From Okibacterium fritillariae (lineage in GTDB: Bacteria; Actinomycetota; Actinomycetes; Actinomycetales; Microbacteriaceae), in NCBI RefSeq assembly GCF_900167575.1, contig NZ_FUZP01000003.1, forward strand, positions 186,001 through 250,000: 64,000 nucleotides of DNA, written 5' to 3'. Below the pieces are notes generated by a model. The model searched no databases. It was not told the DNA's origin and saw only the letters and a program-made list of their open reading frames with translations. Positions within the stretch are counted from its first letter, which is position 1. Every line of letters begins with the position of its first letter. Shown here piece by piece: positions 1 to 64,000 of this stretch. The translations under genes were made by a program, and so were the position numbers.

Positions 1-2
1 CG

Positions 3-1004
3 CAGCTCTCCTCGCGCGTCAGCTCGGTGTTCACGATCATCAAGATCGCCATCGTGTTGTTCGTCATCGTGGTGGGCGCGTTCTTCATCCGCCCCGAGAA
101 CTACTCGCCGTTCATCCCGCCGGCCGTTCCCACCGAGGGCGGCGCAGCGGATGTCTGGACCCAATCACTCTTCGCCTTCGCCACGGGTGCGCAGCCCGCA
201 CAATACGGTTTCTTCGGACTCATCGCCGGAGCATCCCTCGTCTTCTTCGCCTTCATCGGCTTCGACGTCGTGGCCACGAGCGCCGAGGAGGTGCGCAACC
301 CGCAGAAGAACCTGCCGCGCGGAATCTTCGCGGGCCTCGGCATCGTCACCGTGCTCTACATCGGCGTCACCCTGGTGCTCACGGGCATGGTGCCCTACAC
401 GACCCTCGCCGAAGCCGACGATCCCTCGCTCAGCACGGCTTTCACGGCCGTCGGCGCGAACTGGGCCGCCGGCATCATCTCGGTCGGCATCCTCGTGGGC
501 CTCACCACCGTCATCATGGTGCTGCTGCTCGGCCTCGCGCGCGTGATCTTCGCCATGAGCCGCGACGGCCTGCTGCCCGGATGGCTGAGCAAGACGTCAT
601 CCAAGAGCAAGACGCCCATCCGCACGCAGATCATCGTCGGCGCCCTCGTGGCCGTCATCGCCGGCTTCACCGACGTCGGCGTGCTCGAAGAAATGATCAA
701 CATCGGCACACTGTCGGCGTTCGTGCTCGTGAGCATCGGCGTGGTCGTGCTGCGCAAGAAGCGGCCCGACCTGCCGCGCGCGTTCAAGGTTCCGCTGTCG
801 CCGTATCTGCCGATCCTGTCGGCCGCGCTCTGCCTGTGGCTCATGCTCGGGCTCACGACGCTCACGTGGGTGCGGTTCGCGGCGTGGCTGGCACTCGGCC
901 TCATCATCTACTTCACCTACAGCCGCCGTCACTCGCGCGTGGGCCTGGCCGAGAAAGCCGCGTCGGGCGCGTTGCGTGACGGGTCCACCGAGCCGCGGGC
1001 CTGA
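3..1004 (+). CDS. APC-family amino acid permease, C-terminal part
   Basis: The reading frame is open from the window edge, so the N-terminus is missing; about 333 residues are present. It has at least seven hydrophobic segments and the loop GFDVVATSAEEVRNPQ followed by LPRGI, typical of the cationic amino acid transporter (CAT/YfnA) branch of the APC superfamily. Members import amino acids with protons across the cytoplasmic membrane; the substrate cannot be read from this part. It ends with a short basic tail. The next gene begins 32 nt downstream on the same strand and need not be functionally linked. Confidence 0.88.
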   Translation, partial: QLSSRVSSVFTIIKIAIVLFVIVVGAFFIRPENYSPFIPPAVPTEGGAADVWTQSLFAFATGAQPAQYGFFGLIAGASLVFFAFIGFDVVATSAEEVRNPQKNLPRGIFAGLGIVTVLYIGVTLVLTGMVPYTTLAEADDPSLSTAFTAVGANWAAGIISVGILVGLTTVIMVLLLGLARVIFAMSRDGLLPGWLSKTSSKSKTPIRTQIIVGALVAVIAGFTDVGVLEEMINIGTLSAFVLVSIGVVVLRKKRPDLPRAFKVPLSPYLPILSAALCLWLMLGLTTLTWVRFAAWLALGLIIYFTYSRRHSRVGLAEKAASGALRDGSTEPRA

Positions 1005-1036
1005 TCGGGAATGCCGCGGGCGCGACATCCGTTTTC

Positions 1037-1954
1037 ATGAATATGAATACGTTTGAGGCGACCGTGCCCACGCCCGGCGACAAGCTCGCCGCCGACACCG
1101 CAATGGGCCCCGTGACACTGCTCGTGGCCGACCTGGATGGCATGACCGCCTACTACCGGGACGCCGTCACGCTGCGTGTGCTCAGCGCCGACCGACACAC
1201 CGTCACGCTCGGCCGCGGCACCACGCCCGTCGTCATCCTCGAGCACTCCCCCGCCCTGGCGCACGCGCCCAGCGGCTCGGCCGGGCTGTTCCACACCGCC
1301 ATCCTGTTCGACACGCAGGCGGCCCTCGCGGCATCCCTCTACTCGGTGGCGCGCCACGCGCCCGGAACCTTCACGGGCAGCGCCGACCACCTCGTCAGCC
1401 AGGCCTTCTACTTCACCGACCCCGAGGGCAACGGCGTCGAACTCTATTGGGACCGCGACCGCAGCACCTGGAGCTGGGTGCACGGCCAGGTCGAGATGGA
1501 CACCATCTTCCTCGACCCCAACCAGTACCTCGCCGACCACCTCACCGACGAGGCAGCCGACGCCCCGGGCGACGAGACGCTCTTCGGCGGCGCGCGCGTC
1601 GGCCACATCCACCTCTCGGTGGGGGATGTCGCCACCGCCCGCAGCTTCTACGTCGACACGCTCGGCTTCGACCAGACGGCGGCCGTCGGCAACACGGCCG
1701 TCTTCGTGTCGGCGGGCGGCTACCACCACCACATGGCCATGAACGTCTGGAACTCGCGCGGAGCCGGGCCGCGCATGCCCGCGCTCGGCCTCGGCCGCGT
1801 CGACATCGTCGTGCCCGACGGCGACGCGCTCGGCGCGCTGGGCGAGCGCCTGGCGCACTACCGCGTCGAGCGTCAGGACGACGGGCGCACCGTGAGCTTC
1901 GACGACCCGTGGAACAACCGCCTGTTCGTCACGACGGGCGCCGGCGCGGCCTAA
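1037..1954 (+). CDS. VOC-family protein, catechol-2,3-dioxygenase (CatE)-like
   Basis: This 305-residue protein has two vicinal-oxygen-chelate modules, about residues 20-130 and 185-300. The first contains GLFHTAILF and ELYWDRD; the second begins VGHIHLSVGDV and contains YHHHMAMNVW. These supply the histidines and glutamate expected for metal binding in type I extradiol dioxygenases, and the layout resembles Bacillus CatE. A role in ring cleavage of a catechol-like compound, or another metal-dependent glyoxalase-fold reaction, is inferred. The ATG at 1037 is followed by a second ATG two codons later; either could be used. Confidence 0.75.
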   Translation: MNMNTFEATVPTPGDKLAADTAMGPVTLLVADLDGMTAYYRDAVTLRVLSADRHTVTLGRGTTPVVILEHSPALAHAPSGSAGLFHTAILFDTQAALAASLYSVARHAPGTFTGSADHLVSQAFYFTDPEGNGVELYWDRDRSTWSWVHGQVEMDTIFLDPNQYLADHLTDEAADAPGDETLFGGARVGHIHLSVGDVATARSFYVDTLGFDQTAAVGNTAVFVSAGGYHHHMAMNVWNSRGAGPRMPALGLGRVDIVVPDGDALGALGERLAHYRVERQDDGRTVSFDDPWNNRLFVTTGAGAA

Positions 1955-2009
1955 GCGGGGCGTTCCCGCTGCACATTCGCAGCTTTGGGCGACCCCGGCC
2001 CCCTAGTGT

Positions 2010-3803
2010 GTGACCGTGACACAGGGCGGGGATGATCGGGAGGCGCGGCGCGGCGCGCGGTCCCCGTGGGCGATCGATCTGCTCGGCGTCCTCGTGGCCG
2101 TGCTTCTCACCCTGCTCGCGGTGCTGCATCTGCTGTCGACGTCGCGTTCGTGGCTGCTGTTCTTCGACGGCGACTCGGTCATCCTGCCGCTCTTCGAACG
2201 CTCGCTGCAGGCGGGGCAGCCCTTCGAATGGGCGATGTCGACGACGGTCTTCCTCATCGAGATCCCGGTCTACCTCGTGCTGGCGTTCCTCACGGCCACC
2301 CCGTTCGACGCCCTCACCGTGAACGCCGTCCTCAATCTCGTCGCCCTCTACGCACTGATCCGCCTGATCGCCGGGCTGAGCCTTCCGGGGCGCGGCTGCC
2401 GATTCGTCGTCGCGGCGAGTCTGCTGACGTTCGCCGTTCCGCTCGCCGCCACCCTGCTCGAGTCGACCACCAACGCCGACTCCTTGGAGCTCTTCTCGCT
2501 CCTCGCGACGACCACGTATTACTACCCCACCGTGCTCGCGATGCTCGTGGCGGCCTGGCTGCTGGCACGGCTCGTCGAGCGTGACGCACCGGCCGGCCCG
2601 GCCACCCGTGACGCGTCGAGACGTCGAGTGGCGCTGCTGGTGACTCTCGGCATCCTCACCGTCGTCAGTGTCACCTCGAACCCGCTTTATGGCGTGTGGA
2701 CGGCCGCGCCCGCCGTGGTCACGCTGCTCGCCCTGGCGGGTCTCGGCCGCATTCCCTGGCGCGCGGCGCTCACACCCGCGGTGATCCTGATCGCTGGGTG
2801 CTTCGGCGGCATGCTCGTGCGCAAACCGCTCGCCCCCTACCTCTCGATGGACCCGGCCAACTACCTGCACATCGGAGACATCCTCACACCCCTGCGGTTC
2901 TATGGCGCGGCGATCGTCGACATGTTCTCGCGTCCGGCAGGCATCATCGAGCTCGTTCTGCTGTCTGCCCTCGCCAGCGTCACGGTGGTGGCGGGCTTCG
3001 CCGCTCTCCGGATGCCGCAGTTGCCCGTGCGCCGACAACTCCTCTTTCTTCTCGCCGCCGTCACGGTGCTCGCGGTCGCGGTGGGCTCGGTGCTCGTCGG
3101 CACCAACGCCACCCGTTACCTCCAGCCCCTCGCGTTCGCGCCGCTGCTCGTGTTGCCCGCACTCGTGGGCCAGGGCCTCGACGCAGTGCGTCACGGGAAA
3201 AGCGTGCGTGCCTCATTCCCGAACCGGGGCGCTGCCGGGGCGCGGACCGCCGCACGCGTTCTCTCCCAGCCCGACGTCTCGACGCCCGCGCCCCCGCCGA
3301 GCGCGTCGACGACTCGCCGCGCGGCCCTCGGCCTGGTTCTCGTTGTCCTGCTGCTGGGCGGCATCACGGGCACGGGTGCTGCGGTCGCCGCGTCGGCGTC
3401 TCGGGCTCATCTGCCCGGCGCGGCCTGTCTCGAGGGATGGCTGGCCGGGCGCACGCTCACGGGGGCCGGCCAGTTCTGGGCTATCCGCGGGTTGAAAACC
3501 TATGGCGCACCCGACGTGCGTCTGGTGCAGATCGACGAATATCTGAATGCCCGACCGTGGATGGTGAACCTCGCCGATTACGACGGCACGCCGCTCTCCT
3601 ACCTCATCGTCGACGATCGTTCGGCATGGGGCGAAGAACTCGTCGACACCATGGGAGCGCCGCGCGCGAACATCTCGTGCGGCACCTACACGATCCTCGA
3701 CTACACGGGCACGCGCGGCGAGAGGGTCCTCACCACCCGCGTCACCGAATCGGCCACCCTGCAGCGCGTACAGCGGGGGTTCGAGTCCCGGCCGCACGGT
3801 TGA
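2010..3803 (+). CDS. Large polytopic membrane protein of unknown function
   Basis: The 597-residue product has about ten to twelve hydrophobic segments. Early loops contain FFDGDSVILPLFERSL, and a roughly 150-residue non-membrane C-terminal part follows the last segment near residue 460. The general plan (polytopic N-terminus, soluble C-terminus) recalls GT-C type lipid-linked sugar transferases, but I see no diagnostic motif and assign no function. A GTG start at 2010 is assumed; GTG at 2016 is also possible. The last codons (RGFESRP) overlap a tRNA T-arm-like sequence, discussed in the findings. Confidence 0.7.
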   Translation: MTVTQGGDDREARRGARSPWAIDLLGVLVAVLLTLLAVLHLLSTSRSWLLFFDGDSVILPLFERSLQAGQPFEWAMSTTVFLIEIPVYLVLAFLTATPFDALTVNAVLNLVALYALIRLIAGLSLPGRGCRFVVAASLLTFAVPLAATLLESTTNADSLELFSLLATTTYYYPTVLAMLVAAWLLARLVERDAPAGPATRDASRRRVALLVTLGILTVVSVTSNPLYGVWTAAPAVVTLLALAGLGRIPWRAALTPAVILIAGCFGGMLVRKPLAPYLSMDPANYLHIGDILTPLRFYGAAIVDMFSRPAGIIELVLLSALASVTVVAGFAALRMPQLPVRRQLLFLLAAVTVLAVAVGSVLVGTNATRYLQPLAFAPLLVLPALVGQGLDAVRHGKSVRASFPNRGAAGARTAARVLSQPDVSTPAPPPSASTTRRAALGLVLVVLLLGGITGTGAAVAASASRAHLPGAACLEGWLAGRTLTGAGQFWAIRGLKTYGAPDVRLVQIDEYLNARPWMVNLADYDGTPLSYLIVDDRSAWGEELVDTMGAPRANISCGTYTILDYTGTRGERVLTTRVTESATLQRVQRGFESRPHG

Positions 3804-3892
3804 GGCGGCGCTTGCTATCGGGTCTCCGTTTTCCGACCCGTGCCGCCGGTCGACCCCTCCCGCGTGAACACCGTGGCGCCGATCGGCCTCAC

Positions 3893-4189
3893 TCAGAGGT
3901 CGACGTCGTGCGCCGGCACGCTGCCGCTGTGCGCATCGAGGGAACCCATTTCGTCACGATGGGTCTCGGGCCGCTCGTTGTCCTCGGTGGACACCTGCGC
4001 GAGGGCGATCGGGATGTTGGGGCTGATGAGGATCTCGACGGGTTGCGGCTTGCCCTCCCCGAAGTTCACGGTCATCCAGCGGGGGCCGGTGCCGGCCAGG
4101 CCCTCTTCGATCGTCTTCTTCACCGCCTCGACGGTGGTTCGGGGCAGGGAGTAGTGCATTCCGCCATAGGCGATGTCGACGCGGCGCAT
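3893..4189 (-). CDS. Small conserved protein of unknown function (98 aa)
   Basis: Second gene of a two- or three-gene minus-strand cassette. The ATG at 4189 lies 8 nt after the stop codon of the upstream gene, and its Shine-Dalgarno AAGGAG overlaps that stop (TAAGGAG), so translation is probably coupled. The protein begins MRRVDIAYGG, has YSLP followed by an amphipathic helix, then W.TVNFGEG and a hydrophobic strand ILISPNIPIAL. The tail from about residue 68 is polar and acidic. No membrane segment or catalytic motif is visible. The family looks conserved among small proteins of this bacterial family; function unknown. Confidence 0.7.
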   Translation of the reverse strand: MRRVDIAYGGMHYSLPRTTVEAVKKTIEEGLAGTGPRWMTVNFGEGKPQPVEILISPNIPIALAQVSTEDNERPETHRDEMGSLDAHSGSVPAHDVDL

Positions 4190-4197
4190 GGGTCTCC

Positions 4198-4497
4198 TTA
4201 GGCGGCGGGTTCTTTGACCAGGTGCAGGCCGCCGGGCGAATTGGCCGTGGCCGTGAGCGCCTCGATCCACGCCTTGTTGATCTGCGGTGGCCGGCCGCCG
4301 AGGAACTTGTAGACAAGCGAGATGGTGGGGTCGAGCCACACCGTCGTGCGGCCATCGCCGATATCGGCGTCGTCCTTCCAGCTGAAGATGAAGGATTCGC
4401 GGCGGCGCAGCTTTGCGGTGATGACGATTTGCAAGTGAGCCAGCGTGCGGTCATCGAAATCGATCACCAGCGATGCGTCATAAGTGAGTTTTCCCAT
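4198..4497 (-). CDS. DUF7882-type small protein (99 aa)
   Basis: The protein starts MGKLTYD and contains FDDRTLAHLQI, KLRRRESF, FSW and TVWLDP, then W.EAL and GGLH. I recall this pattern as the DUF7882 family of Microbacteriaceae, often mislabelled 'ATP-dependent DNA ligase'; no ligase motif is present. A 145-residue paralogue lies at 18960-19397 with the same LAHLQI, KLRR, SW, TVWL and W.E.L landmarks. An in-frame start eight codons upstream exists, but MGKLTYD matches the family start. Role unknown. Confidence 0.75.
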   Translation of the reverse strand: MGKLTYDASLVIDFDDRTLAHLQIVITAKLRRRESFIFSWKDDADIGDGRTTVWLDPTISLVYKFLGGRPPQINKAWIEALTATANSPGGLHLVKEPAA

Positions 4498-4583
4498 GGC
4501 GTCTTTCCGTTCGTTGAGCACCCACGTTCCTCGCCTTCGGCGGTGAGCGCAATGGCATGCTCGAGTTTGATCAGGAACCCGTC

Positions 4584-4916
4584 TCAGACGTAGTCGTCGT
4601 CGACCGCCTCGACGTCGCCCTCGTCGAAGGGCCGCCCGGTGCCGACCGCGAGGTTCTTGACGAGCGCGTGCAGGGAGTCGACGAGTTCCTCGTCGACGAT
4701 CTCCTCTGCATTGTCTGTGTATGCCTCGGCGACGAGTTGGCTCGCCGGCCCGAGGAGGAGGTTGGCCCGCCCTTGCGTGCCGTCGTCGCGACGGATCGGG
4801 ATGTCCACTGTGGCGGATGAATTGCGCCGGGCGAGCGCTCCCGCGTAGGCGAGGACCGCCCGCGAAATGTCGGTGCCGGTGCGAAGGGTGTCATTCGCGT
4901 AGTAGATCATTTCCAT
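4584..4916 (-). CDS. Small conserved protein of unknown function (110 aa)
   Basis: The product begins MEMIYYANDTLRTG, followed by a helix (AVLAYAGALARR), a strand-rich middle (SATVDIPIRRDDG) and a hydrophobic-acidic second half ending in DEGDVEAVDDDYV. It is cytoplasmic by composition, with no membrane segment. It sits 86 nt upstream of the DUF7882-type gene on the same strand and probably belongs to the same small-protein cassette. No strong Shine-Dalgarno is seen; ATG at 4910 is an alternative start. Function unknown. Confidence 0.65.
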   Translation of the reverse strand: MEMIYYANDTLRTGTDISRAVLAYAGALARRNSSATVDIPIRRDDGTQGRANLLLGPASQLVAEAYTDNAEEIVDEELVDSLHALVKNLAVGTGRPFDEGDVEAVDDDYV

Positions 4917-5036
4917 CCCGACAGTCAACGACCGTGAACCGATCCTGACAACCCTCTTGCGTTTGCGGCCCGCGACCTGCTTCGCGGCCGTCCGTGCGCT
5001 GAACGCAGAGGGGGCGCGAACACCCTCGGACGATTC

Positions 5037-5074
5037 GACCTGGCTCGGCGATACCGGAATGATGAGACCAGGTC
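5037..5074. promoter_or_regulatory. Inverted repeat upstream of the 5093 gene
   Basis: GACCTGG (5037-5043) and CCAGGTC (5068-5074) form a perfect 7-bp inverted repeat with centres 31 bp apart, about three helical turns. It lies 18 bp before the GTG start at 5093. It could be a dyad operator, but with no repeated copy this is weak. Confidence 0.25.
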
Positions 5075-5092
5075 AACAGCGAGGGGCGCACC

Positions 5093-5944
5093 GTGAGCGA
5101 CGTACGACAACAATCCGATCCAGGTCTCGATGCCGCGCCGTCGTTCACACCGGGGCGGGCCGGCGGTGTCATCGCGGCGATCTTCATGCCGGTGGGGCTG
5201 CTCATCGGCTGGATCATCCAGTTCTCGGCGTTGCTGGCTCGCGACTTCAGCGGGGCGGGCGGCGACTCCGACGACGTCGTGCTGCTCGTCTGGTTTCTCG
5301 TCGGGGCAGCGGTCGGTGCCGGCATCCCGCTCGCGGTGCTCATCGTGACCGTGCGCGGCGTGCGACGAAACCCGAGGTTCTCGCGCATCGCGCTCGTCGC
5401 ATCGATAATCGTGCTCGTCTTCGCGGTGCCCTCGAACCTGATCCTGCTCGGATTCCAGATCCCTCAGGCGATCGACGAGGTGGTGTCGAAAGCTCAGCCG
5501 CCCACCGCGGCCGAGACCCACTTCTCGAACGGGAGCGCCGCCGCCGAGCTCAGGGAGTTGGGTGATCGCACGGTCGAGATCCTCGGCGGCGATCCCAGCA
5601 ATTCGTTCTCCCCGAATGGCCTCCCGGTGCGGGCTCTGGCCGAGGAGTGCACTCTCGAGAACTCGAAGCCCGGCACGAGCTGGAGGTACTCGTTCGCGGC
5701 CGAACTTCTGGTCGACGCGGATGGCGCACCCCTCGTGGCTGAGGGCGACGACAGGCTTCCGACCGCGACCGACGATCTCGATGGCGTGCGCGCGTATTGG
5801 GAATCGAAGGGCATCGCCTCCGAGGCCGACTCGGCGTCGGCGGCGGGCAACCAATTCGTTGCCCAGGCGGACTGGCTGGATACCTACTCCTACGCCCGCC
5901 CGGGCCCCGATGTGATCTTGACGACGATCTGTCTCGCCGACTGA
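5093..5944 (+). CDS. Membrane-anchored protein of unknown function (283 aa)
   Basis: The first 30 residues are cytoplasmic-like, then three hydrophobic segments follow at about 27-50, 62-85 and 100-125. A soluble domain of about 150 residues comes next and probably faces outside. It holds two cysteines (EECTLEN and TICLAD) that could form a disulfide. A GTG start with GCGAGGGG 8 nt upstream is assumed. No family is recognised. The facing gene hxlA ends 4 nt past its stop. Confidence 0.65.
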   Translation: MSDVRQQSDPGLDAAPSFTPGRAGGVIAAIFMPVGLLIGWIIQFSALLARDFSGAGGDSDDVVLLVWFLVGAAVGAGIPLAVLIVTVRGVRRNPRFSRIALVASIIVLVFAVPSNLILLGFQIPQAIDEVVSKAQPPTAAETHFSNGSAAAELRELGDRTVEILGGDPSNSFSPNGLPVRALAEECTLENSKPGTSWRYSFAAELLVDADGAPLVAEGDDRLPTATDDLDGVRAYWESKGIASEADSASAAGNQFVAQADWLDTYSYARPGPDVILTTICLAD

Positions 5945-5948
5945 CGAC

Positions 5949-6572
5949 CTACTTGATCTTGGCGCGCAGTGCCGCTGCGGCCGCTCCGACGTCGGGGGCG
6001 CTGTAGATCGCGCTGCCGGCGACGGCGACGTCGGCGCCCGACTCCTGCACCGACTCGATGGTGTCGACGGTGATTCCACCGGCGACCGAGAACGGCACGC
6101 CCGAGGACTTTCCGTCGGTCAGCAGCGTGCCGAACGTGAAGCCATCCTCGGCCTGCTCGTCGAGGCCCGCGTGCATCTCGACGAACTGGGCGCCGAGGGC
6201 CACGACCTCTTTGGCACGCGCGGACTTGTCGGCGACGCCGATGAGGTCGACGACGATGCCCTTGCCGTGCTTCGTGGCGGCCTTGACGGCTCCGACGATG
6301 GTGCTGTCGCCCGCGACACCGAGAACGGTCACGAGGTCGGCTCCGGCCTGGAAGGCGATGTCGGCTTCGAGCTCACCGGCATCCATCGTCTTGAGGTCGG
6401 CGAAGACGATCTTGTCGGGGTGGGCGTCCTTGATGGCCGTGATGGCGCTGAGGCCGGCGCTCTTGATGAGCGGGGTGCCGAGCTCGATGATGTCGACGTG
6501 CGGCGCGGCGGCGGCGGCCAACTCGAGGGCGGCGTCGGTCGTGAGGGTGTCCATGGCGAATTGCAGTTTCAT
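5949..6572 (-). CDS. hxlA: 3-hexulose-6-phosphate synthase
   Basis: A 207-residue TIM-barrel protein of the orotidine-phosphate decarboxylase superfamily. It has MKLQFAMDTL at the start, the VFADLKTMDAGELEADIAF motif carrying the conserved Asp-Lys-x-x-Asp, VVDLIGV, HAGLDEQ and the C-terminal phosphate-binding VAGGI and AVAGSAIY. The enzyme condenses formaldehyde with ribulose 5-phosphate, the first step of the ribulose monophosphate pathway. It is the distal gene of a pair with hxlB, 52 nt apart. In a non-methylotroph this pair usually detoxifies formaldehyde or supplies ribulose 5-phosphate by the reverse reaction. Confidence 0.92.
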   Translation of the reverse strand: MKLQFAMDTLTTDAALELAAAAAPHVDIIELGTPLIKSAGLSAITAIKDAHPDKIVFADLKTMDAGELEADIAFQAGADLVTVLGVAGDSTIVGAVKAATKHGKGIVVDLIGVADKSARAKEVVALGAQFVEMHAGLDEQAEDGFTFGTLLTDGKSSGVPFSVAGGITVDTIESVQESGADVAVAGSAIYSAPDVGAAAAALRAKIK

Positions 6573-6624
6573 TGTGTTCTTCCTTGACGGGTGTCGATGG
6601 ATGGAGGAGCGAGAAGCGTGAGCC

Positions 6625-7194
6625 CTACTCGAGGTTTGCGTGGCGCGGCCAGATGTCGTCGGCTGTCAGCCCCGATGCCTTCCACAGCTGGTGGAACACG
6701 GCGTCGCCGATCAGCACGACCGACTGCTCGAAGAGGCTGCCGGCGTATTGCGCCGAGGCCGTGCCGGATCGGTCGAGCTTGGTGGCGGCGGGGACGACGA
6801 TCGCGACGTCGGCGAGGTCCGCGAGGGGTGAGTCTGCCGCGGTCGTGATGGCCGCGATGCGCGCGGAGACCGACCGGGCCGTCTCGGCGGCGTGCACGAC
6901 GCTGCCGGTGGTGCCCGACCCGCTCGCGGTGAGCAGCACGTCACCCTCGCGGATGGCGGGCGTCGTGGTCTCACCGACGACGAAGACCGTCAGGCCCAGG
7001 TGCATGAGGCGCATGGCCGTCATCTGCAGCGCGAAGCCCGAGCGGCCGGCGCCCTGGACGAAGACGCGGTCTGCGTCGGAGAGCAAGTGTGCGACGGCCT
7101 CGAGCTGACGGTCGTCGATGCTGTCGGCGAGCGCGTCGAGTTCGGCCATGATGGCGGCCAGGGCGGTCGCTTCGGTGTCGGTGTCTGCGGGCAT
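6625..7194 (-). CDS. hxlB: 6-phospho-3-hexuloisomerase
   Basis: A 189-residue SIS-domain protein with the sugar-phosphate-binding GAGRSGFALQMTAMRLMHLG and SGSGTTGSVV, ending DIWPRHANLE as is usual for 6-phospho-3-hexuloisomerase. It converts hexulose 6-phosphate to fructose 6-phosphate and is coupled to HxlA. The ATG at 7194 is chosen because the 13 codons before it look like leader sequence and the SIS helix begins soon after. The gene is first in the operon and is divergent from the LuxR-type regulator at 7296, across about 100 bp holding repeated AGGGTGG motifs. Confidence 0.9.
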   Translation of the reverse strand: MPADTDTEATALAAIMAELDALADSIDDRQLEAVAHLLSDADRVFVQGAGRSGFALQMTAMRLMHLGLTVFVVGETTTPAIREGDVLLTASGSGTTGSVVHAAETARSVSARIAAITTAADSPLADLADVAIVVPAATKLDRSGTASAQYAGSLFEQSVVLIGDAVFHQLWKASGLTADDIWPRHANLE

Positions 7195-7230
7195 GACTCC
7201 AGTCTGCGAGGGTCGGCCCGCGCGTGCGGC

Positions 7231-7292
7231 CACCCTTTGGAACCGTTCGACCTACCCATTCGGACAGGGTGGGTCGCGAGAGTAGGGTGGGT
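7231..7292. promoter_or_regulatory. Candidate operator repeats between hxlB and its divergent regulator
   Basis: AGGGTGGGT occurs at 7266-7274 and 7284-7292 as an 18-bp-spaced direct repeat. CACCCT at 7231-7236 gives a related copy on the other strand, and CTACCCA lies at 7252-7258. The second copy includes TAGGGT (7283-7288), a plausible -10 box 7 nt before the ATG of the regulator, so binding could repress it. Confidence 0.4.
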
Positions 7293-7295
7293 GCC

Positions 7296-8135
7296 ATGAC
7301 GCCCGGCCTCGCTCCCGCACCCGATCCTGCCGAACTCGCCACGCGCGAGCTGCTCCTCGAGCACGCGCACACCGCCGCCGAGCAGGCCGACCGGCAAGCC
7401 CTCGCGCTCGAGTCGATCCTCGCGATCCTGCGATCGGGCCGCCTCTCCGACACGGCCGCGCGCACCATGGCCATCGATGTCGCCGCCGCCGCGCTCGTGC
7501 AGATCCGCGTCGCGACCGACGAGCAGCGCGAGGCCATGCTCGAACCCGTCGTCGGTGCGTTCGCGCGGCTCCAGGCCGACCTGCGCCCGCTGGCCCGGTT
7601 CGGCGACCTCGACGTGCAATTCGTCGAGCCGCCCGTCACCGGCCGGGCCCTGCCGGGTGAGGTCGCTCACGCCGCGCGCGCGATCGTGCGCAGCGCCGTG
7701 CTGGCGTTCGTCGACACCGGGGTCACGCGCCGCGTGCGCATCCAGTGGGACTGCGACGGCCTCAACCTGCTCATCGGCATCCGCGACGACGGCCGCGGCG
7801 AGCTCACGGCCCACGACGATTCGCTGCGGCCCATCGCCGAGCGGGTCACGGCCCTCGACGGCAAACTCAACGTGGCCTCGACACCGGGCTGGGGCTCCGA
7901 GCTCTCGATCGCCCTCCCCCTCGACCCGCCGGCCGAACCCGATCACCTCACGGATGTCGTGACCCTCAGCCCGCGCGAACGCGAGGTCCTGCGCCTTCTC
8001 GCCTCGGGCTCACGCAACAAAGACATCGCCCGCACGCTCGGGATCAGCGACAACACCGTCAAGTTCCACGTCTCAAACCTGCTCCGCAAGGCCGGCGCCC
8101 GCTCACGCGCCGAACTCGTCGCCCAGGCCCGTTAG
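7296..8135 (+). CDS. ATPase-like/LuxR-type transcriptional regulator
   Basis: The 279-residue protein has three parts. Residues 1-120 are helical with no recognised domain. About 125-212 resembles a histidine-kinase ATPase lobe, with IGIRDDGRG as G1 box and STPGWGSEL near its end. Residues 222-279 are a LuxR/NarL helix-turn-helix ([28 protein letters not shown]). There is no receiver domain or phospho-acceptor Asp site, and the usual N-box Asn is not evident, so ATP binding is uncertain. The position suggests control of hxlB-hxlA. There is no Shine-Dalgarno; the mRNA is probably leaderless. Confidence 0.75.
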
Positions 8136-8169
8136 GCGCTTTCTTATCGCCGATGTCGGTCCCGAGACA

Positions 8170-8913
8170 TCAGACGAGGTCGTCGCCCGGGCGCGTCTCG
8201 GTGAGCGGATGCGGGTGGCCCGGCGTGCGCGGCGCGGGCGGGTAGCCCAGGCGCGTTGCGAGGGAGTCGGCTTCGGCAAGCGCGAGGTCTCGGCGCAGAC
8301 GTTGGCGGTCGACATCCGCTTCGGTGACGGGTTCTGAGCCGGACTCGTCGTCACCCTCGGAGCGACTGGCTGCACCACGGGGCACTGAAGCGTTACCGGC
8401 GCCAGAGGCGGTGTCGGCCTGCCACTTCCAGTATTCGAGGTCGTCGAGCGCGGCCTCCTCGTCGTCGACGATCGCGTAGGCCGAGGCGAGTTGCCACAGT
8501 GTCGACCAGGGTGTCGAGTCGACGACCGGCACGCCGTAGCTGTCGAGGCTCTGCAGGCTGAGCGCGGCCCCCGACTCGATGACGTCGTCGGCGGGCACCG
8601 TCTGGCCGGGGCGGTAGAGCAGCGGCAACAGGATGGAGTCGACCACGATGCCGGCGCCGATCGCGATGAAAATGCTGGAGAACGTGTTGTAGCCGATGGC
8701 GCTCAAGATCGCGAAAACGACGACGAGCGTGATCACGAAGATGACGATGGTTCGCACGCGTCGACTGCTCTTGCGGGCGGCCGCGGCTTGCCTCAGCGCC
8801 TCGAGCGACAGCTCGGCCCGCGCCGCGGAGTGCGCCTGGGCCGGGTCGACGACATACAGACCGGGATAGGTCGGATGCCTGAAAACACCCTCGTGCGCCT
8901 GCGTGACCGCCAT
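8170..8913 (-). CDS. Two-helix membrane protein of unknown function
   Basis: The 247-residue protein has an N-terminal cytoplasmic region with a basic stretch (AAARKSSRRVR), two adjacent membrane helices at about 54-75 and 82-102, then a long acidic soluble part. It begins 9 nt after the stop of the 8923-9654 gene, so the two are co-transcribed. The soluble part includes WSTLWQLASAYAIVDDEEAAL and a Gly/Ser/Glu-rich linker. No family is recognised. It ends convergent to the regulator gene with 34 nt between them. Confidence 0.65.
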   Translation of the reverse strand: MAVTQAHEGVFRHPTYPGLYVVDPAQAHSAARAELSLEALRQAAAARKSSRRVRTIVIFVITLVVVFAILSAIGYNTFSSIFIAIGAGIVVDSILLPLLYRPGQTVPADDVIESGAALSLQSLDSYGVPVVDSTPWSTLWQLASAYAIVDDEEAALDDLEYWKWQADTASGAGNASVPRGAASRSEGDDESGSEPVTEADVDRQRLRRDLALAEADSLATRLGYPPAPRTPGHPHPLTETRPGDDLV

Positions 8914-8922
8914 GCGAAAAGT

Positions 8923-9654
8923 CTAACCGCGCTCGTCGAGCAGGCGGCCGAGCGGAGTCTTCGCCACGTTGTCGCTGACGATGCGCTGCACGACGGGCGA
9001 CGGGTCCTGCTCGAGCGCGTGCCAGAGCGGCAGCACCTCGTCGGGGTCGGCGAGCACGATGATGCTCCACGCGTAGGACATGGTGGCGGCGAGCGAACGT
9101 TCCTCGGCTCCGAGTGGGCCGTCGACCTGCGCGAGCAGGGCCATGGCGCGCTCGCACGCGTGTACGGCCACCTGGCGGGCGGCGGCGTTCTCGAGCACGC
9201 GCGGCTCGCACACCGTCTCGACGGCCGTGCGCACGAGCACGATATCGCCCGAGTCAGACCAGCCCTCGACCAGACCGAGGACGGGTTCGACGTGCTCGTC
9301 GGCACCCTTCTGCAAACCGCGGGCCACAGCGTCGCGCACGCGCCAACGCGGGTCGACGGCGAGCTTGTCGAGATCCTTCGCGAGTTCTTCGGCGAGATCG
9401 TGCGGGCCACCGAAAGCCCGAGCAACACCCGCGGCGCCGACCATGGCCAGGAATTCTTCGCGCGAACCCGACAGGCGGCGCAGCTCGTCGAGCGGAAGCG
9501 CCTCAGAGGCCATGTCGAGCACAGCCACATTGGCGCGACCGGGCAGACCCGAGCGTTTGTACAACGCCTCGTCGAGGTCATCCGGCTCGAGGGCGAGCAG
9601 GGCGTCGCGGCTGATCGGGGCGGGTTCTTGACGGCGTGCGGGTGTGCGACTCAT
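8923..9654 (-). CDS. HEAT/armadillo-like helical repeat protein
   Basis: The 243-residue protein is almost all helix. It has repeat-like elements such as LAVDPRWRVRDAVARGL and DPSPVVQRIVSDNVAKTPL, where an Asp-Pro turn, Trp or Val and Arg-x-Ala recur as in HEAT repeats. Related actinobacterial proteins are annotated as HEAT-repeat or DNA-alkylation-repeat-like proteins. No catalytic residues can be assigned; a protein-binding scaffold role is inferred. It is first in a two-gene operon with the membrane protein that follows 9 nt later. Confidence 0.6.
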   Translation of the reverse strand: MSRTPARRQEPAPISRDALLALEPDDLDEALYKRSGLPGRANVAVLDMASEALPLDELRRLSGSREEFLAMVGAAGVARAFGGPHDLAEELAKDLDKLAVDPRWRVRDAVARGLQKGADEHVEPVLGLVEGWSDSGDIVLVRTAVETVCEPRVLENAAARQVAVHACERAMALLAQVDGPLGAEERSLAATMSYAWSIIVLADPDEVLPLWHALEQDPSPVVQRIVSDNVAKTPLGRLLDERG

Positions 9655-9767
9655 CTGTGAAGCTTAACGGCCGCGGCCGACAGGCGCCCCGACCCTCCAT
9701 ACGGCCCCGCGCACGAACTGTCCAGGGGTGCGACAGGTGAGGCCCAGTCATCTACAGTTCGAGGACG

Positions 9768-10538
9768 ATGACAGATATAGCCCCGAGATCCACCGTGTCC
9801 GTCGTCATCCCCGTTCTCGACGATGCCGAACCCCTGCGCACCTGTCTGACGGCCCTGCTGACCCAGACGCGACCGCCCGACGAGATCGTGGTCGTCGACA
9901 ACGGCTCGACCGACGACAGCGCCGAGGTCGCTCGCGAGTTCGGCGTGCGCGTGGTGCAAGAGTCTCGCCGCGGCATCCCTGCGGCGTCTTCGACCGGTTT
10001 CGACGCCGCGACGGGGTCCATCATCGCGCGCCTCGACGCCGATTGCGTGCCCGGCGAGCGCTGGCTCGAACGCGTCGAGGAGGCCATGCTGCGCGAGCCC
10101 CAACCGGCCGCCGTGACGGGCCCGGCCGCGTTCCACGACGGCCCGGCACCCCTGCGCTTCGTCGGCGCCTTCGCCTACCTCGGCGCCTACTTCGCGTTCG
10201 TCGGCCTGGCGCTCGGTCGCCCGCCCCTGTTCGGCTCGAATTGCGCCATCCGAGCGGATGCCTGGGCGAGCATCAGCGCCGAGGTGCACCGCCACGACTC
10301 CCACCTGCACGACGACATGGATGTCTCACTCCACCTCGACCCGCTCTGGCCCGTGCGCTTCGTTCCCACCGTCGACATGCGCATCTCGGCGCGCCCGTTC
10401 CGCAGCATGTCGTCGCTCGCCACCCGCTTCGACCGCGGCCTGCACACGCTGCGCTCGCACTGGCCCGACGAGTTCCCGTGGCGCCGCATCCTGCGCCGTT
10501 TCAACGCCGCACCCCCTCGCCGCAGCCCCCGCTTCTAG
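9768..10538 (+). CDS. Glycosyltransferase family 2 protein
   Basis: A 256-residue GT-A fold protein: STVSVVIPVLDDAEPLRTCL, then EIVVVDNGSTDDS and the metal-binding ARLDADCVPGERW (DxD-like). It keeps the nucleotide-sugar half of the fold and one hydrophobic stretch (AYLGAYFAFVGLALG) that may touch the membrane. The acceptor is unknown, probably a cell-envelope glycan or lipid. GAGG 4 nt before the ATG is a weak ribosome site. It stands alone between divergent and small hypothetical genes. Confidence 0.85.
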   Translation: MTDIAPRSTVSVVIPVLDDAEPLRTCLTALLTQTRPPDEIVVVDNGSTDDSAEVAREFGVRVVQESRRGIPAASSTGFDAATGSIIARLDADCVPGERWLERVEEAMLREPQPAAVTGPAAFHDGPAPLRFVGAFAYLGAYFAFVGLALGRPPLFGSNCAIRADAWASISAEVHRHDSHLHDDMDVSLHLDPLWPVRFVPTVDMRISARPFRSMSSLATRFDRGLHTLRSHWPDEFPWRRILRRFNAAPPRRSPRF

Positions 10539-10662
10539 CGCGCCTATGGCGACACGCCGAGGGAGGCCCCTGTTTCCGCGGCAGCAAATTTTCGAAGTGG
10601 TCGAGCCGGGCACGACGTTCTAGCGTTGCGATGTCTTAACTGACGATCACGAGGAGCCGAGG

Positions 10663-11013
10663 ATGTCTGACCCCGTCATGTTCGTGTGCGTTGTTTCTGC
10701 CGGCTTGAGTATCGGCGTCCTTCTTTCGATCACGTCGGCGCCGCGAAGCGACACCCTGGCACAGGCGGCGGTGTTCGTCCTCATATTTGTAGCGGTGCTC
10801 GTGATGACCTGGGGAGGAGCCGGCTTGATCGCGCCCGCACTTTTCGGCGTGTCCGCAGCCATTGGGAGTGCGCTCATCGGAGGTTCCCGGTGGAAAGACA
10901 ACCCGCTTGTTGCCGGACAGTCGTATTGGCAACGCGTGTGGACGGCGTTTTGGCATACCGGCGCCCTTCGTGCCGCCGAGAAAAAGAAGCAGCACGCGCA
11001 TTCGGGTGTGTGA
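10663..11013 (+). CDS. Small membrane protein of unknown function (116 aa)
   Basis: It has two or three hydrophobic segments (about 5-22, 33-50 and 53-72), then a polar C-terminus ending KKKQHAHSGV. The ATG follows a clear Shine-Dalgarno (GAGGAGCCGAGG). It is separated from the convergent dehydrogenase gene by a strong hairpin terminator. No family is recognised. The related plan at 28970-29383 (small multi-helix protein with basic tail) has no clear sequence similarity. Confidence 0.65.
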   Translation: MSDPVMFVCVVSAGLSIGVLLSITSAPRSDTLAQAAVFVLIFVAVLVMTWGGAGLIAPALFGVSAAIGSALIGGSRWKDNPLVAGQSYWQRVWTAFWHTGALRAAEKKKQHAHSGV

Positions 11014-11025
11014 GAGTCATCGGTC

Positions 11026-11060
11026 GACAGGGCGGGATGCTTTCGCGCTCCCGCCCTGTC
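11026..11060. terminator. Hairpin terminator between convergent genes
   Basis: GACAGGGCGGG (11026-11036) pairs perfectly with CCCGCCCTGTC (11050-11060) around a 13-nt loop. It lies 12 nt after the stop of the small membrane protein and 60 nt before the end of the facing dehydrogenase gene, so it may serve both. No long T run follows. Confidence 0.7.
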
Positions 11061-11120
11061 GTGTGCCCGGGGATTGGGGTTCCCTCGTGCTGGGCGTTGG
11101 GCGCTGGGCGGTGAGTGCGG

Positions 11121-12362
11121 TTACGGGGCGAGGCCCACGCGCACGTGGGTGCCCGAGGCGGCGAGGTCGAGCGCGTCGTTGGCCCGGGCGAGGGGCAGGG
11201 TGTCGCCCACGAGGGCGGCGAAGGGATGCCGGTGCCACGCCATCCGCGCGAATTCGACGGCTCGAAGCAGATCTTCGGGCAGGTAGTCGTGCAGTCCGGC
11301 GACCGTGTGCCGGTGTCGCACGAGCGCGGCCGGGGCGATGTCGCCGCCCGCCGCCAGGCTTTCGGTGGAGGGCGGGGTTCCCACTGCGTCGGCGGCCCCC
11401 GCGAGAACGAGCACACCCCCGTCGACGAGCACCGCGCGGGCCCCGTCCACGGCAGCTAGCGCACCGGAGGTCTCGATGGCCACGCTGACGGGTTCGCGAC
11501 CCGCGATAGCGAGCTCATTGAGAGCCCAGCCGAGGCCGCCGGGGGCCCGGCGACCGAGCGATGGATCGGCGACGGCGGTCGCCCCGAAGTCGAGGGCCAA
11601 CTGGCGGCGCGCCTCATCCGGCTCCGACACGATGACGATGGCTCCGGCCTCGGCGGCGAGCGCGGCGGCCGCGAGCCCCATCATCCCGGCGCCCGCGACG
11701 AGCACGGTGCGGCCGTCGAGCCCGCAGCTGGGGCCCGATCGACCCACGGAGAGTAAACGGAGGGTGGCGGCGGTGCGCAGGGCAGCGGCCGCGCGGGCGA
11801 CGGCCCCGGGCGTCGGCGCCAGGACGGTCGCGGGCGTCGTCTCGTCGACGATCGCGACGGCCGTGCCCGCCAAAACCTGAACGTGGCTCGCGAATCCGCC
11901 CGAGAGCTCCCACCCGCGGTGCACGCGATCGTGCCCGTAACGTGAGGGTCGGGTGCAGTCCCGCGGCGCGTCGGCCAGGCAGCGGCTGCACGTGCGGCAG
12001 GCGACGGTCTCGGCCCACACCACGCGCATGCCGACGACGAGTTCCCGGCCGTCGGCCGCGATGGCCCGCCCACCCGAGATGGACACGCCGTCTGAGCCGG
12101 GGGCGCCCCCCATCGCCACGATGCGGCCGACCTGTTCGTGGCCCAAGACGAGCGGTGCGCCCGTCGCCTCGGCGACAGCCCGCACATCGGCACCCGACAC
12201 GGTCGCAAGTTCCACGGCGACCAGCAGATCCCCTTCTGCCAGCGCCACCCCCGGAACGGCGATCTCGGCGAGAGACGAACCGGCGCCCGTCCACACCATG
12301 GCCACGGGCGCCGGCTTGATCAAGACGTCGGTGCTGTTCGCGGCGACGATGGTGTGAGACAT
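11121..12362 (-). CDS. Zinc-binding alcohol dehydrogenase-family protein
   Basis: A 413-residue medium-chain dehydrogenase. It has LVLGHEQVGRIVAMG (the GHE zinc region), four structural-zinc cysteines in CRTCSRCLADAPRDC, and the Rossmann VLVAGAGMMGLAAAALAAEAG. It most resembles the group linked to phosphonate metabolism, but no phosphonate genes are nearby. The position that normally holds the catalytic zinc Cys (CGTD or CGSD) reads SGAD, so catalysis may be altered. ATG at 12362 is supported by GGGAGGG 8 nt upstream. The stop is 60 nt from a shared terminator. Confidence 0.82.
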   Translation of the reverse strand: MSHTIVAANSTDVLIKPAPVAMVWTGAGSSLAEIAVPGVALAEGDLLVAVELATVSGADVRAVAEATGAPLVLGHEQVGRIVAMGGAPGSDGVSISGGRAIAADGRELVVGMRVVWAETVACRTCSRCLADAPRDCTRPSRYGHDRVHRGWELSGGFASHVQVLAGTAVAIVDETTPATVLAPTPGAVARAAAALRTAATLRLLSVGRSGPSCGLDGRTVLVAGAGMMGLAAAALAAEAGAIVIVSEPDEARRQLALDFGATAVADPSLGRRAPGGLGWALNELAIAGREPVSVAIETSGALAAVDGARAVLVDGGVLVLAGAADAVGTPPSTESLAAGGDIAPAALVRHRHTVAGLHDYLPEDLLRAVEFARMAWHRHPFAALVGDTLPLARANDALDLAASGTHVRVGLAP

Positions 12363-12529
12363 CCGTTCGCCCTCCCTCGGTTGTGTCGGATGCCGGTGCC
12401 AACTGCGACGGCGGCGCCCCCAGATCTCCGACAGTAGGCAGCGGCGGGGTCGGCGCACTGGCCGCTCGGTAACCGGCAGGTGAACGGGCCGCGAAGGTTC
12501 AGCTTTCGGGCGCCAGCGGGCGGATGATG

Positions 12530-13648
12530 TCAGCCCGCGAACATGCGCGAACGCCCGGCTCGTTCGGCCCACGCTGCCGACGGTCGGAACTGCCCGGTCG
12601 CGGCCAGCACGATGACGAGCACGAGAGGCACCAGCCATCCGGACCAGCCGAGGATGCCCGCGTGCACGGTGTCGACCTCGTGCCCGCGCGCCACGAACAC
12701 GATCGAGAGCCCCGCGGCCGCATTGAAGGTGCCGTGCGCGATGGCGGCGGGCCACACCGATTCGGAGCGCAGGCGCAGCCAGCCGAAGACGGCACCCGAC
12801 ACCGTGCAGACGCCGACCATGAGCAGTAGCGCGAGCCAGCCGGGCGCGCCGGGATAGTTGTAGCCGAGGAGGATGAGGGGCGCATGCCACAGGCCCCAGA
12901 TGAGGCCCGAGAGCAGCAGCGCGGGCACGAGTCCGAGGCGCAGGAGGTGCGGCAGCAGCCATCCGCGCCAGCCGAGTTCTTCGCCGAGGGCCGGAAGGGT
13001 GTTGATCAGGGCGCCGATCAGCACGTTGAGGAATTGGGCGGCGACGAGCAGGGCGATCGGGGCGGGGAGGGCGGCCGCGTCACCCGTGATGCCGGCTCGC
13101 GCGAAGGACTGCTCGATGAGTTCACGGAATCCCGAGAAGGTGACGAAGTCGGCGGGGTAGACGCCCAGCAGGGCGCCGACGGGTAAGGCCGCGAAGACGA
13201 ACGCGATCGTGCCGAAGAGCGCGATCGCGCAGTAGCCGATGAAACGAGGTGCCGGGGTGAGTGGCCAGAGGCCCAGGCGGCGGAGCGGTTTGCGGCCCCG
13301 GTCGACGGTTGCGACGACGACCGCGACGGCGATGGTGGGCGTGAGCATCATGGCCACGGCCAGTTGCGGCGCGAGGGGGTTGGCGAGGCCACCGTCGACC
13401 CAGAGCGGGGCCGCGACCAGCCAGGCGAGCCCGAACGAGAGGACGAGGAACAGGGCCAGCGCGAGGGCCCAGCGCGCGGTCGAGAGGGAGCGGCTGCCGG
13501 CCGGGTCGAACGGGGCGGCGGGCGTGCCGTCGGCAGTAGCAGCCGAGCTCGTCGGCGGGATTCCGGCGGCGGGATCAATCGGCCGCGTCCCGGACATGTC
13601 CATGGCGTCGGAGCGGGGCTGGTGGATGTGTGCGCCTGCGTTCGTCAT
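12530..13648 (-). CDS. CPBP-family intramembrane metalloprotease
   Basis: The 372-residue protein has about eight membrane segments and the three Abi/CPBP motifs in order: GEELGWRGWL (EExxxR), GLIWGLWHAPL (histidine) and AIAHGTFNA (histidine). The family includes Rce1-like prenyl-protein proteases and bacteriocin self-immunity proteins; the substrate is unknown. The first 45 residues are a polar Ala/Pro-rich tail not found in short members. The ATG at 13648 has AGAGGGGA upstream. It is divergent from the glycosylase gene across 112 bp. Confidence 0.85.
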   Translation of the reverse strand: MTNAGAHIHQPRSDAMDMSGTRPIDPAAGIPPTSSAATADGTPAAPFDPAGSRSLSTARWALALALFLVLSFGLAWLVAAPLWVDGGLANPLAPQLAVAMMLTPTIAVAVVVATVDRGRKPLRRLGLWPLTPAPRFIGYCAIALFGTIAFVFAALPVGALLGVYPADFVTFSGFRELIEQSFARAGITGDAAALPAPIALLVAAQFLNVLIGALINTLPALGEELGWRGWLLPHLLRLGLVPALLLSGLIWGLWHAPLILLGYNYPGAPGWLALLLMVGVCTVSGAVFGWLRLRSESVWPAAIAHGTFNAAAGLSIVFVARGHEVDTVHAGILGWSGWLVPLVLVIVLAATGQFRPSAAWAERAGRSRMFAG

Positions 13649-13748
13649 CCGTCCCCTCTTCGTTCACAACCGAGGATTGGTCGGCCCCCCGGCGGCTCCA
13701 GGGTATCGGACGAGGCATTTCTGGCGCAGGCTGCCGCAATCGGTGCGC

Positions 13749-13754
13749 CAGAAT
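13749..13754 (+). promoter_or_regulatory. Candidate -10 box of a leaderless transcript
   Basis: CAGAAT ends 6 nt before the ATG at 13761, which lacks a Shine-Dalgarno. This spacing places transcription start at or next to the start codon. Confidence 0.35.
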
Positions 13755-13760
13755 CGAGAT

Positions 13761-14690
13761 ATGACCGCCTCCGTCGAGATCGATACCGTCCTTCCCGTCG
13801 ACGGGCCGCTGGACGTGAGCTCGCTGCGACGCTTCCTCGACGCCCATGTCGTCACGGGGCTCGATGTCGTCGACCACACGGCTGGCACGACGACCCGCTC
13901 CCTCGACGGTCCGCACGGCCCGGCGGTTGCCACGATCTTCTGGCCCGACGAGGTCGGCGATTCGGAGAAACGCTCTCCTCTGAAGCTTCACCTCCGGCTG
14001 TCGCACGGCGACGATCGCGACGCCGTCGTGGCGCTATTGCGCCGCTGGCTCGATCTCGACGCCGACTCGGAGCGCATCGCCGCCGACCTCGGTCGGGACG
14101 ACCGGCTCGGGCCACTCGTGGCCGCCCGCCCCGGGCTCCGCATCCCGGGGTCGGTCAACGGCGCCGAGACCGCACTTTTCACGGTGCTCGGGCAGCAGGT
14201 TTCACTGGCGGCGGCCCGCACATTCCAGGGCAGGCTCGTCGCAGCCGTCTCGCCGGAAAACGAGTGGGGATTCCGTTCGTCCCCCGACCCGGCCGTCATC
14301 GCCGATGCCCACACTGAGGACCTGCGCGCGGCCCTCGGCATCACGCGCAGCCGTGTCGCCGCCCTGCAGGCGCTCGCGCGCGTGCTCGCCGACGGCCTCG
14401 AATTGGCGCCGCATGTCGACCATGCCGACGCCCGCCGACGCCTCCTCGCCGTGAAAGGCATCGGCCCGTGGACCGCCGACTATGTGGCCCTCCGCTGCCT
14501 ACGCGACGACGACGCCTTCCCCTCGGGCGACCTCATCCTGAAGCGTGCACTCGGCGCGAAAACGCCGGCCGAAGCCATCCGTCTGGCCGAACCCTGGCGC
14601 CCGTGGCGCGGCTACGCCACGCTGCACCTCTGGACCGCGGCCGTCTTCGTCGACGCGCAGCACCCCATGCACGCCCTTCCCCCGGCCTGA
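13761..14690 (+). CDS. DNA-3-methyladenine glycosylase II (AlkA-type)
   Basis: A 309-residue HhH-GPD glycosylase. An AlkA-N-like region (about 1-115) is followed by the glycosylase fold. LLAVKGIGPWTADYVALR is the helix-hairpin-helix and AFPSGDLILKRAL provides the catalytic Asp near residue 257. It excises alkylated bases such as 3-methyladenine. No Ada methyltransferase domain is fused, unlike many actinobacterial homologues, so it is a stand-alone form. The start is set at ATG 13761; upstream in-frame sequence overlaps the divergent protease gene and lacks family features. Confidence 0.88.
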   Translation: MTASVEIDTVLPVDGPLDVSSLRRFLDAHVVTGLDVVDHTAGTTTRSLDGPHGPAVATIFWPDEVGDSEKRSPLKLHLRLSHGDDRDAVVALLRRWLDLDADSERIAADLGRDDRLGPLVAARPGLRIPGSVNGAETALFTVLGQQVSLAAARTFQGRLVAAVSPENEWGFRSSPDPAVIADAHTEDLRAALGITRSRVAALQALARVLADGLELAPHVDHADARRRLLAVKGIGPWTADYVALRCLRDDDAFPSGDLILKRALGAKTPAEAIRLAEPWRPWRGYATLHLWTAAVFVDAQHPMHALPPA

Positions 14691-14821
14691 CACCAGCGCC
14701 CGCCGCCCCACGCCACCCGGGCTGGGGGTACGAGCGTAGCCTTCCTCCACTTCTGGAGTCACATATTACTGACCGCGCCCGGTATCCTTAGGGGTCCTAA
14801 CTACTTCTCGGGGGAACTCTG

Positions 14822-15199
14822 ATGGCAAACGTGTTGATCGTCGAAGACGATCGCGACCTGGCCACGCTTCTCAGCATCCGCCTGAAGAAGGCCGGCCACG
14901 ACGTGTCGCGCGAGGCCGACGGCGCTTCCGGGCTCGCGGCTGTCACCGCCATCCACCCCGATGTCGTCATCGTCGACTGGATGATGCCGGGCCTGTCGGG
15001 CATCGACGTCTGCACCGCCATCCGCAACGATCCCGCGCTCGAGCGCACCCCCGTTCTCATGCTCACGGCCAAGACGTCGCCCGCCGATGCCGAGGTCGCC
15101 TTCGGCGCCGGCGTCGACGCGTTCCTGTCAAAGCCCTGCTCGACCGCCGAATTGCTGCAGCGGGTCAACGCCGTTCTCGAGAGCCGCCGCGCCAGCTAA
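14822..15199 (+). CDS. Single-domain response regulator (CheY-like)
   Basis: The 125-residue protein is a complete receiver domain and nothing more: acidic pair at residues 9-10 (VEDD), phospho-acceptor Asp52 (VIVDWMMPG), Thr82 and Lys104 (FLSKP). It has no DNA-binding output. It converges on the histidine kinase gene, and their stop codons overlap (TAA on this strand, TAG on the other, sharing 15197-15198), so they are physically linked but separately transcribed. It may be a phosphate sink or act on a partner protein. Confidence 0.88.
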   Translation: MANVLIVEDDRDLATLLSIRLKKAGHDVSREADGASGLAAVTAIHPDVVIVDWMMPGLSGIDVCTAIRNDPALERTPVLMLTAKTSPADAEVAFGAGVDAFLSKPCSTAELLQRVNAVLESRRAS

Positions 15200-16821
15200 C
15201 GCGGCAACACCAGAGCCACAGTGGTGCCCCGGCCGGGCACGCTGTCGATTTCGATGCGGCCGCCGTGGCTTTCGATGATCGCCTTGACGATCGACAGGCC
15301 GATGCCCACGCCCTGCACCGCGTCGTCCCGCACGCCCTGGGCCCGGTAGAACTTCTCGGTCGACTGCCGCACCTCTTCGCGGTTCATGCCGCGCCCGTCA
15401 TCCGACACGGTGATGCGGGCCTCGGCGTCGTCGAAACCGAAGCCCACGCGCACGATCGACCCAGCGGGAGAGTACTTCACGGCGTTCGAGATGAGGTTGT
15501 CGATGGCCTGCTCGAGGCGGTGCGCATCGGCCTGGAGCCGAATCTCACCCGAGATGGTCTGCGTTAAACGGATATCTTTCGACCGCGCCATGGGCCCCAA
15601 CTTGTGCACCGATTGGCGCACCACCTCGGCGGGCGAGATGTCGGTGAGCAACGTGGACATCCGGCCATCCGACACCGAGAGAAGCTCGGTCACGCGCCTC
15701 AGCAACTCTTCGGCATTGCGGCGAATCACGGCCGTGTACTCGTCGACCCCCAGCGCCTCGGTATCGATCTCCTCCTCGACCAGCTCGAGGAACCCGAGAA
15801 TGGATGCGAGCGGCGTGCGCAGTTCGTGCGACACCGTCGCCAAGAACTCTTCGCGCAGGTTCACGGCCTCGGCGAGCGCCGTCACATCGTGCCCCACGAT
15901 GACCGTTCCGAACAGTTCCCCGTTGGGCCGACGCACCTGATCGGATGTCGCGAGGATCGCGATCTGATCCCCCTCGGGCCCCAGCCATTCCAGGTGGTTC
16001 TTGATCAGGTCGCCCCGCAACGCCCGGGGAATGACCTGCTGATCGAGCGGGATGAGCGTGACCCGGTCGGCCTCGCGGGCCTCGGGCCCGGCATAGGGCG
16101 GCACGTCGGCACGGAACCCCGACCGCTCGGTCATCTCGGCGGCGCGCGGGTTCGAGCGGGACAGCTTTCCCTCGGCGTCGTAGAAGGCGACACCCGCGTT
16201 CACGGTTTCGAGGATCGCGGTCGACAGCGCCTCGGCATCCTGCGACCGGCGCAGCGTGCGATTGACCTCGCGCCCGCGCGCGGCGACGGCCGCCTGAGCC
16301 CGACGCAGCTGCGCGGCCGCGACGTTCACGGTGGCCGTGATGCCGATGGCGATGGTGGGGAGCATGACGATGTTGAGCCATTCGAGCGGGGTGCGCGGCA
16401 ACCCTCCCGTGGCGAAGAACGGGAACACCACGATGAAGAGCGTGCCGGCGACGGCGACGACGGCGGCCCAGCTGCGGAACCCGTAGGCGATCCAGAGCAG
16501 GGGGAAGACGCAGAGCAGGCCGGTCGACGGCACGAACGGCAGCAGGATATCCCGCATGAAGGCCACGGCCACCAGGTCGAGGGCCGGCACGACGAGCATC
16601 CAGTGCGGGTTGACCTTCTCCCACGGCACCACGAGGGCGGCCACCGTTGCGACGGCGGCGATCACGAAGCCCGTCAGCAGGATGGGCACGTCGAGGGTGT
16701 AGGGCAGGATGATCGCGACGGCGATGAAGAGGCCGAGAGCGCCCAGGGCGAAGGGCAGCTGGGTGCGGTAGAACACCCGGAAGCGTCCGCGCAGCGACGG
16801 TTGCGGTTCGAGAAGGGGCAT
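15196..16821 (-). CDS. Membrane sensor histidine kinase with PAS domain
   Basis: The 541-residue kinase has five to six membrane helices in residues 18-160, a coiled segment, a PAS-like domain (about 195-300), HisKA with the phospho-acceptor His near 330 (VSHELRTPL), and a HATPase lobe with DNLISNAVKY (N box), VSDDGRGMN (G1) and GVGIGLSIV (G2). All key kinase residues are present. The membrane part resembles MASE-type sensors without a large external loop, so it may sense the membrane state. It faces the single-domain response regulator and is its likely partner. Confidence 0.87.
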   Translation of the reverse strand: MPLLEPQPSLRGRFRVFYRTQLPFALGALGLFIAVAIILPYTLDVPILLTGFVIAAVATVAALVVPWEKVNPHWMLVVPALDLVAVAFMRDILLPFVPSTGLLCVFPLLWIAYGFRSWAAVVAVAGTLFIVVFPFFATGGLPRTPLEWLNIVMLPTIAIGITATVNVAAAQLRRAQAAVAARGREVNRTLRRSQDAEALSTAILETVNAGVAFYDAEGKLSRSNPRAAEMTERSGFRADVPPYAGPEAREADRVTLIPLDQQVIPRALRGDLIKNHLEWLGPEGDQIAILATSDQVRRPNGELFGTVIVGHDVTALAEAVNLREEFLATVSHELRTPLASILGFLELVEEEIDTEALGVDEYTAVIRRNAEELLRRVTELLSVSDGRMSTLLTDISPAEVVRQSVHKLGPMARSKDIRLTQTISGEIRLQADAHRLEQAIDNLISNAVKYSPAGSIVRVGFGFDDAEARITVSDDGRGMNREEVRQSTEKFYRAQGVRDDAVQGVGIGLSIVKAIIESHGGRIEIDSVPGRGTTVALVLPR

Positions 16822-16984
16822 GATGCTCCGAAAGGCAGGAGGGTAAAGAGGTATTCGGGGGTACGTCGAACATTAGGTCATGCACAGCACTCTCCGTGCT
16901 TCGTCGCAAGGACGTTTCTCCCGTGCACGGCCCTCGCTAGGCTGTCCGAACGCCAGACCGGTGCACCGAACGGGAAGGATGCCC

Positions 16985-18250
16985 ATGCCACTCGATCCCT
17001 ATTTCGACGAGATGCTGCGCGCCAAGCGCGTCGACACGTTCGCGGGGGTGCGCGCGCAGATCGTCGACGTGGTGCGCGACATCCTGCCCTTCGCGGTTCC
17101 CCCGGCACCCTCCGGCCCCACGCCCCCGTCGGCCTCTGCCACGTTCCTTTTCGGGGCCGACAGCGTCGGCAACCCGAGCGCACCCCCGAAGGGCAGCAAA
17201 GCTGCGGCTCCCTCGACGCCCACCGGGGCCCCGGCCGTCGCACCCATCGACCGAGACGCCCAGCGCGCCCGCGACCGCGAGAAGAAGGCCCTGCACAAGA
17301 CGGCCGCGTGGAAGTACCGCAACGCGCAGAAATGGGACACCAAGCTCTATAACAAGGTCGGCTGGCCCGCCCCCGAGCTCGCCTCCGACGACCACACCGT
17401 CGTCGTGCCGGGCTACCCCGACGTGCGCGTGCGCATCTACCGACCGGATGACGCAGCCCCCCGCATCCCCGCCGTCATCACGTTCTTCGGCGGCTCGTTC
17501 CAGTTGGGCGGCATCGACTGGACGAGTGTGGACGCCTCTTACCGCCTGCGCACCCGCGATTCCGGCGTCGCCCACGTGGCCGTCGACTACTCCCGCGCCC
17601 CCGAGTGGCGCTACCCCACGCCCGTCGAGCAGGGTTATGCCACGCTCGCCTGGCTGGTCGAGAACGCCGACGAGCTGGGCATCGACGCCGCACGCATCGC
17701 CCTGAACGGCACCTCGGCCGGGGGCAACATCGCCGCGGCGACGGCCCTCATGAACCACGATCGGATGGCGCATCCGCTCGCCCTGCAGCTGCTCGAGGTG
17801 CCCGTCACCGATCTCACGGGCAGCCACATCGACCTGGCGCCTATCCGCGCCATGGGCATCCCCACGTTCCTCGCCCGCCGCGAGCTGACTTCGGTTCCCC
17901 AGACGTACCTCGGCGACCGCTCGCGCGACCGCGAACGCTATGCCTCTCCCCTGTTGGCGGATGATCTGAGCGGGCTGCCGCCGGCCTACGTCTTCACCTC
18001 GGAGTTCGACGCCCTGCGCGCCGACGGCCAGGCCTATGCCGCGGCGCTGCGACGCGCCGGGGTCGAGGCGCACGCCGTGCAGTATCAGGGCGCCAACCAC
18101 GAGGCAGCCATGTTCACGGCCGTCGTGCCGCTCGCGCGCCGCTGGCACCACGACGCCGTCGCGGTGCTGCGCACCCTGCATAGCTCCCACCGGGGTGAGG
18201 CCCATCCGCTGAGCGCCGTCGAACAGAGCAGAGATGCATTGCCGAGTTAG
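16985..18250 (+). CDS. Alpha/beta hydrolase, hormone-sensitive-lipase-like
   Basis: A 421-residue protein: an N-terminal region of about 130 residues with a Pro/Ala/Ser-rich linker, then an HSL-type alpha/beta hydrolase domain. The nucleophile is in NGTSAGGN, the acid in SEFDALRADG and the histidine in GANHEAAMF. The oxyanion motif HGGG is altered: the sequence reads FFGGSF, so the His is lost. Substrate unknown, likely a short-chain ester. ATG 16985 is chosen over 16979 because GGAAGG lies 6 nt before it. Confidence 0.82.
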   Translation: MPLDPYFDEMLRAKRVDTFAGVRAQIVDVVRDILPFAVPPAPSGPTPPSASATFLFGADSVGNPSAPPKGSKAAAPSTPTGAPAVAPIDRDAQRARDREKKALHKTAAWKYRNAQKWDTKLYNKVGWPAPELASDDHTVVVPGYPDVRVRIYRPDDAAPRIPAVITFFGGSFQLGGIDWTSVDASYRLRTRDSGVAHVAVDYSRAPEWRYPTPVEQGYATLAWLVENADELGIDAARIALNGTSAGGNIAAATALMNHDRMAHPLALQLLEVPVTDLTGSHIDLAPIRAMGIPTFLARRELTSVPQTYLGDRSRDRERYASPLLADDLSGLPPAYVFTSEFDALRADGQAYAAALRRAGVEAHAVQYQGANHEAAMFTAVVPLARRWHHDAVAVLRTLHSSHRGEAHPLSAVEQSRDALPS

Positions 18251-18281
18251 GTAGCCCTCATTTGCATAGGGCGTCTGGTAA

Positions 18282-18294
18282 CTAGATCGTCTAG
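18282..18294. promoter_or_regulatory. CTAG palindrome upstream of marR
   Basis: CTAGA, 3 nt, TCTAG: a perfect inverted repeat that overlaps the probable -10 box (TAGGGT, 18292-18297) of the MarR-type gene. It is probably an autoregulatory operator. Related CTAG palindromes lie upstream of the next two genes. Confidence 0.5.
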
Positions 18295-18297
18295 GGT
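18292..18297 (+). promoter_or_regulatory. Candidate -10 box of leaderless marR-type gene
   Basis: TAGGGT ends 6 nt before the ATG at 18304, and no Shine-Dalgarno is present. The box overlaps the CTAG palindrome. Confidence 0.35.
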
Positions 18298-18303
18298 TGA
18301 AGC

Positions 18304-18801
18304 ATGCGGCGAGAACAGACACGCGAGTCGACGGGGTATTGGTACTCCGACGATGATGCGAGCCCTCGTGGCGTCGATGTTCTCAACGCATTGCGACTCT
18401 ACCGCGCCTCCGAGAGCGCTCTCCGCCGCCGCACGCGATCAGCCATGGGCATGGGCGAGACCGACCTCGTGGCTGTGCAATACCTCCTGCAGCAGCAGCG
18501 CGCCGGCAAAACGGTCAGCCCGAAAGAGCTGGCTGCGCACCTGAATATCTCGTCGGCCAGCACGACGATCTTGATCGACCGCCTGGCCAAGTCGGGGCAC
18601 GTTGAGCGCGTACCGCACCCCACCGATCGCCGCGCGCTCATCATCGTGCCCACCGTCGAATCAGACAGCGAGGTGCGGGCCACCCTCGGCACGATGCATA
18701 CGCGCCTCATCGAGGTCGCCGACTCGCTTGCCCCGCAGGATGCCGTCACCGTCATGCGCTTTTTGGAAGATATGCGCGCCGCCATCGACTCGGTCGAATA
18801 G
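18304..18801 (+). CDS. MarR-family transcriptional regulator
   Basis: The 165-residue protein has a winged helix typical of MarR: helices around VSPKELAAHLNIS, recognition helix SASTTILIDRLAKSG, and the wing HVERVPHPTDRRALIIVPT with the conserved Asp-Arg-Arg. MarR proteins are dimers that usually repress their own and adjacent genes and respond to small ligands. CTAG palindromes occur in its own promoter and before the next two genes, so these small-protein genes are candidate targets. Confidence 0.9.
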   Translation: MRREQTRESTGYWYSDDDASPRGVDVLNALRLYRASESALRRRTRSAMGMGETDLVAVQYLLQQQRAGKTVSPKELAAHLNISSASTTILIDRLAKSGHVERVPHPTDRRALIIVPTVESDSEVRATLGTMHTRLIEVADSLAPQDAVTVMRFLEDMRAAIDSVE

Positions 18802-18892
18802 CGCCTCCACCAGCGCATTCCTCCGCACGCGCCGGAGAAGCCCAGGTTTCCGGAAGGTGAACTTTCCCTTCATCGTTGCGCCGCCGAGTATT

Positions 18893-18911
18893 TAGCTAGG
18901 TAGACTAGCTA
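18893..18911. promoter_or_regulatory. TAGCTAG palindrome upstream of the DUF7882-type gene
   Basis: TAGCTAG (18893-18899) and CTAGCTA (18905-18911) form a perfect 7-bp inverted repeat with a 5-nt spacer, 48 bp before the ATG at 18960. A further CTAG follows at 18912-18915. CTAG is normally rare in bacterial genomes, so this density suggests a protein-binding site, plausibly for the upstream MarR protein. Confidence 0.5.
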
Positions 18912-18959
18912 CTAGACGCTCGGAGAACTCGGCGCCTCACATTCTGAAGGAGAACGACC

Positions 18960-19397
18960 ATGGGAACACTCATTTACGGCGCGGATGGCTCCAACATCAC
19001 CTTCGAAGATCGCCTGCTCGCCCACCTGCAGATCGCCATCATCACCAAGTTGCGTCGCAATGAGCCGCACACGTTGTCGTGGGAGACCCCGTCCTATGAG
19101 GGCAGCGGCCGCTCCACCGTCTGGCTGCACCCCGCCGTGCCCATCCAGTTCAAGTTCTCGGGCAGCAAGAAGCCCGCCATCAACCGCATCTGGGTCGAGC
19201 AGCTGCTGCACAGCGCCAACAGCACGGGCGGCCTCCAGGTCATCCCCGAGCCCCGCCCGACCAACACCGTCGAGGGTTCGGAGCAGAGCCCGGGTGCCAC
19301 CCAGGCGACGATCCCGGCCGCCCGACTGACGCGCACGACCGCGTCGCCCACCGCCGCGCCTGCCGCCCGCCGCACCCGCGCGACGATCACCGCGTAG
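18960..19397 (+). CDS. DUF7882-type small protein with disordered tail (145 aa)
   Basis: The first 100 residues are a paralogue of the 4198-4497 product: MGTLIYG, RLLAHLQIAI, KLRRNEP, LSW, TVWLHP, W.EQLL and GGLQ. A 45-residue Thr/Ala/Pro/Arg tail follows (RLTRTTASPTAAP and basic residues), absent from the shorter paralogue. It has a strong Shine-Dalgarno (AAGGAGAA) and the TAGCTAG palindrome upstream. The function of this family is not known to me; the basic tail could bind nucleic acid or the envelope. Confidence 0.75.
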   Translation: MGTLIYGADGSNITFEDRLLAHLQIAIITKLRRNEPHTLSWETPSYEGSGRSTVWLHPAVPIQFKFSGSKKPAINRIWVEQLLHSANSTGGLQVIPEPRPTNTVEGSEQSPGATQATIPAARLTRTTASPTAAPAARRTRATITA

Positions 19398-19528
19398 CGA
19401 CATCCGACCACGAGGTCGATGCGGGCGTGACACGCCCCTCACCTCGGCCCTCTTCATATTTCCGCACGACCGATCGACCGAGCCCCGTGCTCGGTTTGTT
19501 CGGTTAACGAGCAAAAAAGCAGAATGAT

Positions 19529-19538
19529 CAGCTAGCTG
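19529..19538. promoter_or_regulatory. CAGCTAGCTG palindrome
   Basis: A perfect 10-bp palindrome, 26 bp before the ATG at 19565. Its AGCTAGCT core resembles the repeat upstream of the previous gene, so the same regulator may bind both. Confidence 0.4.
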
Positions 19539-19564
19539 TCACTAACGGCAGTAACCTCGAAGTG

Positions 19565-19828
19565 ATGGATACTTTTGACGACGAGCAACTCGAAGTAGGC
19601 GACACGCGCACGATCGACGTGGGCGGCATCGAAACGCACATCAGCCGTGTCTCGGCCAGCCGCTGGACCGTCATCGAAGAACCCGGCTCGGCCCTCGCCG
19701 GCTGGATCAAGCGCTCCTGGGATGCCGACGCCGTCAGCTGGGAGGCCCACTCGGTGCGCGTTCCCACACCGTTCGAGTCCCAGTCGTTCACCGACGGCGT
19801 GCGCTTCATCGTCGAGGCCGGCCGCTAG
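19565..19828 (+). CDS. Small protein of unknown function (87 aa)
   Basis: A compact acidic protein with no membrane helix. It starts MDTFDDEQLEVGDTRTIDVGG and contains WTVIEEPGS, GWIKRSW and SWEAHSVRVP, followed by FTDGVRFIVEAGR. The tryptophans and beta-rich pattern suggest a small folded domain. The ATG at 19565 is preferred over the GTG one codon earlier. It lies in the MarR/DUF7882-type neighbourhood with its own CTAG palindrome upstream. No family is recognised. Confidence 0.65.
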   Translation: MDTFDDEQLEVGDTRTIDVGGIETHISRVSASRWTVIEEPGSALAGWIKRSWDADAVSWEAHSVRVPTPFESQSFTDGVRFIVEAGR

Positions 19829-20003
19829 ACACAGCGCGTCACCGCCGTCTGCGCCTGCGAATCTCGCGCAAGGGGTTGTCGTTCCCGCTTCTCCCGGGTG
19901 AAATAGCCACAGACCGACGACGATGTCGGTTCCCGCATCCCTTTGCGGCAGCCCGTCGACCCACCCGAACGCGAGTCGACCTCAACGATCACAGGAGATC
20001 GTC

Positions 20004-21629
20004 ATGAGCGCACCGATCCCGACCGAGCGACCGCGCGGCCGCCACGCCGCCCCCACCCCCGCCGACGACTTCCTCATCCCCGACGCCTCGATCTACGACG
20101 TGCTGTTCGGCGACCTCACCGACGACGAGCTCCGGGCGACGGCGATCATCGACGGTCCCTCGGGTGCCGAGACGAGCTACGGGCAGCTGGTGCGTCAGAT
20201 CGATCTGACGGCCGGCGCACTGGCGGCACGCGGCATCCGGGTCGGCAGCGTCGTGGGCGTGCTGTGCCCCAACGTGCCTGTGTTCGCCACGGTGTTCCAC
20301 GGCATCCTGCGGGCGGGCGCCACGGCCACCACTATCAACTCGCTCTACACCGCGCGCGAGGTCGCCAACCAGCTGCGAGATGCCGACGCCCACTGGCTCT
20401 TCACCGTCTCGGCCCTGCTGCCGCACGCCGCCGAGGCCGCCGTGGAGGTGGGCATCCCCAAGGCGCAGGTCATCGTCATCGACGGCGCCGACGGGCACAT
20501 CTCGCTCGCCGACCTGCTCGCCGAGGGACGCGAGGCGCCCGACGTGCAGTTCGACCCGGCCGAACACCTGGCCGTGCTGCCCTACTCGTCGGGCACGACC
20601 GGCAAGCCCAAGGGCGTCATGCTCACACACCGCAACCTGGTCGCCAACATCCTGCAATCGCAGAGCCACATCAGCCTCGGGCGCGACGACCGGGTGCTCG
20701 CCGTGCTGCCGTTCTTCCACATCTACGGCATGACGGTGTTGCTGAACTACGCCCTGTTGCAGCGCGCGTCGCTCGTGACGGTGCCCAAGTTCGACCTGCC
20801 CGAGTTCCTGCGCATCGTGCAAGACACGACGTGCACGTGGGTGTTCGTGGCGCCTCCCATCGCGGTGGCATTGGCGAAGCATCCGCTCGTCAACCAATTC
20901 GACCTGTCGAGCGTGCAGGTGATCTTCTCCGGCGCGGCCCCGCTCGACGGCGCCCTCGCCCGCAGCGTGCAGGACCGCCTCGACTGCATCGTCTGCCAGG
21001 GCTACGGCATGACCGAGACCAGCCCCGTGACACACGCCGTTCCCACCGACCGCACCGACATCGACCGCAGCGCCATCGGGCTCCCCCTCTCCGCCACCGA
21101 AGCCCGCCTCGTCGACCCCGAAACCGGTGCGGATGTCGCCGCCACCGATCCGGGCCCGTCGACGCCCGGCGAGCTGCTCATTCGCGGGCCCCAGGTGATG
21201 AAGGGGTATCTCAACAACCCCGAGGCGACGAGCGCCGCCCTCGACGCGGACGGCTGGTTGCACACGGGCGACATCGCGACGGTGGACGAGCAGGGTGTCT
21301 ACACGATCGTGGATCGGCTGAAGGAGCTCATCAAGTACAAGGGCTATCAGGTGGCGCCGGCCGTGCTCGAGGCCGTGCTGCTCAGTCATCCGCAGATCGC
21401 CGACGCGGCCGTGATCGGCGCGCTCGATGACGACGGGCAGGAGATTCCGAAGGCCTTCGTCGTGAGACAGCCGGATGCGGCGCTCACCGACTCCGACGTC
21501 ATGGACTTCGTGGCCGCCAACGTGGCACCGCACGAGAAGGTGCGCCGCGTCGAATTCATCGACGTCATCCCCAAATCCACCTCGGGCAAAATCCTCCGCA
21601 AGGACCTGCGGGCGGGTGGCGGGCACTGA
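20004..21629 (+). CDS. AMP-forming acyl-CoA ligase, 4-coumarate:CoA ligase-like
   Basis: A 541-residue ANL-superfamily enzyme. Motifs in order: LPYSSGTTGKPKGVMLTHRN (P-loop), YGMTETSP, GWLHTGDIATVDEQG, KELIKYKGYQVAP and the catalytic lysine in KSTSGKILRKDLR. It adenylates a carboxylic acid and forms the CoA thioester; similarity to 4-coumarate ligases suggests an aromatic or medium-chain acid. ATG 20004 has AGGAGA 5 nt upstream. It stands alone; no polyketide or beta-oxidation genes are beside it. Confidence 0.88.
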   Translation: MSAPIPTERPRGRHAAPTPADDFLIPDASIYDVLFGDLTDDELRATAIIDGPSGAETSYGQLVRQIDLTAGALAARGIRVGSVVGVLCPNVPVFATVFHGILRAGATATTINSLYTAREVANQLRDADAHWLFTVSALLPHAAEAAVEVGIPKAQVIVIDGADGHISLADLLAEGREAPDVQFDPAEHLAVLPYSSGTTGKPKGVMLTHRNLVANILQSQSHISLGRDDRVLAVLPFFHIYGMTVLLNYALLQRASLVTVPKFDLPEFLRIVQDTTCTWVFVAPPIAVALAKHPLVNQFDLSSVQVIFSGAAPLDGALARSVQDRLDCIVCQGYGMTETSPVTHAVPTDRTDIDRSAIGLPLSATEARLVDPETGADVAATDPGPSTPGELLIRGPQVMKGYLNNPEATSAALDADGWLHTGDIATVDEQGVYTIVDRLKELIKYKGYQVAPAVLEAVLLSHPQIADAAVIGALDDDGQEIPKAFVVRQPDAALTDSDVMDFVAANVAPHEKVRRVEFIDVIPKSTSGKILRKDLRAGGGH

Positions 21630-21717
21630 GGCGCGCTGGATAAAACGGGGGACGGAGGCGCGGGGGTGCAGCGGGTAGACTGGGCGCATCCATCCCCCTG
21701 ACACCCGGGAGTCACAG

Positions 21718-21993
21718 GTGCCCACAATCGTCGTCGAGGTCATGCCCAAGGCCGAACTGCTCGACCCGCAAGGAAAAGCCGTCGCCGGCGCACTGCACCG
21801 GCTCGGCAAGAACGAGTTCACCGGTGTGCGCATCGGCAAGCGTTTCGAACTCACCGTCGAGGGCGAGGTGACCGAGGCCACGCTCGCCGAGGTGCGCGCC
21901 CTGGCCGACGACATGTTCAGCAACCAGGTGATCGAAGACGTGGTGAAGATCTACGTCGCCGAAGACGCCGTGGTCGCACCCGCGGGAGCCTAA
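21718..21993 (+). CDS. purS: Phosphoribosylformylglycinamidine synthase subunit PurS
   Basis: A 91-residue protein with the PurS pattern: [19 protein letters not shown], then VRIGKRFEL and a C-terminal helix [12 protein letters not shown]. PurS bridges PurQ and small PurL in the FGAM synthase complex of purine biosynthesis. It starts with GTG and is followed 4 nt later by purQ. A TAGACT box at 21676-21681 may be its -10. Confidence 0.95.
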
Positions 21994-21997
21994 CCCC

Positions 21998-22693
<696 letters not shown>

Positions 22694-22712
22694 CCCTCAC
22701 CGGATCAACCGC

Positions 22713-24008
22713 GTGACGACCGACACGCAGGTGCCGAGGCCGGCCGGCGGCCGCCCCGAGTGGGCGCGCCGGCTGACCGGCATCGAGGGGCTGCGTGGGC
22801 TGGCCGCCCTGGCCGTGCTCGTCTACCACGTGCAGCGCAACCTCAACCGGTCGAGCGCCGACGTGTGGCCGCTCGGCGAGGTCTCTTTTCTCAGCCACGG
22901 CCTCACGCTCTTCTTCACCCTGTCGGGCTTCCTGCTCTTCCGCCCGTTCGTGGCGGCGCTGCTCGACGGCCGCGAACACTTCGGCACGGCGCGCTACCTG
23001 CTCAACCGCGTCATCCGCATTTTCCCGGCCTACATCGTGGTGCTGCTGTTCTCGAGCATCGTGCTGCAGGTCGCCTATCTGCCGCGCCCGGTCGACGGCC
23101 AGAGCGCCGAGTTCGGGCGCCTCGATGCGGGCGACACGCTGCTCAACGCCGTGCTGCTGCAGGGCTACTTCCCCCGCACCGTGCGTTCGGGGCTCGAGGT
23201 CGCCTGGACCCTCGGCGTCGAGGTCGCGTTCTACGTGCTCATGCCGCTGCTCGCGTTCGGGGCGGCGTGGCTGGCGCGACGCTTCGTGCACCCGCTGGTG
23301 GGCAGCATCCTGCCGGCCGCGTTCTTCGCCGCACTGGGCATCGCCGGCAAGGTGTGGATGCTGTCGAGCGAGGTCGGCATGGACGGCTCAGAGAAGCTCA
23401 GCTTCGAGTGGGGCGCCAACTGGACCACCGTCGTGGCGCGCAGCATCCTCGTGCACGGCGACCTCTTCGCCTACGGCATGATCGCCGCCATCATCTTCAT
23501 CTATGCCGAGTCGGGGCGCATCTCGCTCAAGCGTCTCAACCGCTGGCGCTGGGCCGCGGCGCTCGTGGGCGTCGGCGCGCTCGTGCTCGCGACGACCGAT
23601 ATGACGGGGCCGTTCTCGTCGAGCCTCGTGGCGATCGCCTCGGCCGCCGTGCTGCTGCTTGCGGCGACACCACGGTCGGCGGGGCATCCGGGCTGGGCGG
23701 GTCGCCTGTTCAGTTCGCGTGGGCTCGGATGGTTCGGCCTCGTGTCCTTCAGCATCTACCTGTGGCATCTGCCCGTCATCCGGTTCATGCAGGTACACGG
23801 GCTGGCACTGCCCGACACACTGCCCGGGTTCGTCGGAAACCTCGCGATCGTGTTCGTCGTGACGATCGCGTTGTCGGCGCTCACGTACTACTTCGTCGAG
23901 GCGCAGGCGTTGAAGTTGAAGAAGCGCAAAACGCCCACGCCGAAACCGTCGTCGGCGGCCGACGGCGAGACGTCGGGGCTCGGCTCGGCCGACACCGGCC
24001 CGCGCTGA
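22713..24008 (+). CDS. Acyltransferase family 3 membrane protein
   Basis: The 431-residue protein has about ten membrane helices and the acyltransferase-3 (OafA/NolL/YrhL) signature near the start: GIEGLRGLAALAVLVYHVQ with the key His, and FFTLSGFLLFRPF. The last helix has SIYLWHLPVIRF. Such proteins acetylate or otherwise acylate cell-surface glycans. It follows purQ by 19 nt from a GTG start, so it may be co-transcribed with purSQ. The C-terminus is a polar Lys/Pro/Ser-rich tail. Confidence 0.87.
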   Translation: MTTDTQVPRPAGGRPEWARRLTGIEGLRGLAALAVLVYHVQRNLNRSSADVWPLGEVSFLSHGLTLFFTLSGFLLFRPFVAALLDGREHFGTARYLLNRVIRIFPAYIVVLLFSSIVLQVAYLPRPVDGQSAEFGRLDAGDTLLNAVLLQGYFPRTVRSGLEVAWTLGVEVAFYVLMPLLAFGAAWLARRFVHPLVGSILPAAFFAALGIAGKVWMLSSEVGMDGSEKLSFEWGANWTTVVARSILVHGDLFAYGMIAAIIFIYAESGRISLKRLNRWRWAAALVGVGALVLATTDMTGPFSSSLVAIASAAVLLLAATPRSAGHPGWAGRLFSSRGLGWFGLVSFSIYLWHLPVIRFMQVHGLALPDTLPGFVGNLAIVFVVTIALSALTYYFVEAQALKLKKRKTPTPKPSSAADGETSGLGSADTGPR

Positions 24009-24112
24009 CACCAGCTCCCCGCCCAGCCGTCGCCATCGGCGACCACGCCGCCGCCGCTGGCAGAGACGGCGCGTTCCGGCGGAGGGGTCAGATGCCGGTC
24101 ACCTGCGCGACG

Positions 24113-24118
24113 TAGAAT
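24113..24118 (+). promoter_or_regulatory. Candidate -10 box of leaderless YgiC-like gene
   Basis: TAGAAT ends 8 nt before the ATG at 24127, with no Shine-Dalgarno between; the transcript would start at about the start codon. Confidence 0.45.
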
Positions 24119-24126
24119 CGGCGGCT

Positions 24127-25338
24127 ATGCGGCGAATTCCTCAGACGCCCCGACCCGCGTGGCGTGAACGCTGCGACGAGGTGGGCTTCAGTTTCTACGA
24201 CCTCGAATCGGAGGGCGGCCGGCCGTATTGGAACGAGACGGCGGCCTACGCCTTCACACTGCCCGAGATCGAGCTGCTCGAGAGCGCCACGAAGGAGCTC
24301 TTCGACCGGTGCATGGATGCCGTCGAGCACATCGTCCGGCAGGGCCGCTTCGACGAGTTCGGCATCCCGGGTCGCTATCACGAGCTCGTGCGGGCCTCCT
24401 GGGACGACGACGACCCCACCGTCTACGGGCGCTTCGACCTGGCCTATGACGGCGGGAGCGGCGTGAAGTTGCTCGAATTCAACGCCGACACCCCGACATC
24501 CCTCGTGGAGAGTGCCGCCGCGCAGTGGCAGTGGCTCGACGACCTCAAGGCCGCGGGACAGCTGCCGGCCGGCACCGACCAGTTCAACGGGCTACACGAG
24601 TTGCTCATCGAGCAGTGGGAACACGTTCGGCAGGCGCGCTGGGGTCTCGCGCCGGGCGCGCTGCTGCACCTCGCCTCGCTGCACGACTCGGGTGACGGCG
24701 CGCTCATCGTCGAGGACTTCGACACGGTCGCCTACATGGCCGAGACCGTGAAGGCCGCGGGATTCGAACCGAAGCTCGTCTTCATGGAGGATCTGCGCTG
24801 GGATGTCGACAGCCAGCGTTTCCTCGACGGCGACGACGTCCCCGTCAAGCAGATCTTCAAGCTCTACCCCTGGGAGTGGATGATCACCGAGCAGTTCGGA
24901 GGATTCCTCACTGTCAGCCGCGGCACGACGCAGTGGGTCGAGCCCGCCTGGAAACTCTTGCTCAGCAACAAGCAGCTGCTCGTGGTGCTGTGGGAGCTGT
25001 TTCCCGACCATCCCAACCTGTTGCCCGCCTTCACCACGCCGGATGCGCTGGCCGGGCGTTCCTACGTGTCGAAGCCGCGGCTCGGGCGAGAAGGCGCGAA
25101 CGTGACGGTGTTCGGCGCCGATGGCGCGGTGGAAGCATCCGCGACCGGGGCTTATGGTGACGAAGGGTTCGTTCATCAGGAGCGCGCCGCCTTCGCGGAC
25201 CTGCCCGGCAAGACCGCCGTCATCGGCAGCTGGATCGTCGGCGAGACCCCTGCCGGCATCGACATGCGGGAGACGAGCGGGCCCATCACAGGCGACCTGG
25301 CCGAGTTCGTGCCGCACTACATCGAGGAGACCTCATGA
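24127..25338 (+). CDS. Glutathionylspermidine synthase-family protein (YgiC-like)
   Basis: A 403-residue ATP-grasp-like protein. It has KLLEFNADTPTSLVESAA (the substrate/ATP signature of the GSP synthase C-terminal domain), YPWEWM, and the conserved KPRLGREGANV and GSWIVGETPAGIDMRE near the end. It lacks the amidase half of true glutathionylspermidine synthase, as E. coli YgiC and YjfC do. It probably ligates a small amine or peptide at the expense of ATP; the substrate is unknown. Its stop overlaps the ATG of the next gene (ATGA), matching the ygiB/ygiC pairing in enterobacteria. Confidence 0.85.
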   Translation: MRRIPQTPRPAWRERCDEVGFSFYDLESEGGRPYWNETAAYAFTLPEIELLESATKELFDRCMDAVEHIVRQGRFDEFGIPGRYHELVRASWDDDDPTVYGRFDLAYDGGSGVKLLEFNADTPTSLVESAAAQWQWLDDLKAAGQLPAGTDQFNGLHELLIEQWEHVRQARWGLAPGALLHLASLHDSGDGALIVEDFDTVAYMAETVKAAGFEPKLVFMEDLRWDVDSQRFLDGDDVPVKQIFKLYPWEWMITEQFGGFLTVSRGTTQWVEPAWKLLLSNKQLLVVLWELFPDHPNLLPAFTTPDALAGRSYVSKPRLGREGANVTVFGADGAVEASATGAYGDEGFVHQERAAFADLPGKTAVIGSWIVGETPAGIDMRETSGPITGDLAEFVPHYIEETS

Positions 25339-25913
25339 GATCGGTTCCGTCATCCGGGCCGTCGTTGTCGGGAATCGCGCGCACCGAGCGGGCGCAGCGC
25401 GGGGTGGCCGTCGTGTCGATCGCGGGCGCCGTGCTGGCGCTGTCGGGCTGCGCGCCCACCGAAGAAGGCATCGTGCTGGAGGGTGCCGACGGCGAGAAAT
25501 ACGTCATGCCCGAGAACGCCGAGCGGCCCATGTACGACTCGAAAGAGGCGTGCATCGCCGATGTGACGGCGCAGATCCAGCAGCTCGAGAGCCAGGGCGA
25601 GACCATCGCCGACAGCCCCGAAGATCTGTGCGAATCCTCGGATGCCTACCCGCAGGGCCACTACGGCCACCTCTGGCTCGGCCCCATCCTGTTCGCGGGT
25701 TCGCGCTGGAACTCGCCCGCCGTCGCCGGCTGGGCCAACGTGCCGTCGGGCGGTTTCGCGGCGCCCGGCTCGAAACTGCAATCGGATGTCGTTAGCCCCG
25801 CCCCCGCCGGTGCGACCACCGGCCAGCGCGCGCCCCTCAAAGGCGGCTTCGGGTCGTCGGGCAAGTCGGGCTTCGGCTCGGCCGTGGGCGGCGGGTCGTC
25901 GGTCGGCGGCTGA
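25335..25913 (+). CDS. YgiB-like lipoprotein (DUF1190-type)
   Basis: A 192-residue exported protein. After 35 N-terminal residues a hydrophobic stretch ends in LALSGCAP, a lipobox-like site, so it is probably a lipoprotein. The mature part has the two-Cys region (KEACIADV and EDLCESS), LGPILFAG, and a Gly/Ser-rich C-terminus ending GGGSSVGG. Features and its 4-bp overlap with the YgiC-like gene fit the YgiB/DUF1190 group. Function is unknown; the pair probably acts at the envelope. Confidence 0.7.
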   Translation: MRSVPSSGPSLSGIARTERAQRGVAVVSIAGAVLALSGCAPTEEGIVLEGADGEKYVMPENAERPMYDSKEACIADVTAQIQQLESQGETIADSPEDLCESSDAYPQGHYGHLWLGPILFAGSRWNSPAVAGWANVPSGGFAAPGSKLQSDVVSPAPAGATTGQRAPLKGGFGSSGKSGFGSAVGGGSSVGG

Positions 25914-25938
25914 GAGCTGTTCGGCCGGGCCTGCTCGC

Positions 25939-27957
25939 CTAAACGTCGCTGCGCTCGGAGGCGATGCGCGACCGGCCATCCTTCGTCGGAAGGATGACGT
26001 AGCCGGTGTGTTTCGCCGAGAGCCCGTCGCCCGCCGTGCGACCGCGCAGGCGACGCAGGGCCCAGGGCGCGACATCGCGCGAGAACCACGTGCCGACGGG
26101 CGGCTCCTCGTCGTCGGCGTGCAGGGCCGCATCGAGCCCACCGAGCGCCTCGGCATCGGGCACGCCCAACATCTCGGCCGCGCGGTAGGCCAAGAAACGG
26201 TGACCGCTCGAGCGCAGGTGCACGCGATCATCCGCCCACAGGTCGATGGCGCCGATGGCCGGGTGCGATTCGACGTCGAGCAGGATGGCACCCGTTTCGG
26301 CCGCGATGCGCCGCAGCTCGGAGTTGAAAGCTGCAAAGCGCGGGGCGAGCAGGCGCGCGGCCCGGCGGTGCGGCAGGAAGGGTGTCACCAGCAAGACGTC
26401 GCAGCCCGCCTCGCGGAGTCGCGTGACGGCTGAGGCGATGTCGGCCGCGAGACGCACCGGGTCGGCGGCGGGTGAGACGAGGTCGTTCGAGCCCATGAAC
26501 ACCGAGACGAGATCGGGTTTGAGCGCGAGGGCCGCCGGCAGCTGTTCCTCGAGCAGGTCGCGAATGCCCCGGCTGCGCACCGCCAGGTTGGCGTAGCGGA
26601 ACGGACCTGCAGCGGTGTTGGCGAGCAGCTGCGCCAGGCGGTCGGCCCAGCCGCGGTAGGTGCCGGCCGGCATGCGCGATGTGTCGCACAGACCCTCGGT
26701 CAACGAGTCGCCGAGGGCCACGAAGCGCGACCAGCGGGGTCGGGCTGCAGCATCCGTTCGGGCGGTGGGCGCCGAGGGGCGAGTGGATGCGCGGGCGAGC
26801 AGCGCGTCGTCGATCGGACGCAGCAGTCGCGCCTCCTCGTAGTGCGCCACCAATTGCCGGGTCAGGGCCTGCCACGTGCGTGCGCGCACGCTCTCGCGGG
26901 CGGCCGCGGCGAAGGCCCGGCGCTTGGCCGCATCGCCCAGCAGGTCGGCCACGCGGGCGCGCAGGTCTGCAAGGTCTCCGGGGCGGTACAGCCAGCCGTC
27001 CACGCTCGATCGCACGAGGTCGACCGGCCCGCCGCGACCCGTCGCCACCACGGGCACACCGCTCGCGAGCGCCTCCTGGATGGTCTGCCCGAACGTCTCG
27101 CTCTCGCCCGGGTGCACGAACACGTCGAAGCTGGCCACGGCCTCGCCGAGCGCGTCGCCCGACAGGTGCCCGAGGAAGACGGCGTTCGGCATGAGGCGCT
27201 GCAGGGCCGCCCGTGCGGGGCCGTCGCCCACGATCACGAGGCGGGCGCCCGGCAGGTCGGCGAGCGCGCGCAGATCTTCGACCTGCTTCTCGGGCGCGAG
27301 GCGGCCCACGTAGCCGACGATGAGTTCGCCGGGGGCGACGCGCTCGCGCCAGGCGTCGCTGCGGCGCTCGGGCCGGAACCGTTCGGCGTCGACCCCGCGG
27401 CCCCAGCGGCGCAGGCGGTCGACACCCAGCGACTCGAGCTGCGCGATCGACGACGACGACGGAGCCAACGTGAGGGTTGCTCGTCGGTGGAGGCGGGTGA
27501 CGTGGCCCGCCGCAAAGGTCGTGGCCTGCGGCATCCCGTATTTGGCCGTGTAGGCCACGACATCGGTCTGATAGATGGCGACGGTCGGGATGCGCAGCGC
27601 GTCGGCCGCACACACGCCCTGCCAGCCGAGCACGAACGGCGACGCCAGGTGCACCACGTCTGGCGCGAACTCGCGCAGGATTCCCGTGAGGCGAGCCGTC
27701 GTGGCGAACACCACGCGCACCTGCGGATAGGACGGCAGCGGCAGCGAGCGCAGCAGGCGCGTGTGCGCGGCGAGCGATTCGGCGATGCCGGCTGCCGGGG
27801 CTTGCGACGCGCCGGGCGTCAGCCGCGCAGGCGTCTCGGGCGCGATCACCAGGGTTTCGTGTCCGTCGGCGGCGAGGTGGGCGAGGACCTGCAGAACGGA
27901 GTTGGTGACCCCGTTCATGTGGGGGAGGAAAGACTCGGCGATCAGCGCGACCTTCAT
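25939..27957 (-). CDS. GT4 glycosyltransferase fused to an SGNH/GDSL esterase
   Basis: One 672-residue frame carries two enzymes. Residues 1-380 are a GT-B glycosyltransferase of the MgtA/PimB-like GT4 group: AESFLPHMNGVTNSV, IYQTDVVAYTAKYG, GYVGRLAPEKQVEDL and HPGESETFGQTIQEALASG. Residues 383-408 are a linker. Residues 410-600 are an SGNH hydrolase: nucleophile Ser418 in ALGDSLTEG, GSND at 489-492 and the Asp/His pair in DDRVH (576-580). A mannosyltransferase acting on envelope lipids plus removal of an acyl group is plausible but inferred. No frame break or internal start is evident at the junction. Confidence 0.85.
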   Translation of the reverse strand: MKVALIAESFLPHMNGVTNSVLQVLAHLAADGHETLVIAPETPARLTPGASQAPAAGIAESLAAHTRLLRSLPLPSYPQVRVVFATTARLTGILREFAPDVVHLASPFVLGWQGVCAADALRIPTVAIYQTDVVAYTAKYGMPQATTFAAGHVTRLHRRATLTLAPSSSSIAQLESLGVDRLRRWGRGVDAERFRPERRSDAWRERVAPGELIVGYVGRLAPEKQVEDLRALADLPGARLVIVGDGPARAALQRLMPNAVFLGHLSGDALGEAVASFDVFVHPGESETFGQTIQEALASGVPVVATGRGGPVDLVRSSVDGWLYRPGDLADLRARVADLLGDAAKRRAFAAAARESVRARTWQALTRQLVAHYEEARLLRPIDDALLARASTRPSAPTARTDAAARPRWSRFVALGDSLTEGLCDTSRMPAGTYRGWADRLAQLLANTAAGPFRYANLAVRSRGIRDLLEEQLPAALALKPDLVSVFMGSNDLVSPAADPVRLAADIASAVTRLREAGCDVLLVTPFLPHRRAARLLAPRFAAFNSELRRIAAETGAILLDVESHPAIGAIDLWADDRVHLRSSGHRFLAYRAAEMLGVPDAEALGGLDAALHADDEEPPVGTWFSRDVAPWALRRLRGRTAGDGLSAKHTGYVILPTKDGRSRIASERSDV

Positions 27958-28143
27958 GTCTTCAGGATGCTCTCCCCCACCCGTTTTGGGGCCGGATCAC
28001 GCCATTCTTCGTCGGCTGTTCACCGAATGCACGACGGAGGGTCACCCGCGGTTCTCCCGGTGCGCCCGGCTGACCAGTCCGCTGAGTGACAACATCCGCT
28101 TCGACGCCCGCCGTTCCGCCCACGTTCACCACGACATGGCAGC

Positions 28144-28758
28144 GTGGCGCGCGTGGACGACGTCATCAACGCACTAGCCGGCAGCCCCTGGCTTCTCGCG
28201 GCGCTGTTCGTCCTCGTGCTGGGCGACGCGTTCCTCGTCATCCTTCCGGGCGAAACCGTCGTCACGGCGGCCGCAGCCCTGGGCGCCTCGACGGGCACAC
28301 CACCCGTCCTCGCCGTCTTCCTCGTCGCCGCCCTCGCCGCCTTCCTGGGCGACGCCGTCTGTTTTCTCATCGGGCGCCGCGTCGGCCTCGACCGCTGGAC
28401 CTGGATGCGCGGGCGCCGCGTCCAATCCGCGTTCACCTGGGCGCGGGGCCGACTGCACGGCAACACGGCCGTCGTCGTCTTCACGGCCCGCTTCATCCCC
28501 TTCGCGCGCCTGGCGGTCAACCTCACCGCCGGAGCCTCTGGCCTCTCCCCCGCCCGCTACCTCGGCGTCGCGGCCATCGCGGCGAGCGCCTGGGCCGCCT
28601 ACCAGAGCGTCGTGGGCGCCGTCGTCGGCCTCCTCGTGCCGGGCGGCCCCGTCGTCGCCGTCTTGGTCTCCATCGTGGTCGCGATCGCCCTCGGCCTCGC
28701 CATCGACCTCCTCCTCAAGCTCCGCACCCGCCGCCGCGAAACCTCGAGCGGCAGCTGA
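28144..28758 (+). CDS. DedA-family membrane protein
   Basis: A 204-residue DedA/SNARE-associated-like protein with five to six hydrophobic segments and the family signatures PGETVV, GDAVCFLIGRRVG and FTARFIPFARLAVNLTAGASG. DedA proteins act as membrane lipid scramblases or transporters, for example of undecaprenyl phosphate or phosphatidylethanolamine. A GTG at 28144 is used; GTG at 28153 is an alternative. It is divergent from the GT4-SGNH gene, and both fit envelope metabolism. Confidence 0.85.
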   Translation: MARVDDVINALAGSPWLLAALFVLVLGDAFLVILPGETVVTAAAALGASTGTPPVLAVFLVAALAAFLGDAVCFLIGRRVGLDRWTWMRGRRVQSAFTWARGRLHGNTAVVVFTARFIPFARLAVNLTAGASGLSPARYLGVAAIAASAWAAYQSVVGAVVGLLVPGGPVVAVLVSIVVAIALGLAIDLLLKLRTRRRETSSGS

Positions 28759-28779
28759 CCGCTCCCTCCTGTCTTCGGC

Positions 28780-28896
28780 TACTCAGGCGGCGGTACTCAC
28801 TTGCAAGCCCGCATCAGCTCCTCTATTACTCAGCTCCGGGCCAATCCGACGCTCACATCCGCGCCCATCTACTCATGTTTGCGATCGCGCTACTCA
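28780..28896. repeat. Cluster of five TACTCA motifs
   Basis: TACTCA occurs at 28780, 28794, 28827, 28870 and 28891 in a non-coding stretch of 211 bp; three copies are CTACTCA. Spacing is irregular (14, 33, 43 and 21 bp). The same motif recurs three times near 61469-61517. Apart from these copies I see no gene or hairpin between DedA and the next gene. Confidence 0.5.
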
Positions 28897-28969
28897 ACCT
28901 GTTGCGGAGCCATTGCGCGGGCCCACTGCGCTCTAGTTCACTGATCCCAGGCAGCAGGAGGAACAACCC

Positions 28970-29383
28970 ATGTCGATCAGGATTACATCGCCGTCCGCGA
29001 AAATCGGACTCGTCGTCGCATGCGGAGCCCTCTTCCCAGCGATCGGGTTTCTCGCAGTATCAGTCAGCGGCTACAACGTGGGTTCGCTCGTGATGACCGC
29101 TTTGGTCGTGCTGCTCGTCAGCTTCTGCTCACGAACCTTCCGCGGGCCCAGCGAGGATGTCCGGAGCCGTCGGCCCGCTTGGCGCATGACCGAGAAACCC
29201 CTCGCGGGTTACGTGGCCGCAGCATATCTTGTATTTGTCGGAGTCGGGTTGATCACCCAGCGGCCTGAGCCCGTAGCGCCGGCCATCGCCTGGTTATGTT
29301 GCGGCATCTTGTTTGTCGCTGCCGCCGTGTTCGTGAATTCCTCACTCAAACTCGCTCGCGGGCCTCACCTAGCCGGGGTCTGA
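28970..29383 (+). CDS. Small membrane protein of unknown function (137 aa)
   Basis: Four hydrophobic segments at about 10-30, 35-52, 75-95 and 103-122, with a basic cytoplasmic loop between the second and third (SRTFRGPSEDVRSRRPAWR). The ATG has a strong Shine-Dalgarno (GGAGGA). It follows the TACTCA-rich intergenic region. No family is recognised. Confidence 0.65.
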   Translation: MSIRITSPSAKIGLVVACGALFPAIGFLAVSVSGYNVGSLVMTALVVLLVSFCSRTFRGPSEDVRSRRPAWRMTEKPLAGYVAAAYLVFVGVGLITQRPEPVAPAIAWLCCGILFVAAAVFVNSSLKLARGPHLAGV

Positions 29384-29409
29384 ACGCGAACCGCACCCGC
29401 CACGGGGCG

Positions 29410-29829
29410 TCAGACCGAGGCGCCGATGAAGGCGAGGAGGGCGCGGCCGTAGGCTTCGGCCGGTTCGGGATGCTCGAACACCGAGCGTTCGCCGCGGAAC
29501 TCGATTTCCACTTCGAACGCGTCGGCCGTGCGGCGCAGGGTCCGGAATGTGGCCCGCAGCAGTTCGCGCAGCTGGTCCTCGCGGGGCAGCCATAGCGCGT
29601 CGGCAATCGACACCGAGTCGAGCGCCCACTCGGTCGTGCCGTTGAAGCCCAGCACAGTTCCGCCCGGGTAGTGATGCGCTTCGATGGTCATATCGCTGAC
29701 CGTGAAGACGTCGGCCTCGGTCTCGAACTCCGCCGAATCGGGCAGGTCGATCTGAAAGCGGTCGCCGGATGCGGGATGCCACACCAGGCCCGCCTGTCGA
29801 AGTTCGAGCGCCAAATCGCGGGAGATCAT
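29410..29829 (-). CDS. Conserved cytoplasmic protein of unknown function (139 aa)
   Basis: An acidic soluble protein with features WHPASGDRFQIDLP, DVFTVSDMTIEAH, GTTEWALDSV and LWLPREDQLRELLRATF. Similar actinobacterial proteins are annotated hypothetical or, wrongly I think, as CpaE pilus proteins; there is no P-loop. The W-x-PREDQLR motif and conserved length suggest a real, widespread family. It lies convergent with the small membrane protein. Function unknown. Confidence 0.7.
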   Translation of the reverse strand: MISRDLALELRQAGLVWHPASGDRFQIDLPDSAEFETEADVFTVSDMTIEAHHYPGGTVLGFNGTTEWALDSVSIADALWLPREDQLRELLRATFRTLRRTADAFEVEIEFRGERSVFEHPEPAEAYGRALLAFIGASV

Positions 29830-29893
29830 CGTCCCATCGTGGCCCGCCGAAGCACTCCTGGCGAGGGGCTATCGGCGTTTTCCCGGCTGAGAC

Positions 29894-29918
29894 GCCGGGC
29901 TCTAGCCACGAGCCCGGC
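29894..29918. terminator. Hairpin downstream of the lysozyme-like gene
   Basis: GCCGGGCTC and GAGCCCGGC form a perfect 9-bp stem with a 7-nt loop, 52 nt beyond the stop of the minus-strand gene at 29971. No T run follows on that strand, so this is only a probable terminator. Confidence 0.4.
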
Positions 29919-29970
29919 GGGACGGGCGGCGGCCGACAACTCGCCGAAGCAACGATGCCGCCACCGAAAG

Positions 29971-30885
29971 CTACGAGACGGGCGCCTCGGTCGGCAGGAT
30001 CGTCGGCGTCGGCGTGGAACGGCCCGCCCGCTCATCCAGGATCGCCACCACAAGGGCCCGCGCGGGGCCATAGAACTTGGTGTAGTGCTCACTATCGGCG
30101 TTGCGCTGCACGGCGTGGGCAGCCTCGGTGGGGCGCAAGGCCTGCCATCCGGGCACCTTCTGCAGGTCGCGGAAGAACATCGTCGACGCGTGCACGGGGT
30201 CCATGCGCTGCTCGAGCGAGCCCCAGTGCCCGTTGTCGCGCTGCTGGAACAGCCCGCGCGAATCGGGCCCGACTAGGTCGCCATAGTTGATCGCACGCAG
30301 GCCCGACTCGCCCATGGCGGTCATCACCCCGATCGTGGCCGCATCGTCGCCCAAACCCTGAGCGGATGCGACGTCGATGATCGTCTCGGCATTGGCCCGC
30401 TGTTCTGGCGTGTACAGGTCGAGCGTCGACAGGGGCGCCGGAGGCTGCGCCAGCATCGACGACGTGATCCCGGATGCCGCCCAGAAGTAGGCGGCCGTCA
30501 ACCCGCCGATGCCCGTGACCATGAGCCCGACCACCACGAGAACAGCGATAGTCGTGCGCGACAGGCGACGGCTGCCGCCGCGAGGGCGGGGTGGGCGCCG
30601 CCCGTTCGAGCCGGGGCCCCGTCCTCTGCCACCGGATGAGCCACGGCCACCCGAGCCTCCGCGACCGGTTACGCGAGCCGACGCGGCGGGACGCACGGGC
30701 TTCGCGGGCGCACGACGGCGGCCCGCGACATCCGCCGCTCGCTTCTTCTGACCAGGTTTCTGGCCGGACTTGAGAGCCGGCTTCTGGCCAGGAGGCGTCT
30801 TGACCCGGGGGATGGTGGGCGACGCGGCAGCACCGGATCGCCCGGCACGCGCGCGCGGGGAGGAAACCGCTCTGCTCGAAGCCAT
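29971..30885 (-). CDS. Membrane-anchored lysozyme-like protein
   Basis: The 304-residue protein starts with about 110 residues of basic, Gly/Arg/Pro-rich low complexity, then one membrane helix (about 113-138). An external domain of about 120 residues resembles a lysozyme/transglycosylase fold: GVMTAMGESGLRAINYGD (Glu as candidate catalytic acid), SRGLFQQRDNGHWGS and ALRPTEAAHAVQRNADSEHY. Similar actinobacterial domains accompany peptidoglycan or tape-measure functions. The chosen ATG has GGAAGA upstream. It is divergent from purL. Enzymatic activity is inferred. Confidence 0.65.
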   Translation of the reverse strand: MASSRAVSSPRARAGRSGAAASPTIPRVKTPPGQKPALKSGQKPGQKKRAADVAGRRRAPAKPVRPAASARVTGRGGSGGRGSSGGRGRGPGSNGRRPPRPRGGSRRLSRTTIAVLVVVGLMVTGIGGLTAAYFWAASGITSSMLAQPPAPLSTLDLYTPEQRANAETIIDVASAQGLGDDAATIGVMTAMGESGLRAINYGDLVGPDSRGLFQQRDNGHWGSLEQRMDPVHASTMFFRDLQKVPGWQALRPTEAAHAVQRNADSEHYTKFYGPARALVVAILDERAGRSTPTPTILPTEAPVS

Positions 30886-31003
30886 CCGCGCATTCTTCCA
30901 AACCAAGATGACAGGGACGTGTACAGCGTCTGGGAGGCACGTGCCGCTCACCTAGAATGGGAGGCGTCCGGCATCCACTCTCTTGCCTAGGAGTCCCTTC
31001 CCC

Positions 31004-33334
31004 GTGACCGACACCACCACACCAGCCCGCATGCACGTTGCCGACACCGTGCAGAACGCTGCGTCGACGCCCGAGAAGGAACAGCCCTACGCTGCCCTCG
31101 GCTTGAAGCCCGACGAATACGCCTCGATCAAAGAGATCCTCGGCCGCCGCCCCACCTCGGGTGAGCTCGCCATGTACTCGGTCATGTGGAGCGAGCACTG
31201 CTCCTACAAGTCCTCGAAGAAGTACCTGCGCCAGTTCGGCCAGAAGGTCACGCCCGAGATGACTAAGAACCTCATGGTCGGCATGGGCGAGAACGCGGGC
31301 GTCGTCGACGTCGGCGAGGGCTGGGCCGTCACGTTCAAGGTCGAGAGCCACAACCACCCCTCCTACATCGAGCCCTTCCAGGGTGCGGCAACGGGTGTCG
31401 GCGGCATCGTGCGCGACATCATCTCCATGGGTGCGCGCCCGGTCGCCGTCATGGACCAGCTGCGCTTCGGCTCGCCCGATCACCCCGACACGGCGCGCGT
31501 CGTGCACGGCGTGACCTCCGGCATCTCGTTCTACGGCAACTGCCTCGGGCTGCCCAACATCGGCGGCGAGACCTACTTCGACCCGGTATATCAGGGCAAC
31601 CCGCTCGTCAACGCGCTCTCGGTGGGCGTCTTGCGGCACGAAGACCTGCACCTCGCCAACGCGACCGGTGTGGGCAACAAGGTCGTGCTGTTCGGTGCCC
31701 GCACGGGTGGCGACGGCATCGGTGGCGCCTCCATCTTGGCCTCCGACACGTTCGCCGACGGCGGCCCCACGAAGCGCCCCGCGGTGCAGGTGGGCGACCC
31801 GTTCGCCGAGAAGGTGCTCATCGAGTGCTGCCTCGAGCTCTACCGCGAGAAGCTCGTCGAGGGCATCCAAGACCTCGGTGCGGCCGGCATCAGCTGTGCC
31901 ACGAGCGAGCTCGCCTCGAACGGCGACGGCGGCATGTACATCCAGCTCGAGAAGGTGCTGCTGCGCGACCCCACGCTCACCGCCGAAGAGATCCTCATGT
32001 CCGAGTCGCAGGAGCGCATGATGGCCGTCGTCGAGCCGTCGAAGCTCGAGGCTTTTCTCGAGGTCGTCAAGAAGTGGGATGTCGAGACCAGCGTTCTCGG
32101 CGAGGTCACCGACACCGGCCGCCTCGTCATCGACTGGCACGGCGAAGAGATCGTCAACGTCGACCCCCGCACGGTCGCGGTCGACGGCCCCGTCTACGAC
32201 CGCCCCGTCGCCTACCCCACGTGGATCGACGCCCTGCAGGCCGACACGGCCGAGGCGCTCCCCCGCCCCACCGACCCGGCCACGCTGCGCGAACAGTTTC
32301 TGAAGCTGCTCGGCTCGGCCAACCTCGCCGACAAGAGCTGGATCACCAACCAGTACGACTACTACGTGCTCGGCAACACGGCCCTGGCCTTCCCCGACGA
32401 CGCCGGCATGATCCGCGTCGACGAAGAAACGGGTCTCGGCTTCTCGATCGCCACCGACGCCAACGGCCGCTACTGCCAGCTCGACCCCCGACAGGGTGCC
32501 CGCCTGGCCCTGGCCGAGGCTTACCGCAACGTGGCCGTCACGGGCGCCGTGCCCGCGGCCGTCACCGACTGCCTCAACTTCGGCAGCCCCGAGAACCCCG
32601 AGGTCATGTGGCAGTTCTCCGAGGCCGTCGAGGGCCTCAGCGACGGCTGCCTCGAGCTCGGCATCCCCGTCACGGGCGGCAACGTGTCGTTCTACAACCA
32701 GACGGGTGACGTGCCCATCTTCCCGACGCCCGTCGTCGGTGTGCTCGGCGTGATCGACGACGTCGCGCGCCGCGTTCCGAGCGGTTGGCAAGACGAGGGC
32801 GACAACATCTACCTGCTGGGTGTCACGGCCAACGAGCTGAGCGGTTCGGCCTGGGCCGGCACCATCCACGGCCACCTCGGCGGCCTGCCCCCGCGCGTCG
32901 ACCTGCAGGCCGAGAAGGACCTCGCCGGTCTGCTGCACGCCGGCGCCCAGTCATCCCTCATCGGTTCGGCACACGACCTCGCCGACGGCGGCCTCGCGCA
33001 GGCCCTGGCCGAGAGCGTCATGCGTTTCGGCGTGGGCGCGCGCGTCTGGCTCGGCGAGATCATGGACCGCGACGGTGTCGACGCGTCGACAGCCCTCTTC
33101 TCCGAGTCCACCGGCCGCGTCATCGTGTCGGTTCCCCGCGAGGACGACGTCAAGTTCCGCGGCCTGTGCGAGGGGCGCGGTTACCCCGTCCTGCGCATCG
33201 GCGTCACGGTCAAGGCGGATGCCGGCACCCCCGCGTCCCTCGAGATCCAGGACCAGTTCACGCTCACCGTCGACGAGCTGCGCAGCACGCACCGCGCCAC
33301 GCTGCCCGCGCTCTTCGGCCCGACCGTCGGCTAG
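31004..33334 (+). CDS. purL: Phosphoribosylformylglycinamidine synthase subunit PurL
   Basis: A 776-residue small-type PurL. It has [39 protein letters not shown] (ATP/metal), [21 protein letters not shown] and [14 protein letters not shown]. It makes FGAM from FGAR, ATP and ammonia delivered by PurQ, and needs PurS. A GTG start 10 nt after AGGAG is used; TAGAAT at 30953-30958 may be the -10. The separation from purSQ by 8.3 kb is unusual. A strong terminator follows. Confidence 0.96.
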
Positions 33335-33352
33335 ACCCCTCGCTAGCTCAGA

Positions 33353-33380
33353 AAGGCCCCGACCATTTAGTCGGGGCCTT
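33353..33380 (+). terminator. Rho-independent terminator after purL
   Basis: AAGGCCCCGAC and GTCGGGGCCTT form an 11-bp stem with a 6-nt loop, then TTTTA. It also faces the minus-strand TetR gene end at 33440. Confidence 0.92.
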
Positions 33381-33439
33381 TTTACGTCGAGAAGCATCCG
33401 GATGCCGGCACCTCAGCGCTGCGTGACGCGCGCGGTTGC

Positions 33440-34114
33440 TCAGGCGACCGGCTCGGTGAGGCCGAGAAGCACAGCCGGGAGGACGCGACGCGCGTTGGCG
33501 CGGGCCAGGTCGTCGGTGGCGACATCCGGACCGGCGAGGATGGCGTCATAGGTGGCCTGCTGCGCGAGCGTCGTGATGATGCGGGTGGCCTGCAACGAGT
33601 CGATGGTGAAGCGTAGCCCGACCGTGCCGACGGCCTCTTCGAGCAGGCGGGCGAGACGCGTGTCGATGCGCGTCTCGTAGTCGATGTAGCGCGCGGCGAC
33701 CTCGGGGCTGCGCAGCGCGAGCGTGCGGAACTCGGACTCGACGATGCACCAGTGCCGGTCGTTGGGCTGCAGCAGCATGAAACGATCGACGATCTCGGCG
33801 ACGGCCTCGATGTCAAGGGACTCGACCGGCGTCGCGAGCGTGGGGAAGATGATGTCGATCCCCTCTTGGAGGCGGTCGAGACGCACACCGTTCTCGCGCT
33901 CGGCGAGGGCGAAGAAGAGCTCCTCCTTGCTCGCGAAGTTGGAGTAGAAGGCGCCGCGCGTGAATCCGGCGCGTTCGGTGACGGCCTCGATGGATGCGGC
34001 GTGCACACCTTGCTCGGCGAACACATCGAACGCGGCATCCATGAGGCGTTCGCGCGTCTTCTGGCGGCGAGCGGATTCGACAGCGGGTTCCACGTCTACG
34101 GGCTGGGTCGTCAT
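33440..34114 (-). CDS. TetR-family regulator of the MMPL/YhgE module
   Basis: A 224-residue TetR protein. The N-terminal helix-turn-helix is ERLMDAAFDVFAEQGVHAASIEAVTERAGFTRGAFYSNF written across residues 20-60 (split here only for reading); the rest is the helical ligand domain. The ATG at 34114 has AGGAAGGA upstream. It is divergent from the MMPL gene; the 116-bp space holds three palindromes on a 17-bp repeat, the likely operators for both. It probably represses the exporter until a lipid-like or toxic ligand binds. Confidence 0.9.
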   Translation of the reverse strand: MTTQPVDVEPAVESARRQKTRERLMDAAFDVFAEQGVHAASIEAVTERAGFTRGAFYSNFASKEELFFALAERENGVRLDRLQEGIDIIFPTLATPVESLDIEAVAEIVDRFMLLQPNDRHWCIVESEFRTLALRSPEVAARYIDYETRIDTRLARLLEEAVGTVGLRFTIDSLQATRIITTLAQQATYDAILAGPDVATDDLARANARRVLPAVLLGLTEPVA

Positions 34115-34149
34115 CCTGAATCCTTCCTGACACCGCGAACGAACGTTTG

Positions 34150-34200
34150 CGATACACGATTGTATCGAATACATTCGTGTATTGGATACGTCGTTGTATC
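34150..34200. promoter_or_regulatory. Three tandem TetR-type operators, 17-bp period
   Basis: GATACA-4-TGTATC (34151-34166), AATACA-4-TGTATT (34168-34183) and GATACG-4-TGTATC (34185-34200) share the RATACA-N4-TGTATY form and begin exactly 17 bp apart. The first and second are perfect inverted repeats; the third has one mismatch. They occupy the divergent promoter between tetR and the MMPL gene. Confidence 0.75.
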
Positions 34201-34230
34201 GTAACTTTTCCGTCCCCAAAGGAGAACCGC

Positions 34231-37200
34231 GTGTCCTCTCTGCTCTATGCCCTCGGCCGCTGGTCGTACCGCAGCCGCAAGCTCGTCCTCGTGCTGTGGA
34301 TCGCCGTGCTGGCCCTCGCGGGTGGCAGCGCGGCGCTCTTCAACCAGGGCACCGACAACGCGTTCTCCATTCCGGGCACCGAATCGCAGGAGGCCCTCGA
34401 CACGCTGTCGAGCACGTTCCCGCAGGTGAGCGGCGCGTCGGCGCAGATCATCGTCACGGTGCCCGAGGGCGACGACATCAGCGACCAAGACGTGCAAGAC
34501 GCCGTGAAGACGGCCGTCGACGATCTGGGCGACAGCGAGCAGGTCGCCGCCGCCACCGATCCGTTCGGCGAGAACGCCGCGGGGGCCATTGCCGACAACG
34601 ACCGAGCCGCGCTCATTTCCGTGCAGATGGATGTCGGTCAATCCGAGGTCACGGCCACCGCCAAGTCCGATCTCGAGAAGATCACCGACGAGCTCAACGA
34701 GGCTCTCCCCCAGGGCGCGAAGGCCACGCTCGGCGGGTCTCTCTTCGCCACCGAGCTGCCGGCCGTGACCATCACCGAGGGCGTCGGCCTCATCGTCGCG
34801 CTCGTCGTGCTCGTGCTCACCTTCGGCTCGTTCCTGGCCGCGGGCATGCCTCTCCTCAGCGCCATCCTGGGCGTCGGCATCTCGATCGCCCTCATCTTCG
34901 TGGCCACCATCTTCGGCCCGATCTCCTCGACCACGCCGCTGCTCGCGCTCATGCTCGGGCTCGCCGTCGGCATCGACTACGCGCTCTTCATCATCTCGAG
35001 GCACCAAGACCAGTTGCGGCAGGGCATGCAGCCCGAAGAGTCCGCCGCGCGCGCCGTGGCCACCGCCGGTTCGGCCGTCATCTTCGCCGGGCTCACGGTC
35101 GTCATCGCCCTGCTGGGCCTGAGCGTGGCGGGCATCCCGTTCCTGACCACCATGGGCACGGCCGCCGCTGTGGCCGTTGCCCTGGCCGTGTGCATCTCGC
35201 TCACCCTCATCCCGGCGCTGCTCGGCTTCGCCAAGGGTCGCATCAACCCCAACCGTCGCGCCCTGCGCAAGCAGGCGAAGGCCGAGGCCGGTTCACACAG
35301 CACCGATCGAGCGGATGTCGACACCGACGATTCCTCGACGCGCACAGGCTCCAGCGGCACAACCGGCGGCAGCGCTACCGGCATCGGCGCTCCCGTCGAC
35401 GCCCACGCGGCAAACGCCGCCTCGGATGCGACCGCTCCCGCCGAATCATCCCGCCCCGTCTCGGCGGCCGCCGCCTCGCGCGTCGACTCCGAGCCCGTTC
35501 TGCTCGAGAACCTCTTCGCCGAGGTCGACGGCGACACCGTGCAGACCACGCACGGGCGTTCGGGTGCGCACGCCGCCGCGATCACGACGCCGCCCGCCGC
35601 GGCATCCGCTCGCCCGGCCGGCTCGCCGCTCACGCAGGCCGACCAGAGCCGCCCCGCCATCGCCCCGCCGCCCGCCCCGGGCCCCAGCGACCAGGCCGTG
35701 CACCACCAGAACAAGTTCTTCAACGGCTGGGTGCGCGCCGTCACGCGCTTCCCGCTGCTCACGATCGTGCTGGTCGTCGGCATCCTCGGCCTCGCGGCTG
35801 TGCCCGCCCTGCAGCTGCGCCTCGGCCTGCCCGACGCCGGCTCGCTGCCCGCATCCTCGAGCGCTCGCCAGGCCTACGACCTCATCGGCGAGAACTTCGG
35901 CGAGGGCAAGAACGGTCCGCTCATCGTGACCGGTTCGATCGTCACGAGCAACGACCCCGTCGGCCTCATGAACGACATCGCCGACGAAATCCGCGACATG
36001 GATGGCGTCGACTCCGTGCCACTCGCCACCCCCAACGAAACCGCCGACACGGGCATCATCCAGGTCGTCCCGACGGGCGGGCCCGACTCGCAGTCCACCA
36101 AGGACCTCGTCGCCGACCTGCGCGCCCAGCACGACCACTTCGAGGACAAGTACGGCGTCGACCTGGCCGTCACGGGCACCACGGCGGCCGGCATCGACGT
36201 CTCCGACCGCCTGGGCGCAGCCCTGCTGCCCTTCGGCATCCTGGTCGTCGGCCTCTCGCTGATCCTGCTCACCATGGTGTTCCGCTCGATCTGGGTGCCC
36301 ATCAAGGCCACCCTCGGCTACCTGCTCAGCGTCATCGCGTCGTTCGGCGCCGTGGCCGCGGTCTTCGAATGGGGATGGTTCGGCGAGGCGTTGCATGTGG
36401 AACAGACCGGCCCCGTGATCAGCTTCATGCCGATCATCCTGATGGGCGTGCTGTTCGGCCTCGCGATGGACTACGAGGTGTTCCTCGTGGCCCGCATGCG
36501 GGAGGACTATGTGCACGGCAAGGATGCGCGCAAGGCCGTCACGACGGGCTTCGTGGGTTCGGCCAAGGTCGTCACGGCCGCCGCCGTCATCATGTTTGCC
36601 GTCTTCGCGGCCTTCGTGCCCGAGGGTGACACCTCGATCAAGCCCATCGCCCTGGGTCTCGCGGTCGGCGTGTTCGTCGACGCGTTCATCGTTCGCATGA
36701 CGCTCGTGCCCGCCGTGCTCGCCCTGCTGGGCGAACGTGCCTGGTGGCTGCCGAAGTGGCTCGACCGCGCCCTGCCGTCGTTCGACGTGGAGGGCGAGGG
36801 TCTGCAGCGCGAGCTCGACCTGGCCAACTGGCCCGCCCCCGGCAGCACGGATGTCGTGGTCGCCGACCGCATCGGCCTGAAACCGAGCGCCAACGCCGAA
36901 CACGCCCTCTTCCACGACCTCAGCTTCGTGCTCCCCGCCGGCCACACGCTCGTCGTGCACGGCGAACACCCCGCCGCGGTGCGCGCGCTGCTGCTCACGA
37001 TTTCGGGCCGCGCCAAACCCGACGAGGGCACGCTCAAGGTGGCCGGCCTGGTGTCGCCCATCCGCGCCACGACCATCCGCTCGCGCGTCGCCTTCCTCAC
37101 GGTCGACGACTCGGTCGATGCCGTCGGCCGCATCCGCGACATCGTCGACGAGCAGCCCGCGCTGCTCGTCATCGACGGCATCGACCGGCTCACCGACCAC

Positions 37201-37401
37201 GCCGCGCGCAAGCAGGTGTTCGTCGAGCTGAGTGAGGCTCAGGCATCCGCCGCCCGTCGCGACGCCACCCTCACCCTGGCCGTCGGCACCGTCGAAGAAT
37301 GGCCGCTGTCCGACGCGATCCCGGCCGGCGACGGGTTCGTCGACCTCCCCCTCGAAACATCTCGCACCCGCACCACGAACACCGCGGAGGTCCCCGCATG
37401 A
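34231..37401 (+). CDS. MMPL-family transporter with a degenerate ABC-ATPase-like C-terminus
   Basis: The 1056-residue protein has the two-half MMPL/RND plan: helix 1 at 17-37, membrane block about 185-335 with GLAVGIDYALFIISRH, and a second half about 505-835 with LFGLAMDYEVFLVARMRE. A 165-residue Ser/Ala/Thr/Pro-rich linker (335-500) separates the halves. Residues about 874-1043 look like an ABC ATPase (KPDEGTLKVAGL and a Walker-B-like ALLVIDGID), but Walker A is replaced by VVHGEHPAAVRALLL and no LSGGQ is present. GTG start with AAAGGAGAA. Probably exports lipids or hydrophobic compounds. Its stop overlaps the next start. Confidence 0.85.
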   Translation: MSSLLYALGRWSYRSRKLVLVLWIAVLALAGGSAALFNQGTDNAFSIPGTESQEALDTLSSTFPQVSGASAQIIVTVPEGDDISDQDVQDAVKTAVDDLGDSEQVAAATDPFGENAAGAIADNDRAALISVQMDVGQSEVTATAKSDLEKITDELNEALPQGAKATLGGSLFATELPAVTITEGVGLIVALVVLVLTFGSFLAAGMPLLSAILGVGISIALIFVATIFGPISSTTPLLALMLGLAVGIDYALFIISRHQDQLRQGMQPEESAARAVATAGSAVIFAGLTVVIALLGLSVAGIPFLTTMGTAAAVAVALAVCISLTLIPALLGFAKGRINPNRRALRKQAKAEAGSHSTDRADVDTDDSSTRTGSSGTTGGSATGIGAPVDAHAANAASDATAPAESSRPVSAAAASRVDSEPVLLENLFAEVDGDTVQTTHGRSGAHAAAITTPPAAASARPAGSPLTQADQSRPAIAPPPAPGPSDQAVHHQNKFFNGWVRAVTRFPLLTIVLVVGILGLAAVPALQLRLGLPDAGSLPASSSARQAYDLIGENFGEGKNGPLIVTGSIVTSNDPVGLMNDIADEIRDMDGVDSVPLATPNETADTGIIQVVPTGGPDSQSTKDLVADLRAQHDHFEDKYGVDLAVTGTTAAGIDVSDRLGAALLPFGILVVGLSLILLTMVFRSIWVPIKATLGYLLSVIASFGAVAAVFEWGWFGEALHVEQTGPVISFMPIILMGVLFGLAMDYEVFLVARMREDYVHGKDARKAVTTGFVGSAKVVTAAAVIMFAVFAAFVPEGDTSIKPIALGLAVGVFVDAFIVRMTLVPAVLALLGERAWWLPKWLDRALPSFDVEGEGLQRELDLANWPAPGSTDVVVADRIGLKPSANAEHALFHDLSFVLPAGHTLVVHGEHPAAVRALLLTISGRAKPDEGTLKVAGLVSPIRATTIRSRVAFLTVDDSVDAVGRIRDIVDEQPALLVIDGIDRLTDHAARKQVFVELSEAQASAARRDATLTLAVGTVEEWPLSDAIPAGDGFVDLPLETSRTRTTNTAEVPA

Positions 37402-39482
37402 GCATCCTCACCCGCCTCGAACGCGCGCGTTCCTCGAAGCGCATCACCGTGCTGTCGCTGATCGGTATCGTCCTGGTGCCGCTCGTGGTGGCCGGCATCC
37501 TCGTGTGGGCCCTCTTCAACCCGCAGGACCGGCTCGATCAGGTCACCGCGGCGATCGTGAACGAAGACGAGCCCGTGCAGGTCGAGGGCCAGACCGTGCC
37601 GCTCGGCCGCCAACTCTCGGCCGGTCTGGTCGACGGTGGCGCCTCGTCCGACGCGGGCGAAGACGGCACCTCGAAGGCCGCCGCCAACGACAACACGAGC
37701 GACACCAACTACGCCTGGAAGATCACCGACGCCGACGAGGCGCGCGAGGGTCTGACGTCGGGCAAATACGTGGCCGTCGTCACCATCCCGAAGAACTTCT
37801 CGAAGGCCGCGACCTCGTTCGGCGGCGATGCGGCCGACGCCGAGCAGGCCACCATCGACGTGGCCACCTCGAAACAGAGCCGCCTCGTCGACGACGCGAT
37901 CACGCAGACCATCTCGTCGACGGCCGCGAACCTCGTCGGCAACGGCCTCACCACGAGCTATCTACAGAACGTCTACGTGGGCTTCAACACGCTCGGCACG
38001 CAGCTCGGCCAGGCGGCGGATGGCGCGCAACAGCTCGCCACGGGAACAGACTCGTTGCGCGACGGCGCCGTGCAGCTCGCCGACGGCGTGAACCAGCTCG
38101 CGGCCGGGATGCCGCAGCTCACGTCCGGCGCCTCGCAGCTGGCCTCGGGCGCCGCCCAGACCAATACGGGTGCGCAGCAGTTGGCCAACGGGCTGAACGC
38201 CGCGGCCACCCAGGTCGGACAGTTGCCCGCGGGCATCCAGGCCATCGCCACCGGCTCGCAGACCCTCGCCGACGGCGTGCAGGGCGTGGCGACGGGTATC
38301 GCCGGCACCGGCGGATTGAACGAGCAGCTGGGCAAACTGTCGCAGGCTGCCGCTCTGTGCACCTCGGGAGGACCCGGGGCCGAGCAGGCCTGCCAGGGTG
38401 TGGCGCAGGGCGTGACCGCCCTCTACGGTTCACCGCAGTACCAGCAGCTGGTCGGCGGCGTACAGCCTCTCGCCGACGGCGCCCAGACCGCGGCCACCCA
38501 GATCCAGGGCTTCGCGGGCACCGCCCCGCAGCTCGCCTCCGGCATCCAGCAGCTCGCCGCCGGTTCGACGCAGCTCGCCAACGGCACCGCGCAGCTCTCG
38601 ACGGGAGCCTCCGGGCTCTCGACGGGTCTCACGACCCTCGCCGACGGCGTCACCCAGCTGGGCACGGGCGCGACGGGCCTCGCCGACGGGTCGAAAACCG
38701 TCGCCGACAGCACGCACACGCTGGCCGACGGCCTCGACACGGCCGTGCAGTCCATCCCGAGCTACAGCGAGTCCGACCGCGACAACCTCGCCAAGGTGGT
38801 GAGCCAGCCCGTCACGACCGACGGCGCCGAGGCGAACGCGCTCTTCGGCACCACGAGCATGCCGTTCTACGCCGTTCTCGCCCTGTGGCTGGGCGCGTTG
38901 GCCACGTTCATCGTGTTGCGCGCCATCCCCTCGGCCGTTCTGTCGTCGACGCGTTCGTCGCTCAGCCTGGCCGTGCGCACGTGGCTGCCCGCCGGTCTCG
39001 TCGGCATCCTGCAGGGGCTGCTGGTCTCGGCCGTGATGCAGCCCGCGCTGAAGCTCGACGCGCCCGAGTGGATCGGTTTTGCGGCCATCGCCATGGTCGC
39101 CGGCGCCGCCTTCGCCGCAGCCAACCAGGCTCTCATCGCCGTCTTCGGCGGGTTCGGTCGCTTCATCTCGATGATCGTCACGCTCGTCACCCTGGCGACG
39201 GGCATCATCGCGACGGTGCCCGATCTGCTCGACACCGTGTTCGAGTACACGCCCGTGCAACCGGCGCTCAACGCCCTGCGCGCCATGGCCCTCGAGACCG
39301 GAGGCGTGGTCGCGGGCGTCACGGGCATCGTGCTCTGGCTGCTGCTCTCGCTCGTCGTCACCACGCTCGCGATCGCCCGACGCCGCAGCGTGTCGGCGGC
39401 GCAGCTGCGGGCCCTCGGCGAGGCATCGGCTCCCGAACCGTCGTCGGCCCGCACCGGCGCTCGAACCCCGGCGACCGTCTGA
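37398..39482 (+). CDS. YhgE/Pip-family membrane protein (module 1)
   Basis: The 694-residue protein has one N-terminal helix (about 17-42), a 440-residue external region, and five to six C-terminal helices (about 487-690). The external region contains recurring short repeats such as LADG and LATG (GVNQLAAG, GASQLASG), characteristic of YhgE/Pip (phage infection protein) and EsaA-like proteins. The C-terminal helices resemble ABC-2 type membrane domains. It overlaps the MMPL stop by ATGA, so translation is coupled. A strong hairpin terminator closes the operon. Function likely envelope-linked export or scaffold. Confidence 0.85.
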   Translation: MSILTRLERARSSKRITVLSLIGIVLVPLVVAGILVWALFNPQDRLDQVTAAIVNEDEPVQVEGQTVPLGRQLSAGLVDGGASSDAGEDGTSKAAANDNTSDTNYAWKITDADEAREGLTSGKYVAVVTIPKNFSKAATSFGGDAADAEQATIDVATSKQSRLVDDAITQTISSTAANLVGNGLTTSYLQNVYVGFNTLGTQLGQAADGAQQLATGTDSLRDGAVQLADGVNQLAAGMPQLTSGASQLASGAAQTNTGAQQLANGLNAAATQVGQLPAGIQAIATGSQTLADGVQGVATGIAGTGGLNEQLGKLSQAAALCTSGGPGAEQACQGVAQGVTALYGSPQYQQLVGGVQPLADGAQTAATQIQGFAGTAPQLASGIQQLAAGSTQLANGTAQLSTGASGLSTGLTTLADGVTQLGTGATGLADGSKTVADSTHTLADGLDTAVQSIPSYSESDRDNLAKVVSQPVTTDGAEANALFGTTSMPFYAVLALWLGALATFIVLRAIPSAVLSSTRSSLSLAVRTWLPAGLVGILQGLLVSAVMQPALKLDAPEWIGFAAIAMVAGAAFAAANQALIAVFGGFGRFISMIVTLVTLATGIIATVPDLLDTVFEYTPVQPALNALRAMALETGGVVAGVTGIVLWLLLSLVVTTLAIARRRSVSAAQLRALGEASAPEPSSARTGARTPATV

Positions 39483-39532
39483 TCAGCGGCGCCGTTCCAC
39501 AGCTGATCACCGCGCGCCCCACGGCGTGACAC

Positions 39533-39569
39533 ACGGATGCCCCGAGCCACATCGGCTCGGGGCATCCGT
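39533..39569 (+). terminator. Terminator of the TetR/MMPL/YhgE module
   Basis: ACGGATGCCCCGAGCC (39533-39548) pairs perfectly with 39554-39569 (16-bp stem, 5-nt loop), followed by CGTTTC. It lies 50 nt after the YhgE/Pip stop. Confidence 0.85.
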
Positions 39570-39622
39570 CGTTTCTACAGCTATCGGTTTCGGGTCGGGC
39601 CCCGTGCGAATGCCGCGGCGCC

Positions 39623-39675
39623 CAGCACTCGGGTAGTCAGCACTCGGGCAGTCAGCACTCGGGCAGTCAGCACCC
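39623..39675. repeat. 15-bp tandem repeat, three copies plus a partial
   Basis: CAGCACTCGGGTAGT, then two copies of CAGCACTCGGGCAGT and a partial CAGCACCC, in the space before the MFS gene end. The first two units differ by one base, so the array is young or maintained. It has no spacers, so it is not a CRISPR array. Confidence 0.85.
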
Positions 39676-39687
39676 GACGCGACGCGC

Positions 39688-41151
39688 TTAGCTCTTCGCG
39701 TTCTCGGATGAACCCTCGCTCGCGCTCAGCGGTTCGGCGATGTCCTCGAGCGATTTACCCGCGGCCTCGACCCCGATGAACACTTCGACGAGACCCGCCG
39801 CGATCATGAGGCCGGCTCCGATGTAGTAGCCCACGGCCACCGCCTGGATCGAGTCCTCGACGAGGCGGCCGAACAGGATCGGTCCGACGATGCCGCCGAG
39901 ACCCGTGCCGAGCGCGTAGAAGAACGCGATGGCCATGGCCCGGGTCTCCATCGGGAAGATCTCGGACACGGTCAGGTAGGCGGCGCTGGCACCAGACGAC
40001 GCAAAGAAGAACACGATGACCCAGGCAATGGTGAGCGTGGTTGCATCCAGAACCTCATTGCTGAAGAGCATTGCCGTGACGACGAGCAGAACACCCGAGC
40101 CGATGTAGGACACCGAGATCATCACCTTGCGCCCGATGCTGTCGAAGAACCGGCCCAGGATGAGCGGGCCCGCGAAGTTGCCGAGCGCGATGGGCACGAG
40201 CGACCACGGCGCCACGTCGTCGGGCACGTCGAGCAGCTGCGTGAGCACGAGCGAGTACGTGAAGAACACCGCGTTGTAGAGGAACGCCTGACCGGTGAAC
40301 AGCGAGAGGCCGAGCACGAACCGTTTCGGGTATTTGGTGATCGCGACCTTGGCGATCTCTCCGAATCCTGTGGATTTACGCTGGCGAATTTCGAGCGTCT
40401 TATCGACGGTCTCCAGCTTCTCTCCGGTCTCCTTTTCGATCTCGGCTTCGATCTCGCCGACGAGTTTCTCGGCATCCTTGTCGTGGCCGTGAATGAACAT
40501 CCAGCGCGGCGACTCGGGCACGTTGCGACGAACGAGCAGGATGACGACGCCCAGCACGGCACCCAGACCGAACGCCAGCCGCCATCCGATATCGGCCGCG
40601 AAGAAGTTCTCGTTGAGCAGCAGCACCGACACCACGGCACCGAACGCGGCACCCAGCCAGTAGGACCCGTTGATGGCCAGATCGACGAGTCCGCGGCGGC
40701 GCGCCGGGATGAGTTCGTCGATGGCCGAGTTGATCGCCGCGTACTCGCCGCCGATGCCGGCGCCGGTGAAGAAACGGCAGATGAAGAAGAAGATCGGGTT
40801 GAACGAGAAAGCCGTCGCGACGGTCGCCAGGAGGTAGACGCCGAGCGTGATGAGGAACAGTTTCTTGCGCCCGAAGCGATCGGTCAGATAGCCGAAGAAG
40901 AGTGAGCCGATGCAGGCCCCCGCGACATAAATGGCGGCCGCCAAACCGATATCCGATGCACTCAAACCGAGCCCCGCTTCTGGGTCGGTCAGGCGGCTTC
41001 CGATGGCGCCGATGATGGTCACCTCGAGGCCGTCGAGAATCCAGACGGTGCCGAGCCCGATCACGATCATCCAATGCCATCTGGCCCACGGCAATCGGTC
41101 CATGCGGAACGGGATGCTCGTCGTAATCGTGCCCAGTTTCGTCTCAGTCAT
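39688..41151 (-). CDS. MFS transporter, sugar/metabolite family
   Basis: The 487-residue protein has twelve predicted helices and the sugar-porter motifs [11 protein letters not shown] (loop 2-3), PESPRWMF before the central loop, and FDSIGRKV. A charged central loop ([21 protein letters not shown] region) separates the halves. The substrate could be a sugar, inositol or aromatic acid; it cannot be fixed. ATG 41151 is preferred to the GTG at 41163 because AGGAAG is 9 nt before it. The operator or promoter region of 129 bp shows nothing clear. Confidence 0.87.
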
Positions 41152-41292
41152 CGTCGCCTTCACTTCCTGGCCCGGGTGGCCGACAGAAACACTACTCTCG
41201 GCGAATACTCAGATTCGAGGGGGCATCGGGGGCTAGACGTGAGCAAAACTTCGGCGTAATGTCCTGGTCACACCTTTGGGGGGGTGAATGCG

Positions 41293-42468
41293 ATGACGCT
41301 AACTGCAGATCAGGTACCCGTTCGGGAGGGAAACACTCCGAACGGCGCTCAGGTTGCGCGCGTCATCGAACGCCCCGCCCACGCATCCCGACTGGCTCGA
41401 ATCCTCCTCCTGAGTTCGGCCGTCACCTTCGGTTGGATGCTCGCACTCTTTTTCTTCGGCACCTCGTCGGCCCACGCTGCCGACTCGGCCACCCCGCCCG
41501 ACTCGAAGCCCGGCCTCGTCGGCAACCTCGTGTCCGGCGTCGTCGGAGCCGTCGAACAGCCCGTCAACCAGGTCGTCTCGGGCGCGACCAACACGGTTTC
41601 GCAGGTCACCGAGAAGGTCGTGGCCCCCGTCGTGCAGCACGCTCCGGCCCCCGTTCGCGAGGCCGTCGCCGTCGTTCCCGCCGTGACCAACACGGTCTCG
41701 GATGTCGTGGCGCAAAAGCCCGTGACGCAGATCGTGAAGCCGGTCGCCCCGACCGTCGACACCGTCGTCACGGAACTCCCGGTCGTGGGAGATATCGTCA
41801 CGTCGCCGGTGGTCAGTGACATTGTCGGCAGCAACCCCGTGCAGGGCATCACCGACCCGATCACGGGCACCGTCGACACTTCGCTCGGCACGGTCGTCGG
41901 CGGCACCGACACCATCGTCGACGGCAGCATCCCCGGCACCACGCCCGGCTCCGGCGGCGTCGTTCCTGGCCTCCCCGGTCTTCCCGGCGGCAGCATCGGC
42001 GGCGGCGTTCTCCCCGGCCTCGGTGGGCAGGATGCCTCCCCCGCCGCAGTCGCCATCGCCGAGCTGCGCGCCACCAACGTCGACGCAGCCCTCGCCATCT
42101 CCCCGTCATTCGGCCCGGCGGGCTCGTCCCTCCCGGCCACCCCGTTCGCGGGCGCCGACACGGGCTTCGGCTCCCCCACTTCTTCCGCCGCGGGCGCTAT
42201 CGCCACCGACTCAGCCCCGTCCGAATCCCCGCTCGGCCACTCGCCCCTCGGCAGCCCCGACTCCCCGTTCGGCCCCGCCGCGCCCGCCAACGGCAACGGC
42301 TCCGGCTCGGGCTCGAGCGGTTCGTCCGGCGGCCCCGGCACGGGCAGCGCGCTTGACAGCGCCGACTTCTCCTTCCAGGCCCACCTCCTCGGCCTGGTTT
42401 CCCATACCTCGGTCTCCGACGACCTACCGTCGTCGCCCGTTTTCGAATCCGACGTCACCCCTGATTGA
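41293..42468 (+). CDS. Secreted Val/Thr/Gly-rich protein
   Basis: A 391-residue exported protein. After a long N-terminal cytoplasmic stretch, a signal helix ends in SSAHAAD, matching the AHA-AD cleavage site of the next protein. The mature part begins with about 120 residues rich in Val, Thr and Pro (VSGATNTVSQVTEKVV, VVPAVTNTVSDVV), then a Gly/Ser/Pro-rich low-complexity region. No cysteines, anchor motif or C-terminal helix are visible. GTG 41284 is an alternative start, but GGGGGG abuts it, favouring ATG 41293. Probably a surface or matrix protein made with the repeat protein next to it. Confidence 0.65.
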   Translation: MTLTADQVPVREGNTPNGAQVARVIERPAHASRLARILLLSSAVTFGWMLALFFFGTSSAHAADSATPPDSKPGLVGNLVSGVVGAVEQPVNQVVSGATNTVSQVTEKVVAPVVQHAPAPVREAVAVVPAVTNTVSDVVAQKPVTQIVKPVAPTVDTVVTELPVVGDIVTSPVVSDIVGSNPVQGITDPITGTVDTSLGTVVGGTDTIVDGSIPGTTPGSGGVVPGLPGLPGGSIGGGVLPGLGGQDASPAAVAIAELRATNVDAALAISPSFGPAGSSLPATPFAGADTGFGSPTSSAAGAIATDSAPSESPLGHSPLGSPDSPFGPAAPANGNGSGSGSSGSSGGPGTGSALDSADFSFQAHLLGLVSHTSVSDDLPSSPVFESDVTPD

Positions 42469-42557
42469 GCCGGTCCGGCCACGCCTCTGAGCGCGTGGCA
42501 CGCGACCATCCGCCCCACCCGGGGCACCATTTCTCAATCATTTGGAGTGCACGGATC

Positions 42558-44555
42558 ATGAACATCAACGTCAAGAGAGGGCTCTACTGCGCCCTCGCCA
42601 TCGGGGGCCTGTCCCTCCTCGGCACCACAGCGGCCCACGCCGCCGACGGCACGTCCGGCCAGGACGGCCTCATCTCGGGCAACCAGGCTGGCATCTCGGT
42701 CAACCTGCCCATCTCGCTGGGCGGCAACGGCATCTCGCTGCTGGGCGACAGCTCATCCTCGGATGCCTCGACCTCCACGTCCCCGGCCCCCGCCGCACCC
42801 AGCGGCACCACGTCCGGCACCGATAGCGCGGCGGGCGGCAACCAAGCCCTCGTCTCGGTCAACGTGCCCGTGACGGTCGGCGGCAACTCGATCTCGCTCG
42901 TCGGCGACTCGTCCTCGAGCGACTCGGGCACCGCGGTCGCCCCTGCACCGGCACCGGCGGCTCCGGCACCTGCTCCGGCGCCCGCACCGGCTCCGGCCCC
43001 GGCTTCGACCACGGATGGCAGCGACTCGCTGCTCGGCGGCAACCAGGGTCTCATCGACCTGAACCTCCCCGTCACGGTCGGCGGCAACGCCATCTCCGTG
43101 GTCGGCGACTCGGAGTCCACCGACTCGGGCACCGACGTCACCTCGGGCGACTCGGCGGGCACGTCGAATGGTTCCGGCTCCACCACCACCGGTGACGACG
43201 GCATCCTCGGCGGCAACCAGATCGTTCCGGGCGTCTCCGTTCCCGTGACCGTCGGTGGCAACGCCATCTCGGTCGTCGGCGACAGCGCCTCGAGCGACAC
43301 CACAACGGGCAGCACCTCCGGCGCCGGCACCACCGGCACCGGTTCGGGCACCGGCAGCACCACCACCGGCGAGGATGGCATCGCGGGCGGCAACCAGGTC
43401 ATCCCGGGTGTCTCCCTCCCCGTCACGGTCGGCGGCAACGCCATCTCCGGCCTCGGCGACTCGGAAACCTCCGGCACCAGCACGGATGTAGCCACGGGGA
43501 CCGGAACCGGCTCGACCGGCACCGGCAGCACCACCACCGGTAACGACGGCATCGCCGGCGGCAACCAGATCATCCCCGGCGTCACCCTCCCCGTCACGGT
43601 CGGCGGCAACGCCGTCTCCGTTGTTGGTGACTCCGAGTCCACCGACTCGGGCACCGATGTCACCTCCGGCACCGGCACCACCGGCACCGGAACCGGCTCG
43701 ACCACGAACGGTGACGACGGCATCGCCGGCGGCAACCAGGTCATCCCCGGCGTCACCCTCCCCGTGACCGTCGGCGGCAACGCCATCTCCGGCCTCGGCG
43801 ACTCGGAAACCTCCGGCACCAGCACCGACGTCACCTCCGGCACCGGCACCACCGGAACCGGAACCGGCACCGGCAGCACCACGAACGGTGACGACAGCGT
43901 TGCCGGTGGCAACCAGGTCATCCCGGGCGTCAGCCTCCCCGTCACGGTCGGCGGCAACGCCGTCTCCGTCGTCGGAGACACCACCTCGACCGACTCCGGC
44001 ACCACGGTGACGGGCGGAACGGGTAACGGCACCGGCACGACCGGCGGCAACGACGGCGTCCTCGGTGGGAACCAGATCATTCCCGGAATCGACATCCCCG
44101 TGACGATCGGCGGCAACGCCATCTCGGTGATCGGCGACAGCGAGACGGAAGGCGGCGACACCACGGTGACCACGCCCACCACCCCCACGACGCCGACCAC
44201 CCCGACGGATCCCACCGACCCGACCGACCCCACCACCCCGACGGACCCCACGGACCCGACCACCCCGGTCGACCCCACGGACCCGACGGACCCCACCACG
44301 CCGACCACCCCCTCCACGCCGACGACCCCGGTCGACGGCACCGATGACGCGACCGTCACCGGCTCGGTGGCCGTGACCGGTCAGGCGCAAGCTTTCGGAA
44401 CCTCGAAGGCCGGCACCAGCGGCACCGACGCCTCGGCCCTGGCCGACACGGGCGTAGACACCACCGCTCCCATCCTCGGCCTGATGGCCCTGCTCATGGT
44501 GCTGGGTCTCGCCCTCGCCGCGATCAGCCGTCGCCGGATGGGCGCACGCCGCTAG
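42558..44555 (+). CDS. Cell-surface protein with nine chaplin-like repeats and LADTG anchor
   Basis: A 665-residue exported protein. A signal peptide (to TAAHAAD) is followed by nine repeats of about 30-55 residues with the core LPVTVGGNAISVVGDS preceded by NQ.IPGV and followed by Ser/Thr/Gly linkers. A Pro/Thr/Asp-rich stalk (PTTPTDPTDP) and a C-terminal LADTG, helix and RRRMGARR follow, the plan of LAxTG-type sortase substrates. The core resembles the chaplin PVNVCGN.ISVVG pattern but without cysteines. ATG has GGAG 10 nt upstream. Likely an amyloid-like or adhesive surface layer; this is inference. Confidence 0.8.
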   Translation: MNINVKRGLYCALAIGGLSLLGTTAAHAADGTSGQDGLISGNQAGISVNLPISLGGNGISLLGDSSSSDASTSTSPAPAAPSGTTSGTDSAAGGNQALVSVNVPVTVGGNSISLVGDSSSSDSGTAVAPAPAPAAPAPAPAPAPAPAPASTTDGSDSLLGGNQGLIDLNLPVTVGGNAISVVGDSESTDSGTDVTSGDSAGTSNGSGSTTTGDDGILGGNQIVPGVSVPVTVGGNAISVVGDSASSDTTTGSTSGAGTTGTGSGTGSTTTGEDGIAGGNQVIPGVSLPVTVGGNAISGLGDSETSGTSTDVATGTGTGSTGTGSTTTGNDGIAGGNQIIPGVTLPVTVGGNAVSVVGDSESTDSGTDVTSGTGTTGTGTGSTTNGDDGIAGGNQVIPGVTLPVTVGGNAISGLGDSETSGTSTDVTSGTGTTGTGTGTGSTTNGDDSVAGGNQVIPGVSLPVTVGGNAVSVVGDTTSTDSGTTVTGGTGNGTGTTGGNDGVLGGNQIIPGIDIPVTIGGNAISVIGDSETEGGDTTVTTPTTPTTPTTPTDPTDPTDPTTPTDPTDPTTPVDPTDPTDPTTPTTPSTPTTPVDGTDDATVTGSVAVTGQAQAFGTSKAGTSGTDASALADTGVDTTAPILGLMALLMVLGLALAAISRRRMGARR

Positions 44556-44580
44556 AGCAGCACACCCGCAGCGATCGCCC

Positions 44581-44608
44581 GGGTGTCGTCGGTCCGCCGA
44601 CGGCACCC
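44581..44608. terminator. Hairpin terminator between convergent genes
   Basis: GGGTGTCGTCGG pairs with CCGACGGCACCC (one G-U pair) around TCCG, between the surface-protein stop (44555) and the SDR stop (44625). It can serve both strands. Confidence 0.75.
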
Positions 44609-44624
44609 GGCATCGCCATGCCCG

Positions 44625-45581
44625 CTAGACGTCGAGGTAGTCGGCGCCCGTCAGGGCTCGCGCCTCTGTCCAGACGGCGCGACCAACGTAGGGGCCCGTC
44701 GTCGAGTCGGCCGGCTTTGCGTGGATGGGGGCGCCCTTCACGCGGAAGCGCGGGCCGTAGAAGACCGGGGCGGGCGCGACATCCGTGGCTCTGCTCGAAT
44801 AGTCGAACGCCTCGGGGTCGGCCGCGGCGCGCACGATGGGCCAGGCGCCGCGGTCTTTGCCCTGGGCCCAGAGACCCTGCAGGTTGTCGGCGAAGCGCTG
44901 CCCGAACGATGGTTCGGAGACGCCCGGCACGATGGGGCTGCGGCCCGTGATGGCATAGCCCGGGTGGGCGACGAGCGCTCGCACGCCGCTGCCCGCGAGC
45001 CCCAGTCGGCGGTCGAGCTCATAGCCGAAGACGCTCATCAGGATCTTCGATTGCCCATAGGCCTGCCAGCCCGAGTACTTCTTCGTGAGCTGCAGGTCGT
45101 CGAGGTGCAGGCCCGTGATCTCGGTCGCGAGGCTGCCGAGCGTGACGATGCGCGACCCGGGCGTGCGCTCGAGCGCGGGCAGCACGTGCTCGACGAGCGC
45201 GAAGTGGCCCAGGAAGTTGGTCGCGAGAACCAGTTCGAAACCGTCTTCGGTTTCGCTGCGTTCGCGCGGAAAGTGAACGAGGCCCGCGTTCTCGATCAGT
45301 CCGTCGAGCCGGGGCAGCGCGCCCAGTTCGGCACCCGCCCTGCGGACGGATTCGAGTGACGAGACGTCGAGGATGACGACGCTCACGTCGGCCGCGGGCA
45401 GGCGGCGGCGGATGGCTGCGGCTGCGGCATCCGCTCGTTCGCGGTTGCGGCAGGCCAAAATGATGGATGCTCCGGCCTCGGCCAGCTGGAACGCGGTGAA
45501 GAACCCGAGCCCACCGTTGCCGCCCGTGATGGCGAACACCTTGCCGGTCTGCGACGGAATGCGCCGCGGGTCCCAGCTCAT
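44625..45581 (-). CDS. Short-chain dehydrogenase/reductase
   Basis: The 318-residue Rossmann protein has TGGNGGLG (NAD(P) binding), LDVSSLES, ENAG and the catalytic YGQSK, with SLA as the Ser site. It is of the retinol-dehydrogenase/WW-domain-oxidoreductase-like class, with a longer C-terminus. Substrate unknown. Its ATG overlaps the stop of the chorismate mutase gene (ATGA, 45578-45581), so the two are co-translated; the reason for this pairing is not evident. Confidence 0.88.
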   Translation of the reverse strand: MSWDPRRIPSQTGKVFAITGGNGGLGFFTAFQLAEAGASIILACRNRERADAAAAAIRRRLPAADVSVVILDVSSLESVRRAGAELGALPRLDGLIENAGLVHFPRERSETEDGFELVLATNFLGHFALVEHVLPALERTPGSRIVTLGSLATEITGLHLDDLQLTKKYSGWQAYGQSKILMSVFGYELDRRLGLAGSGVRALVAHPGYAITGRSPIVPGVSEPSFGQRFADNLQGLWAQGKDRGAWPIVRAAADPEAFDYSSRATDVAPAPVFYGPRFRVKGAPIHAKPADSTTGPYVGRAVWTEARALTGADYLDV

Positions 45582-45904
45582 GCGCGCGGCTCAGACCCTG
45601 AAGAATCTTCGACCTGCGACGCGATCTGCTCGTGGTGGTGGATGACCTCGGCGACGACGAAGTTGAACCACTTCTCGGCGAACGCGGGGTCGAGCTGCGC
45701 GTCTTCGGCGAGCGCCTTCAACCGCCCGATCTGACGGCTCTCGCGATCGGGGTCGGCGGCGGGCAACCCGTGCTCGGCCTTCAACCGCCCCACGGTCTGC
45801 GTGCACTTGAACCGCTCGGCAAGCAGGTGGATCAGGGCAGCATCGATGTTGTCGATGCTCTGCCTCAGGCTGTTCAGTTGCGCGCGCGCCTCGGTGTCGA
45901 CCAT
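45578..45904 (-). CDS. Chorismate mutase, AroQ class
   Basis: The 108-residue helical protein matches AroQ spacing exactly: R14, R31, K42, D51, R54, E55 correspond to E. coli R11, R28, K39, D48, R51, E52; a Gln lies near 93. It converts chorismate to prephenate, for phenylalanine and tyrosine. No signal peptide is present, so it is cytosolic and not the exported *AroQ type. The 166-bp region upstream has an unusual inverted repeat. Confidence 0.9.
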   Translation of the reverse strand: MVDTEARAQLNSLRQSIDNIDAALIHLLAERFKCTQTVGRLKAEHGLPAADPDRESRQIGRLKALAEDAQLDPAFAEKWFNFVVAEVIHHHEQIASQVEDSSGSEPRA

Positions 45905-45942
45905 TGCCCAAATCTACCCTCGACACCGAGCGCCCGCACACA

Positions 45943-46042
45943 GGATGTCGCGGGTGTCGGCCCCTCCCCAGAGACCGTTCACCCGCGACACCTGTTCTGC
46001 GGCCGGGCGGGTGGATGCGCCGACACCCCTGACGCGACATCC
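45943..46042. repeat. Imperfect inverted repeat upstream of chorismate mutase
   Basis: GGATGTCGCGGGTGTCGG (45943-45960) is mirrored at 46020-46042 by CCGACACC, 5 nt, CGCGACATCC, and a third related copy, ACCCGCGACACC, lies between at 45981-45992. It may form a hairpin or be a diverged repeat. Apart from this I see nothing in the 166-bp space. Confidence 0.45.
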
Positions 46043-46070
46043 GCTCACCACCCGGCCGGGCTTGTCCGCG

Positions 46071-47462
46071 CTAGACCCGCTCGGGTTCGCGCAGCACGCG
46101 CGTGAGCACCGGCCGGGTCGACCGCAGCGCCAGCCACACGAGCGCGATGCCGACCAGGAATGACCCCGCGATGAGGGCGAGCGAGGCCGGCGCGATGATG
46201 AGCGCCAGGCCGACGAGCGGGAAGACGAGGATGCCTCCGAGAATCGCCGAGCCGAGCGAGACGAGCAGCACGGGCAGCATCACCTGGCGGCGACGGGCCG
46301 TCTCGACCGTGGGCCGCGGCATGCCGAGTCGATCGAGGCTCACATAGAGGTCGCGGCGGTCGAGTACGGCGGCGGCCTGGCTCACGCCGATCGAGCAGGC
46401 GACCATCACGAACGAGATCACGAGGGTCATGACGATTCCCGTGCGCATATCGATGAAGATCGGATCACCGTCGGCGTCCCCCGCGAAGGAGACACCCGTG
46501 CCCGCCACGACGGCGACGAAGCTCGTCATCGCCAGACCCGAACACAGCCGCCAGGCGGCCTTCGGCGATTCGAGGATGCCTCGAGCCGCGATGAGCTTCT
46601 CGGCCGTGCGCGCCGTGCGCAGCTGGATGCGCGCCATCACCCGGATGGCGAACGGACCGATCAGATTGAGTGCCGCGACGGCCACACCGAAGCATCCGGC
46701 GAGCACGAAGATCATCGTGATGATGCCGCCCGCCTCCTCGGTGATCGCGCCGAGCAGATTCAGGCCGGCGAAGGCCGCGACGACGATGACGACTCCGGCG
46801 ACGGGAGCGATCCATCCCGTCTTGGGCGCGTTCTGTCGTGTGCGCACCCCGAGCGGCGAGATGGCGACGGCGCGCAGACCCACTGCGGCGCTGACGGCCG
46901 CGAGCGCCGCGATGGCGACGACGACCAGGGCGAGCGGGCCGAAGCCGACCCACAACTCGCCCGCACCGATCGCCCGTCCGGCGAAGTGCACGAGTCCCAC
47001 GAGGGGCATGAGCGCGACATACAGCACGACGCCGACGAGCGCGCCCGCGACGGCCACAAGAGATGATTCGAGCACCGTCATGCGCACGACCACACCGGGC
47101 GTGGCCCCGAGCAGTCGCAGCGTGGCGAGCCGATCGTCGCGCCGCCGGGCCGACAGGCGTGCCGCCGAACCGCCGAGCGACAACAGCGGCACGATCAGCA
47201 GCGCCAAGGCGAGCATGCTGAGCGCCTGGTAGGTGATCGCGTCGGCGATCGTCCATCGCCAGAACATGAGCACGCCGCCCAAGACGATGAGGATGAGGGC
47301 GGTCGTCACGGCGAAGGCGACACCCGGCAAGATGAGGGTCGCGGCGCTCTGGGCACTGGGGCGGCCGAGCAGCCAGGTCAGTTTCACAATGGAGGGGCGG
47401 CCCGGTGCGCGCGACGACGTTGCGGCGGCGCGCGGAGGCGTGAACGGGGCGGCGACACTCAT
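46071..47462 (-). CDS. FtsX-family ABC transporter permease
   Basis: The 463-residue protein has about ten hydrophobic segments and two FtsX/MacB-type halves. Loop residues include RRDDRLATLRLLGATPGVVVRM, the cytoplasmic coupling helix typical of this family. No large external MacB-like domain is evident. It pairs with the ATPase upstream (stop overlaps this start, ATGA) and probably exports a peptide or lipoprotein, or acts in bacitracin-like resistance. The N-terminus is polar for 25 residues. Confidence 0.85.
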   Translation of the reverse strand: MSVAAPFTPPRAAATSSRAPGRPSIVKLTWLLGRPSAQSAATLILPGVAFAVTTALILIVLGGVLMFWRWTIADAITYQALSMLALALLIVPLLSLGGSAARLSARRRDDRLATLRLLGATPGVVVRMTVLESSLVAVAGALVGVVLYVALMPLVGLVHFAGRAIGAGELWVGFGPLALVVVAIAALAAVSAAVGLRAVAISPLGVRTRQNAPKTGWIAPVAGVVIVVAAFAGLNLLGAITEEAGGIITMIFVLAGCFGVAVAALNLIGPFAIRVMARIQLRTARTAEKLIAARGILESPKAAWRLCSGLAMTSFVAVVAGTGVSFAGDADGDPIFIDMRTGIVMTLVISFVMVACSIGVSQAAAVLDRRDLYVSLDRLGMPRPTVETARRRQVMLPVLLVSLGSAILGGILVFPLVGLALIIAPASLALIAGSFLVGIALVWLALRSTRPVLTRVLREPERV

Positions 47463-48535
47463 CGGTGCTGCCCACCGTTGTGGTGCGGGCGGCCCTGGGG
47501 CTGCTGCGGGTAACCGTAGGGGGCGGCCTGCTGCGGGTATCCGGAGGTACCGGGCTGCAGGGGGTAGCCGCGCGGAACGTTCGCCGGAACCTGGATCTGC
47601 GAGGCGGGCATCTCGTCCGCCGGAAGTGTTGCCGCCGAGGCCACGCCCCAGCCGTCTCCATAGAACATGGGTCGAACCTCTCTCTGTGCGCCCGACGGCG
47701 CCTGCTGCCCCTGCGGGTCGTAGGGGTTCTGGGTGAACTGCTGGGTCTGGTGGGTCTGCTGCGTGTACTGCTGGCTCTGCGGCGCGCCGGGGTGGCCGGC
47801 CTGGACGCCGGCGTTGAGGTGGCCGCCCGGGTTGCCCGGCGCCGCGGCCGCGCCGCTGTCGCTCACGATGCGTCCGTCGCGCACGCGGATGACGCGCGAA
47901 CACCGCGCGGCCACACCCTCGTCGTGCGTGACCATCACGAGGGTGTGGCCCTGACTGACGGTCGATCCGAGGAGCGCGTTCAAGACATCCACCGAGGTGT
48001 GGGAGTCGAGTGCGCCGGTGGGCTCGTCGGCGAACACGACGGTCGCGCCGGTCACCTGCGCGCGGGCGATGGCCACACGCTGCGCCTGGCCGCCGGACAA
48101 CTCGCCGGGGCGTCGGGCCTCCATGCCGGCCAGGCCGAGCGCCTGCAACCAGTGCTGGGCGCGCGCCTCGGCCTCGCGCCGCGGGTAACCCGACAACATG
48201 AGGGGGACGGCGACGTTCTCGACGGCCGTGAGTTCGGGAATGAGGAGCCCCTGCTGGAACACGAAGCCGAAGGATTCGCGGCGCAGGCGGGAGCGGTCGG
48301 TTTCGGAGAGGGCCGACACCTCGACGGGCGAGGCCGGGCCCTGGAAGACGACCTGCCCACCATCCGGCGTGATGATGCCGGCGAGGGTGTGCAGCAGGGT
48401 GGTCTTACCCGAACCGGATGCACCCATGATGGCGACGGATTCGCCGGCGCCGATGGCCAGGCTCACCCCGTCGAGGGCCTGCGTGGTTCCATAGGACTTC
48501 ACGAGGTTGTGTGCGCTGAGCAGTGGTTGTGTCAT
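47459..48535 (-). CDS. ABC transporter ATPase with Q/P-rich tail
   Basis: The 358-residue protein has a normal MacB/LolD-type ATPase (residues 1-230): Walker A GASGSGKTT, signature LSGGQAQRVAIARA, Walker B VVFADEPTGALD and H-loop VTHDE. An extra 125-residue tail follows that is rich in Gln, Pro, Gly and Tyr (QQYTQQTHQTQQFTQ, YPQQ repeats). The tail is not needed for an ATPase and could mediate condensate or partner contacts. It forms an operon with the FtsX permease. ATG at 48535. Confidence 0.9.
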   Translation of the reverse strand: MTQPLLSAHNLVKSYGTTQALDGVSLAIGAGESVAIMGASGSGKTTLLHTLAGIITPDGGQVVFQGPASPVEVSALSETDRSRLRRESFGFVFQQGLLIPELTAVENVAVPLMLSGYPRREAEARAQHWLQALGLAGMEARRPGELSGGQAQRVAIARAQVTGATVVFADEPTGALDSHTSVDVLNALLGSTVSQGHTLVMVTHDEGVAARCSRVIRVRDGRIVSDSGAAAAPGNPGGHLNAGVQAGHPGAPQSQQYTQQTHQTQQFTQNPYDPQGQQAPSGAQREVRPMFYGDGWGVASAATLPADEMPASQIQVPANVPRGYPLQPGTSGYPQQAAPYGYPQQPQGRPHHNGGQHR

Positions 48536-48638
48536 GTATCCAGCCTCGCCGTGGCGAGGTTTCGGCACATCGGGCACGGGGGCGAACCGGGGTCGTCCGT
48601 TCGTACCACGCGGCTGGACGCGCGGCGGCACCGCGGGG

Positions 48639-49292
48639 TCAGGCGCGGTCGGTGGTCTCCCCCGCTGTGACGACGGGTGCCGGGTAGGTCTCGAGCCGGG
48701 CCTCGAGCGCGGCGCGCACCTGCGGCCACTCCTCGACGATGATCGAGAAGAGCGCCGTGGTGCGCCAGGTGCCGTCGGCGCGGCGTTTGTCCCGGCGCAC
48801 GAGGCCCTCGAACGTGGCGCCCAGTTTGGCGATGGCGGCGCGCGAACGGGCGTTGCGTTCATCCGCCTGGATCTTCACGCGGCCGAAACCGTTGTCGAAC
48901 GCGAGCGCCAGCATGAGCAGCTTGGTGTCGACGTTGACGGCCGTTCCCCAGACGCGCGGGTCATAGGCGGTCCAGCCCAGGTGCGCGTGCTCGCTCGGCA
49001 GGTCGAAATCCCCCAGCGTGGATGTTCCCACCACACGCCCGTCGTCGGCGCCACCGTGCAGCCGCACCACGTAGGGCTGGTTGCCACTCGCCGTGCTGAA
49101 ATACCCGGCCGCGAAACGCCGGAACCCGTCGATGTCGTGGGGCAGACCTTCGGGACCGCCGCCATACCCTCCGGCGAACACCTCCGGGTGCACGATTGCC
49201 TCATACAACTCGCCGAAATCCGCCTCGGTCAGCGGTTCGATCCGAACGAAACGGCCGACATGCACGGCCGGCTCGGGCACTCTCGCGGTCAT
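48639..49292 (-). CDS. GNAT-family N-acetyltransferase (RimJ/RimL-like)
   Basis: The 217-residue protein has the RimL/RimJ layout: VRIEPLTEADF, LGWTAYDPRVWGTAVN and the acetyl-CoA binding ERNARSRAAIAKLGATFEG. Members acetylate N-termini of proteins or small molecules; substrate unknown. It stands alone, 103 nt before the ABC operon. Confidence 0.87.
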   Translation of the reverse strand: MTARVPEPAVHVGRFVRIEPLTEADFGELYEAIVHPEVFAGGYGGGPEGLPHDIDGFRRFAAGYFSTASGNQPYVVRLHGGADDGRVVGTSTLGDFDLPSEHAHLGWTAYDPRVWGTAVNVDTKLLMLALAFDNGFGRVKIQADERNARSRAAIAKLGATFEGLVRRDKRRADGTWRTTALFSIIVEEWPQVRAALEARLETYPAPVVTAGETTDRA

Positions 49293-49380
49293 GCATCCAC
49301 CCTAACCGGCGCACGCGCGGCATGCGCCGACGCGTCAAACGCGGTAAGAAAGGTGCATCACATCACGGGGGAGAATGCAC

Positions 49381-49671
49381 ATGACCGACAGATATACCCG
49401 CTCGACACTGATCGCCGGCGTCAGCCTCACGGTCGTTGGCCTCGTCGTCAGGATGTGGGCGCTCGACGCGGTGCTCACGGTGAACACCTTTCCCACCGAC
49501 ACGGGCGGGTCTGGCATCGGAATCGTCGCCCTGCAGCTCATCTCGCAGATCCTCGCCACCGTGGCGCTGCCGCTCGGAGTCGCATTGATCGGGGCCGCGG
49601 CCGTCATGGTCAAGATCGACCGCACCGCAGCGAGCCAACAGGATCGCTCCACCGATGCGGTCGGCGGCTAA
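49381..49671 (+). CDS. Small two-helix membrane protein (96 aa)
   Basis: Two helices at about 8-30 and 50-75, short loops and a polar tail. ATG 49381 has GGGGGAG 7 nt upstream; ATG 49375 is too close to it. The end overlaps the lactonase gene stop by 4 nt. No family is recognised. Confidence 0.6.
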   Translation: MTDRYTRSTLIAGVSLTVVGLVVRMWALDAVLTVNTFPTDTGGSGIGIVALQLISQILATVALPLGVALIGAAAVMVKIDRTAASQQDRSTDAVGG

Positions 49672-50819
49672 CCGGCTGTAGGCACCGGGAGGAGGTAGCT
49701 GGGCGAGGGGGCCTGGGTGGCGCCGAGGAACTGCGAGGGGATGCCGCGCGCGTCGAGGCGGAACGATGCGACCTCGTCGGAGTGCTGGTTGGCGACGTGT
49801 ACGAGGTCGCCGGCGACGCGGAAGTGGCGGGGGTGCTTGCCGCGGGTCTCAACGTCGGCGAGGGGTGACAGGTCGGCGCCGTCGCCGCCGATGCGGAGGG
49901 TGCTCAGCCGATTGGTGCCGCGGATGGCGACGTAGAGGCGGTCGGCGTCGGGCCCGGCGATCTGCAGCTCCGAGGCGTTGTCGCCGTCCTCGAGCGAGTC
50001 GGCCGTGGCGAGCTTCGCACGCACGACGCGCAGGCGTCCCCGGTCACGCGGCGCGAGCACGAAGATCTCGTTCGAGTACTCGGTGACGACGAAGAGGTGG
50101 CCGCTCACGTGCCAGGTCAGGTGGCGGGGACCGACACCGAAGGGCAGCATGATGGTGTCGTCGAGGGTGAGGCCGGCTCCGTTTGCCGTGCGCCGCCAGA
50201 CGCGCACGGCGTCGTGCCCGAGGTCGGTCGACACGATGCGGCCGTCGGGCAGCGTGAGGGAGGCGTGGGCGCGCGACTGGCGCACGGGCATGGCTTCGAG
50301 CACCTGCTGCGCGAGCGAGAAGTCGGTGAGGGCGCTCTCGCCGAAACCGCTGGCCTCGAGCGCCGAGCCCGCAAACGGGTCGGCGTAGGGGTCGATGGAT
50401 GCCGCGGCCTCGACGGGACGGCCAGACGGGCGGCCGGTCGGGGCGAGGGGGATGGTGACGAGGCGACCGTCGCCGTAACAGCTGGCCACCAGCATCCCGC
50501 CGTCGGGGGTGACGTGCAGGTGGCAGACAGCCTCGCCCACCTCGGTGGGGTCGCCGATCGGCACGAGACCGTCGACGCCGCGGCGTTCGAGCACCTGGAC
50601 GGCGCCGATGCCCTCGAGCGCGGCATAGACGACATCGGCCGACGGATGCCGGGCCAGGAACGACGGCGAGTCGAGCGACACTGTGGGCGCGTGACGCAAC
50701 GTGCCGTCGGGTTGCTGCCGCAGAACGCTCACGCCCCGCGCGTTGCCCTGCGAATCGGGCGTGTAGGCGCCCAACCAATAGGAAGGAACACTCGCGTCTT
50801 CGCCGTTCACATCGCTCAT
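49668..50819 (-). CDS. Lactonase-family beta-propeller protein
   Basis: The 383-residue protein has seven-bladed propeller repeats, including AVCHLHVTPDGGMLVASCYG, GPRHLTWHVSGHLFVVTEYSN and HPRHFRVAGDLVHVANQHSD. It belongs to the 6-phosphogluconolactonase (YbhE)-type family, which splits sugar lactones; true activity on 6-phosphogluconolactone is uncertain. No signal peptide. It is divergent from the TMEM175-like gene by 57 bp. Confidence 0.82.
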   Translation of the reverse strand: MSDVNGEDASVPSYWLGAYTPDSQGNARGVSVLRQQPDGTLRHAPTVSLDSPSFLARHPSADVVYAALEGIGAVQVLERRGVDGLVPIGDPTEVGEAVCHLHVTPDGGMLVASCYGDGRLVTIPLAPTGRPSGRPVEAAASIDPYADPFAGSALEASGFGESALTDFSLAQQVLEAMPVRQSRAHASLTLPDGRIVSTDLGHDAVRVWRRTANGAGLTLDDTIMLPFGVGPRHLTWHVSGHLFVVTEYSNEIFVLAPRDRGRLRVVRAKLATADSLEDGDNASELQIAGPDADRLYVAIRGTNRLSTLRIGGDGADLSPLADVETRGKHPRHFRVAGDLVHVANQHSDEVASFRLDARGIPSQFLGATQAPSPSYLLPVPTAG

Positions 50820-50864
50820 GGCCCCAGTCTGCCAGGCGGGGTGTGCCGCACGCCGATCCGACGC

Positions 50865-50870
50865 CATACT
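50865..50870 (+). promoter_or_regulatory. Candidate -10 box of the leaderless TMEM175-like gene
   Basis: CATACT ends 6 nt before the ATG at 50877 and no Shine-Dalgarno is visible. Confidence 0.35.
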
Positions 50871-50876
50871 GTGCAC

Positions 50877-51500
50877 ATGGCCGAGACAGAGGTGCAGCGC
50901 GGATTCGACCGCTTCGTGTTCTTCAGCGACGCCGTCGTCGCCATCGCGGCGACCCTACTGATCCTCCCGCTCGTCGACCGGGCGAGCGACCTGGGCGACC
51001 AGACGCCCGACGAGTTCCTGGCGTCGAACGGCTACGAGATCTTCGTCTTCCTGCTCAGCTTCGTGGTGATCTCGCGCTTCTGGTCGGCGCACCACCGCCT
51101 GTTCACGAGCGTGCGCGGCTACACGACCGGCCTGCTCTGGCTGAACATGCTGTGGCTGATCACGATCGTGTTCCTGCCGTTCCCCACCGAGCTCATCGCG
51201 ACCGCCGGGTCGAACAGCCCCACCACATCCGCCCTCTACATCGGCACCATGCTGCTGACCTCGCTGGCCGGGGTGGGCATGCACGCCATCGTCGACCGGC
51301 GCCCCGACCTCCGCTTTCCGGATGCCACGACCGAACCACTCCTCCCCGCCCTCGCCATGCCGGCCCTCATGCTGGTGGCCCTCGTCATCGCTGTGGCCGT
51401 GCCGCATGTCGGCCTGCTGTCGCTCCTCGTCCTGTTCCTCGGAACACCGCTCGAGGCGATCGCGAACAGGATGATGGCGCGCCGCTCACTGCGCCGTTAA
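50877..51500 (+). CDS. TMEM175-family (DUF1211) potassium channel-like protein
   Basis: The 207-residue protein has six helices and the family filter signature RFVFFSDAVVAIAATLL at the start of helix 1. SRFWSAHHRLF follows helix 3. Bacterial TMEM175 proteins form tetrameric potassium channels. The second-half helix lacks a second FSD motif, as usual for bacterial single-repeat members. Confidence 0.87.
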   Translation: MAETEVQRGFDRFVFFSDAVVAIAATLLILPLVDRASDLGDQTPDEFLASNGYEIFVFLLSFVVISRFWSAHHRLFTSVRGYTTGLLWLNMLWLITIVFLPFPTELIATAGSNSPTTSALYIGTMLLTSLAGVGMHAIVDRRPDLRFPDATTEPLLPALAMPALMLVALVIAVAVPHVGLLSLLVLFLGTPLEAIANRMMARRSLRR

Positions 51501-51504
51501 CGGC

Positions 51505-51536
51505 CGAAGGACCCGGCCGGGTGGCCGAGTCCTTCG
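51505..51536. terminator. Probable terminator between TMEM175-like gene and purA
   Basis: CGAAGGAC and GTCCTTCG form an 8-bp stem with a 16-nt loop right after the stop at 51500. No T run is present, so it is only probable. Confidence 0.45.
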
Positions 51537-51621
51537 AGCGAGCAGCGAGTGGAACCTCGCGCGCGAATCAGGAGCGCGTCGTGCGGAGTCCAGCGATGAG
51601 CGCTTGTGCGCCGTCCGCGTT

Positions 51622-52908
51622 CTAATCGATGAGGTCGTGGCGCACGACGATCGCGTCGCGGCCGGGGCCGACGCCGATCGCCGAGATGCGCGAACCCGAC
51701 ATACCCTCGATCGCCAGCACGTAGTCCTGAGCATTCTTCGGAAGGTCGTCGAACGTGCGGGCGCCCGTGATGTCTTCTTTCCAGCCGGGGAAGATCTCGT
51801 AGATGGGCTTGGCGTGGTGGAAGTCGGACTGCGAGACGGGAACCTCGTCGTGGCGCACGCCGTCGACCTCGTAAGCGACGCACACGGGGATCTCGTCGAG
51901 ACCCGTGAGCACGTCGAGCTTGGTGAGCACGAAGTCGGTGACACCGTTGATGCGGGCCGTGTAGCGGGCGATCGGAGCGTCGTACCACCCGGTGCGGCGC
52001 GGGCGGCCCGTCGTGGTGCCGAACTCGAAACCGGCCGAGCGCAGGAACTCGCCCGACTCGTCGAAGAGCTCGGTGGGGAACGGACCGGCGCCGACGCGCG
52101 TCGTGTAGGCCTTGACGACGGCGATGACGCGGTCGATGCGGTTGGGGGCGACGCCCGAACCGGTCACGGCGCCGCCCGATGTGGCGTTGGATGACGTGAC
52201 GAACGGGTAGGTGCCGTGGTCGATGTCGAGCATGGTGGCCTGGCCACCCTCGAACAGCACGGTCTTGTCGTCGTCGAGCGCGCGGTTGAGCTCGAGCACC
52301 GTGTCTTTCACCATGGGGCGCAGGCGCTCGGCGTAGGACAGCAGGTCGTCCACGATCTCGTCGACGTGAATGGCGCGGCGGTTGTAGATCTTGACCAGCA
52401 TGTGGTTCTTCATGTCGAGGGCGCCCTCGACCTTCTGCCGCAGGATGTTCTCGTCGAACAGGTCCTGGATGCGGATGCCCACGCGGTTGATCTTGTCGGC
52501 GTAGGCCGGCCCGATGCCGCGGCCGGTCGTGCCGATCTGGCGCTTGCCGAGGAAGCGCTCGGTGACCTTGTCGAGCGTGCGGTGGTACTGCGTGATGACG
52601 TGGGCGTTGGCCGAGACCTGCAGCTTCGAGACATCCACACCGCGCGCGCTCAGCGCCTCGAGCTCGTGGAAGAGCACCTCGAGGTCGACGACGACGCCGT
52701 TGGCGATGACGGGCGTGACACCCTCGGTCAGGATGCCGGAGGGCAGCAGGTGCAGCGCGTATTTCTCGTTGCCGACGACCACCGTGTGGCCGGCGTTGTT
52801 GCCGCCATTGAACTTGACCACGTAGTCGACACGCGACCCCAGAAGATCGGTGGCCTTACCTTTTCCTTCGTCGCCCCACTGGGCGCCGATGAGAACGATT
52901 GCTGGCAT
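51622..52908 (-). CDS. purA: Adenylosuccinate synthase
   Basis: A 428-residue protein with [14 protein letters not shown] (catalytic Asp, GTP loop), [47 protein letters not shown] and TKLDVLTG. It makes adenylosuccinate from IMP, aspartate and GTP. It is preceded by the DUF3151 gene on the same strand, 100 nt away, a usual neighbourhood in this group. Confidence 0.97.
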
Positions 52909-53008
52909 AACGAATGATGCCCTTCCGGTCGGGATGCTTCGAATATGAGCCGACTGATGCCGCCGAGCTCGGATTCCCGGCCGGGCCGAGAATCGCGTGG
53001 TGCTCAGA

Positions 53009-53500
53009 TCAGTCTAGGCCGCGGATGAAGAAGGCCTCGGTGGCGGGCGGCGGCGTGCGGGGCTCGCCCTCGGTCTCGATCTGTGCGGCCGCGGTCTCGT
53101 CGGCTCCGCGCAGGAACTCGGTCAGGCGCTCGACCTCTTCGGTCTCGCCGATGGCCTCGGCGGCGGCGCGCAGAGCATAGAGCGAGCGCAGCACGCCACG
53201 GTTGGGCTCGTGCGACCACGGGATGGGGCCCTGGCCGCGCCAGCCGGCCTTGCGCAGCGAGTCGAGTCCGCGGTGGTAGCCGACGCGCGCATAGGCGTAG
53301 CTCTCGAGCGGGTTCATCGGATCGAACTTCTCGACCGCCAGGACGGCCCAGGCGAGCGACGACGACGGATGCTGCGCCACGACGTTGGTGAGGGCGACGA
53401 TCGGGTTCTCGGACTCGGCGGCCGCGGCGAGGGCACCGACGACCTCGGGCTCGGCGGGAAGGAGAACCTCGGGCTGGGGCATCAAGTTGTTTCCGGTCAC
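53009..53500 (-). CDS. DUF3151-family protein
   Basis: The 163-residue actinobacterial protein has [39 protein letters not shown] (written in two pieces in the family profile: the [11 protein letters not shown] core and GWRGQGP), then [14 protein letters not shown]. It looks like a TPR-like helical protein. The function is unknown; it is generally found near purA or the aldolase gene. Its tail from about residue 140 is Pro/Glu-rich. Confidence 0.87.
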
Positions 53501-53670
53501 ACTCCGATCCTACCAACGGGGGTGCGGCGGCGGCCGGGAATCTGGGCGCTCTCGGAGCCTGCCGCGAGCCCCGCGCGGAGCCGCCCGTGCTGGCCCCTGG
53601 CCCCCGACGCACGCCCCCGGATGCCGGACCCACGGACGCTGTCCCCGAAAGCTCGCCGCACGGACGCGAA

Positions 53671-53699
53671 GAACCCGGCGTCGTGACGACGCCGGGTTC
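53671..53699. terminator. Terminator of the osmoprotectant operon
   Basis: GAACCCGGCGTCG pairs perfectly with CGACGCCGGGTTC (13-bp stem, TGA loop), 45 nt beyond the stop of the binding-protein gene. The rest of the 243-bp space to the DUF3151 gene shows nothing. Confidence 0.75.
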
Positions 53700-53743
53700 C
53701 CGGTGCAGACATCCGCTCTGGTGCGAGCGGCGCGAGGCGTGGA

Positions 53744-54688
53744 CTAGATCAGACCCTTTTCGGTCAGCCAGTCCTTGGCCACCTTCTCGGGCGAGAGCTT
53801 CTGGTCGCCCTGGTTGAGGGTGTTGAGGTCGATCAGGTCGTCGGTCGTGAGTTCGGCCGAGACCTTGTTCAGCACGTCCTTCACCTTGTCGCTGGCCTTG
53901 TCGGACTTGATCAGCGGCAGGATGTTCTGCGGCAGGATCAGGTTCTCGGGGTCTTCGAGCGTGACGAAGCCGTTCTCCTTGATGGAGGGGGTGGTGCTGT
54001 AGATGTCGGCGAGCTGCACGGTGCCGTCGATCAGGGCCTTGGCCGTCAGCGGTCCACCACCGTCAGAGACGGGCGTGAAGGTGAGCTTGTCGGCCGGGAC
54101 ACCGTAAACCTCGGTGAGACCCTTGGGGCCGTACGGGCGGTCGGCGAACTCGGGGTTGGCGCCGATAGCGAGCGTGCCCTCGTAGTCCTTGAGGTCGGCG
54201 AGGCTCGTGATGCCGTTCTTCTCGCTGAAGTCCTTGGTCACGTTGTAGCTGTCGGCGTCCTGGGCCTCGGCCTGGTCGAGCACCTCGATGCCCTCGGGCA
54301 GGGCGTCACCGATGGCCGCGTAGACCTCTTCCGATGTCTTGGCGGTGGTCTCGGCGTCGTAGAACTGCAGCAGGTTTCCGCTGTAGTCGGGGATCAGGTC
54401 GATGGAACCGTCTTCGAGGGCCTTGAGGTAGACGTCGCGCTGGCCGATCTGGCCGGCGAACGTGACCGTCACGCCTTCGGCCTCGAGGGCCTGCGTGTAG
54501 ATCTGGGCGATGATTTCGGACTCGGCGAAAGACCCGGCACCGACGGTGATCGAGTCGGCCGAGCCGGACGAACCGGAACCGGAAGTGGAGTTGTCGAGCG
54601 GGTCGCCGCTCGAGCAGGCTGCGAGGGAGAGGACCGCGCCGGCGGCGAGAGCCGCGACGGCCAGGCGGCCACGTCGTGATGAGAACAT
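53744..54688 (-). CDS. Osmoprotectant ABC transporter substrate-binding lipoprotein
   Basis: The 314-residue protein has a signal peptide ending LSLAACSSG (lipobox, Cys25 as lipid anchor), a Ser/Gly linker, then an OpuC/OsmF-like ligand domain: ITVGAGSFAESEIIAQIY, LIPDYSGNLLQFY, DRPYGPKGL and QLADIYSTTPSI. It captures glycine betaine, choline or a similar quaternary amine. AAGGAAAG precedes the ATG at 54688. Last gene of the four-gene operon. Confidence 0.93.
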   Translation of the reverse strand: MFSSRRGRLAVAALAAGAVLSLAACSSGDPLDNSTSGSGSSGSADSITVGAGSFAESEIIAQIYTQALEAEGVTVTFAGQIGQRDVYLKALEDGSIDLIPDYSGNLLQFYDAETTAKTSEEVYAAIGDALPEGIEVLDQAEAQDADSYNVTKDFSEKNGITSLADLKDYEGTLAIGANPEFADRPYGPKGLTEVYGVPADKLTFTPVSDGGGPLTAKALIDGTVQLADIYSTTPSIKENGFVTLEDPENLILPQNILPLIKSDKASDKVKDVLNKVSAELTTDDLIDLNTLNQGDQKLSPEKVAKDWLTEKGLI

Positions 54689-54757
54689 GCTGCTTTCCTT
54701 ACTGTCGGATGACAAGGGTGGTGCAATCGGAGTGCGATAAAGCGCTGTGAAGAGGAG

Positions 54758-55501
54758 CTAGCTGGAGGGCGTCAACGCGGCCTGGGCGCTGGCGCCCTTG
54801 GCGGTACGTTGCGGAACACGGGACCGGATTGCCCGGACCCCTGCCGGGACGACGAGACGCTGCACGAGCACGAGCAGGCCGTCGAGGACGAGAGCGAGAA
54901 GGGTGACGAGGAGCGCACCGACGAGCACCTGCGTGTAATCCCTGACGGGCAGGCCGTCGAAGATGAAGCGTCCGAGCCCACCGAGAGAGAGGTAGGCGGC
55001 GACCGTGGCTGTGGATACGACCTGCAGCACACCCGAGCGAAGGCCGCCCACGATGAGGGGCAGGGCCAGGGGGATCTCGACCTTGGCCAGGATCTGCCAT
55101 TCGGTCATGCCCATGGCGCGCGCGGCGTCGACGGTCTTCGGATCGACGGCTTCGATTCCCGAGTAGGTGCCCGCGAGGATCGGCGGGATGGCCAACACGA
55201 CGAGCACGATGATCGACGGGATGATGGCCTGAGCGATGCCGAAACCGAAGGCCACGGCGAGGTAGACGAGCAGGCCGAGCGTGGGCAGCGCGCGCAGGGC
55301 CCCCGTGACGATGACGGACGTGCCGCGGAACCGACCCGTGTGACCGATATAGAGGCCGAGGCCGATGGCGATGACGCCCGCGATGAGAATGGTGAGACCC
55401 GTGTAGGCGAGGTGCTCGGCGAGGCGGGCGGGAATTCCGCTCGGGCCCATCCAGTGGGCGGGGTCGAGGATCCAGGCGATGGCGTCGCTGATGGCGTTCA
55501 C
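54758..55501 (-). CDS. Osmoprotectant ABC transporter permease (second)
   Basis: A 247-residue BPD-type permease with six helices and the EAA loop DAARAMGMTEWQILAKVEIPLALPLIVGG (a family pattern, given here in pieces: DAARAMGMTEW and KVEIPLALP). It starts with GTG at 55501, overlapping the stop of the first permease (GTGA). It pairs with the other permease to form the channel of the OpuC-type importer. Confidence 0.93.
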   Translation of the reverse strand: MNAISDAIAWILDPAHWMGPSGIPARLAEHLAYTGLTILIAGVIAIGLGLYIGHTGRFRGTSVIVTGALRALPTLGLLVYLAVAFGFGIAQAIIPSIIVLVVLAIPPILAGTYSGIEAVDPKTVDAARAMGMTEWQILAKVEIPLALPLIVGGLRSGVLQVVSTATVAAYLSLGGLGRFIFDGLPVRDYTQVLVGALLVTLLALVLDGLLVLVQRLVVPAGVRAIRSRVPQRTAKGASAQAALTPSS

Positions 55502-56183
55502 GCGGTCACCGCCTTGCGTCGACGGGGCGCACGGTCGCCCGTGCGGGCGGCGGCCTCGACCTTGGCCCACGGCAACACGACGCGGCCGAGGAGGATGAGG
55601 AGGAGGTCGAAGACGACGGCGATGACGACCGTGAGCACCACACCCGTGAAGATCTCGGTGGCGAAGCTGCGCTGGTAGCCGTCGGTGAAGAGGTAGCCGA
55701 GGCCCGACAGGCCGACGAGGGCGCCGAGCGTGACGAGGCTGACGGTGCTCGCCGAGACGACCCGCAGGCCGGCGAGGAGCACGGGACCGGCGAGCGGCAG
55801 CTCGACCTTCCAGAAGCGGCTCCACGGGCCGTAACCCATGGCCGTCGCGGATTGGCGCACGTCGGGCGAGATGGAGTCGAAGGCATCCGCCGCCGTGCGC
55901 ACCATGAGCGCGATCGCATAGATCGTGAGCGTGGCGATGAGGTTGAGCGGGTCGAGGATCTTGGTGCCCAGGATGGCCGGCATGGCCACGACGAGCGCGA
56001 GCGACGGGATCGTGTAGAGCAGTCCCGAGACCGTGAGCAGCACGCCGCGCGAGACGCGGTAGCGATGCGCGATGTAGCCGATCGGCACGGCGAGGATGAA
56101 ACCGAGCAGGATCGGCGGGATGCTCAGCAGGATGTGGTCCCGCGTGAGCATGACGATCTGCTCGATGTTGGCAAAGACCCAGG

Positions 56184-56187
<4 letters not shown>
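55498..56187 (-). CDS. Osmoprotectant ABC transporter permease (first)
   Basis: A 229-residue BPD-type permease, with IPPILLGFILAVPIGYIAHR at the start and the EAA-type loop QSATAMGYGPWSRFWKVELPLAGP. It ends in a basic tail. The ATG at 56187 overlaps the ATPase stop. It is the heterodimer partner of the second permease. Confidence 0.93.
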
Positions 56188-57011
<824 letters not shown>

Positions 57012-57189
57012 GCCTGCCTTGCCTTTCTGGATGAACGCGAAGGCATTCATGCGCCGTGAACACGCGGTGCGAAAGCGATGCGTGATCCGTGTCTACGAGG
57101 TACGTACGACACCGGCCAGAAGGGGCGACACAATCCGGGGCGTGCAGAGTGAGCGATCAGAGAATCTCTCGCTCCACCTAGCCGGTAGA

Positions 57190-57217
57190 TCAATAGCGTA
57201 GGCACATGTTGTGACAA
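57190..57217 (-). promoter_or_regulatory. Candidate promoter of the osmoprotectant operon
   Basis: On the minus strand TTGTCA (57217-57212) and TATTGA (57195-57190) are 16 bp apart. This would give a leader of about 170 nt before the ATG at 57011. The match at -10 is poor. The rest of the 308-bp gene-free stretch (57012-57319) holds this candidate, the operator palindrome at 57281-57304, and nothing else I can identify. Confidence 0.3.
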
Positions 57218-57280
57218 TATCCACCGCCGCGGATGCCCTGGCGAAACAAGTCGTCATGATGTAAGAACTCGTCTCGAATT

Positions 57281-57304
57281 ATCTTGCACACGACTGTGCA
57301 AGAT
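57281..57304. promoter_or_regulatory. Perfect 24-bp inverted repeat, TetR operator
   Basis: ATCTTGCACA (57281-57290) and TGTGCAAGAT (57295-57304) flank CGAC. The repeat covers the -35 box and part of the spacer of the tetR promoter, so binding would block transcription of the module. Confidence 0.8.
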
Positions 57305-57312
57305 CGTACGAT
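57284..57312 (+). promoter_or_regulatory. Promoter of the second TetR/YhgE module
   Basis: TTGCAC (57284-57289), 17 bp, TACGAT (57307-57312). Transcription would start near 57320, where a GTG in frame begins the TetR protein, giving a leaderless mRNA. Confidence 0.6.
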
Positions 57313-57319
57313 GGATATC

Positions 57320-57955
57320 GTGACCACAACATCCCCCGACCGCCCCGCCCGGCGCGACGCCACCCGCAACCGCGCGGCACTCATCGACGCCGCCATGGTC
57401 GAGTTGCGAGACGACCCCGACGCCAGCCTCGACGCCATCGCCGCCCGCGCCGGCCTGTCGCGCCGCGCCGTCTACGGCCACTTCGCCACACGCGAAGACC
57501 TCGTGCTCACGGTTGTCGAAGCCGGCGCGGCGCGCATCGCCCAGGGCATCGGCACGGTCGACACCGACGACAGCCGGGTCGCGATCGCCACCATCGGCGC
57601 GCGGCTCTGGGCGTCCGTGTCGCATGTGCGAGTGATGGCCGACCTGGCCGTGCGCGGGCCCTACCGGTCCACCGTGGCCGCCGCGCTCGCGCCCATCCGG
57701 CGAACGTTGCGGGATGTGATCGAAGACGGCGTGTCGCGGGGGCAGTTGCGGCGCGACATCCCGCCCGCCGTCGTCGCCCGGCTCGTCGAGGATGCCGCGC
57801 TCACCGTTCTCGGCGAGGCCACGCGCTCGGGGATCGACGACGACCACGCCGCGCGACTGGTCATGCTCGCGGGTCTGAGCGGTGCCGGGCTCGGATGGCA
57901 GGAGGCCGGGCTCGTGGTCGACGAAACGCTGCGCAACGGATTGGTGAACGCATGA
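57320..57955 (+). CDS. TetR-family regulator of the pseudo-ATPase/YhgE module
   Basis: A 211-residue TetR protein: NRAALIDAAMVELRDDPDAS followed by the recognition unit AGLSRRAVYGHFATREDLV, then the ligand domain. GTG at 57320 is favoured because it coincides with the predicted transcription start; ATG at 57311 would add three residues but lies in the -10 box. The 24-bp palindrome directly upstream is its likely operator. The stop overlaps the next start (ATGA). Low similarity to the other TetR protein suggests separate origin. Confidence 0.88.
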   Translation: MTTTSPDRPARRDATRNRAALIDAAMVELRDDPDASLDAIAARAGLSRRAVYGHFATREDLVLTVVEAGAARIAQGIGTVDTDDSRVAIATIGARLWASVSHVRVMADLAVRGPYRSTVAAALAPIRRTLRDVIEDGVSRGQLRRDIPPAVVARLVEDAALTVLGEATRSGIDDDHAARLVMLAGLSGAGLGWQEAGLVVDETLRNGLVNA

Positions 57956-58626
57956 GAGTCGAACTTGCAGACGTGACGAAAGGTCGGGATGCGTCCTCGC
58001 TCCCCGCCACCTCGCTGTCGTTCCAGACGGGCAGTGCCACGTTCTCGCGCGCCGAGACGGCGCAGCGTCCCACGGTGTTGGGGCTCATCGCATCCGGCCG
58101 CATGAAGCCCGAGACCGGAAGCGTGACGATCGACGGCACGCCCGACACCAAACGCATGCGCGCCGAGATCGCGCTCATCGATGCCCCGGATGTCTGCGAG
58201 CCCAACAGCAACGCCACCGTCGCGGGTGTCACGGCCGAAGAGCTCATGTTCGCCGGCCGCCCCGACCACCCCGTCGCCGTCAGCCGCTGGCTCGCCGAAC
58301 ACGGCTGGCAGGAGTTGTCGCGCACCACGATGGCCACCCTCGAACCCACTACACGCGTGCGCCTGCTCACCGAACTGGCCATCCTGCGCCAGGGCGTCGG
58401 CGCGCTCGTCATCGTCTCGCCCGACCGCCACGGCGGCAACCCGCTCGATTGGTGGCGCGTGGCCCGACAGCTGGCGGCGCGCGGCTACGCCGTGCTCGTC
58501 ATCGCGGGCGATGCGGCGGCCACCGCCATCGACGCCAACACCATCCAGAAAGTGTCGAGCACCGTGCCCGCCGACACCGTGCCTCTCTTCGGCACCACCG
58601 ACGAAACTTCGGAGAACCCGGCGTGA
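57952..58626 (+). CDS. Degenerate ABC-ATPase-like protein
   Basis: The 224-residue protein follows the order of an ABC ATPase: A-loop-like start MRVELADVTKG, core strand, KPETGSVTIDG after the P-loop position, the region where LSGGQ belongs (LEPTTRVRLLTELAIL), and GALVIVSPD at Walker B. But Walker A is missing (FSRAETAQRPTVLGLI in place of GxxGxGKST), the signature is lost, and Walker B lacks the DE pair. It is not frame-shifted; length is normal. It overlaps the TetR stop and the YhgE start. I infer a non-hydrolysing partner of the YhgE/Pip protein. Confidence 0.75.
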   Translation: MRVELADVTKGRDASSLPATSLSFQTGSATFSRAETAQRPTVLGLIASGRMKPETGSVTIDGTPDTKRMRAEIALIDAPDVCEPNSNATVAGVTAEELMFAGRPDHPVAVSRWLAEHGWQELSRTTMATLEPTTRVRLLTELAILRQGVGALVIVSPDRHGGNPLDWWRVARQLAARGYAVLVIAGDAAATAIDANTIQKVSSTVPADTVPLFGTTDETSENPA

Positions 58627-60518
58627 AGATCTTTGCCATGGTGCGAGCCGAGCTCGCCCGCCTCTGGTCCACCAAGATGGCCCGCCTCGCCCTCGTGGCG
58701 CTCATGTGCGTGCCCATCATCTATGGCGGGCTCTACCTCTGGGCCAACCAAGACCCCTACTCCAAGCTCGACCAGGTGCCCGTTGCCCTCGTCGTGAGCG
58801 ACACCGGTGCGGATGACAACGGCACGACGACCAACTTCGGTAATGACGTCGCCGACCAGCTGATCGAAGACGGCAGCTTCCAGTGGCACCGCGTGAGCGC
58901 CAAGAACGCAGCCGTGGGTGTGAAGAACGGCGCCTACGACTTCTCGGTCACGCTGCCGAGCAACTTCTCGCAATCACTCACGTCCTCCGACAGCGACAAC
59001 CCGCGCCAGGCCGAGGTGCTGCTTACCACGAACGACGCCAACAGCTACCTCGCGTCGACGATCGGCGAGCAGGCCGTCAAGACGATCCAGACATCCATCG
59101 TGAAGACCGTGAACGAGAAGGCCGCCAACACGTTCCTGGATGGTTTGGCCGAGGTGCGCGTGAACCTCGTCGACGCCGTCGACGGCACGCAGAAACTGCT
59201 CGACGGCGCCAACACGGCCGTCGACGGGTCGGCGCAGCTGGCCGACGGCACCGCTCAGCTCGCCACGGGAAGCGCCACGCTGCGCGACGGCCTGGCCGAG
59301 CTGCAGTCGAAGACCGCGTCGCTGCCCGCCCAGAGCGCGCAACTCGCCGCCGGCGCGGCCCAGGTGGCCGCCGGAAACCAGAAGATCGCCGGCTATGGCA
59401 CCCAGGTCGCCGGTGTCACGCAGCAGATCGCCGACGAGGTGCCCGCCGCCCGCGCCCGCATCCAACAGGACCTCACCGACCTCGGCCTCGATCAGGCGCA
59501 GATCGACCGCGTGCTCGCGGGCCTCGACCCGCTCGGGCAGCGCATCACGTCGGGCAATCAGCAGGTGCAGGCCGCGGCCGGGCAGCTCAATACCCTCGCG
59601 TCGGGCGCACAGCAGGTGGCCACGGGTGCGCAGGCGTTGGCGGATGCTTCGCCCGCGCTCGTGCAGGGCATCGGGCAGGCCGCATCCGGTTCGAGCCAGC
59701 TGGCCGACGGTGCGAGCCAGGCCAACGACGGCGCACAATCGCTCGCCAGCGGTCTCGTCACCCTGCGCGACGGGTTGCAGACCCTCGAGGATGGGCTGTC
59801 GAGCGGTGTCTCACAGATCCCCGACAACACGGATGCGCAGCGCGACGCTCAGGCGAAGAACATCGCCGACCCGGTGACGCTCAAGAACACGGCCGTCACC
59901 TCGGCGGGCACCTACGGTGCCGGACTCGCGCCGTTCTTCGTGTCGCTCGCCGCCTGGATCGGCATCTATGCGCTGTTCCTCATCGTGAAACCCGTGTCGC
60001 GGCGCGCCATCACGGCGCTGCACTCGCCCATCAAGGTGACGCTGGCCGGATGGATCACACCCGGCGCGCTCGGGGCCATCCAGATGGTCGCGTTGTTCGG
60101 CGTGTTGGCCGGGGCGCTGCACTTCGAGATTCAGAACCCGATCGGCACCTACGGCATGATGGTGCTCGCGTCGCTGACCTTCACCGCGATCATCCTGGCG
60201 CTGAACATCTGGCTGGGCAGCGTGGGGCAGTTCCTCGGGCTCGTGCTCATGGTGCTGCAGCTGGTGACCGCCGGCGGCACGTTCCCGTGGCAGACCCTGC
60301 CCGAGCCGCTCGCGTGGTTGCACCACTTCTTGCCCATGGGCTTCGCGGTCGACGGCATCCGGCAGCTCATGTACGGCGGCGATGCGGCGGCGGCCGGGCA
60401 CGACGCCATCCTGCTCGCCCTCGTGCTGGTCGGCGCGCTCGTGGTGGCCGCCATCGGCGTCACGCGCATGACCCACTTCCGCACGCTGCGCGACCTGCAG
60501 CCGAGCCTCATCGGCTAG
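58623..60518 (+). CDS. YhgE/Pip-family membrane protein (module 2)
   Basis: A 631-residue protein with the same plan as the product of 37398-39482: N-terminal helix (about 20-40, LALVALMCVPIIYGGLYLW), an external region with repeated LADG and LATG units (GSAQLADGTAQLATG), and five to six C-terminal helices (from about 433). GTG overlaps the stop of the pseudo-ATPase (GTGA). It lacks an MMPL partner in this module. Role inferred as an envelope-spanning export or scaffold protein. Confidence 0.87.
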   Translation: MKIFAMVRAELARLWSTKMARLALVALMCVPIIYGGLYLWANQDPYSKLDQVPVALVVSDTGADDNGTTTNFGNDVADQLIEDGSFQWHRVSAKNAAVGVKNGAYDFSVTLPSNFSQSLTSSDSDNPRQAEVLLTTNDANSYLASTIGEQAVKTIQTSIVKTVNEKAANTFLDGLAEVRVNLVDAVDGTQKLLDGANTAVDGSAQLADGTAQLATGSATLRDGLAELQSKTASLPAQSAQLAAGAAQVAAGNQKIAGYGTQVAGVTQQIADEVPAARARIQQDLTDLGLDQAQIDRVLAGLDPLGQRITSGNQQVQAAAGQLNTLASGAQQVATGAQALADASPALVQGIGQAASGSSQLADGASQANDGAQSLASGLVTLRDGLQTLEDGLSSGVSQIPDNTDAQRDAQAKNIADPVTLKNTAVTSAGTYGAGLAPFFVSLAAWIGIYALFLIVKPVSRRAITALHSPIKVTLAGWITPGALGAIQMVALFGVLAGALHFEIQNPIGTYGMMVLASLTFTAIILALNIWLGSVGQFLGLVLMVLQLVTAGGTFPWQTLPEPLAWLHHFLPMGFAVDGIRQLMYGGDAAAAGHDAILLALVLVGALVVAAIGVTRMTHFRTLRDLQPSLIG

Positions 60519-60539
60519 CGCGGCGGCCGTGCCCGGTGG

Positions 60540-60995
60540 TCAGCGCTGGAACGCCTCGGCCTCATCGGCGCGCGTCGTCCAATACTGATTCAGGATGGCT
60601 TGAGCCTCTGCGTCGGTCATCGTGGCTGCTTCGCGGGGGTCGACGCCCAGCATGCGCGTGATCTGATCGAGCAGGTAGAAGGAGAGCCCACTATCTGGGC
60701 GCGGCCGAGTCGGCTCGCGTTCGGGCAGCTCGCCGCCGGAGACGCATCGCCAGAACGCGTCTGTGTCGACCTCGAGCTGGTAGCGCAGGATGTGCGACCA
60801 CATCGACGGGCGATACTCGCTCTTGTCGATCGGCCGCGAAATGCGCGTGCGCAAGATGCGGCCGCTGCGGAGCGGCAACTCGTAGGTGCGGTGGTGAGAA
60901 ACGGTTTTGCCCGTGGCGCCGCGCACCAGCGTCCACCTCTCGGCCTCGCAGAACGCATTATGGTGGGTGCGCGATGCGGGTGGATGTTTGCTCAT
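60540..60995 (-). CDS. Putative toxin of a toxin-antitoxin pair
   Basis: The 151-residue basic protein begins MSKHPPASRTHHNAF and has KTVSHHRTYELPLRSGR, then SRPIDKSEYRPSMW and LRYQLEVDTDAFWRCV. Similar actinobacterial proteins are annotated as cytotoxic translational repressors of toxin-antitoxin systems; I am not certain of the toxin fold. It is the distal gene of an operon with a Phd-like antitoxin, overlapping it by ATGA. The many His, Arg and Tyr residues would suit an RNA-acting toxin, an inference. Confidence 0.55.
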   Translation of the reverse strand: MSKHPPASRTHHNAFCEAERWTLVRGATGKTVSHHRTYELPLRSGRILRTRISRPIDKSEYRPSMWSHILRYQLEVDTDAFWRCVSGGELPEREPTRPRPDSGLSFYLLDQITRMLGVDPREAATMTDAEAQAILNQYWTTRADEAEAFQR

Positions 60996-61414
60996 TGCGC
61001 GGCCCTCACCCAGTCGGCGAGTTGCTCATCGGTCGAGAGGTTGATGAGCTGGACGAGACCCCATTCGCCGGAGTGGTTGGGAGCCTTGCCGAGGTGGTCC
61101 TCCCAGTCGAGCGCGTACTCACGGAGCGATACGACGAGGTCGTCGAGCGCCTCGTCGAGGGTGGCTCCTTCGGAGACGAACGGGCGGTTGGCGAGGAAGA
61201 CGACGAAGGCGCCGTCTTCGTGAGCGACCTGAGCCTGCGAGGGAAGGCTCTCGGCGAGGAAAGATCGGAGGCGATCGGCTGAGACGACCGCTGATCGGGC
61301 ACCCTCACGCATCAGGGTGACGGTGTGCCCACTTTCGGCGGCATCGAGCACGTCCCGCAAATGGGTGCGGGCGTCGGTGAACGACGCGTAATGGCGGGAG
61401 GTTTCAGGAGACAT
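60992..61414 (-). CDS. Phd/YefM-type antitoxin
   Basis: The 140-residue protein starts with FTDARTHLRDVLDAAESGHTVTLMREG and ARSAVVSADRLRSFL, a prevent-host-death DNA-binding fold. The C-terminal half (LDEALDDLVVSLREYALDWEDHL) is acidic and probably covers the toxin. It is first in the operon, with GGAAGGA before its ATG and four phased GTAC sites upstream, as expected for autoregulation. Confidence 0.8.
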   Translation of the reverse strand: MSPETSRHYASFTDARTHLRDVLDAAESGHTVTLMREGARSAVVSADRLRSFLAESLPSQAQVAHEDGAFVVFLANRPFVSEGATLDEALDDLVVSLREYALDWEDHLGKAPNHSGEWGLVQLINLSTDEQLADWVRAAQ

Positions 61415-61440
61415 GACTCAATCCTTCCGCAATCGTTCAG

Positions 61441-61471
61441 GTACATCAAGTACATCCCGTACTTTGTGTAC
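61441..61471. promoter_or_regulatory. Four GTAC sites at 9-bp spacing before the toxin-antitoxin operon
   Basis: GTAC begins at 61441, 61450, 61459 and 61468, exactly 9 bp apart (GTAC-N5 units). They lie 27-57 nt upstream of the antitoxin ATG and are candidate binding sites for antitoxin multimers. Confidence 0.65.
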
Positions 61472-61517
61472 TCAATTTTCGGCGTCGCAACTACTCAGGT
61501 GCGCACGGAACTACTCA
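61469..61517. repeat. Three TACTCA motifs
   Basis: TACTCA occurs at 61469, 61492 and 61512; the last overlaps the stop codon of the methyltransferase gene. The same hexamer is clustered at 28780-28896. Confidence 0.4.
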
Positions 61518-62158
61518 GACGCGCCGAAGGTGACGTGTTGCAAGACCCAGGCGTGCATGGTGACCGCGGCGGCGGCCGAGGCGTTGATCGAGCGGGTGGA
61601 GCCGAACTGGCTGATCTCGACGACGGCATCGGCGGCCGCGATGGCCTCGTCCGAGAGGCCAGGGCCCTCCTGTCCGAACAAGAGGAGGCAGCGCTCGGGA
61701 AAGGCGAACGTCTCGATGATGACCGAGCCGGGCACGTTGTCGATGGCGATGATGGGCATCGACTGCTCGCGGGCCCAGGCCACGAGGCCCGCGACATCCG
61801 CGTGGTATTCGACGTGCTGGTAGCGGTCGGTGACCATGGCGCCACGTTTGTTCCAGCGGCGACGGCCCACGATGTGCACGGTGTCGGCCGCGAAGGCGTT
61901 GGCGCTGCGCACGATCGAGCCGATGTTCATGTCGTGCTGCCAGTTCTCGATGGCGACATGAAACGGATGCCGGTGCCGGTCGAGGTCGGCCACGATCGCG
62001 TCCATGGTCCAGTAGCGGTAACGGTCGATCACGTTGCGGGTGTCGCCGCGCTCGAGCAGCTCGGGGTCGTACCAGTCCTCAACGGGCCACTCGCCCACCC
62101 ACGGGCCGACGCCGTTGGTCGACAGCTCGTTCGTCGGATTCGGCGTTTCGTCAGGCAT
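61511..62158 (-). CDS. TrmH/SpoU-family RNA methyltransferase
   Basis: A 215-residue SPOUT enzyme with the three motifs: HDMNIGSIVRSANAFAAD, LLFGQEGPGLSDE and EISQFGSTRSINASAAAAV. It 2'-O-methylates rRNA or tRNA ribose. An N-terminal extension of 60 residues rich in acidic and Trp residues precedes the fold. Target RNA unknown. Confidence 0.92.
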   Translation of the reverse strand: MPDETPNPTNELSTNGVGPWVGEWPVEDWYDPELLERGDTRNVIDRYRYWTMDAIVADLDRHRHPFHVAIENWQHDMNIGSIVRSANAFAADTVHIVGRRRWNKRGAMVTDRYQHVEYHADVAGLVAWAREQSMPIIAIDNVPGSVIIETFAFPERCLLLFGQEGPGLSDEAIAAADAVVEISQFGSTRSINASAAAAVTMHAWVLQHVTFGASE

Positions 62159-62198
62159 CCGCCAAATCTACCGCTCGGGGATGCCCACGCCGTTTTGG

Positions 62199-62204
62199 TA
62201 GCAT
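62199..62204 (+). promoter_or_regulatory. Candidate -10 box of leaderless HAD gene
   Basis: TAGCAT ends 9 nt before the GTG at 62214 and no Shine-Dalgarno is seen. Confidence 0.3.
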
Positions 62205-62213
62205 CGGCTGGCG

Positions 62214-63017
62214 GTGAGCTACCGCCCCTCCCGACAGAAAGCGGCCCTCGTGACCTCTCTCCCCCGCCTCGTGGCCTTCGACCTCGACGACACCCTCGCG
62301 CCGTCGAAGACAGCCATCGATCCGCGGATGTCTGAGCTGCTCTTGAGCCTGCTCGACCAGGTCGAGGTCTGCATCATCTCGGGCGGCAACTTCACCCAGT
62401 TCCAGAACCAGGTCGTCGACCGTCTCGAGGGCGCCAACCCGGAGCGGCTCGCGAAGCTGCACCTGATGCCCACGTGCGGCACGCAGTACTACCGCTACGT
62501 CGACGGCTCGTGGGCGCAGATCTACGCCCACAACCTGAGCGACGACGAGAAGGCGCGCGCGCTGGCGGCGGTCGAAGCATCCGCCCGCCGTTTGGGGCTG
62601 TGGGAGAGCGAGGTGTGGGGGCCGATTCTCGAGGACCGCGGGTCGCAGATCACGTTCTCGGCGCTCGGGCAGCAGGCGCCCGTGGCCGCCAAACAGGCGT
62701 GGGACCCGACGGGGTCGAAGAAGGAGTCGCTGCGCGAAGCCGTGCAGGCCGAGCTGCCCGACCTCGAGGTGCGTTCGGGCGGTTCGACGTCGGTCGACAT
62801 CACGCGCCGCGGCATCGACAAGGCCTACGGCATGAACAAATTGGTCGAGCTGGCGCACACGCCGCTCGACGACATGCTCTTCGTGGGCGACCGCCTCGAC
62901 GAGGGTGGCAACGACTACCCCGTGAAGACGCTCGGCGTCGAGTGCATCGCCGTCGAGGGCTGGGAAGACACGGCCGCACACCTCGACGCGCTCATCCCCC
63001 GCCTCGCGGCGCGGTAG
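62214..63017 (+). CDS. HAD-IIB family phosphatase, PMM-like
   Basis: The 267-residue protein has motif I FDLDDTLAPSK, motif II ISGGN, KAYGMNKL and the Mg-binding FVGDRLDEGGNDYPV. It resembles eukaryotic-type phosphomannomutase/HAD-IIB sugar phosphatases. A true mutase role is unlikely to be provable from sequence; likely a sugar phosphatase. The GTG at 62250 is an alternative start. It converges on the carboxylesterase. Confidence 0.82.
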   Translation: MSYRPSRQKAALVTSLPRLVAFDLDDTLAPSKTAIDPRMSELLLSLLDQVEVCIISGGNFTQFQNQVVDRLEGANPERLAKLHLMPTCGTQYYRYVDGSWAQIYAHNLSDDEKARALAAVEASARRLGLWESEVWGPILEDRGSQITFSALGQQAPVAAKQAWDPTGSKKESLREAVQAELPDLEVRSGGSTSVDITRRGIDKAYGMNKLVELAHTPLDDMLFVGDRLDEGGNDYPVKTLGVECIAVEGWEDTAAHLDALIPRLAAR

Positions 63018-63033
63018 GCGCCGGCTCCGCCGA

Positions 63034-63046
63034 CCGGCTCCGCCGG
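63034..63046. terminator. Weak hairpin between convergent genes
   Basis: CCGGC-TCC-GCCGG forms a small hairpin within a 61-bp space, in a stretch where CCGGCTCCGCCG is repeated. Weak evidence. Confidence 0.25.
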
Positions 63047-63078
63047 CCCGCCCAGGCGACGTGGACGGCACAGCGGGC

Positions 63079-63999
63079 TCAGCCGACGCGGCGGTAGGCG
63101 ATCAGGCCGGGGACGCGGCCCCGCGCAGCGAGGGCGTCGCCGCGGGCGAAGTCGCCCCAGAGCTGCCGCAGGATGGTGCCGTTGGCGTCGATCTCCTGAC
63201 GAGTGGCGCCCGCGACGAGGGCCGCATCGCGCCAAGCCGCCTCGTCGCCGAAGAGGAGCGGCAAGTCGATCATGTGCGCCGCACCGAAGGGGTTACCCGG
63301 CGCCTTCCACGACACGACGTAGCTGTGCACGCGGCCGCCCGCCTTCGCGTGGCGCCGAGCGAAACGACTGTCTGTGCGCCCGTAGACCAGCCACGTGGCG
63401 AGACCGACGATGGCCTGTTGGATGACGGGGCCCACGACCGGCAGCCCCACCCACCGCTTCAGCTTGGGCAGGTTGGGCACGAAGAGCCGCCCCTCCTCGG
63501 ACGTGTGACCGATGAGCACGTCCACGCGCGGGGCCGCCTCGTTCCAGGCCCGCTCGATGTTGCGCTCGGCGGGCAGCGGGTCGAACCCGTATTGCGTGCT
63601 GAACGGCATGCCACCCTTGAGCCCGAACGGCGCCGCGATGCGCTGCAGCTTGGCCGACAGGGCGACGACCTTGTCGACGGGCGTTTCGGTCGTGACCTGC
63701 GCGGCGGCCTCGGCCATGAGGGAGGTCATGCGGGCGCGACCACGCGCGAGCCCGAGGGGTGCGCTCTGGATGATCGCGCGCGAGAAGAGCGAGGATGCCT
63801 CGGGCACCGCGAGAAGGTGAGCCACGGCATCCGCGCCCGCCGATTGCCCGAACGCCGTGACGCGCGCCGGGTCGCCGCCGAACGCCTGAATGTTGCGCCG
63901 CACCCAGCGGAACGCCTCGAGCATGTCGAGCAAGCCGAGGTTGGCGGGCCGCTCGTCGGTGCCGTCGCCGAGGAAGCCCAGGATGCCGAGGCGATACGT
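63079..63999 (-). CDS. Type B carboxylesterase, N-terminus beyond the window
   Basis: The frame is open to the window end; about 306 residues are seen. YRLGILGFLG, ANLGLLDMLEAFRWVRRN and GGDPARVTAFGQSAGA (nucleophile Ser) are type B carboxylesterase signatures; the usual GESAGA reads GQSAGA. A Glu-containing loop (GHTSEEGRLF) and a C-terminal His region (GAAHMIDLPLLFG) complete the triad. It hydrolyses esters of unknown kind. No signal can be judged because the start is missing. Confidence 0.87.
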   Translation of the reverse strand, partial: TYRLGILGFLGDGTDERPANLGLLDMLEAFRWVRRNIQAFGGDPARVTAFGQSAGADAVAHLLAVPEASSLFSRAIIQSAPLGLARGRARMTSLMAEAAAQVTTETPVDKVVALSAKLQRIAAPFGLKGGMPFSTQYGFDPLPAERNIERAWNEAAPRVDVLIGHTSEEGRLFVPNLPKLKRWVGLPVVGPVIQQAIVGLATWLVYGRTDSRFARRHAKAGGRVHSYVVSWKAPGNPFGAAHMIDLPLLFGDEAAWRDAALVAGATRQEIDANGTILRQLWGDFARGDALAARGRVPGLIAYRRVG

Positions 64000-64000
64000 G

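Follow-up and report, generated by a model that had tools for sequence, protein, structure and literature searches.

The 64,000-nucleotide stretch analysed here (the window) comes from contig NZ_FUZP01000003.1 of Okibacterium fritillariae (GCF_900167575.1, positions 186,001–250,000). It encodes an MMPL-family transporter with a GTG start (34231..37401, forward strand), a divergent TetR-family regulator (33440..34108, reverse strand; Pfam TetR_N, E 2.2e-15) and a YhgE/Pip permease (37398..39482, forward strand) whose start overlaps the end of the MMPL gene in the sequence ATGA. Three operator-like palindromes, inverted repeats of the form ATACR-N4-TGTAT, begin at 34152, 34169 and 34186 with a regular spacing of 17 nt (span 34152..34199). 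The MMPL reading frame is open already from a TTG at 34147, from which the residue numbers of the first-pass annotation (about 874–1043 for the ABC-like segment) were counted; the GTG at 34231, directly after AAAGGAG, is the likely start and yields 1055 residues. The transporter core contains two MMPL stretches (PF03176, 301.5 bits against a cut-off of 20.5, E 8.6e-90), as in MmpL3-like members of the MMPL/RND family, and differs from them in the domain that follows it.

The final 205 residues of the MMPL protein (36784..37398, forward strand) form a degenerate ABC nucleotide-binding domain (pseudo-NBD), recognized by structure prediction and profile search. The fold itself begins at about 36847, the first 20 residues of the domain being a conserved linker after TM12. 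The segment with an ABC-core pattern, including KPDEGTLKVAGL and ALLVIDGID, that had been noticed from the letters alone is present as described. With ABC_tran (PF00005), the MMPL protein scores 16.7 bits (cut-off 25; E 0.012), the domain cut at 36784 has no Pfam match at E 0.01, and 11 of 65 relatives of the fused domain match ABC_tran at that E value. A profile built from the 65 relatives detects EcfA1 (E 8.9e-10), with an alignment that skips EcfA residues 93–145, the helical subdomain and the beginning of the signature. The AlphaFold2 model of 36784–37398 has a pLDDT of 91.7 and a pTM of 0.87; its leading Foldseek matches in the PDB are ABC ATPases (first at E 5.5e-10), and VIA-align superimposes it on ABC NBDs with Z 16.4 (168 aligned, rmsd 5.5) and Z 16.1 (160 aligned, rmsd 2.6). 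The proposed ABC-ATPase-like fold is borne out by the model and by both searches, and no unrelated fold emerged. Homology to ABC NBDs is thus confirmed above chance, a fortuitous resemblance being ruled out by the profile match, the predicted fold and the Z scores, and the predicted fold confirms the last 205 residues as an ABC NBD.

The core fold is shared with EcfA/CbiO, LolD and FtsE (Z about 14–16). In contrast to these NBDs, the window domain has lost Walker A, the Q-loop Gln, LSGGQ, the catalytic Glu and the switch His, and its helical subdomain is deleted in the profile alignment. The absence of Walker A and LSGGQ, which had been read from the sequence, was verified by alignment and motif scan: HGEHPAAVRALL occupies the place of GxxGxGK[ST], the former Walker A loop (HGEHPAAV, 36958..36981, forward strand) is devoid of GK[ST], and the signature region is deleted. 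The Walker-B-like strand LLVIDGID (37162..37185, forward strand) has Gly at the position of the catalytic Glu, and no His aligns with the switch position; the missing Q-loop Gln weighs little, as one of two yardstick NBDs (L165) also lacks an aligned Gln. Because both Walker A and the signature are gone, the domain should be unable to contribute to a complete ATP site, whatever its partner.

The loss of motifs is accompanied by constraint elsewhere in the domain. Over 65 aligned rows, mean majority identity is 0.68 in the stretch GTLKVAGLVSPIRATTIRSR (37027..37086, forward strand), a candidate docking surface in the pre-Q-loop region, versus 0.39 at the former P-loop. In a comparison with one species, Leifsonia sp. 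ALI-44-B, dN/dS is 0.074 for the domain (25 changes), 0.10 for MMPL and 0.029 for YhgE, values that point to purifying selection on all three. The low dN/dS and the conservation disfavour a pseudogene.

The gene downstream encodes a protein with a YhgE/Pip N-terminal domain (TIGR03061, 118.1 bits, above the cut-off of 96.15), a below-cut-off match to the C-terminal domain (TIGR03062, 76.3 versus 102.2 bits, E 2.4e-21) and ABC2_membrane_3 (PF12698, 53.1 bits against a cut-off of 31.6, E 3.5e-14). VIA-align places the membrane part of the YhgE model beside ABCG16, ABCG5/8, ABCG2 and Pdr5 (Z 17.8 to 17.2; best match 217 aligned, rmsd 3.7), and the best 50 matches listed are all of ABCG, PDR, ABCH or ABCA type. 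Foldseek alone found nothing below 1e-3 with this model (best 0.031), and the ABCG likeness therefore rests on the VIA-align second look and the Pfam ABC-2 matches. By its modelled fold, YhgE appears to be an ABC-2/ABCG-like permease. Like type V exporters, it has an NBD-like subunit encoded next to it; unlike in those exporters, this subunit has no signature and is part of a proton-driven pump, and YhgE bears a long extracellular helical heptad part (TIGR03057 repeats).

To our knowledge, no MmpL protein bearing an NBD is known, and we found no earlier description of MMPL–NBD fusions or YhgE-linked pseudo-NBDs in the open-licence PMC literature. The fusion had been called unusual, and of the 10 PF03176 matches in the genome, none outside this gene has the domain in the stretch fetched. 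A profile search for further fusions, as had been suggested, collected 122 (119 distinct cores) from many genera, so that the fusion is widespread in Actinobacteria. From the first list of relatives, 40 of 42 places other than the window's own were taken for analysis; profile scoring covered 8 candidates per genome, and the plasmid collection contained no relative of the domain at E 1e-5.

The signature motif is absent from all 122 fusions and from all 35 partner sequences encoded upstream of YhgE (one a cut duplicate); in a control scan of ordinary ABC loci from the same genome, 29 of 30 have it. Strict Walker A is retained in nine fusions, two of which (L169 and L201) are the same gene, whereas 106 of the 122, the majority, have neither the K nor the R form; K or R forms occur in 16 of the 35 YhgE-upstream sequences. 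Since some relatives have an intact Walker A, its loss took place within the family, and by a quick method its state changes at least nine times on the tree. A first Walker B pattern (DE followed by P or A) matched one fusion (L149) and one partner (L194, present again as L203). A looser pattern located a Glu after Walker B in three fusions, all from Saccharopolyspora (L139, L145 and L149), its remaining matches in fusions and those among 34 partners falling elsewhere in the sequence. L139 and L145 also keep VTHQ, which may contain the switch His. In partners L191 and L192, a His lies one residue off the aligned switch position, and that of L192 may be the switch His. Many relatives retain the Walker B Asp. 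With nine fusions keeping Walker A and three others keeping the Glu, motif decay has been uneven. The family members form a natural series, with full-length fusions that still have Walker A (L201/L202 type) at one end and the minimal window form at the other. Fusions with the helical region group together when read off the tree itself (quick method); the cut of 240 aa for a 'long' fusion puts some with long tails in the wrong class and requires six changes on the tree.

The domain is closely tied to YhgE. Each of the 122 fusions collected precedes a YhgE/Pip gene. A YhgE gene lies 3' of the fusion in all 78 named loci with sequence there, and downstream in 40 of 40 regions of one set (37 fusions, 3 stand-alone). 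The closest stand-alone relatives of the fused domain, retrieved by a profile built without any YhgE information, are in 16 of 17 cases, not all independent, small ABC-like genes immediately 5' of YhgE. Conversely, 34 of the 35 strong YhgE genes examined, from 39 listed above the cut-off, have an NBD-like ORF immediately upstream, three of these being MMPL fusions; the exception is L206. The four outside the 35 are the window's own gene, G319 (L168, a fusion), G362:C2 and G351, and in the last two a fusion lies 20–40 bases upstream of the YhgE match. Among 15 below-cut-off YhgE regions (L207–L221), 14 have no NBD-like ORF upstream, and L211 is not recognized by the YhgE profile; one more below-cut-off gene lies behind a fusion (L170). 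Against the stand-alone profile, partners L171, L187, L188, L190 and L196 score only E 5e-6 to 2e-11, in a small ORF set. By annotation and tblastn matches, the YhgE/Pip proteins of Bacillota (phage infection protein) belong to the same permease family. Unlike the actinobacterial genes, the YhgE records inspected from Deinococcus, Latilactobacillus and Listeria (3 of 3) have no annotated NBD or MMPL neighbour, and the profile detects no NBD there either; YhgE is therefore able to occur without such an adaptor.

An unfused pair is also encoded in the window (57952–60518), in a second YhgE operon on the forward strand. It begins with a TetR-family gene (57284..57955; TetR_N, E 4.4e-08, 33.2 bits against a cut-off of 24), followed by a stand-alone pseudo-NBD (57952..58626; L171) that lacks Walker A and the signature, has no Pfam ABC match and is likely a paralogue of the fused domain (profile E 6e-07 in a small ORF set). 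The second YhgE/Pip gene (58623..60518; TIGR03061, 189.2 bits) overlaps it through GTGA and matches ABC2_membrane_3 (2.8e-22) and ABC2_membrane (3.6e-07), both above cut-off.

We consider it probable that a dead ABC subunit has been retained as a docking adaptor that holds the YhgE permease and the proton-driven MMPL pump together. The domain would be a one-time ABC ATPase subunit of YhgE/Pip that lost its catalytic motifs and became fused to the MMPL C-terminus, after which Walker A and the helical subdomain would have been lost in most lineages. It would most likely act as a non-hydrolysing cytoplasmic adaptor, still seated on the coupling loop of a YhgE dimer, and the fusion would hold both transporters in one complex. 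The proton-driven MMPL part may gather and move a hydrophobic, lipid-like substrate, which YhgE may accept or release outside via its long extracellular helical domain. We infer the physical docking, its stoichiometry, the substrate, the order of the evolutionary steps and the role of MMPL as sole energy source. A docking module for YhgE/Pip, which together with a regulatory one was first proposed for the domain, is supported by sequence and model comparison: its closest stand-alone relatives are ABC-like subunits immediately 5' of YhgE, and the YhgE model resembles ABC-2/ABCG-type permeases, which serve as docking partners of NBDs.

Loss of the catalytic and switch motifs from the window protein, together with the free variation of the former P-loop, would also suit a passive tether that sets stoichiometry and co-localization while MMPL and YhgE work separately and exchange no conformational energy. 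We regard this as possible though doubtful: the conserved pre-Q-loop stretch and the whole core fold suggest a shape-critical contact, and a simple tether should not need a complete NBD core. A gating role in the MMPL–YhgE complex, with ATP or another nucleotide bound by the domain but not hydrolysed, appears improbable, for Walker A is missing from the window protein and from most fusions, and its state changes repeatedly on the tree; the nine fusions with strict Walker A, the K or R forms upstream of YhgE and the widely kept Walker B Asp speak for such a sensor.

Somewhat less probable still is a canonical NBD from elsewhere that powers YhgE in trans, with the pseudo-NBD in a second, non-catalytic slot. 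Asymmetric ABC transporters with degenerate half-sites are known, and the genome has 91 PF00005 matches. However, both half-sites are absent in the window form, leaving not one possible composite ATP site, and none of the surveyed NBD-like ORFs upstream of YhgE has the signature. A decaying, functionless remnant would account for the uneven way in which family members have lost motifs and the helical subdomain, but is very improbable given the dN/dS of 0.074, the high-confidence fold and the persistence of the domain in fusions across many genera.

RND and ABC exporters are regarded as separate machines with separate energy sources, and here one polypeptide unites parts of both, the ABC half having no usable ATP site. 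Returning to the docking adaptor, these data suggest that these bacteria converted a dead ATP motor into a clamp joining two kinds of pump. Energy transfer from MMPL to YhgE is hypothetical. It would make the system a hybrid exporter, in which an ABC-2 permease with its dead motor welded to an RND pump receives proton-driven conformational changes, an ABC-type channel run on the proton motive force; we put this forward tentatively. If so, the YhgE-associated pseudo-NBDs would constitute an entire actinobacterial family of ABC subunits that work independently of ATP. The fusion series makes ATP-independent working of an ABC-fold permease directly testable. The literature searched yielded no settled job for the widespread YhgE/Pip family, for which a partner and an adaptor role are proposed here, and genes now labelled 'hypothetical protein' or 'ABC transporter ATP-binding protein' would be re-annotated.

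The regulatory arrangement of the locus also recurs. Of the 75 named loci that leave space for one, 63 have a TetR-like ORF upstream of the fused MMPL gene, although in L089, L125 and L143 the counted ORF does not adjoin the MMPL gene. In 42 of 78 loci, a match to ATACR-N3/4-YGTAT is located close to the start of the MMPL gene, and there are 54 further matches beyond the stretches chosen, in 772,840 bases; the form with a 3-base spacer has no match in the window, where the spacer of all three sites is 4 bases.

The MMPL transporter gene at 34231-37401 on the forward strand (GTG start, AAAGGAG just 5'; PF03176, E = 8.6e-90) encodes 1055 residues, the last membrane helix leading through a conserved linker (DVEGEGLQRELDLANWP) into a soluble domain of about 185 residues (linker and domain together, 36784-37398). 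The first-pass annotation had likened this C-terminus to an ABC ATPase core without Walker A or LSGGQ. By single-sequence search, the domain alone scored 16.7 bits against Pfam ABC_tran, under the 25-bit cut-off. Among PDB entries, a profile built on 65 of its relatives picked up ABC ATPases such as EcfA1 (E = 8.9e-10), in an alignment that jumps EcfA residues 93-145, a span covering the helical subdomain and the beginning of the signature. Structure prediction with AlphaFold2 (pLDDT 91.7) gave the fold of an ABC nucleotide-binding domain (NBD), which Foldseek matched to an ABC NBD (E = 5.5e-10) and VIA-align superimposed on ABC NBDs with Z scores of 16.4 (rmsd 5.5 over 168 residues) and 16.1 (rmsd 2.6 over 160 residues). 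The resemblance is thus confirmed, and both motifs are indeed absent from the window fusion; we refer to such degenerate domains as pseudo-NBDs.

The gene of a YhgE/Pip ABC-2-type permease (YhgE; 37398-39482) follows directly, overlapping the MMPL gene by ATGA (37398-37401). The fused domain was matched in 40 of the 99 genomes searched, including the window genome. The best 80 of 547 loci, retained from a scan of named genomes, include representatives of Leifsonia, Mycetocola, Rathayibacter, Plantibacter, Microbacterium, Agromyces, Cellulosimicrobium, Isoptericola, Promicromonospora, Cellulomonas, Brevibacterium, Saccharopolyspora, Paractinoplanes, Enemella and Granulicoccus, with Leifsonia sp. 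ALI-44-B the closest relative among them (98%). YhgE is the next gene in all 78 of these loci with sequence past the stop codon; the other two end too soon to show it. Forty regions from a second genome set contain the fusion (37) or a stand-alone gene (3), each alongside YhgE; the two sets overlap, loci L031 and L071 lying on one contig and L046 and L098 on another. Adding the window gene and six more fusions found in later searches brought the collection to 122 (119 distinct cores), every one followed by YhgE. No earlier description of MMPL-NBD fusions or YhgE-linked pseudo-NBDs was found in the open-licence PMC literature searched.

A search of 396 genomes across the phylum with the domain profile alone listed, besides fusions, 17 stand-alone genes (E up to 1.7e-11). 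All 17 were fetched, and 16 lie directly upstream of YhgE; since a large share belongs to just two or three families, these do not amount to 16 independent cases. In the reverse survey, TIGR03061 identified 39 YhgE genes above the family cut-off in 148 genomes of the class; an NBD-like ORF lies directly upstream in 34 of the 35 examined, three being MMPL fusions and five weak matches (5e-6 to 2e-11, E-values from a small ORF set). In agreement, on actinobacterial plasmids the gene before YhgE scored 187.7 bits against the stand-alone profile in Tsukamurella ('hypothetical protein', L223:1321-1989) and 63.5 bits in Arthrobacter ('ABC transporter ATP-binding protein'). By profile, the Tsukamurella protein belongs to the pseudo-NBD family, and similar mis-annotations are likely elsewhere. 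Given the stand-alone relatives, the reverse survey and the plasmid genes, the fused domain is most simply read as the YhgE partner subunit joined to MMPL.

The window holds a second YhgE operon (57284-60518), in which a TetR-family gene is followed by a stand-alone pseudo-NBD lacking both Walker A and signature (57952-58626) and by a second YhgE (58623-60518); the three lie head-to-tail, neighbours overlapping by four bases (ATGA, GTGA). Kinship of this pseudo-NBD is indicated by a weak profile match and its position. The window genome thus seems to possess two YhgE arrangements, one in which the dead subunit is free and one in which it sits on a proton pump. Two other genomes, G052 (loci L060 and L061) and G018 (L040 and L066), likewise each hold a fused MMPL-NBD with YhgE and a separate stand-alone NBD with YhgE.

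Motif loss was assessed by alignment with two ordinary NBDs, one being the window's own ABC ATPase (56184-57050; PF00005, 1.1e-32), which adjoins the second YhgE operon on the opposite strand, retains all motifs and looks to be of the glycine-betaine type. LSGGQ and the catalytic Glu are absent at the aligned positions from every YhgE partner, as is the switch His, perhaps excepting one partner (L192); the Q-loop Gln is absent throughout, yet also from one of the two ordinary NBDs. A pattern search detected the signature in 29 of 30 ordinary ABC loci of the window genome, but in no fusion (0 of 122) and no partner (0 of 35 sequences, from 34 genes); 25 of the 30 loci jointly carry Walker A, signature and Walker B-Glu. 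Walker A decays separately from the other motifs in the partners, where GxxGxGK[ST] persists in 2/35 sequences and a K or R form in 16/35. Among the fusions it is strict in nine (L169 and L201 being one gene), in the Arg form in seven and neither in 106, with at least nine changes of state on a quick tree of MMPL cores. On that tree, the twelve sequences retaining the helical region cluster together (SH-aLRT 97), and among them are the three with a GPSGSGKT-type Walker A (L169/L201, L202). Three Saccharopolyspora fusions (L139, L145, L149) keep the Glu after Walker B while lacking Walker A and signature, so motifs were lost in an uneven order. L139 and L145 also have VTHQ, which resembles the switch His. 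Judging from the known NBD dimer, the window fusion could supply neither half of an ATP sandwich to any partner, because both Walker A and signature are absent.

The domain is still under selection: in a comparison with Leifsonia sp. ALI-44-B, its dN/dS is 0.074 (25 changes), next to 0.10 for the MMPL core and 0.029 for YhgE. Within it, the former P-loop is free to vary (majority identity 0.39), whereas conservation is seen in the linker (0.74) and in the stretch G-LKV-G--LP-R---VR-R (0.68), which precedes the Q-loop. In solved ABC transporters, the Q-loop region lies near the permease. YhgE itself matches PF12698 (ABC-2; 3.5e-14). Its model (pLDDT 73.3 on average, and 73-97 over the ten-residue blocks spanning 491 to 670), with membrane parts assigned by us, runs from one N-terminal membrane helix through a mixed, then long helical extracellular part to a C-terminal membrane domain, where a short helix (512-515) lies between membrane helices. 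Foldseek matches were weak, the best (0.031) being to one domain of a putative type-2 ABC transporter; the top VIA-align ranks were ABCG16, ABCG5/8, ABCG2 and Pdr5 (Z 17.8 to 17.2, 206-221 residues). The pseudo-NBD most likely serves as an adaptor through which MMPL would be seated on the YhgE dimer, at its cytoplasmic side. Active proton coupling, by which MMPL would drive YhgE, is possible but less likely than not; alternatively, MMPL may merely share its substrate with YhgE.

A divergent TetR gene lies upstream of the window fusion, and a TetR-like ORF upstream of 63 of the 75 fusion loci with enough sequence, non-adjacent in three. Between the TetR and MMPL genes are three ATACR-N4-TGTAT palindromes spaced 17 bases apart (34152, 34169 and 34186; 34152-34199). 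In 42 of 78 related loci, the 400 bases surrounding the frame start of MMPL contain ATACR-N3/4-YGTAT (86 sites), against 54 sites in the remaining 772,840 bases. In the RNA-seq portion of a Saccharopolyspora hirsuta study of cholesterol exposure (PMC9782250), values were 3.82-fold for the YhgE/Pip gene F1721_04135 and 3.33-fold for the MMPL gene F1721_04140, its neighbour by locus tag. The TetR genes, palindromes and these RNA-seq values point to MMPL-YhgE as an inducible system that exports hydrophobic compounds or lipids. The fusion was found in other Saccharopolyspora species (L086, L139, L145, L148, L149), and F1721_04140 is presumably an MMPL fusion as well.
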